IMG/VR virus record: IMGVR_UViG_3300025108_000259
Coordinates: 1 to 29,714 of that record
DNA length: 29,714 nt
Source: a virus
Reading direction: 5' to 3' (one strand)
This document shows positions 1-29,714 of this stretch, in pieces (positions within the stretch are counted from its first letter, which is position 1; each line of letters starts with the position of its first letter). Under the pieces are notes generated by a model. The model was not told where the DNA came from, did not search any database, and saw nothing but the letters and a program-made list of their open reading frames with translations. Both the position numbers and the translations under genes were made by a program.

Positions 1-2
1 GT

Positions 3-722
3 ACTGCTGTTGCTAACTCAGCTACTGATACATTAACTATAACTGGTGCTGGTGGAATATCAACATCAAGATCTGGTGATACTATAACAGTAACTGCATC
101 TGGTACTCTTGGAGAACAAAACTTATATGCAACGTTCACAGGTGATTCTGGTTCATCAACTGCTAGTTCTACTACAGACTCAATGTATATCGCTGGTGGT
201 ACTGGTATTACATCTGTAGCTACAAATGACAAGGTTACTCTTAATATAGATTCTGGCTATGCAAACTCTGCGTTAGACATATTTAAAACTGTTGCAGTTT
301 CAAACACTAGCACTGCTGGTACTGTAACTTCTCAAGCTGTTGCAGCTGTAGCTGATACAGCGACAGACACTTTAAATCTTAGAGGTCTAGATGCTTCGAT
401 AGCTTTAACAAGCTCAGATGGTCCTGAATTTGTTAACTTCAAATCATCTGTTCTTACTACTGTTAAAACGATAGATGTGTCTGAATTAAACGGTGAGCAA
501 TTTAAAGCTAAAATTACACACGGTTTTGGTACTCAAGATGTTATTGTTCAGCTTTGGGGAGTAACTACTAGACAACAAGTATACGCTAATGTTTGGAATT
601 TTGAGACAAACAATAATAGCGTGTTAATTCAGTTTAGTGCACAACCACAAGAAGATATAAAATGTGTGATTATGGCAGTTAATTTAGATGCTGGATCAAC
701 AATATCTTACCCAGCTTCGTAA
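3..722 (+). CDS. Phage tail fibre-like structural protein, C-terminal part (5' end outside window)
   Basis: The reading frame is open from the first complete codon at base 3 to the TAA at 720-722, so the true start lies upstream. The ATG at 183 is probably internal. The product is rich in Thr, Ser, Ala, Gly and Val with short beta-type segments, as in phage fibre shafts. A motif VA-[ND]-[ST]-ATDTL occurs twice, at bases 9-35 and 348-374, suggesting repeated shaft modules. From about base 465 the composition changes to a more ordinary mix with aromatic and charged residues (VQLWGV, YANVWNFE), which looks like a folded C-terminal beta-sandwich tip. It precedes two more spike/fibre genes, so a role in host attachment is likely. 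No enzymatic motif is visible. The fibre call rests on composition, repeats and context rather than on a recognised family. Confidence 0.7.
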   Translation, partial: TAVANSATDTLTITGAGGISTSRSGDTITVTASGTLGEQNLYATFTGDSGSSTASSTTDSMYIAGGTGITSVATNDKVTLNIDSGYANSALDIFKTVAVSNTSTAGTVTSQAVAAVADTATDTLNLRGLDASIALTSSDGPEFVNFKSSVLTTVKTIDVSELNGEQFKAKITHGFGTQDVIVQLWGVTTRQQVYANVWNFETNNNSVLIQFSAQPQEDIKCVIMAVNLDAGSTISYPAS

Positions 723-753
723 GCAATAATATAAATTTAATAAAATTTAATAA

Positions 754-942
754 ATGATAATAAAAATCGAGTACGATAAATCAGATGGTACATTAAATCT
801 AACAAAAGATGATGAGGTAGTTGCTGTTGTCAATAACAATACTGTTGTTGATAATAGCGACACTCTGTCTTTTGAAATAGCATTAGATGTATCTCAATAC
901 CAAGAACAATTTAACGAGATTATAGATGGCAACGATAACTAG
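754..942 (+). CDS. Small acidic hypothetical protein between fibre genes
   Basis: A 62-aa protein starting with MIIKIEYDKSDGTLNL. It has alternating hydrophobic/polar residues in the first half (beta-like) and an acidic, Gln/Asn-rich tail. The start follows an A/T-only leader with no Shine-Dalgarno sequence, as for most genes here. Its last 17 bases overlap the start of the 930-aa spike gene in the +1 frame, which suggests translational coupling. I do not recognise the family. Context would allow a fibre-assembly chaperone, a spike adaptor or a small virion protein, but nothing in the sequence decides this. Its reality rests on its fit in the gap and on the coupled overlap. Confidence 0.6.
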   Translation: MIIKIEYDKSDGTLNLTKDDEVVAVVNNNTVVDNSDTLSFEIALDVSQYQEQFNEIIDGNDN

Positions 943-3718
943 TACACAAACAGGTAATTGGCATACTGGATCAACTTGGGTTGGTGGGTCAGTACCTGCT
1001 AGTAATGATCTAGTTGTTATTGCTCATGGTCATAAAGTTACTGTTAGTACAAATATACAATCAGCTATTACTGATGATGTAACTATAGATGGTAATTTAC
1101 ATTTTGCTAGTGGTGGTAAAATGCATTTAAACGGCCGTATGACTGTAAAAAATACTAGTCACAATAGTAACGACACTGGTGAGTTTGTAGATGGTACTGC
1201 AGCATCAGGATCATTACTTAGCATGGTTGGTGGTAGTGAAATTAAAATATCAGGAGATAACTCAGCGCAGCACGGTATACAAATTGATGCTAGAAAATGG
1301 TGTGGTGTTCAGATAGATGGTAGTGAGCCTACATTAGTAACAACAGTTGATGGTAATCACGAACCTCACGCCTCATACATAACTGTAGCGGATGCCTCAA
1401 ACTTTGCTACTAACGATAGAATATCTTTGTATAAAAGAGATGAAGATTACACTCTTACAAACGATGAGTGTTTCTTTGTTCACGACGTAGACAATACAAA
1501 TGAAAGAATTTATTTTAGGCAATACGTTTGTCCAGAAGCTATTATACAATCAGTTAGTGGTTCTACTATAACGGTTGACGATGCTAGTGTTTTTAGGGTT
1601 GGTTATAAATTAATATTTGGTACTGGTAGCAATAGAAACGTATTACAAGTTACAGCTATAAATGGTAATGTTATAACTTTTGGTAGCAGTGTAGACAATG
1701 ACCCTTCTCTAGCTGGTGTTAAAGTATATCAAACAGGCACAGAAAAATACCATATATCAGGAAAATTTTGTAGAAGAATAGCTAGCGCAATAGCAACAGA
1801 ATACGTAGGTGGTACTGGTGTTAGAACAATTACACTTAATGACGTGACTGATTTTTCAGCTGGTGATACAGTTTATATACATATTAGTTTTGCTAAAGCC
1901 GGTGGTAATCTTAACGGGTACTATTATACGGCTAGCGGATTTGGAGCCACTAGTTTAGGTGGTAACGAAGGTATATGGAGACTTAAAGCTAATTATACAA
2001 TATCAAGTGTTGACGCAAGCGCTAAAACAATAACCGTTGATAGAGATATACTTTTTAATGGTGAAGTAGGTGGACCTGTTGTGAAAATGAAAAGAGATGT
2101 TGTTATAAAAGCTTGCGACGCAAGTGGTAATGATGTTGCTGACAAAGATCAAGACACAGCAAGAGTATTTTTTAATGTTAAATACTGGACAAGTAACGGG
2201 TGGAACAACGCTCCAACAAGAAGAGTTAGAATAAAATATGTAGAGTTTATAGGCTTGGGTTATAATACTAATGATAGTACAAATTTTAGATCAGGCGTAA
2301 ATATAGCTGGTTATAACGGTAGGTTTGAAAAAGCTATAACTGGTAGTGCTCACGACAACACAACAGTGCACACTACAAATCAAGTTAGCCAAACAGGTGA
2401 AAACTATATTGATGGTTGTAGTTATACAGCTTACAACTTATGTAGCAATGACTCAACAGACGGTGATAGTTACCCTAGTATTACTACAAGACATGCTTAT
2501 GGTATGGTTACAAGGAATATTATTACAGTAGGTAGCGGTAGAGGCGTGTGGCATTGGAGTTCACAATATTACAATAAATCTCACGGTCATATTAACGCTC
2601 ATGGAAACCATAATGGTATGCAGATAGAAGCAGGTTACGAAAGGCCTAATGAATATTCTTACTTACAAAGTTATAGCTCTGAAGATTACGGGTTTTTGTT
2701 TTATAATCTTGGAAGACAAAACGATTCTACTACAACACAGCATTTGAGATGCGAAAACATGCGTAGCTACGCTTTTTACTTTGGAGGAACAACAATATAC
2801 CCTCACTACAGGAGGTTTTTTGCAAATAGATATGGTCAAGCTGTTTACATAGCTGATAGTAATACTAGTGTTATAGTAAATGATTCTAAAATATACCCTA
2901 ATGATTGGGATGCTTCAGCTAGCATATATGGCACTGGCACTGGCGTAAGATATCCAAACACTTTACAAAATCACGCAAGTGGACATAACGCTTTGTATAT
3001 TGGTGGTAATGGTTGGAAAGGTGTATATTGTTTTACTGAGCACGGTTTTAAAGAGCAAGAAAAAGTTTCAGTGTATTACAATATGACAAGGTTTCAAGGT
3101 TTAAAAGGGAGAAGTCGTAATTTATGGGCTTCATCTTGGAGTGGTAATCCATTAGCAACAGGTATAATTCAAGTGCCCGCAAACTGCATTGTTAAAATAA
3201 AGTCTGTTATTAAAATAAATGAAACAGAGTGGGACGGAACAAATAGAGGTATTGATGATTCTTCACCACCATATTTAATAGCAACTTACGCTCACAACCC
3301 TCTTTACGGTGCTAATAGATACGACATAAACTCTAACAACCATAGATATACGCAAGATGAGTTGGATTTAAACGATTCAGATGAAACTGCAGATTTAAAA
3401 AACAGCACGCAAGCGGTAGGAAAATTACATGCAGGATTTATAGAAAGTATACAACATACTCAAGATGCTGTTGGCGCTTGGGAAACAAAAATATTAACAG
3501 TACAACCACAGTATAGGAGTTACTTTTTAAGATTTGGCTATTATTTTCAAGATCACGATTTAATTCACGAAGGTTTTGAAGCAGAAGACATACACTTGGC
3601 TATGTCAAAAGCACCACCAAACGGTATAGAATTGTGGCCACATAACTTTGCAAAAGTAACTGTTAGACCGTCAGCTAATTATACTTCAGCTAGAAAACGA
3701 ATATCAGGAAGATTATAA
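926..3718 (+). CDS. Tailspike-like protein: G8-like N-terminus and right-handed beta-helix
   Basis: A 930-aa protein. The N-terminus (about 1-60: GNWHTGSTWVGG, then P-x5-DLVVIAHGHKVTV) has the pattern of G8-type domains: a W-pair, a 'VP...D.VVI..GH.VTV' strand and regularly spaced beta strands after it. Residues about 150-375 hold three or four I-T-[VL]-x-D-x-x-x-F modules (near 152, 215, 302 and 369), followed by GD or similar turns. From about 385 to 720, short strands with Asn/His/Gly turns (RRVRIKYVEFIGLG at 432-445; a His-rich GHINAHGNHNG near 554-564) look like a right-handed parallel beta-helix. G8 domains joined to a beta-helix are known in secreted and cell-surface polysaccharide-acting proteins such as CEMIP/TMEM2. 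In a phage this suggests a capsule or exopolysaccharide-degrading spike. Catalytic residues cannot be assigned by eye. The start at 926 is the first ATG of the frame and overlaps the upstream gene by 17 bases. Confidence 0.72.
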   Translation: MATITSTQTGNWHTGSTWVGGSVPASNDLVVIAHGHKVTVSTNIQSAITDDVTIDGNLHFASGGKMHLNGRMTVKNTSHNSNDTGEFVDGTAASGSLLSMVGGSEIKISGDNSAQHGIQIDARKWCGVQIDGSEPTLVTTVDGNHEPHASYITVADASNFATNDRISLYKRDEDYTLTNDECFFVHDVDNTNERIYFRQYVCPEAIIQSVSGSTITVDDASVFRVGYKLIFGTGSNRNVLQVTAINGNVITFGSSVDNDPSLAGVKVYQTGTEKYHISGKFCRRIASAIATEYVGGTGVRTITLNDVTDFSAGDTVYIHISFAKAGGNLNGYYYTASGFGATSLGGNEGIWRLKANYTISSVDASAKTITVDRDILFNGEVGGPVVKMKRDVVIKACDASGNDVADKDQDTARVFFNVKYWTSNGWNNAPTRRVRIKYVEFIGLGYNTNDSTNFRSGVNIAGYNGRFEKAITGSAHDNTTVHTTNQVSQTGENYIDGCSYTAYNLCSNDSTDGDSYPSITTRHAYGMVTRNIITVGSGRGVWHWSSQYYNKSHGHINAHGNHNGMQIEAGYERPNEYSYLQSYSSEDYGFLFYNLGRQNDSTTTQHLRCENMRSYAFYFGGTTIYPHYRRFFANRYGQAVYIADSNTSVIVNDSKIYPNDWDASASIYGTGTGVRYPNTLQNHASGHNALYIGGNGWKGVYCFTEHGFKEQEKVSVYYNMTRFQGLKGRSRNLWASSWSGNPLATGIIQVPANCIVKIKSVIKINETEWDGTNRGIDDSSPPYLIATYAHNPLYGANRYDINSNNHRYTQDELDLNDSDETADLKNSTQAVGKLHAGFIESIQHTQDAVGAWETKILTVQPQYRSYFLRFGYYFQDHDLIHEGFEAEDIHLAMSKAPPNGIELWPHNFAKVTVRPSANYTSARKRISGRL

Positions 3719-3727
3719 AATATAAAT

Positions 3728-6700
3728 ATGACTAAATTTTTAAATAACATAAACTTAGAGGCAGAAAACGATATACAGTTTAAAACAGCTACAGGTACTA
3801 ATGCTGGTAAAATATCACAAACTGGTGATGACTTAGTTATAAGTAACGCTGTTGGTGATATATTGCTAGGTAATGGTAGTGACGATATATATATTGGAGA
3901 TGGTACAAACACTGTAGATATTAGATTTGAACAAGACATGGCTATATTTGCTGATTCTAGTTCAACAAGAACTCTAACTCTTGGTGGTGCAAATACAAAT
4001 TTAGTCTTAGACAGCCCAAGTATTAGTGGATCTATAATTTTACCTACTACAACTATAAATGGCAAAATGACATTTGGTACGGCAGCTGGTTATATACTAT
4101 TTGACTACGAGCCAACAACAGCTAGTGGAGAGTACTCATCAGAAGTGCCTTTGCTAAGAGTTGATAGGTCTGGTAGTGAGTTAACAATACTTTCTAGGGT
4201 AAGTAATAATGGTGCTGTTATTTTAGGTAATGATGATGGTGTTGCAATTTTAGCTGGTGATGTTAAAAGTGTAATAAAAGATAATTTAAACTTTGCAGGT
4301 GAAGAAGTAGTATTTGCTGCAGAAGCGGGTTTTAGTGCTTATGGTTTTCCTAATAACGATACATCTTGGTCAAATAGAAATCAGTTTAGATTTAGATCAG
4401 ATAGTGGTACTGCTAGTGAAAATGGTTTATACATAGGTGATGGTGGTAGTACACAGTTTATAGATTTAAGTAGAAACTTAACTGTTGCGGATGCAACTAT
4501 ATCAGGTAATACAACTTTTAAACCAAAACACTACACAGCATCAAATGATTTAAATAGTGATGTTAGAACTATATTTAGCACACATGATACAGATGGTTCA
4601 ACTTCAAATAAACCTGTAAACTGGTCTTCAATATATACTCTTGGTGGTAGTAGCAGAAATACATTACAAATAAGTACTAATGAAGATTACTCTGAATCTG
4701 GTATGTGGATTAGACAGTATAATGCTAACTCTGGGTCTCCACAAGGAACTGGTTATCAAAACTGGACGGAAGTGTGGACAACAAATAAGTTAACAGAAAC
4801 TAATAAAACTAACTACGACACTGCATACACTCATTCTCAAGCAGCACACGCGCCATCTAATGCAGAACAAAACGTACAGTCTGATTGGAATGCTACTAGT
4901 GGTGATGCGCTTATATTAAACAAACCAAGTATACCGTCTATCTCAGGTTTAGCTACAACAAGTTATGTTGATACTGCAGAGTCTGATGCTATATCCGCAG
5001 CGGCAACAGCTGCAGCCGCGAAATTTACAAGTACAGATGGTACAACAACAGGTGGAACCGATTACACTTTTAAAATAGATGACGAAAGTAATTTTAGTGG
5101 TAATAAATGGTATCATATTGCCACTATACCTAACACAAATGGTGGTTTGCACATTAGAGGTTTTATGTCTAATCATGTGGAAACTTTTGCATCACAGAAA
5201 TTTGATTTAGCAATTGCATGTAGAGAAGGTGGTAGTGGTGCCGATATAGAAATAACTGGTCAGTTAGATGTTTTGCACAACGCAACTTCTGGCAGTGATA
5301 GAGCTGGTATTAGGGTTATAAAAACCGCAGACTCATCTTATGATGAATACAAAGTGTACATAAGAACAACCAGGTATTCGATGGTTACTCTTAGATTAAC
5401 ACAAGAGGGTAGTGTAACATTTAATACTAGTCATAGCTCACCTTTAACATCAGAGCCAGCTGGTCTAGGTGTAGAATTAGATACGTCTACAACTGTAGAA
5501 GGTAATTATGTTGTAGATAATAGTACAATTAAAGAAATCTACCACGAGGGACATTTACCTACTTTAACAGAGCTAGGTGCTCAGGCCGCAGGGACATATT
5601 CTACAGCAACGGGTGTTGCAAACAATGCTGACGTAACACCTGGTTGGGTGCCTTCAGTAGACCCTAATTATCTAACAAGTCAAACTTCTCATGCTGATGT
5701 ACTTGTAGATGGCGACTTTACAAGTAATGGTCTTATGAAAAGAACATCAGCTGGTACATATACAATAGATTCAAATACATATTTAACAGCTGTTCCTTCT
5801 ACTTATGCATTAAAAACATATGTAGACCAAGCAGAAGCTGATGCAATATCAACTGCGGCTACAGCGGCTGAGTCTTATGCAGATGGTTTAGCTTCAAATT
5901 ACGCTACTGCTGCTCAAGGTTCAACAGCCGATTCAGCCCTACAATCTGTTCCTTCTACTTACGCTTTAAAGACTTATGTAGACACGGCTGTGGCAAATTT
6001 AGTAGATAATGCACCAGAAAATTTAAACACTTTAGCGGAGTTAGCTGAAGCTTTGAATGATGATGATGATGCTGTAGTAACTATTAACACTTCTTTGGGC
6101 AATAGATACACGAAAACAGAGTCTGATGCTAGGTATTTACAATCTTTACCATCACACAACCACGATGATAGATATTACACAGAAACTGAATCTGACGCTA
6201 GGTATTTACAGTCTTTACCTTCGCATAATCATGATGATAGATATTATACAGAAACTGAAGTTGACGCTTTTGCTGTTAAATTAACAGGTAATCAAACTAT
6301 ATCTGACAATAAAACATTTAGTGATGATGTTACAATTACTAACCAACTAACAGTAGATGGAGCTACTGACCTAAACGGTTTAATTACTATAAGTACGTCT
6401 ACTGGAGCAGCTGGAATGAGACTATATAATGAAACTAACACCGCTCAAATAGCAGATAGTTATAGTGGTAATACTTCTAAATCATACATATATTTTGATA
6501 CGGTATCAGGAAGTAATGATCCTGGGTATATAATGCACGAGAGCAGTACAAGTGAGGCGAACGAAGGTGTATTGCATTTAGTACCATCAGATGATAACTC
6601 TACTGGTGACTACGTGAGTATACATGGGACAAATGACGCTGACGTTTTAAAACTACATACTAGTGGTTTAATTGAAACTGCAAATTTACAATTAAATTTA

Positions 6701-8431
6701 AAATCCGGTAGTGGTGATGTTCTTGTAAGTGATGATATAGACATAAACGGTAATGCTGATGTATCTGGTACTTTAACTTCTGGCGCTCACACTATAAATT
6801 CTGCAACTGATTCTATTTTACAACTTAATCAAACAGGTACTGATAACGGTTGGAGTTATATAAACTTTAACACTTCTGGAACAAGAAATTATTTTATTGG
6901 ACAAGATGCAAGTAAAAACTTTGATATATATAATGACAATGTAGATGCTACTGCTATTGGTATAAGTTATGCGAATAATAATGTAACTTTTGGTGGTAAC
7001 ATCGTAATGGGTTCTGGTAAAACAGTTGATGGTGTTGATATTTCAGCTAGAGATGCTGTACTAACTTCAACAACAACTACTGCAAATTCAGCATTGCAAT
7101 CTGTACCTTCTACTTACGCGTTAAAAACATATGTTGATACAGCTGAATCGGACGCAATATCTACAGCAGGGACAAATGCAGCATCTGCTAACAAAGCATG
7201 GTCCACAATCACAAGTACTCCTACAACAATATCTGGTTACGGAATTACTGATGCTTTAGAGATTGGAGTAACAGCAACAACTGCAATGGCAGGTAATACT
7301 TCTATTCCAGCTGCAGAACAATATACTCAACACGAAAGCATAACACAAGCAACATCAAACGTGAGTAACTCAGGTAGAACTTATCTACAAAGTATAACAT
7401 TAGATAGTAATGGTCACGTTACCGGTGTCGCGACTGCTTCAGAAACAGTTGTTAACACAAACACACAAAACGACGCTACCACAACAAGGGGTTTCTTTTC
7501 TGGCTCAGGTATAAACACTACTACCGGTGTTATCACAAACACTCAATATTACAAAGCAACTTCTGAGGTTCTAGGTTTAGTTAAAATTGGTGAAGGTATA
7601 TCTATAGACGCTGGTGGTACGATTAGTGTTACTTTACATGGTAATGCTACTAGTGGAGACGCTGGTTTAATGTCTGCTAGTGACAAAACAAAAATAGATA
7701 CCATTGCTACTAATGCTGACGTTACTAATACTACTAATGTTACTTCAGCAGGAGCTTTGATGGATAGTGAGGTAAGTGTTACTAATATAAAAAATATTGA
7801 CCAAGCATTAGAGTCTGGCGCGGAACCTGAGTTTGGTACTGCTAACATGGAGGACAGTACTAACAAGCGTTTTATGACAGACGCTCAAGAGACTAAATTA
7901 GATAGCGTTGCCACAGGAGCTACTGCAAACGTTGGAGACGTTACTTTGTCTGGTACACAAACAATAAGTGGTAATAAAACTTTTAGTGGTAACACCTCAG
8001 CATCAGGAGCAATAAGTCAAAGCAACACAACACAATCAACAAACAAAAGTTCAGGCGCGTTTAAAACTTTAGGTGGTGTGGGTATTGCTAAAACACTTAA
8101 TGTCGGTGAAGATGTAGTTGCTTATGCGTCATCTGACAAAAGGTACAAAGATAATTTACAAGCAATTACAAACCCTATTGATAAAGTAAAAAGTTTAACT
8201 GGGTATACGTTTACTTGGAACGATAAGCACGAGCAGTTTAACGGCAACGATGATATTGGCGTAGTTGCTCAAGAAGTTGAAAAAGTATTTCCTGAAATAG
8301 TTGACACAAGAGATAATGGTTACAAAGCTGTTAAGTATGAAAAAATGGTTGCTGTGTTAATTGAAGCTATAAAAGATCAACAAAAACAAATTGATGAACT
8401 AAAAGAAAAGTGCAATGGCTGTTCCAAGTAG
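3728..8431 (+). CDS. Long tail fibre with C-terminal Peptidase_S74 intramolecular chaperone
   Basis: A 1567-aa protein beginning nine bases after the preceding stop. Residues 1-450 are Gly/Asn/Thr/Ser-rich beta-type repeats. The central shaft has repeated YALKTYVD and DAIS[TA]A segments that look like helical trimerisation stretches, then a perfect 23-residue tandem repeat carrying HNHDDRYYTE (metal-type HxH fibre motif). More beta repeats follow. The last about 100 residues form an S74 chaperone-of-endosialidase domain: the S-D-K-R-Y-K site with Ser1469 (codon 8132-8134), then GVVAQEVEKVFPEIV and KMVAVLIEAIKDQQKQ as the terminal helix. In this family the domain drives trimer folding and then cleaves itself off at the serine. 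The mature fibre would therefore end at about residue 1468. The protein is probably a trimeric receptor-binding fibre. No depolymerase domain is evident. Confidence 0.9.
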   Translation: MTKFLNNINLEAENDIQFKTATGTNAGKISQTGDDLVISNAVGDILLGNGSDDIYIGDGTNTVDIRFEQDMAIFADSSSTRTLTLGGANTNLVLDSPSISGSIILPTTTINGKMTFGTAAGYILFDYEPTTASGEYSSEVPLLRVDRSGSELTILSRVSNNGAVILGNDDGVAILAGDVKSVIKDNLNFAGEEVVFAAEAGFSAYGFPNNDTSWSNRNQFRFRSDSGTASENGLYIGDGGSTQFIDLSRNLTVADATISGNTTFKPKHYTASNDLNSDVRTIFSTHDTDGSTSNKPVNWSSIYTLGGSSRNTLQISTNEDYSESGMWIRQYNANSGSPQGTGYQNWTEVWTTNKLTETNKTNYDTAYTHSQAAHAPSNAEQNVQSDWNATSGDALILNKPSIPSISGLATTSYVDTAESDAISAAATAAAAKFTSTDGTTTGGTDYTFKIDDESNFSGNKWYHIATIPNTNGGLHIRGFMSNHVETFASQKFDLAIACREGGSGADIEITGQLDVLHNATSGSDRAGIRVIKTADSSYDEYKVYIRTTRYSMVTLRLTQEGSVTFNTSHSSPLTSEPAGLGVELDTSTTVEGNYVVDNSTIKEIYHEGHLPTLTELGAQAAGTYSTATGVANNADVTPGWVPSVDPNYLTSQTSHADVLVDGDFTSNGLMKRTSAGTYTIDSNTYLTAVPSTYALKTYVDQAEADAISTAATAAESYADGLASNYATAAQGSTADSALQSVPSTYALKTYVDTAVANLVDNAPENLNTLAELAEALNDDDDAVVTINTSLGNRYTKTESDARYLQSLPSHNHDDRYYTETESDARYLQSLPSHNHDDRYYTETEVDAFAVKLTGNQTISDNKTFSDDVTITNQLTVDGATDLNGLITISTSTGAAGMRLYNETNTAQIADSYSGNTSKSYIYFDTVSGSNDPGYIMHESSTSEANEGVLHLVPSDDNSTGDYVSIHGTNDADVLKLHTSGLIETANLQLNLKSGSGDVLVSDDIDINGNADVSGTLTSGAHTINSATDSILQLNQTGTDNGWSYINFNTSGTRNYFIGQDASKNFDIYNDNVDATAIGISYANNNVTFGGNIVMGSGKTVDGVDISARDAVLTSTTTTANSALQSVPSTYALKTYVDTAESDAISTAGTNAASANKAWSTITSTPTTISGYGITDALEIGVTATTAMAGNTSIPAAEQYTQHESITQATSNVSNSGRTYLQSITLDSNGHVTGVATASETVVNTNTQNDATTTRGFFSGSGINTTTGVITNTQYYKATSEVLGLVKIGEGISIDAGGTISVTLHGNATSGDAGLMSASDKTKIDTIATNADVTNTTNVTSAGALMDSEVSVTNIKNIDQALESGAEPEFGTANMEDSTNKRFMTDAQETKLDSVATGATANVGDVTLSGTQTISGNKTFSGNTSASGAISQSNTTQSTNKSSGAFKTLGGVGIAKTLNVGEDVVAYASSDKRYKDNLQAITNPIDKVKSLTGYTFTWNDKHEQFNGNDDIGVVAQEVEKVFPEIVDTRDNGYKAVKYEKMVAVLIEAIKDQQKQIDELKEKCNGCSK
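4961..7138 (+). repeat. Dispersed coding repeat [TS]YVD-x-AE-x-DAIS in the fibre shaft
   Basis: Three copies of VPSTYALKTYVD lie at 5792-5827, 5948-5983 and 7103-7138. A fourth, shorter relative (TSYVDTAESDAISAA) starts at 4961. Copies 1, 3 and 4 continue into AE-[AS]-DAIS-[TA]-A, an Ala-rich stretch likely to be helical. Copies differ mainly at third codon positions. They are read as recurring trimer coiled-coil modules that separate beta-rich shaft sections of the 1567-aa fibre. Confidence 0.8.
6116..6253 (+). repeat. Perfect 23-codon tandem repeat (HNHDDRYYTE fibre motif)
   Basis: Two adjacent 69-base units (6116-6184 and 6185-6253) encode the same 23 residues, T-E-S-D-A-R-Y-L-Q through H-N-H-D-D-R-Y-Y-T-E, and a third copy begins at 6254 (TEVDA) before diverging. 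The units differ at several synonymous positions (for example CAC AAC CAC versus CAT AAT CAT), so they are not a recent duplication. HxH pairs in fibre shafts are known to bind iron in T4 gp37-type tips. Metal binding here is inference. Confidence 0.85.
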
Positions 8432-9476
8432 CGGTACTATAAGTTTAGCTGGTATAAAAAACGAAGTAGATGAAGATAACTACAATGCAGGAGAAGAATA
8501 TACAAGCATATCTTTAACTACTTTAGCTGCTGAAACAACTTTTAACACTAACTCTGATAGTGTACCAAATTCATCTACGCCACACGGTATGTCAGAGTGG
8601 TATGGATATGATCACGACGCTGCTGCTTCTTTTACAGATACAAAAGCTGTTTCAAAAACAATAACAACTGGTGTATCAAATGCTATAACTTTTACTGACA
8701 CTGATGATACGTTTAACTTTACTGAAAACGAAGCTTGGACAATATCATTTTGGATTAAAGCTGGTTGGGCTTCAAATCTAAATACAAACATACATTTTAT
8801 AGTAGGTCACAAGAGTGGTACATCATATCAGCTAGAAGACGGTATTAAAATATTATATAACGAAAGTAACAATAGACTTAGCATTAGATATGGTAACAAA
8901 CCAAACGGAAGCACAACTTGGTATAAAGACGCGCAATGGTTGTTTCACTCTAACTCAGGTGCTTATGCGGCTGGTTATGCAGCAGCTGGACTAGGTGGTA
9001 CGTATTGGAGTGCTACTAATAGAGGTTATGTAAATAGTGATAATTATACTATGATTACTATCACGAAAGCAGCAACTAACTTAGCTAGCTCACTAAAACT
9101 TTATTGGAATGCTAATGCAGCTGGTTCAGCACCTATACAAGCAAATGCTGGTACATCTAAAATAGCAGCAAACCCAATGAGTGCTACAGATAATAGGTTG
9201 TGGAGTTTAGGTTCAAGAGGCGACTACGGTAGTGTTGATCAAGATAAAGCTGGTAATTCCTCAGCTACCTTATATAACGATGTAACAATGTGGAACAAGG
9301 AGTTAAGTGCTAGTGAAGTAACATCTTTATACAATAGTGGTACAGTGATGGATGCGACAACACATAGTGCTCAATCAAACTTAATTGGGTATTGGAAATT
9401 TGAAGGTAATGGTAACCCTACAAGGTCTAACATCAGCTTTACAATATCTGGTGGTTCTGCAATAGTAAATAAATAA
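8415..9476 (+). CDS. Tail protein with unnamed N-terminal module and LamG/concanavalin-like domain
   Basis: A 353-aa protein. Residues 1-68 (MAVPSSGTISLAGIKNEV and, at 58-66, GMSEWYGYD) match a short N-terminal module I recognise from many marine phage tail proteins, probably a virion-attachment segment. Residues about 75-333 look like a LamG/concanavalin A-like jelly roll of the Laminin_G_3 type: ENEAWTISFWIKAG (104-117), LSIRYGN, YTMITITK, SSLKLYWN, then YNDVTMWNKELSASEV and LIGYWKFEGNG (323-333), the usual closing strands. Such domains bind carbohydrates, so a host-surface glycan role is likely. The start overlaps the S74 fibre gene by 17 bases in the +1 frame, suggesting coupled translation. 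The next gene starts one base after its stop codon. Confidence 0.82.
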   Translation: MAVPSSGTISLAGIKNEVDEDNYNAGEEYTSISLTTLAAETTFNTNSDSVPNSSTPHGMSEWYGYDHDAAASFTDTKAVSKTITTGVSNAITFTDTDDTFNFTENEAWTISFWIKAGWASNLNTNIHFIVGHKSGTSYQLEDGIKILYNESNNRLSIRYGNKPNGSTTWYKDAQWLFHSNSGAYAAGYAAAGLGGTYWSATNRGYVNSDNYTMITITKAATNLASSLKLYWNANAAGSAPIQANAGTSKIAANPMSATDNRLWSLGSRGDYGSVDQDKAGNSSATLYNDVTMWNKELSASEVTSLYNSGTVMDATTHSAQSNLIGYWKFEGNGNPTRSNISFTISGGSAIVNK

Positions 9477-9477
9477 A

Positions 9478-9738
9478 ATGAATTATTATATAACAACAAC
9501 AGAAACATTTGAATTAGTAGATAAATCACAGGTGCATTTTATGCACAAAAACATAGATAAATCTAAAAGATTAATAGCAACAACAGAAAATGTTGTAGAA
9601 AGAATTAGAAAGTTTAACAATATAAATACGTGTTCTAATTATACATTTACAAACCACTCAGACTGGGTTGGTGATAGAACCGGTATTGAGGTTGAAGAAC
9701 TAGAAGAAGGAGGATATATATCTGAAATAGACGATTAG
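9478..9738 (+). CDS. Small hypothetical protein at the end of the fibre cassette
   Basis: An 86-aa protein starting MNYYITTTETFELVDKS. It mixes beta-like N-terminal segments with a basic middle (NIDKSKRLIATTENVVERIRKF) and an acidic end (EVEELEEGG and SEIDD). It has no signal peptide or membrane segment. It begins one base after the stop of the LamG-like gene, so it is almost certainly co-transcribed and coupled with it. I do not recognise the family. Position suggests a fibre accessory or chaperone, without direct evidence. Confidence 0.62.
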   Translation: MNYYITTTETFELVDKSQVHFMHKNIDKSKRLIATTENVVERIRKFNNINTCSNYTFTNHSDWVGDRTGIEVEELEEGGYISEIDD

Positions 9739-9757
9739 TGTAATTATTCACTATTTT
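9736..9757 (+). terminator. Weak hairpin plus T-run after the fibre cassette
   Basis: TAGTG (9736-9740) pairs with CACTA (9749-9753) around an 8-base A/T loop, followed directly by TTTT. The stem is only five pairs and includes the stop codon, so termination would be inefficient. It is listed because it sits exactly at the boundary between the fibre cassette and the packaging block. Confidence 0.25.
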
Positions 9758-9758
9758 A

Positions 9759-9774
9759 TGTGATATTATAAGTA
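9759..9774 (+). promoter_or_regulatory. Candidate promoter element TGTGAT-N4-TAAGTA before the packaging block
   Basis: TGTGAT (9759-9764), four A/T bases, then TAAGTA (9769-9774), 37 bases before the next ATG in the 73-base gap 9739-9811. The same arrangement occurs at 28791-28806 in another intergenic gap. Both sites open a new gene block. No -35-type box is convincing. The call rests on recurrence and position, and the A/T-rich background makes chance plausible. Confidence 0.3.
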
Positions 9775-9811
9775 GAAGAAAATAAATTAAATTAACTAAA
9801 ATTAAACAAAA

Positions 9812-10093
9812 ATGGCAAAAAGAAAAACACCTAAGGTTGAAAACCTTAAACCAACTAATATTACTGAAGAAGAATTAAAAGGCTTGAGAGAGCTAGTTGG
9901 TAGAATAAACATGATACAAAGAGAAATTGGACAGCTTGAACAACAAAAGTACGGCGCTTTAAAAGCTTTAGAATCAGTTCAACAACAAGTAGCGGGATTA
10001 CAAGCAGAACTTGAGAAAGTTTACGGAAAAGCTGATGTTGACGTTAGAGATGGTAAAATAACATATCACACTGATGAGCAAGTTAATTCGTAA
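9812..10093 (+). CDS. Small coiled-coil protein opening the packaging operon
   Basis: A 93-aa protein. A basic N-terminus (MAKRKTPKVENLK) is followed by a long amphipathic helix (about 18-70, with repeated Leu/Ile and Gln/Glu such as REIGQLEQQKYGALKALE) that should form a coiled coil. A short beta-like tail (VDVRDGKITYHTD) follows. The ATG sits after an A-rich leader (AAATTAAACAAAA) with no Shine-Dalgarno sequence. The 3' end overlaps the next gene by 20 bases. I recognise the pattern as a recurrent small protein of marine phages but know no function. A scaffold-related or packaging-accessory role is possible from position only. Confidence 0.7.
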   Translation: MAKRKTPKVENLKPTNITEEELKGLRELVGRINMIQREIGQLEQQKYGALKALESVQQQVAGLQAELEKVYGKADVDVRDGKITYHTDEQVNS

Positions 10094-10295
10094 AATATCT
10101 ATAGGTAAAGATTACAAGAATGACGCTATGCACTACGCTGTAGGACAAGAAGTATATGGTGGTCATACTATTTGCGATATTATAGAAGAAACTGATAAGT
10201 TTTCTGTTTACATAAGAAAAGCAAAAGAAGTAATACCTTGGAAAGATTTTAATAAAAATATGGCTATATCAGTGGAGTATAATTTACAATACTAA
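10074..10295 (+). CDS. Conserved-looking small protein of unknown function
   Basis: A 73-aa protein (MSKLIRKISIGKDYKNDAMH at the start). It alternates charged and beta-type segments: a VGQ-x-VYGGHTICDI strand-turn-strand and a FSVYIRKAKEVIPWKDF strand-helix. This looks like a compact single-domain fold without membrane segments. It overlaps the upstream gene by 20 bases, and its TAA shares its final A with the ATG of the next gene (TAATG), a typical coupled junction. The function is unknown to me. Its place in the operon upstream of terminase suggests a virion-assembly or DNA-packaging accessory. Confidence 0.65.
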   Translation: MSKLIRKISIGKDYKNDAMHYAVGQEVYGGHTICDIIEETDKFSVYIRKAKEVIPWKDFNKNMAISVEYNLQY

Positions 10296-10879
10296 TGAAA
10301 AGCATATTTGGTTTTATAATAGAACCTATTGGAGGTAGATATAACAACGTAAAAAAATTAGGTGAAAAAGAATTAGTTTTAAACACTGACATATTCAATC
10401 ACAAATATATAAATAGAAAAGCACGTGTTATATCTGCACCAATATTAAATAATACGACTGGTATAAAAAGTGGTGACGAAATAATAGTACATCACAATGT
10501 GTTTAGAAGATGGCACAACCAGGCGGGCATAGAGAAGAACAGTAGTAGCTTTATAAGTGAAAATAGATATAATATATACGCTGATCAAATATATGCCGTT
10601 AGATGTAAAGATACTTGGCGACCTTTAGATGGTTACATATTTTTACAACCGTTAAAAGAAACTAATGATTTTTCAGTAGAAAAAGAAAAGTTTATTGGTG
10701 AAGTTGTATACGGAGATAAAACTTATAAAAAAGGCGACATACTAGGATTTGTACATGTAGGAGCTAGATATGAGTTTGTTATAGATGGGCAGAGACTTTA
10801 TAAAGTCAACTTAAATCAAATTACAATTAAATATGAATATCAAGGAAACGAAGAAACGTATAATCCAAGCTGGGCATAG
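10295..10879 (+). CDS. GroES/Cpn10-like protein, apparently two-domain
   Basis: A 194-aa protein with two beta-rich halves. In the first half, RKARVISAPI, then GIKSGDEIIVHHNVF (about residues 56-70), resembles the 'G.V...G.....G....GD.V....' strand pair of co-chaperonin 10. In the second half, YIFLQPLKE, FIGEVVYGD, YKKGDILGF and YEFVIDGQRLYKV (about 114-180) closely follow the order of GroES strands, including the 'G-D-x-[VI]' turn and the 'Y-x-[VF]-x-[IL]-D-G-x-x-L-Y' end. A phage co-chaperonin could work with host GroEL on capsid protein folding, as T4 gp31 does. The long mobile loop is not obvious, so an architectural role of the fold is also possible. Its 3' end overlaps the next gene by 47 bases. 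Confidence 0.6.
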   Translation: MKSIFGFIIEPIGGRYNNVKKLGEKELVLNTDIFNHKYINRKARVISAPILNNTTGIKSGDEIIVHHNVFRRWHNQAGIEKNSSSFISENRYNIYADQIYAVRCKDTWRPLDGYIFLQPLKETNDFSVEKEKFIGEVVYGDKTYKKGDILGFVHVGARYEFVIDGQRLYKVNLNQITIKYEYQGNEETYNPSWA

Positions 10880-11108
10880 AGCTGTTGAGGAACTAATAAA
10901 AGTTGCCAAAGAAGATATAGTTGATAGTGATGATGATATATCAGCTGATAGATTAAAAAACGCTGCAGCAACTAAAAAACTAGCTATATTTGATGCATTT
11001 GAAATACTAAACAGAATCGAAGAAGAAGAAAACTTGTTGGAAGGAAAAGCACCAGAAGAGGCAAAAGCAAAAGTATTCAGAGGGTTTGCAGAAGGTAGAT
11101 CAAAATGA
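10833..11108 (+). CDS. Candidate small terminase subunit
   Basis: A 91-aa, mostly helical, charged protein (MNIKETKKRIIQAGHRAVEE...). Its last four bases overlap the TerL start (ATGA junction at 11105-11108). Its size, all-helical character and place immediately upstream of TerL are what is expected of a small terminase subunit, which recognises the packaging site and regulates the motor. No helix-turn-helix can be assigned confidently by eye, so the call is mainly from context. It overlaps the upstream GroES-like gene by 47 bases. No later in-frame Met exists that would shorten this overlap, and the N-terminal residues read as a sensible amphipathic helix, so the start is kept. Confidence 0.55.
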   Translation: MNIKETKKRIIQAGHRAVEELIKVAKEDIVDSDDDISADRLKNAAATKKLAIFDAFEILNRIEEEENLLEGKAPEEAKAKVFRGFAEGRSK

Positions 11109-13321
11109 GTTACGAGCAAGAACTATATAAAGTAATTGAACCTATAAAAAAAACTACAATTACTAGACTTAACAGATCTAATAAATGGAGTTACGGTTAC
11201 AGTAAAGAGCATGATATCATTGTTATATCTAAAACAGGTAAAATAGGTAAGATACTAGATATACAAGGTTTACACGTAGCATTACCGCTGGCTCCAAAAA
11301 ACGTTTATTCAAACGATAAGAAAAAGTGGTTAAAAATAGATTATCCAAAAGAACTAGCAAGACTTAAAAACATATTTGACTGGAGAAACTATCCAGAAGA
11401 TCAAAAAGAAAAATGGTTTGACTACATAGATGAAGAGTTTAAACGTAGAGATGAAGGTTTCTGGTTTGACAATGGTGGAGAACCAACATACATAACAGGT
11501 ACACATTATATGTACTTACAATGGAGCAAGATTGACGTGGGTGCACCAGATTTTAGAGAAGCTAATAGATTATTCTATATATTCTGGGAAGCTTGTAAAG
11601 CGGATAAAAGATGTTATGGTATGTGTTACCTTAAAAACAGACGATCTGGTTTTTCTTTTATGTCATCAGCTGAAACAGTTAACCAAGCTACAATATCAAG
11701 TGATGCGAGATTTGGTATACTATCTAAAACAGGTGCTGATGCAAAGAAAATGTTTACAGACAAGGTAGTACCAATATCAATTAACTATCCATTTTTCTTC
11801 AAACCAATACAAGACGGTATGGATCGCCCTAAATCTGAACTTGCTTATAGAGTACCTGCTAGTAAGTTTACAAGGAAAAAGATTACGGAAAACGAAAAAC
11901 TGGAAGATATAAAAGGTCTAGACACAACTATAGACTGGAAAAATACAGGTGATAACAGTTATGATGGTGAAAAACTAAAGTTATTAGTACACGATGAAAG
12001 CGGTAAGTGGGAAAGACCTGATAATATATTAAATAACTGGCGCGTTACAAAAACATGTTTAAGGTTAGGTAGTAGAATTATAGGTAAGTGTATGATGGGT
12101 TCAACATCAAACGCTTTAGATAAAGGTGGTAGTAATTTTAAAAAATTATACAATGCATCAGACGTTACTCAAAGAAACAGGAATGGACAGACAAAGTCTG
12201 GTTTATATTCTCTCTTTATCCCAATGGAATGGAACTACGAAGGATTTATTGACGAATACGGACGTCCTGTTTTTGATACGCCAGATAATGATGTACTCGA
12301 CCCCCAAGGAGAGTTAATAGATGTAGGTGTAATAGAGAACTGGCAGAACGAAGCTGATGGTTTAAAAAACGATCAAGATGCTTTAAACGAATTTTATCGC
12401 CAGTTTCCAAGGACTACTGAGCACGCATTTAGAGATGAAGCTACTAACAGTATATTTAACTTAGTTAAACTATACGAACAAATAGATTACAACGAAGAAC
12501 TAGGTAGAAACCTAGGTTTAACACAGGGTAATTTTCAATGGATAAATGGTGTTAAAGATTCAAGGGTAATGTTTTATCCAGATCAAAAAGGAAGATTTAG
12601 AGTTACTTGGGTACCACCAGTAAACTTACAAAACAACGTTATAGTTAAAAACGGAATAAGATACCCAGGTAATGAACATATGGGCGCTTTTGGTTGTGAT
12701 AGTTACGACATATCAGGTACTGTAGATGGTAAGGGTTCAAAAGGTGCTTTACATGGTTTGACTAAGTTTAGCATGGAAGATGCTCCACCAACACAGTTTT
12801 TCTTAGAGTATATAGCTAGACCACAAACAGCTGAGATATTTTTTGAAGACGTATTAATGGCTTTGATATTTTATGGTATGCCAATGCTTGCGGAGAACAA
12901 CAAACCTAGATTATTATATCATTTAAGACGTAGAGGTTATAGAGGTTTTAGTATGAATAGACCTGACAAAGTATGGAATAAATTATCTACAGCTGAAAAA
13001 GAAATAGGTGGAATACCAAACTCAAGTGAAGACATAAAACAAGCTCATGCAGCTGCCATTGAGATGTATATACAAGAAAAGGTTGGGCAAACAAAAGATG
13101 GTTACGGAAATATGTATTTTAATAGAACTTTAAATGATTGGGCTGGTTTTGATATAAACAAAAGAACTAAGTATGATGCAACTATAAGTTCTGGCTTAGC
13201 TATAATGGCTTGTAACAGGCATTTGTATAGACCAAATCAAGATATTAAAAAAGCTCCAGTAAATATAAACATTGCTAAATATAGCAACAAAGGAACAAAT
13301 TCAAAAATAATTAAACAATAA
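11105..13321 (+). CDS. terL: Terminase large subunit (DNA-packaging ATPase/nuclease)
   Basis: A 738-aa packaging motor subunit. The ATPase P-loop is the deviant form K177-N-R-R-S-G-F-S184, with Lys at the start of the loop rather than before Ser, as in lambda gpA. Walker B is LLVHDE (293-298) with the catalytic Glu298. The coupling motif is MGSTSN (331-336). The C-terminal RNase H-like nuclease shows FGCDSYD (Asp532/Asp535), acidic residues around 578-597 and a final YDATISSGLA (Asp691) before the C-terminal tail. The length is large for a TerL but in the range I associate with crAss-like and related phages. The gene overlaps the candidate small subunit by four bases, and the portal gene follows after one base. 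An AAGG nine bases before the ATG is one of the few Shine-Dalgarno-like signals here. Confidence 0.93.
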   Translation: MSYEQELYKVIEPIKKTTITRLNRSNKWSYGYSKEHDIIVISKTGKIGKILDIQGLHVALPLAPKNVYSNDKKKWLKIDYPKELARLKNIFDWRNYPEDQKEKWFDYIDEEFKRRDEGFWFDNGGEPTYITGTHYMYLQWSKIDVGAPDFREANRLFYIFWEACKADKRCYGMCYLKNRRSGFSFMSSAETVNQATISSDARFGILSKTGADAKKMFTDKVVPISINYPFFFKPIQDGMDRPKSELAYRVPASKFTRKKITENEKLEDIKGLDTTIDWKNTGDNSYDGEKLKLLVHDESGKWERPDNILNNWRVTKTCLRLGSRIIGKCMMGSTSNALDKGGSNFKKLYNASDVTQRNRNGQTKSGLYSLFIPMEWNYEGFIDEYGRPVFDTPDNDVLDPQGELIDVGVIENWQNEADGLKNDQDALNEFYRQFPRTTEHAFRDEATNSIFNLVKLYEQIDYNEELGRNLGLTQGNFQWINGVKDSRVMFYPDQKGRFRVTWVPPVNLQNNVIVKNGIRYPGNEHMGAFGCDSYDISGTVDGKGSKGALHGLTKFSMEDAPPTQFFLEYIARPQTAEIFFEDVLMALIFYGMPMLAENNKPRLLYHLRRRGYRGFSMNRPDKVWNKLSTAEKEIGGIPNSSEDIKQAHAAAIEMYIQEKVGQTKDGYGNMYFNRTLNDWAGFDINKRTKYDATISSGLAIMACNRHLYRPNQDIKKAPVNINIAKYSNKGTNSKIIKQ

Positions 13322-13322
13322 C

Positions 13323-15665
13323 ATGGCAGATTCTCTACATAAAGAATTTCCTTCTCAAGTTGTTAGTGACTTAGAAAAAGTTAGTAACGAATACGGGTTA
13401 AAAGTGGCGAGAGCTATCGAACTTGAATGGTTTGATGGTCCTCAGTCTAATAGATACTCCATGACTCAAAGAAAGTTTCATAATCTTAGGTTATACGCGA
13501 GAGGTGAACAATCAATACAAAAATACAAAGACGAGTTGTCAATAAATGGTGATTTGTCTTATCTTAATTTAGATTGGACACCAGTACCGATTATACCTAA
13601 GTTTGTTGATATAGTTGTAAATGGTATGGCTGGTAGAAGTTTTGATATAAAAGCATATTCACAAGATCAATACGGTGTTGCTAAAAGAACTGAATATATG
13701 GATAGCATGTTAAAAGACATGCGCAACAGAGATTTCAATGATCAAGCAAGAAAAGATTTCAACATGAATCTTTATCAAAACGATCCAGAACAACTTCCAG
13801 AAACAATGGAGGAATTAAGGTTGCACATGCAGTTGACATACAAGCAAGAAGTTGAGCTAGCAAACGAACAAGCGGTAAACGTCTTAATGAACGGTAGTAA
13901 GTATGATTTAATTAGAAGAAGATGTTTAGAAGACTTAACGGTTTTAGGTATGGGAGCTGTTAAAACAACTTTTGACTGGAGTGAAGGTGCTAAAGTACAA
14001 TATGTAGATCCAGCAGATTTAGTATACTCTCATAGTGACTCGCCTTATTTTGAAGACATATACTACATAGGTGAAGTAAAGTACATACCTGTAAATGAGT
14101 TAGTAAAAGAGTTTCCAAAGCTAACACCTGATGACTTAGAGAGAATAGATAAAAGGTACAATGGATTATCTCACAATAGAGTTAACCAGCATGCTAAGGA
14201 TAGAAATAAAATATCTGTTTTATATTTTAACTATAAAACATATATGAATAATGTTTACAAAATAAAGAAAACAGCTAGTGGAGGTGAAAAAGCTATACCT
14301 AAAACAGATAGATTTAATCCACCTAAAGAAAAACAAGTAGATTTTAAAAGGCTACAAAATGCTCAAGAAGTTCTATTTGAAGGAGCTAAGATATTAGGAA
14401 CTGATATTATGTTAAAATGGGAGAAAGCTGATAACATGATGAGAGATAAGAGCAATTTTAACAAAGTTAAAATGAACTACTCGTTAGTAGCTCCTAAAAT
14501 GTACAAAGGAAGAATAGAATCTATTGTTAGTAGAATAACTGGCTTTGCTGACATGATACAGCTTACACACTTAAAAATACAACAAGTATTATCACGTATG
14601 GTACCTGATGGTGTTTATTTAGATATAGACGGTTTAGCTGAAGTTGATTTAGGTAATGGAACAAACTACAATCCACAAGAAGCTTTAAACATGTTCTTCC
14701 AGACAGGTTCTGTTATTGGTAGATCATTCACGCAAGATGGTGATAGCAACCCAGGTAAAATACCAGTGCAAGAAATATCAAATGGAGCTGGCGCAGGTGG
14801 TAAATTAAACGCTCTTATAGGTAACTATAACTACTATCTACAGATGATTAGAGATGTAACCGGTCTTAATGAAGCTAGAGATGCTTCAACTCCAGATTCA
14901 AGATCACTAGTAGGCATACAGAAATTAGCTGCGGCTAATTCTAATGTAGCAACAAGGCATATATTAGATGCATCGTTATTTTTAACAGTAGAAGCTGCAG
15001 AGCAAATATCATTAAGAGTATCTGATATTATAGAGTACTCACCAACAAAAGATGCTTTTATACAAGCAATAGGTGCTCATAACGTGGCTACATTAAGTGA
15101 AATGAAAGAGTTACACCTATATGACTTTGGTATATTTATTGAATTACAACCAGACGAAGAAGAAAAACAAATACTTGAGAACAACATACAAATGGCGCTA
15201 CAACAAAAGCTAATTGAGTTAGCTGATGCTATAGATTTGCGTGAAGTTAGAAATTTAAAAATGGCAAACCAACTACTCAAGTTACGTAGAAAAAAGAAGA
15301 TGGATAAAGACAAGGAGTTGCAACAAGCACAACAAGAAGCGCAAACTCAGTCTAATATACAATCAGCACAAGCAGCTACTCAAAGTAAAATGCAAGAGGA
15401 AAAAGGTAAAACTGATAATCAAATATTATTAGAAACTGAAAAGAATAAGTTGCAGATGGAGTACATGAAAAAAGAAGCTCAATTGAAGAAAGAGTTGATG
15501 GATCATGAGTTTGAGATCAACACTAAACTTAAGCGTATGGAAATAGCTTCAAAAACAGATCAAGAAGATCGTAAAGATAAAAGAGAAGAAAAGAAGTCTG
15601 ATACAAAGTTTGAATCATCAGGTAATGATGTGATGGGACAAGGTTTGGATATGGACGTTAATTAA
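13323..15665 (+). CDS. Portal protein
   Basis: A 780-aa protein directly after TerL. Residues about 20-100 include NRYSMTQRKFHNLRLYARGE and the strongly conserved-looking LNLDWTPVPIIPKF at 81-94, typical of the N-terminal wing of large portals of this group. A helical stem/clip region follows. In the later part, RDVTGLNEARD and the helix that follows match the crown-side helices of portals, which form the dodecameric channel. The last about 150 residues are a Gln/Lys/Glu-rich coiled-coil extension (KKKMDKDKELQQAQQEAQ and onwards). This would lie in the crown or barrel inside the capsid and may contact DNA or internal proteins. The portal is the packaging channel and the neck attachment point. 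Spacing to TerL is one base, so the two are co-translated. Confidence 0.9.
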   Translation: MADSLHKEFPSQVVSDLEKVSNEYGLKVARAIELEWFDGPQSNRYSMTQRKFHNLRLYARGEQSIQKYKDELSINGDLSYLNLDWTPVPIIPKFVDIVVNGMAGRSFDIKAYSQDQYGVAKRTEYMDSMLKDMRNRDFNDQARKDFNMNLYQNDPEQLPETMEELRLHMQLTYKQEVELANEQAVNVLMNGSKYDLIRRRCLEDLTVLGMGAVKTTFDWSEGAKVQYVDPADLVYSHSDSPYFEDIYYIGEVKYIPVNELVKEFPKLTPDDLERIDKRYNGLSHNRVNQHAKDRNKISVLYFNYKTYMNNVYKIKKTASGGEKAIPKTDRFNPPKEKQVDFKRLQNAQEVLFEGAKILGTDIMLKWEKADNMMRDKSNFNKVKMNYSLVAPKMYKGRIESIVSRITGFADMIQLTHLKIQQVLSRMVPDGVYLDIDGLAEVDLGNGTNYNPQEALNMFFQTGSVIGRSFTQDGDSNPGKIPVQEISNGAGAGGKLNALIGNYNYYLQMIRDVTGLNEARDASTPDSRSLVGIQKLAAANSNVATRHILDASLFLTVEAAEQISLRVSDIIEYSPTKDAFIQAIGAHNVATLSEMKELHLYDFGIFIELQPDEEEKQILENNIQMALQQKLIELADAIDLREVRNLKMANQLLKLRRKKKMDKDKELQQAQQEAQTQSNIQSAQAATQSKMQEEKGKTDNQILLETEKNKLQMEYMKKEAQLKKELMDHEFEINTKLKRMEIASKTDQEDRKDKREEKKSDTKFESSGNDVMGQGLDMDVN

Positions 15666-15682
15666 TTATTTAATACTATATT

Positions 15683-16795
15683 ATGGAAGAAAACAAAGAC
15701 GTAGTTGAAGAAACTACACAAGCAACTGAACAACCAGTTGAAGAGACAGTACAATCACCGGTCTCTATAAATGAAGATGGTGATTATAAAGTAGATTTAT
15801 CAATACCAGTAGAAAACCCAATAGAAGATGAAACCACAGAAACAACAGAAGTTGCAGAAGATAACACTGACAACGAGGGAGTGGTTGGAGTCGATGAAGA
15901 TGCCAATGCCCCACAAGAACAAGAAGAAGTACAACCGGAGGAACAAACACAAGAAGACGTTGTACAAGAATTAGATTTACCAGATGACCTCGTAAAATTA
16001 AAAGAGTTTATGAAAGAAACTGGTGGAACTTTAGAAGATTATGTAAAACTAAATACTGATGTTAATGAGTTGGATGATTCAGAGGTTTTACATGATTATT
16101 ATAAAAAAACTAAACCTCATCTTAACGACGAAGAGATTAACTTTTTATTAGAAGATACTTACTCTTACGACGAAGATAATGCTGATGAGAGAGAAGTAAG
16201 AAAGAAAAAAATAGCCTTAAAAGAGCAAGTTGCTGAGGCCAAAGCCTACTTAGACGGGCAAAAGTCTAAATACTATGAGGAAATCAAAGCTGGCACTACT
16301 CTCAGTGAAGAGCAAAAGCAAGCTATAGATTTTTACAATAGTTACAATGCAGAACAGGAAGAGAACACTAAAATTGTTCGACAGCAGTCTGATACATTCT
16401 TAAATAAAACCGATAAGGTTTTTAACAACGATTTCAAAGGTTTTGAATTTAAAGTTGGTGACAAACAGGTTACGTACAATGTTAGTAATGCAGACCAAGT
16501 GAAAACACAACAAAAAGACATTAATAACTTTATCGAAAAGTTTTTGAATAAAGATGGATTAATGGAGAATGCTGAGGGTTATCACAAAGGTTTATTTACA
16601 GCAATGAATCCTGATGCAATTGCAAATCATTTTTATGAGCAGGGAAAAGCTGATGCCGTTAAAGCTTCAGTTGCTAATGCAAAAAACATAAATACATCTA
16701 GAGCGTCACATTCGACTACTAAAGATGGAATTACTGTTAGAGTGTTAGGCGATAGCTCAGATGATATGAAATTGCGAATTAAAACACGAAACTAA
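15683..16795 (+). CDS. Acidic scaffold-like protein
   Basis: A 370-aa protein between portal and major capsid protein. Residues 1-100 are extremely rich in Glu, Thr, Gln and Val (EETTQATEQPVEETVQSP and similar) and should be disordered. Residues about 100-240 are helical and highly charged (KLKEFMKETGGTLEDYVKL, REVRKKKIALKEQVAEAKAY). The C-terminal end is basic with ITVRVLGDSSDDMKLRIKTR, a plausible capsid-binding tail. Position, low pI and helical, disordered composition match phage scaffolding proteins, which template the procapsid and are then removed. No protease motif is seen. The scaffold call is inference from context and composition. A minor internal head protein is the main alternative. 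Confidence 0.65.
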   Translation: MEENKDVVEETTQATEQPVEETVQSPVSINEDGDYKVDLSIPVENPIEDETTETTEVAEDNTDNEGVVGVDEDANAPQEQEEVQPEEQTQEDVVQELDLPDDLVKLKEFMKETGGTLEDYVKLNTDVNELDDSEVLHDYYKKTKPHLNDEEINFLLEDTYSYDEDNADEREVRKKKIALKEQVAEAKAYLDGQKSKYYEEIKAGTTLSEEQKQAIDFYNSYNAEQEENTKIVRQQSDTFLNKTDKVFNNDFKGFEFKVGDKQVTYNVSNADQVKTQQKDINNFIEKFLNKDGLMENAEGYHKGLFTAMNPDAIANHFYEQGKADAVKASVANAKNINTSRASHSTTKDGITVRVLGDSSDDMKLRIKTRN

Positions 16796-16820
16796 TTATT
16801 AATTTAAAAACAATTTTAAA

Positions 16821-18275
16821 ATGGCAGTAACATTTCAAGGGACTGGTAAAATGACACCAGCTCCTATTAAACAAACACTGGCAACAAACTATATTGATTT
16901 TACAAGCGCAGCTGAGAAAGGTTGGGCTCAACAATATTTGCCAGATTTAATCGAAAAAGAAGCTGAGATATTCGGTAACAGAACTATTTCAGGTTTCTTA
17001 TCAAAAGTAGGTGCAGAAGAAGCTATGGCTTCAGACCAAGTAATTTGGTCAGAGCAAGGTAGATTACACCTTACGTATTTAGCATGTACAGTTGCTAATG
17101 TATCATCTGGAGTTGATGGTGATGTAACAATTACAATGACTAACGCAACAGATGTAGACGGTGGTGCAGTTGGTAATAGTCACGGTGTAAGAGCTGGTGA
17201 TATGCTTTTAGTTAGAAAAACTACAGTTGTTAAGAAGTTTTTCGTAAACGCAGTTTCATCTGCTGGTCTAATTACAGCGTTTGCTTATGATACTAGCGCG
17301 GCTGATATGTCAGCTGGTTTAACTGGTACTGATGCAGCAACTATAATGGTATTTGGATCTGAGTACGTTAAAGGTTCTGTAGGTAGAGTTGGTGCTAACA
17401 AGCCACAATTCCAACAAAGAAACAACAAGCCAATTATCCTAAAAGACAAGTATGAGATCTCAGGATCTGATACAGCTCAAATTGGATGGGTTGAAATTTC
17501 TGGTGAGGAAGGACAAAACGGTTACTACTGGTACTTAAAAGCTTCAGGTGATACTAAAGCTCGTTTCAATGATTACTTAGAAATGGCTATGCTAGAGTCT
17601 GAAAAATCAACTTCAACTGCATCTTCAAACGCAATGGCACCATCAACAATTACTGGCGCAGCTGGTAGAATTGACGGTACTGAAGGTTTATTTGCAGCTA
17701 TCAACGATAGAGGACACGTAACTTCTGACTTTTCTAATGCAATCACAACTACTGAGGTTGATGGTTTATTAGCAAAACTAGATGAGCAAGGTGCTATTGA
17801 AGAGAACATGATGTTCTTAAACAGAACTGTATCTATAGGTTTTGATGACTGGTTAGCTACTTTAAATGCTGGCTACAGTGGTGGTACTTCTTTTGGAGTA
17901 TTTAACAACTCTGAAGATATGGCATTAAATTTAGGTTTCACTGGTTTCAGAAGAGGTTCTTATGACTTCTACAAGTCTGATTTCAAATATCTAAATGATA
18001 AAGGCACGAGAGCTTCAATTGGTAACATAACTGGTGTTATGATCCCAGCTGGTGTATCTACTGTATATGATGAGGTATTAGGTAAAAACCTAAAAAGACC
18101 TTTCTTACATGTACGTTACAGAGCTTCTAATATGGAAAGCAGAAAGTACAAAACTTGGACTACTGGTTCAGTTGGTGCTACTACTTCTGATTTAGATGCA
18201 ATGGAGATGCACTTCTTATCTGAAAGATGTTTAGTTGTTCAAGGAGCTAATAACTTCTTATTAATGAACGCTTAA
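16821..18275 (+). CDS. Major capsid protein
   Basis: A 484-aa protein placed after portal and scaffold-like genes. The N-terminal helix region (AAEKGWAQQYLPDLIEKEAE, residues about 30-49), the IFGNRTISGFL and ASDQVIWSEQG segments, and the late FLHVRYRAS and 'LSERCLVVQGANNFLLMNA' end fit the HK97-fold capsid proteins of crAss-like and related phages as I remember them. A Gly/Val-rich section (about 90-190) may be an inserted surface domain. Codon use differs from neighbours: Phe is TTC 13 times and TTT 10 times, while the portal gene is mostly TTT. This suggests selection for high expression. The leader is A/T-only with no Shine-Dalgarno sequence. A strong terminator follows 13 bases after the stop codon, so this is the last gene of its main transcript. 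Confidence 0.88.
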   Translation: MAVTFQGTGKMTPAPIKQTLATNYIDFTSAAEKGWAQQYLPDLIEKEAEIFGNRTISGFLSKVGAEEAMASDQVIWSEQGRLHLTYLACTVANVSSGVDGDVTITMTNATDVDGGAVGNSHGVRAGDMLLVRKTTVVKKFFVNAVSSAGLITAFAYDTSAADMSAGLTGTDAATIMVFGSEYVKGSVGRVGANKPQFQQRNNKPIILKDKYEISGSDTAQIGWVEISGEEGQNGYYWYLKASGDTKARFNDYLEMAMLESEKSTSTASSNAMAPSTITGAAGRIDGTEGLFAAINDRGHVTSDFSNAITTTEVDGLLAKLDEQGAIEENMMFLNRTVSIGFDDWLATLNAGYSGGTSFGVFNNSEDMALNLGFTGFRRGSYDFYKSDFKYLNDKGTRASIGNITGVMIPAGVSTVYDEVLGKNLKRPFLHVRYRASNMESRKYKTWTTGSVGATTSDLDAMEMHFLSERCLVVQGANNFLLMNA

Positions 18276-18288
18276 TCATTATTATTTT

Positions 18289-18327
18289 AAAAGAACCGGG
18301 GCTTCGGCCTCGGTCCTTTTATTTTTT
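18289..18327 (+). terminator. Strong intrinsic terminator with UUCG tetraloop after the capsid gene
   Basis: The stem runs AAAAG (18289-18293), A, ACCG (18295-18298), G, GGC (18300-18302), closed by a C(TTCG)G tetraloop (TTCG at 18303-18306). The complementary arm is GCC-T-CGGT-C-CTTTT (18307-18320). There is one A.C mismatch and one G.T wobble. A T-run follows (18317-18320 and 18322-18327). The stem is markedly GC-rich against an AT-rich genome. It should end or strongly attenuate transcripts carrying the major capsid gene. Confidence 0.9.
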
Positions 18328-18350
18328 ATTAACTTATATTATATATTATT

Positions 18351-19184
18351 ATGGCAAAAAAACAAGAAACAAAAAAAGAGGTGGCTGTAGAAACTCCAGT
18401 AATGGAAGCACCACCGGTTGTTAAACAACCAAAAAGACAAGAACCAAAAAAACGAATAATTGACGGGTGGGAAGTAAAAGATAGAGTTTACAGACTACGA
18501 GACAATAGAACACCGTTAACATATACTATAAAAGCTAGAGGTTTATATTTCTTTGACGAAGAGAAAGGTTACGAAAGAGAGATTAAATATTGTAAAAACC
18601 AAAGAACAGTTTTTGTAGATGAAATGAAAGGAGATCAATTGGTTGGACACATTATATTTAGAAACGGTATATTAGCTGTACCTAAAAACGAGGTAACACT
18701 ACAAAAGTATTTAAGTATTTACCACCCTAAAAAAGATACTCTTTATTATGAAATACAACCACAAGTAAGAGCTGAAAACGAATTAGCTAGCATGGAATTT
18801 GAAATAGACGCTTTAATAGCAGCTAGATCTGTAGATATAGATATGGCAGAAGCAATTATGCGTGTAGAATTAGGTTCTAGCGTTACTAAGATGAGTTCTA
18901 AGGAACTTAAAAGAGATTTACTTGTATTTGCTAAGAAAAACCCAATGTTATTCTTAGATTTAATGAAAGATGAAAACATTCACATTAGAAACATAGGTAT
19001 AAAATCTGTTGAAAATGGAATTATCAACTTATCACACGATCAAAGAACTTTTACTTGGGCTTCTAATGGTAGAAAATTATTGAATGTTCCTTTTGACGAG
19101 CATCCATATTCTGCTTTAGCATCATGGTTTAAAACTGATGAAGGCATGGAAGTGTTAACTTCAGTTGAAAAACAATTAAAGTAA
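18351..19184 (+). CDS. Conserved phage protein of unknown function after the capsid gene
   Basis: A 277-aa protein. Residues 1-35 are Lys/Glu/Pro/Val-rich and disordered. Residues about 36-115 are beta-rich (DGWEVKDRVYRL, PLTYTIKARGLYFFDEEKGY, HIIFRNGILAVPKN). Residues about 140-205 are helical (ENELASMEFEIDALIAARS, SSKELKRDLLVFAKKNP). The end holds RTFTWASNGRKLLNVPF and a final helix. I recognise this family as recurrent next to capsid genes in marine podovirus-type genomes but know no assigned function. A head-decoration, head-completion or assembly role is likely from position. It lies between two hairpins (18289-18327 and 19194-19224), so its level may be set separately from its neighbours. 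The start is the first ATG after the terminator. Confidence 0.75.
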   Translation: MAKKQETKKEVAVETPVMEAPPVVKQPKRQEPKKRIIDGWEVKDRVYRLRDNRTPLTYTIKARGLYFFDEEKGYEREIKYCKNQRTVFVDEMKGDQLVGHIIFRNGILAVPKNEVTLQKYLSIYHPKKDTLYYEIQPQVRAENELASMEFEIDALIAARSVDIDMAEAIMRVELGSSVTKMSSKELKRDLLVFAKKNPMLFLDLMKDENIHIRNIGIKSVENGIINLSHDQRTFTWASNGRKLLNVPFDEHPYSALASWFKTDEGMEVLTSVEKQLK

Positions 19185-19193
19185 AACAATATT

Positions 19194-19224
19194 ATGTAAT
19201 CACCCTTATATAGGGTGGTTACAT
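19194..19224 (+). terminator. Long 13-bp hairpin between two genes
   Basis: ATGTAATCACCCT (19194-19206) pairs with AGGGTGGTTACAT (19212-19224) around a TATAT loop. Twelve pairs are Watson-Crick and one is a T.G wobble (19200/19218). Only a short A/T-rich tract (TATTTAAA) follows rather than a pure T-run, so it may be a weaker terminator, a bidirectional one or an RNA-processing/stability element. It lies wholly in the 58-base gap before the next ATG. Confidence 0.65.
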
Positions 19225-19242
19225 TATTTAAACAAATAATAA

Positions 19243-20055
19243 ATGGCAAACAACAAAGAGATAAGTATAGATACGGTTTATCAAAGAGTACTAGCTCTAG
19301 CAAATAAAGAGCAGAGAGGTTATATTACTCCACAAGAATTTAACTTGTTTGCCAATCAAGCGCAACTAGATATATTTGAACAATATTTCTACGACTTAGC
19401 TGGTATGGTAAATCTTAGTAAAAGAGGAGACCAAGAACAAAACAAACCAGGGTCAAACAACCCATTGGAACCAGACTTTGGAGACGCTGTTAATATCCTT
19501 AGAGAAAAAATAAGTATACATAAAGGAGCAGACGTTGCTTTAACGTATAACTCTACAAATGGTAGCTTTAGTCTACCATCACTCACAACATCAACCATAT
19601 ACAGAACCGGTAGAATGTATTACACTGGTGCAGGAGGTTCTAGTATTCCACTACAACTTATCGATTACTACGATTTAGATCATATAAAAGAATTATATGT
19701 TGCTAAAACAAACTCAAGATGGCACACTAACAATCAAGAAAATTTTTATTACACAGAGAACACAGATGGTACTTTTTCTTTATATAGAGAGAGCACAGGT
19801 AAAACACCACTTACATCCGGCTTGAAAGTAGAGGTTGTAGCTACAGTACCCGCAACTGTTAAATGGGCTTACGTAGTTGTAAATGAAAAAGCATTGTATG
19901 ACAATACTAACTCCGTGCATTTTACTCTACATAGATCTGAAGAAACTAACTTAGTTATAAAAATATTAGAAATGGCTGGTATTACACTTAACAAAGCTGG
20001 TTTAGTTCAAATAGCTTCTAACGAAGAAACACAAAACAGTAACGAAACAAAATAA
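19243..20055 (+). CDS. Candidate head-tail connector/ring protein
   Basis: A 270-aa protein. It opens with helical segments (ISIDTVYQRVLALANKEQRG, then ITPQEFNLFANQAQLDIFEQ at about 26-45). A long beta-rich middle with TIYRTGRMYYTG, YYDLDHIKELYVAK and an exposed Ser/Thr/Asn-rich loop follows. It ends in a helix (ETNLVIKILEMAGITLNKAG). This layout and its place between head genes and the tail-tube-like gene match the neck or ring proteins of crAss-like and related short-tailed phages, which form the layer below the portal. It is recognised by pattern only, with no catalytic motif. It is followed after six bases by another connector-like gene, with which it probably assembles. Confidence 0.6.
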   Translation: MANNKEISIDTVYQRVLALANKEQRGYITPQEFNLFANQAQLDIFEQYFYDLAGMVNLSKRGDQEQNKPGSNNPLEPDFGDAVNILREKISIHKGADVALTYNSTNGSFSLPSLTTSTIYRTGRMYYTGAGGSSIPLQLIDYYDLDHIKELYVAKTNSRWHTNNQENFYYTENTDGTFSLYRESTGKTPLTSGLKVEVVATVPATVKWAYVVVNEKALYDNTNSVHFTLHRSEETNLVIKILEMAGITLNKAGLVQIASNEETQNSNETK

Positions 20056-20061
20056 CAAGAC

Positions 20062-21057
20062 ATGCCAAATAACTTAATAACATTAACAGAGCAACAATAT
20101 TACGAAGGACAAAATGGAGGTCAATTAAATGGTGATGACGGCCAATATGGTAATTATCAGTTTATGAAAATTGATGATGTTATAAATGACGTGTTAGCTT
20201 CTTACTGTCAAGAAGGTCAAATACTACAAGGTGTTAGAAAGTCAGATGTATCATACCATGCTTATAGATCAATGCAGGAGTTAAGCTTTGATACCTTTAG
20301 ATCAGTTAAATCTAAAGAAATTGAAATACCACCTTCGCTATTAATGGCTTTACCTATAGATTTTGTTGGTTATACTAAATTAACTTATAAAGGTGATGAT
20401 GGTATAGAAAGAACTTTAATGCCAGCTATAGTAACTAGTAACCCAACACCTTACCAACAAGACAGCGAATATGACATAGAGTTTGATAGCAATGGAGCTG
20501 CTACACATGCTAGTGATTCTAACACTTGGTTTGATTATCATGGTAACACGGTTAACACTGGAGTTTTAAGTGCACCAACTGGAGTTGCAACGCCAAACAT
20601 AAATGATGCTGATCAATACGATATATATGACCTACAAGAAGGTCAAAGATTTGGAGCAGAACCTAGACACATGCATGCGCATGGATCTTTTTACATAGAC
20701 TATTTAAAAGGTAGAATACATTTTTCTGGTAACTTAACAGGAAGAGTTATAACTTTAAAGTACATAAGCGATGGTGTAGCTACTCTACAGTCTGGCGTAC
20801 ATTCAAGCTCTCCTTACAACACGGAGATACACACTGAACAAGATATGATTGTTCATAAGTTTGCTCAAGAGGCAATGATAAAACATATATTATATGGCTG
20901 TTTACAAGCAAGAGCAAAACAACCACAAGGTATGCTGCCAACTTTGAAAAAAGAAAAGTTTGCTGAAACTAGAAAAGCTAAAATAAGATTATCAAATATA
21001 AGATTAGAAGAGGTTACTCAGATACTAAGAGGTAAATCTAAATGGATTAAACACTAA
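20062..21057 (+). CDS. Tail tubular protein A/adaptor-like protein
   Basis: A 331-aa protein. The helical N-terminus (MKIDDVINDVLASYCQEGQ, then KSDVSYHAYRSMQELSFDT at about 60-78) resembles the 'YR..QELLFDT' helix of T7 gp11/P22 gp4-type adaptors. A beta segment around 88-112 (EIEIPPSLLMALPIDFVGY) carries the typical 'LP.DFV....' strand. RVITLKYISDG (about 233-243) and the C-terminal helices (MIVHKFAQEAMIKHILYGCL, then a basic KLK/RK tail) also fit. Members of this fold bind below the portal and hold the tail nozzle. The region about 125-200 is Asn/Asp/Gly-rich and looks like an inserted loop domain. The start is six bases after the preceding stop, and the giant tail gene follows eight bases later. 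Confidence 0.7.
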   Translation: MPNNLITLTEQQYYEGQNGGQLNGDDGQYGNYQFMKIDDVINDVLASYCQEGQILQGVRKSDVSYHAYRSMQELSFDTFRSVKSKEIEIPPSLLMALPIDFVGYTKLTYKGDDGIERTLMPAIVTSNPTPYQQDSEYDIEFDSNGAATHASDSNTWFDYHGNTVNTGVLSAPTGVATPNINDADQYDIYDLQEGQRFGAEPRHMHAHGSFYIDYLKGRIHFSGNLTGRVITLKYISDGVATLQSGVHSSSPYNTEIHTEQDMIVHKFAQEAMIKHILYGCLQARAKQPQGMLPTLKKEKFAETRKAKIRLSNIRLEEVTQILRGKSKWIKH

Positions 21058-21065
21058 AATAACAC

Positions 21066-24000
21066 ATGGCAGAATTAAAGAGAAATTTTGGTAGAGGGCA
21101 GATGAACAAAGATAGCGATGAACGTCTAGTTAAAGACGGTACATATCGTGATGCTAACAATATACAGGTGTCTTCGTCTGATGGTAGTGATGTTGGGTCA
21201 GTTCAAACGCTGCTAGGTAACACAGAGGTAACTCCTAATGTTGTGCTTTCTGACTACTCTACTTGTGTCGGTGTTTACAAATTGCCGGAGTCTGATTTAA
21301 TATACTACCTTGTCTCTAGTCAAGGTCACCCTGGGTTACAAGGTTTTCAACCTTTAATATACAAAGATTTTGTAATAGAGTACGACACTGTAACACAACT
21401 AAGTAAGTATGTAATTACAGATATATTTAAAATTAAAGTAAACGCAAGTGCTAATGCGCAGAGTGGTGCTTCTTATATTGAGGTACCACTTGGTGCTTCA
21501 ACTACTATAAATAAAACCGGCATAAGAGTTGGTATGAAAATAACAGGGTCATTTACAAACTCTAGTGGAAGTTCTAAAACAATAGTTGGTCAAACAGTAG
21601 GTAACAATGGCACTTATTATGTAGGTGAACATCACAATGTAAAAGTAACTGATATAGTTAAAGCTACATCGTCTTGGAAAATATTTTTATCGTCGCCTAT
21701 ATATATGAACTCAGGTCAACAAATTATATTCAGAAGTGATAGAGTTTTAGAGTTTAACCCTTATGATAAAATAACATCCATAGATCACATAGACGGATTG
21801 TTATTTTGGACAGATAATGTTACAGAACCTAAAAAAATAAATATAAAAAGAAGTTTGTTAGGTACTGGTGGTATAGCTAGAGTAGTTGGTCATGATCCAA
21901 CTCAAACAAAAACTCACGCTACAAACCAAAGTAACCAACAAAAAAGAAATACAACTGGCTATACAAACAATCAAGACTTTCACACTAGACTAGTTATAGA
22001 ACGACCATCAACTGGTTATGAGGTTGCACTAAAACAAAACGATTATGAACCTGTTTACCTTGAGAAAGATCATATAACAGTAGTTAAAAAATATCCTAAA
22101 GCACCTTTAAAACTAGAAATGTCAGAAACTCCTATAGAGAGAGTTCCTGTTAATAGTAGTGGTAATGCACTAACACCTAACGCTACGTTTGGAGTACTGT
22201 CTTCTACTATAGTTTGGAGAGAAAATGGTGGTAGTGGCGATCCATACGATGCTGGTACAGCGGTTAATGGATTAGTATTTACTTCACCAGTAGATCTTAG
22301 AAAAGGAGATGTAGTTATATTTACTAATGACTTACAAGAACCAGCTAATGTTTTAGACTCAACAGATGCTCTTGTTAGACTTACTGTTACAAGTGGTCCT
22401 GGTGGTATGCCACAAAACGGAGGTAGTACCGGTCCTTATAATTTCTCAGTAGATAGTGTAGCTACAAATGTTAACACGGTGCCTGAAGTTTGGCAAGGTA
22501 GATTAGAAACTGAAAATGCACTATTTGAATTTAAGTTTCCAAGATTTTCTTACCGATGGAGATATGTTGACGGTGAATACTCTACGTTTGCTCCTTGGAC
22601 TAATGTAGCTTTTTTACCAGGTGCATTTGATTACATAGCTAAAAAAGGTGTCAACTTAGGTATGACCAATAGAGCTAAATCTATAAAGCTAAAAGATTAT
22701 TTCCACGAATTTGATTTATTCCCATCTGATGTTGTAGCTGTAGACCTACTATACAAAGAAGAGACTAGTCCAAATGTTTACACTGTAAAAACTATAACTA
22801 GAGAGAACGAACACCCAGAGTGGCCTAATAGAGCTCAGTCTAACTACAACCGTGGTGAGTATGTTTTAACATCAGAAATGATACACGCTGTTGTTCCTTC
22901 CAACCAAATACTAAGACCTTGGGATAACGTGCCTAAATCCGCGGCAACACTAGCTATAACAGGTAATAGATTAGTTTTTGGTAACTATAAACAAGGTTAC
23001 GACATAGAAGGTGATGTAAATTTAACTGTTAGTATGGATTCTGGGTATGGAGAAAACTATTTACAAGAAGGTGGTAGAGGTGAAAGATCTGTAAAAACAA
23101 TGAGAACATACCAAGTAGGTATTGTGTTTTCTGATGAGTATGGTAGAGAAACACCTGTTCAAGCACCTAAGAAAAGCAGTAGTGTTGTTGTAGACAAGAA
23201 ACTATCGTACAGAAACAACAGAATAAAAGTAGGTTTAGATTATGGTGGTACTTCTATACCAGCTTGGGCACAGTATTACAAATACTATATAAAAGAAACT
23301 TCTAACGAGTATTACAATTTAGTAATGGATCGTTGGTATGACGCAGAAGATGGTAACGTTTGGATTTCATTCCCTTCGTCTGAAAGAAATAAAGTAGACA
23401 TCGATACACATTTAATACTTAAAAAGCGCCACGACGATATAACACCTGTTAGAGAAAAAGCTAGGTATAAAATACTAGCAATAGAAAACGAGGCTCCAGA
23501 CTACATAAAAAGTAAAAAAATATCACACGGTAGCGCTCTTACAACTCAACAGACTGGTTCGGTACTAGCTACTAATGTTAACTTCCTTATTTCTAATAAT
23601 GATTTCAAGGCTACTTTTGGTGATAAGTTTATGGAAGAAGTGTGGTCTAAAGTTAGTAGTGGTAAAGGTTTTGCAAGGATAATAGGTAGCTCTGGAACTC
23701 AAACCGCAACTACTGATTGGCAAAGTATAGTTAGTATTAAAAAAATTGGAGCAACAAGTCCTAACTTCTCTGTTAGGGTTGCTAGCACTTTTGAAAACGC
23801 TGATATGACCAATTTACTTAGTGGTACTATTAACTACAAGATAGAGATTAGAGAAGATATTATACATAATAGACCAGAGTTTGATGGTAGGTTTTTTGTT
23901 AAAGTATATAAAGACTTGCTACTACAAAACTCTATAATGGTAGATTTAGATGCTACTCAAAGCATGACTCTTATAGATAGCTTTGATCTAAGACTTCTTA

Positions 24001-27000
24001 TCGGTGCTCAATCTTCAAATTCAGGGGGTTCAACCCAATACCACCCAACAACAACTGGTCCTTATGCGGGTTTAGATTTTAATGAAAATGCTTTTGCTGG
24101 AACAAACGTAAATTCACTAACATCAACAAACCAAGATGGTGAGTCTTTTGGAACTTTTAAATCACACCAAAGACTTCAGGATTGGTGGAAAAACTTATGT
24201 GCACATGGACAAAGCAAAGTTTATCTTGATGGTATCGAATGGTACAAGTATAACTGGAGAAGTCCTACTGGACATGTTAATCACAATGAAGCTAACGGTG
24301 TTCACTCGTCTCACTTAGGTGGTATTGGTGATGGTAACGGTGTTTTAAAACATTACAGTAGTTATAGTAAAATGTATTTAGGTTTTCCAAAATGGAGACA
24401 ACACCATAGCGCTACAGGTTGGGTTAGAAGGTTTTACACTACAATGAGAACAGTAGGGACGTTATTTAGATTTAGAGAGGATCCAAATCAAACTGTATAT
24501 AGGGTTATATCAGTTGGTGGAGTACAACAAAGTTATAACTATTCTAAAAGTGGTACAAACTCAGCTAAATCAAATGATGTTCAAGCTAAGAGTACAGCTT
24601 TTAATATAAACTTTGAAAGAAATGATGGTGGTGGAGCTATGGATCCTAATGCTTTTGACGTGCTAAGTTTAATGAAGCATGATTGTAGTTCTACAACACC
24701 ACTAGATATATTACAAGCTGACTACATAAGTGAGTCTGGTGGATCTGAACTAGCTACTGAAAATCCAGCTGTTTGGGAAACAGAACCAAAAGAAGATGTT
24801 GGACTTGATATATACTATGAAGCATCTATGGCTATGCCATTAAAAGTTACTGCAGAAAATAATGAGCTATTAATACCTATTGGATCGACATTTAAAGCTA
24901 GAAATGGTAGTGGTGTTTTTCATAAAGGAACCTCAACATTACCAGTTGATTTAACAGGTGAAGATGTTACTTATAAAATATTAGCAGTAAACTCAACAGA
25001 CAATGAAGATATAACTAGAATAACTGTCTACAACACCTTAGATGGCAGTATGGGATTAACCGATGATCTAGAGCATGATAGCTTTATATTTATTGATAGG
25101 TATGATGGTTCTCAAATACCAATATACATTGGTATTAACAACACTAACAACAAACACGTTGCTGGTGATGTTTATGTTGACCTTGTTACTGGTAACTTTC
25201 CACAAAATGTAGTATCAAATGGAATGCAACCATGGAGAGCTCCTCATTTTTCTGCAATGAAATTAGGTTGGTCTAATTGCTTTCAGTTTGGTAATGGTAT
25301 AGAATCAGACAGAATAAGAGATGATTATAATCAATCAACTATAGCTAACGGTGTTAAAGCATCTACAGTTCTAGCAGAGAGATACCAAGAAGAACACAGG
25401 TCTAGTGGTTTTATACACTCTGGAGTTTTCAACTCAATAAGTGGTGTTAATGATTTAAACCAGTTTATACAAGCAGAAGCTATAACAAAAGATTTGAATC
25501 CTAGTTATGGTAGTATTCAACATATGATAGCTAGAAATACAAACACTTTAGCTTTTTGTGAGGATAAAATTTTAAGCATACAAACAAATAAAGATGCGTT
25601 GTTTAATGCTGATGGAAGTTCTAACATACTATCATCAACTGTAGTTCTTGGATCAGCAACACCAATACAAGGTGAATACGGTATATCAACAAACCCAGAG
25701 TCTGTTGCTATAACTCCTGAAGCTATATACTGGTGTGATCAAGCTAGAAACCAAGTGTTAAAACTATCGGGTCAAGCATCAATAACAGTTATATCTGACA
25801 CTGGTATGAAGGATTATTTTAATGATAATTTAAAAGACTTAGATTATGTTATTGGTAGTTATGACGATAAGAAAAGTGAATACAACCTAACTACTTGTGT
25901 GAAGATACACAAGTTCCAATTAAGACCTATAACTAAAACAGTTTCGTATAGCGAGAAGTCTGGAGGTTGGAGTAGTTTTAAAGATTTTGATGGTTTAGAG
26001 TTTGGTGTTAGTTTAAATAATGAGTACTACACGTTTAGATATGGTAGCATGTGGCAACACCACACAAACAATGTTGCTAATAATTTTTACAACCAACAAT
26101 ACTATTCTGATATAACATTATTATTTAACGACAATCCTAGTTCTGTTAAAAGCTTTGGGGCTTTAAATTATGAAGGTACACAAGCAAGAATAACTCAGGA
26201 GTTGACAGATAATCAGTATTACAACTTAAACAACAAACAAGGTTGGTATGTTGAAACAATGAACACTGATTTACAAGAAGCTGAGAATATTGAGTTTAAA
26301 AATAAAGAAGGAAAGTGGTTCGCAACTGTAAAAGGCGTTGCATCTGATTTATCAAACTTAGACCCTAAAGAGTTTAGTGTTCAAGGTATTGGTGTTTACG
26401 ATGCAAAATCAAGTAGTGGTTCTACTTCAAATACTTACAACTTAACTGTAGCAGTTAGATCTCAATCTTCTACTGGTACTAATTGGGACACAACAGCTGA
26501 CTCAAGTGACTTTGCATTTTTAGATGGACCTACGATAGTAATGACAGAAGGTGTACCTACTGGCGTTGGGCAAGTATATGCAACTATCACTAATAACGTT
26601 TTAAACTCTCAAAATGTATTACAATACTCTGGGTTAAATTTAGATGCAGCTGATTTTACAGTGCCTGGTGGTACAGCTACAACTACTGGTTCTGGTAACT
26701 CAACAGTTTATGTTCACACTGCAGCTAGTGGTTGGAACGCAGATACTAACATTAGCAAAGTAGAATTAACAAACAATGGTATAGCTGGTGATGCTGGTAA
26801 TACGGTGAATGTACAGATATATTACAACTCTTTTACTATGCCTAGTGCTAATACAAATTTATTTGTAGATGTTGATTATAGTGGATCTGTAACCGCACCT
26901 ATAGTACAAGGAGCACCTAATAGAACTAGTTTATTTAGACTTAGCTTTTTAGACGCGCCAACTACAACTGGTGAAGGAGCGACAAACCCAGATCATATAG

Positions 27001-28424
27001 TCGTAACAAGAGGAACTGTAGCAAACATGACTAGAACTGCTGATAATGGTTACGCTGGTGGTTCAAACCCTAACTTTTTTACAGACAAACATACTGGTGT
27101 AGTGCCTGATGGCGCAACTACATTAGTGGCTAGTTATACTGTTACAGCTGATGCAGATTATCATTTAGAGCCGATATCTGGATCTAATGATGGAGTTGAG
27201 GTTGTTTGGTACCCTTTACCTCAAAATATAAATTATAGTTCTAATTATTCTTGGGTTGTTACAAACAACAATTACACTACATCAGGTTTGCAGAGTAATA
27301 TACAGTCTAGTAATATAGAAGTGTATTACACTCCACCAGCTGGAAGTGATCCAGCGGATTTTGATTCACTATTACATGATATAAGATTTACTCACAATGC
27401 TGTTGCTGTGCCAAACTCTACGCCTAGAGTTACATCTGTAGGAATGTTAGGTCAAGTTTTTGCCGGTGGACAACAGGTTATACCAATTACAACAAACAGT
27501 GTTGGTCACTATAGACTGCAGGTCGGTAAAAATAACTCAGGTAATACAGCTTTAACTGGAACATATAATTTCACTTCTGGAGCATGGGAATTTTCAAATA
27601 CAACAAACGTTGGTAGCTTTGAGGTTACAGCTGCTGATCTTGCTGTTAGCTCTGTGTATCAGCAAACTTTATATATACCTATTGATTCTAACGAAACTAA
27701 TGCTGGAGGAACTTACAGTATAATACTTTCAAATGGAAATAGTGGATCTGGCACAAACCTAGCTTTACAGTCTAACGTACCTGACGCTGTCAACGAGCAG
27801 ACATTTGAAGTGCTAGTAGAAACTGGAACTATAACATTAACTGGTGGTACTGAAACTTTTGATGATGGTGTTGTTACTACATCAGGTTCAACAGTTATAC
27901 CTAGTGCTAAAGAGTTAACTCAGTTGTCATCTACTAATGTTAAAACTTATGCTGTAGAGCTTACGTTTGCTAAACAAACCGGTGGATTAACCAAGAAAGG
28001 TGACGCTAATGGGGATATGCTTGATGGAGCTGGAGGTGTATACAAAACAGCTAGCGATATGGCTTCTGGAACTCAAAACTTAACTTTAACAAGAGTAACT
28101 GGTATTAAGGTTGGTCATGTTCTTCAAAATGACACTGGTCAAGGTTTTATTCCAGATGGTTCTATAGTAACATCGGTGAACACAGTTACAAAAGTTATTG
28201 GTATAAGTAAGGCAACAACAGCTCTAGTTCCACAAGGATCTTCTGTAGTTATAGAATCTGATTACAGTTATATATTTCTTGAAAGTGCAACTTTAGTAAA
28301 TGAAGCTGGTACACAAGCAACTGTAACAGGTACAATAGCTATAACTTCTTACGGTAGAAAAGGTAGTGCCACTGTACCTAATGGTAACATAACATTAAAA
28401 CCTAACTTTTTAACAATAACATAA
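21066..28424 (+). CDS. Giant tail stabilization/muzzle-type protein with long beta-rich C-terminal extension
   Basis: A 2452-aa protein. The N-terminus (FGRGQMNKDSDERLVKDGTY at 8-27, then RDANNIQVSSSDGSDVGSVQ) is the hallmark of the phage stabilization protein found in crAss-like and marine short-tailed phages. Residues about 122-228 look like an inserted Ser/Gly-rich domain before the core resumes at ITSIDHIDGLLFWTDN (236-251). Other core landmarks are YRWRYVDGEYSTFAPW, NRLVFGNYKQGY, GIVFSDEYGRETPV and, at about 1440-1600, GVNDLNQFIQAEAITKDLNP and GEYGISTNPESVA, a repeated strand pattern like a beta-propeller. Core homology seems to end near 1770. The remaining about 660 residues are Ser/Thr/Asn/Gly-rich beta repeats resembling adhesin or fibre domains. 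In relatives this protein closes the tail tip. Here the extension may add host contact. No frameshift is seen. Confidence 0.85.
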   Translation: MAELKRNFGRGQMNKDSDERLVKDGTYRDANNIQVSSSDGSDVGSVQTLLGNTEVTPNVVLSDYSTCVGVYKLPESDLIYYLVSSQGHPGLQGFQPLIYKDFVIEYDTVTQLSKYVITDIFKIKVNASANAQSGASYIEVPLGASTTINKTGIRVGMKITGSFTNSSGSSKTIVGQTVGNNGTYYVGEHHNVKVTDIVKATSSWKIFLSSPIYMNSGQQIIFRSDRVLEFNPYDKITSIDHIDGLLFWTDNVTEPKKINIKRSLLGTGGIARVVGHDPTQTKTHATNQSNQQKRNTTGYTNNQDFHTRLVIERPSTGYEVALKQNDYEPVYLEKDHITVVKKYPKAPLKLEMSETPIERVPVNSSGNALTPNATFGVLSSTIVWRENGGSGDPYDAGTAVNGLVFTSPVDLRKGDVVIFTNDLQEPANVLDSTDALVRLTVTSGPGGMPQNGGSTGPYNFSVDSVATNVNTVPEVWQGRLETENALFEFKFPRFSYRWRYVDGEYSTFAPWTNVAFLPGAFDYIAKKGVNLGMTNRAKSIKLKDYFHEFDLFPSDVVAVDLLYKEETSPNVYTVKTITRENEHPEWPNRAQSNYNRGEYVLTSEMIHAVVPSNQILRPWDNVPKSAATLAITGNRLVFGNYKQGYDIEGDVNLTVSMDSGYGENYLQEGGRGERSVKTMRTYQVGIVFSDEYGRETPVQAPKKSSSVVVDKKLSYRNNRIKVGLDYGGTSIPAWAQYYKYYIKETSNEYYNLVMDRWYDAEDGNVWISFPSSERNKVDIDTHLILKKRHDDITPVREKARYKILAIENEAPDYIKSKKISHGSALTTQQTGSVLATNVNFLISNNDFKATFGDKFMEEVWSKVSSGKGFARIIGSSGTQTATTDWQSIVSIKKIGATSPNFSVRVASTFENADMTNLLSGTINYKIEIREDIIHNRPEFDGRFFVKVYKDLLLQNSIMVDLDATQSMTLIDSFDLRLLIGAQSSNSGGSTQYHPTTTGPYAGLDFNENAFAGTNVNSLTSTNQDGESFGTFKSHQRLQDWWKNLCAHGQSKVYLDGIEWYKYNWRSPTGHVNHNEANGVHSSHLGGIGDGNGVLKHYSSYSKMYLGFPKWRQHHSATGWVRRFYTTMRTVGTLFRFREDPNQTVYRVISVGGVQQSYNYSKSGTNSAKSNDVQAKSTAFNINFERNDGGGAMDPNAFDVLSLMKHDCSSTTPLDILQADYISESGGSELATENPAVWETEPKEDVGLDIYYEASMAMPLKVTAENNELLIPIGSTFKARNGSGVFHKGTSTLPVDLTGEDVTYKILAVNSTDNEDITRITVYNTLDGSMGLTDDLEHDSFIFIDRYDGSQIPIYIGINNTNNKHVAGDVYVDLVTGNFPQNVVSNGMQPWRAPHFSAMKLGWSNCFQFGNGIESDRIRDDYNQSTIANGVKASTVLAERYQEEHRSSGFIHSGVFNSISGVNDLNQFIQAEAITKDLNPSYGSIQHMIARNTNTLAFCEDKILSIQTNKDALFNADGSSNILSSTVVLGSATPIQGEYGISTNPESVAITPEAIYWCDQARNQVLKLSGQASITVISDTGMKDYFNDNLKDLDYVIGSYDDKKSEYNLTTCVKIHKFQLRPITKTVSYSEKSGGWSSFKDFDGLEFGVSLNNEYYTFRYGSMWQHHTNNVANNFYNQQYYSDITLLFNDNPSSVKSFGALNYEGTQARITQELTDNQYYNLNNKQGWYVETMNTDLQEAENIEFKNKEGKWFATVKGVASDLSNLDPKEFSVQGIGVYDAKSSSGSTSNTYNLTVAVRSQSSTGTNWDTTADSSDFAFLDGPTIVMTEGVPTGVGQVYATITNNVLNSQNVLQYSGLNLDAADFTVPGGTATTTGSGNSTVYVHTAASGWNADTNISKVELTNNGIAGDAGNTVNVQIYYNSFTMPSANTNLFVDVDYSGSVTAPIVQGAPNRTSLFRLSFLDAPTTTGEGATNPDHIVVTRGTVANMTRTADNGYAGGSNPNFFTDKHTGVVPDGATTLVASYTVTADADYHLEPISGSNDGVEVVWYPLPQNINYSSNYSWVVTNNNYTTSGLQSNIQSSNIEVYYTPPAGSDPADFDSLLHDIRFTHNAVAVPNSTPRVTSVGMLGQVFAGGQQVIPITTNSVGHYRLQVGKNNSGNTALTGTYNFTSGAWEFSNTTNVGSFEVTAADLAVSSVYQQTLYIPIDSNETNAGGTYSIILSNGNSGSGTNLALQSNVPDAVNEQTFEVLVETGTITLTGGTETFDDGVVTTSGSTVIPSAKELTQLSSTNVKTYAVELTFAKQTGGLTKKGDANGDMLDGAGGVYKTASDMASGTQNLTLTRVTGIKVGHVLQNDTGQGFIPDGSIVTSVNTVTKVIGISKATTALVPQGSSVVIESDYSYIFLESATLVNEAGTQATVTGTIAITSYGRKGSATVPNGNITLKPNFLTIT

Positions 28425-28425
28425 T

Positions 28426-28779
28426 ATGCCAGTATCACTAACATTTATTAATCCTTTAAACGCGTCTTGCCAGGTTGGTGATTTTGCTTACTATGTACCG
28501 ACTTCTAGCTCTGGTGGTTTCTCCGTTGCATCACAATCCAACATAGTTTCCATAGGACCAATAAGTTCTATAACAGGTACCAACGCTAATCCTACTATAA
28601 CTATTAATAACAACTTAAGTGTACCACCATCAAATGCTTATATATTTTTTGCTAAAGATAACAAAGCTAATTTAAGTAGTTTATTAGGTTATTTTGCTGA
28701 GGTTAAACTAAAAAACACTGGAACTGTATACGCAGAGTTGTTTGGAGTAGCAGCTGATACGTTTGAAAGTAGTAAATAA
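28426..28779 (+). CDS. Small beta-rich structural protein of unknown function
   Basis: A 117-aa protein starting MPVSLTFINPLNASCQVGDF. It has alternating beta strands (FAYYVPTSSSGGFSV, IVSIGPISSITG, NAYIFFAKDN) and ends with GYFAEVKLKNTGTVYAELFG. I recognise this closing strand pair as a recurrent feature of small marine phage proteins next to the tail stabilization gene. The ATG lies one base after the preceding stop codon, so it is co-translated with the giant tail protein and may bind it. It has no signal peptide or transmembrane segment. The function is unknown. Confidence 0.7.
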   Translation: MPVSLTFINPLNASCQVGDFAYYVPTSSSGGFSVASQSNIVSIGPISSITGTNANPTITINNNLSVPPSNAYIFFAKDNKANLSSLLGYFAEVKLKNTGTVYAELFGVAADTFESSK

Positions 28780-28790
28780 CGTAAAAAAAG

Positions 28791-28806
28791 TGTGATTATT
28801 TAAGTA
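28791..28806 (+). promoter_or_regulatory. Second copy of the TGTGAT-N4-TAAGTA element
   Basis: TGTGAT (28791-28796), four A/T bases, TAAGTA (28801-28806), inside the 41-base gap before the cupin-like gene. The ATG follows 14 bases later. It matches the element at 9759-9774 in both halves and in spacing. A run of A (28783-28789) lies just upstream. It may be a phage promoter or regulator site. Evidence is limited to the two copies. Confidence 0.3.
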
Positions 28807-28820
28807 TAATTAAATGTAAT

Positions 28821-29273
28821 ATGAATAAAGATATTAAGTTATCTACTAGAAAGAAAATCTTAGATTTTCAAAATGCTCTAGTTGATAATGCTGATGAGGT
28901 TAACATCGTTACACATCACGACTCAAAGATATTTCCTTTGAAACATACTTTTGCAGATGGTATATACGTACGACAAATGTCTATGGATGCAGGATCGGTA
29001 GTTGTTGGAGCAATACACAAACACTTACATGTTTGGTTTTTATTAACTGGACATATATCTGTTGTCACAGAAGATAGCGTAGAAGATTATATAGCACCGT
29101 GTTATGTTGTAGCAACACCAGGAACAAAAAGAGTAATACGTGCAAACGAAAAAAGTATATTTGTCAATATACATAAAAACCCTACAAACTCACAAGATAT
29201 AGAGTGGTTAGAAAAAGAGATTGTAGCAAAAGATTTTAAAGAATATGAAGAATACATTAATCAAAATAAATAA
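28821..29273 (+). CDS. Cupin-like small protein
   Basis: A 150-aa protein. After a helical N-terminal segment, residues about 45-120 form a cupin-type double-stranded beta-helix pattern: GIYVRQMSMDAGSVVVG, then IHKHLHVWFLLTGHISVV with His66, His68 and His70 in the place of the first metal-binding motif. IAPCYVVATPGTKRVIRAN and a last strand FVNIHKNP with His118 follow, in the place of the second motif. The C-terminus is an acidic helix. Similar cupin-like proteins are common near lysis and internal-protein genes in marine phages. They may bind a metal or sugar-like ligand, but no reaction is established. The start is the first ATG of the frame. The next gene begins four bases after the TAA. 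Confidence 0.72.
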   Translation: MNKDIKLSTRKKILDFQNALVDNADEVNIVTHHDSKIFPLKHTFADGIYVRQMSMDAGSVVVGAIHKHLHVWFLLTGHISVVTEDSVEDYIAPCYVVATPGTKRVIRANEKSIFVNIHKNPTNSQDIEWLEKEIVAKDFKEYEEYINQNK

Positions 29274-29276
29274 GAT

Positions 29277-29714
29277 ATGAGTTTTATACTTGCAGGCGTA
29301 GCAGCTGTCAAGGTTGGCCATAGTATTTACAAAGGTGTAAAAGCTAATAAAAGAAAAAAGGATGCTGAGAAAGAGGCTAAAAAAGCTAAAGCTGAAATGG
29401 ATGCTAGAAAAGAACAATTTGCTAACTTAGACATTAGTAATCCCTTTATGGACATGGATAATGTGTATGAAGACCTTACTGTAAATCAAAAAGAAGCTGA
29501 TTTTGCAGCTCAACAACAACAACAGTCTCAAGCTAATATATTAAACAATTTAAAAGGATCTGCAGGTAGTTCTGGTATAGCTGGTCTAGCTCAAACTATG
29601 GCTAACCAAGGCGCTTTAGCTGCTCAAAAATCCGCCGCATCTATTGGTGAGCAAGAAGCTAATAATCAAAAATTAATGATTAATGAAGAAGCTAGAATAC
29701 AAGACAAGCAGATT
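29277..29714 (+). CDS. Internal virion/ejection-type protein, N-terminal part (3' end outside window)
   Basis: The frame is open from the ATG at 29277 through the window's last base (146 codons seen). The N-terminus MSFILAGVAAVKVGHSIYKG is a short hydrophobic Ala/Gly/Val helix. A Lys/Ala/Glu-rich helix follows, then NPFMDMDNVYEDLTVNQKEA and a Gln-rich run. The seen part ends in Gly/Ser/Ala-rich GIAGLAQTMANQGALAAQKS and SIGEQEANNQ. I recognise this arrangement as typical of marine short-tailed phage internal or ejection-type virion proteins, which leave the capsid with the DNA and help it cross the envelope. The specific role is inference. It is co-transcribed with the cupin-like gene four bases upstream. 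Confidence 0.72.
   Translation, partial: MSFILAGVAAVKVGHSIYKGVKANKRKKDAEKEAKKAKAEMDARKEQFANLDISNPFMDMDNVYEDLTVNQKEADFAAQQQQQSQANILNNLKGSAGSSGIAGLAQTMANQGALAAQKSAASIGEQEANNQKLMINEEARIQDKQI

Follow-up and report, generated by a model that had tools for sequence, protein, structure and literature searches.

The muzzle protein gp44 of PhicrAss001 (PDB entries 7QOK and 7QOL) is a single chain of 1371 amino acids. According to the available part of PMC10172136, relatives of gp44 vary in length in the crass and IG2 domains and not at the C-terminus, and the crass domain of crAss001 has been proposed to touch the cell surface. In the marine relative Cellulophaga phage phi38:1, the muzzle protein gp097 holds the terminal beta-barrel and the last two C-terminal strands in one chain. 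The Cellulophaga phages phi19:3 and phi13:2 (Pachyviridae) have a muzzle encoded by two genes, gp120 and gp121, and in phi19:3 the first muzzle gene carries an extension with Ig/cadherin domains. The intact muzzle C-terminus has the nozzle/hub proteins gp12 of T7 and gp10 of P22 among its closest fold matches, but these are shorter chains, and in these phages separate fibres or spikes are found instead of a built-in arm. A precedent for the binding of host receptors by tail tubular proteins is provided by Vibrio phage OWB (PMC7241545, in its available part).

The window analysed here is a stretch of 29,714 nucleotides of viral DNA (IMG/VR record IMGVR_UViG_3300025108_000259), in which genes for terminase, portal, capsid-type and structural PHROG proteins lie, in this order, upstream of the muzzle gene. 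The muzzle ORF (positions 21066-28424, + strand) encodes the tail stabilization protein, of 2452 aa, and its core (21066-26426, + strand; residues 1-1787) contains propeller, Ig and crass regions recognised by homology to crAss001 gp44. Its end follows the conserved strand FSVQGIG (residues 1770-1776). A preliminary description of this DNA had set the end of the core near residue 1770 (its position 26400 corresponds to residue 1779), and recognisable muzzle homology was indeed found to stop near residue 1787. The phrog_14478 match extends to residue 1790, Pfam family PF25729 (crAss_MUZ_C) is matched at residues 1671-1755 with 34.5 bits, above its gathering cut-off of 27, and the match to a profile of intact muzzles stops at residue 1787 (1788 in the program output, where the ORF is numbered from one codon upstream of the ATG). 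In searches against the sequences of solved structures, phmmer returned a single match for the window muzzle (E 0.63), and the profiles of intact muzzles gave nothing at 0.01 and one unrelated match at 1.8. Gp44 was reached solely by direct comparison and by fold: the profile of intact relatives matched its homologous C-terminal propeller half with an E value of 9.6e-15 in a search space of 177,635 sequences, and the fold of an intact relative matched with Z 9.7 over residues 1054-1371. Over the matched range, the window muzzle core exceeds its phi38:1 counterpart by about 580 residues.

Immediately downstream of the muzzle ORF lies an ORF of 117 aa (28426-28779, + strand), whose start is separated from the muzzle stop by one nucleotide (TAA-T-ATG, 28422-28428, + strand). 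PHROG, HMM, profile and fold matches show that this small ORF encodes the C-terminal domain of the muzzle itself, with the rest of the barrel and the last two strands; its strands apparently form part of the conserved muzzle end. PHROGs 38031 and 18548 both match the muzzle as well as the small ORF, the larger family at muzzle residues 1625-1761. On a profile of intact C-termini with 504 positions, the large ORF of the window covers positions 42-409 and the small ORF positions 414-502, and a profile-profile comparison of the intact C-terminus with the small ORF gave a probability of 98.7 (E 2.7e-16, 93 columns). An HMM of the small ORF was built from 22 genomes, the E values given here being those of a 9-sequence set. 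This HMM matched the very C-terminal ends of three intact muzzles, from phi38:1 (2.6e-8), Gundel (3.8e-5) and elemoF (2.2e-5), as well as the C-terminal genes of the split muzzles of Panino (6.9e-14) and phi19:3 (gp121, 2.5e-10); it gave no match to crAss001 gp44. The small ORF is present in all 22 complete close relatives, the window counted.

The break was placed on the intact C-terminus of phi38:1 as modelled by AlphaFold, a model of moderate quality overall (mean pLDDT 62.6) with ten-residue blocks of the small barrel at 73-91. The break falls between the barrel strands 394-404 and 407-410, which are followed by the last two strands. The top PDB matches of this model were the two crAss001 muzzle entries, aligned through the last gp44 residue, 1371, and further matches were mainly podophage nozzle/hub proteins (P22, SU10, T7). 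From this fold alignment and a reading by eye, the strands of the small ORF appear to be equivalent to the last strands of gp44. Since profile position 409 lies in the large ORF and position 414 in the small one, the chain is broken in a hairpin of the small beta-barrel. Sequence comparison thus establishes that the muzzle chain, compared with intact relatives, is interrupted where the first strand of its last predicted barrel leads into the second, that the break holds a putatively adhesin-like module of about 435-1080 aa, and that the remaining ~115 muzzle residues are encoded as a small downstream protein. By eye, gp44 has a short loop at the place where the window clade has the broken barrel and a module of 665 aa. 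Unlike the window, phi38:1 gp097 shows neither module nor split, and the gene that follows it is, by eye, unrelated to the small ORF. The window therefore does not encode the whole muzzle in one chain with its own C-terminal strands; with the last domain in a separate ORF (28426-28779), its muzzle is a variant and not the standard crassvirus muzzle. The annotation is to be corrected accordingly, the small ORF after the muzzle being the missing muzzle piece and not an orphan.

The adhesin-like module (26427-28421, + strand; residues 1788-2452) is fused in frame to the muzzle core and is homologous to stand-alone ORFs of relatives. A Ser/Thr/Asn/Gly-rich region of beta type and about 660 residues had been described at this place, and both its composition and the AlphaFold model bear this out for residues ~1788-2452: the four amino acids make up 42.9% of the module vs 32.6% of the muzzle core, in which no stretch of 665 aa exceeds 34.7%. 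On the contrary, the repeats that had been attributed to it were not recovered, with no hit from Tandem Repeats Finder and only weak off-diagonals in a profile self-comparison (E of at least 0.18, the best value). Nor is the module a C-terminal tail, as had been assumed, because the last domain of the muzzle sits in the next gene. Phi38:1, elemo and Gundel have muzzles with no counterpart of it, a protein-level comparison of residues 1788-2452 with 50,697 phage records gave no match, and the window module had no match in Pfam or PHROGs.

The structure prediction that the preliminary description had proposed as a check gave an essentially all-beta extension. In this AlphaFold model, obtained from 22 sequences (mean pLDDT 69.4), blocks of the extension were mostly at 70-90 and nearly all beta, and much of the modelled muzzle part (model residues 69-217) was below 50. 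Foldseek matched the window model to strings of Ig-like domains in tandem Ig-like proteins, at E values of about 1e-3 and with very common folds; the tail tip of phage Chi and the tail tube of phage Mystique were among its best fifteen matches. The top match among viral models was an uncharacterized protein of Virus NIOZ-UU157 (E 2.8e-8). The crAss001 muzzle was not among the PDB matches listed for the window model, in which the equivalent part has low confidence. Comparison with VIA-align pointed to two domains in the module. Residues 2117-2252 (27414-27821, + strand) are predicted to form a macroglobulin/Ig-like beta-sandwich, with Z 8-9 to domains of complement C3 and factor XIII, at an identity of 15% or less and for a common fold. 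Residues 2322-2398 (28029-28259, + strand) are predicted to form a small beta-barrel that resembles tail tube and tail tip domains of siphophages (9n71_A, Z 10.6, rmsd 2.0 A over 72 aa; 8vjh_B, Z 9.8). The split barrel of the muzzle and the 2322-2398 barrel both match the same solved tail proteins. Homology between these two barrels was considered, as was homology involving a VGM-like stretch near residues 125-235; the sequence gave no convincing match in either case. Near the start of the module, the linker NWDTTAD (26481-26501, + strand; residues 1806-1812) resembles by eye the muzzle stops of relatives with a separate module, where the muzzle ORF mostly stops at ..WD or ..AD.

The break of the window type, referred to as site B (profile 409|414), is shared by many uncultured phages. 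Of the 194 sequences examined, 172 gave matches for the muzzle core as well as the small domain, and the matched core part shared one ORF with the small domain in three of these 172 (phi38:1, Panino and phi19:3); with duplicates removed, 99 loci had core and small domain in separate ORFs. In addition, 278 sequences were placed on a profile of 492 positions, and 87 of them were dropped as duplicates in core sequence. Among the 191 distinct sequences that resulted, 125 were broken at site B, 18 were intact, 16 were broken at a second site (site A), 2 fell in another class, 29 were without a C-terminal part (off the contig or none found) and one was without a match, counts that are skewed toward the window type because window proteins served as queries. 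Three arrangements were observed at site B: the module is fused to the muzzle, as in the window; it forms a separate ORF, with the muzzle stopping ~21-50 residues past the core; or part of it is fused and a separate ORF follows. One further locus (L187) shows a bare split with no insert, its ORFs lying 27 nt apart. Module length was 435-852 aa in the fused form and reached 1079 aa in the stand-alone form. The ATG of the small ORF lies near the preceding stop in all 125 distinct site-B loci, and within 11 nt in 90% of them. The earlier idea of an adhesin on the tail tip stands in so far as there is an extra all-beta, adhesin-like module that is absent from the muzzles of cultured relatives. It does not stand as a one-off fusion, since the module occurs in all complete close relatives, is a separate gene in 40 of the 92 rows of the tree described below, and lies inside the former muzzle chain. 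Whether relatives carry the region as part of the core had been suggested as a counter-check, and the answer was mixed: the complete close relatives all have the module, but the distant ones are without it.

Site A (profile ~260) was represented by 16 distinct loci, including the cultured phage phi19:3. The chain of phi19:3 and phi13:2 is broken at 254|260, about 150 profile positions before the window break at 409|414, so that an independent event is indicated; gp121, of 241 aa, holds the whole barrel in these phages. Extra residues, from 288 to 1313, were found on the N-terminal parts of 13 of the 16 site-A loci, and Ig, cadherin(-like) or TSP3 domains scored above the Pfam cut-off in seven of the eight extensions tested. 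The site-A extension of one locus (L221, 7757-11611) had nine matches to thrombospondin type 3 repeats. A third break point was seen in Maribacter phage Panino (L029), where two successive, overlapping ORFs cover profile positions 1-132 and 131-502.

The relationship between fused and separate modules was analysed on a tree of 92 muzzle cores, of which 41 were fused, 40 separate, 10 partial and one intact; eight short matches (L161, L091, L112, L182, L086, L178, L180 and L187) were left out. The fused label changes 12 times on this tree, at least eight of these changes being forced by well-supported branches, vs 30.1 changes expected for shuffled labels. A single-linkage BLAST cluster contained 103 of the 111 module segments, and the window module matched stand-alone ORFs, for instance those of L060, L061, L057 and L107. 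Bacterial Ig/cadherin domains were above the Pfam cut-off in 5 of 11 stand-alone modules tested at this site. Identities of core vs module were 93% and 64% for L061/L060, 90% and 59% for L107/L094, and 87% and 53% for L059/L102. Faster divergence of the module was not universal, as the two values lie close together in some near pairs (96% for the core and 92% for the module in L001/L002). Wholesale exchange of modules was also considered, and in none of the pairs did almost identical cores go with unrelated modules. The muzzle has a second highly variable region at residues ~950-1200 (nt 23913-24665), near the crass-domain area, with identity-window means of 19-43% and about as variable as the module.

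Altogether, we consider it fairly probable that these phages have a split muzzle of two or three chains, with a variable adhesin-like arm for host contact at its seam, at the tail tip. Assembly or sequencing errors might have produced the break and the small ORF, all the more as the loci are mostly metagenome contigs. Yet on the same contigs the portal was broken in 0 of 25 cases, the capsid-type gene in 0 of 25, a 331-aa gene in 0 of 26 and the N-terminal part of the muzzle in 0 of 27 (totals that count truncations at contig ends), the split recurs at one place in 125 distinct loci, and an analogous muzzle of two genes is known from cultured Cellulophaga phages. Errors are for practical purposes refuted, their probability being close to nil, and the locus is a real feature: a muzzle variant with an adhesin-like module at the seam, and not a new kind of system. 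A frameshift or readthrough that joins the large chain and the small ORF, leaving the muzzle as one chain with an internal adhesin insertion, would agree with the window ORFs being 1 nt apart and nearly contiguous in profile coordinates. It is nonetheless highly improbable, given that the frame of the small-ORF start relative to the preceding stop varies among the 125 loci (58, 47 and 20), that the frame can be kept or changed at the upstream junction when the module is separate, that in the window a stop lies in the small-ORF frame three codons ahead of the ATG, and that no shared slippery site was noticed in an unsystematic view. The variable frame together with the close spacing favours coupled re-initiation over a conserved frameshift or readthrough.

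Under the split-muzzle reading, the small protein would be made by coupled translation, as the spacing suggests, and would complement the strands of the large chain by docking on it in trans, so that the C-terminal end of the muzzle is restored in each hexamer subunit. That every piece is conserved, and that the chain is broken in a hairpin, suggests assembly in trans. The module may then project as a string of Ig-like domains and contact the host surface as a secondary adhesin, a role to which the adhesin-type domains of stand-alone modules and site-A extensions, the faster divergence in many pairs and the tail-tip position all point. Alternatively, the extension could be an enlarged structural domain that serves muzzle assembly and makes no host contact, in keeping with its conservation in all complete close relatives and with the likeness of the 2322-2398 barrel to structural domains from the tail tubes and tips of siphophages. 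We regard this as unlikely, because the module is missing from intact muzzles and from the bare split of L187, has diverged further than the core in many pairs, varies widely in length whether fused or stand-alone, and in some stand-alone forms carries Ig/cadherin domains.

The host-contact arm would have its anchor in the closing domain of the muzzle chain, and its engagement could for this reason loosen the split barrel and perhaps help gate opening, which is a weaker suggestion than contact itself. The coupling of host binding to tail opening, already raised in the preliminary description, is at this stage speculation. It is conceivable, if rather doubtful, that the split is kept as a working part, and that a pull on the arm upon host contact unzips the two-polypeptide barrel, frees the last strands and opens the gate; if this were true, the independent splits at two or three places, all within one half of the protein and most of them with adhesin modules, would be convergent inventions of one mechanical trigger. 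The question bears on how contact with the host is communicated to the tail gate in short-tailed phages, and the fused and stand-alone arms at a fixed seam offer natural pairs for testing host binding and anchoring. We found no earlier report of split muzzles or of C-terminal muzzle adhesin modules in a search of titles and abstracts, with subscription literature largely outside its reach. The available parts of PMC10136315, PMC12386605, PMC11054128 and PMC13288928 contain no description of a split muzzle or an adhesin module, and split-muzzle proteins are not mentioned as virion mass-spectrometry identifications in the part of the last of these, a 2026 paper, that was available.

Regarding the gene neighbourhood, the window has a separate tail-fibre-like gene of 1567 aa at 3728-8431, with matches to several tail-fibre PHROGs, so that the muzzle arm would be an additional host contact. 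A relative of the small ORF was detected on a 14.8-kb contig (L280) in a MAG named Maricaulis, the sole locus from a genome collection; this is probably a misplaced virus contig, and no host is drawn from it. A GroES-like co-chaperonin is encoded at 10295-10879 of the window, according to a PHROG match. Finally, the small muzzle piece is followed by an ORF of 150 aa (28821-29273), which matches the PHROGs short tail fibre and tail fibre adhesin and is cupin-like by eye.
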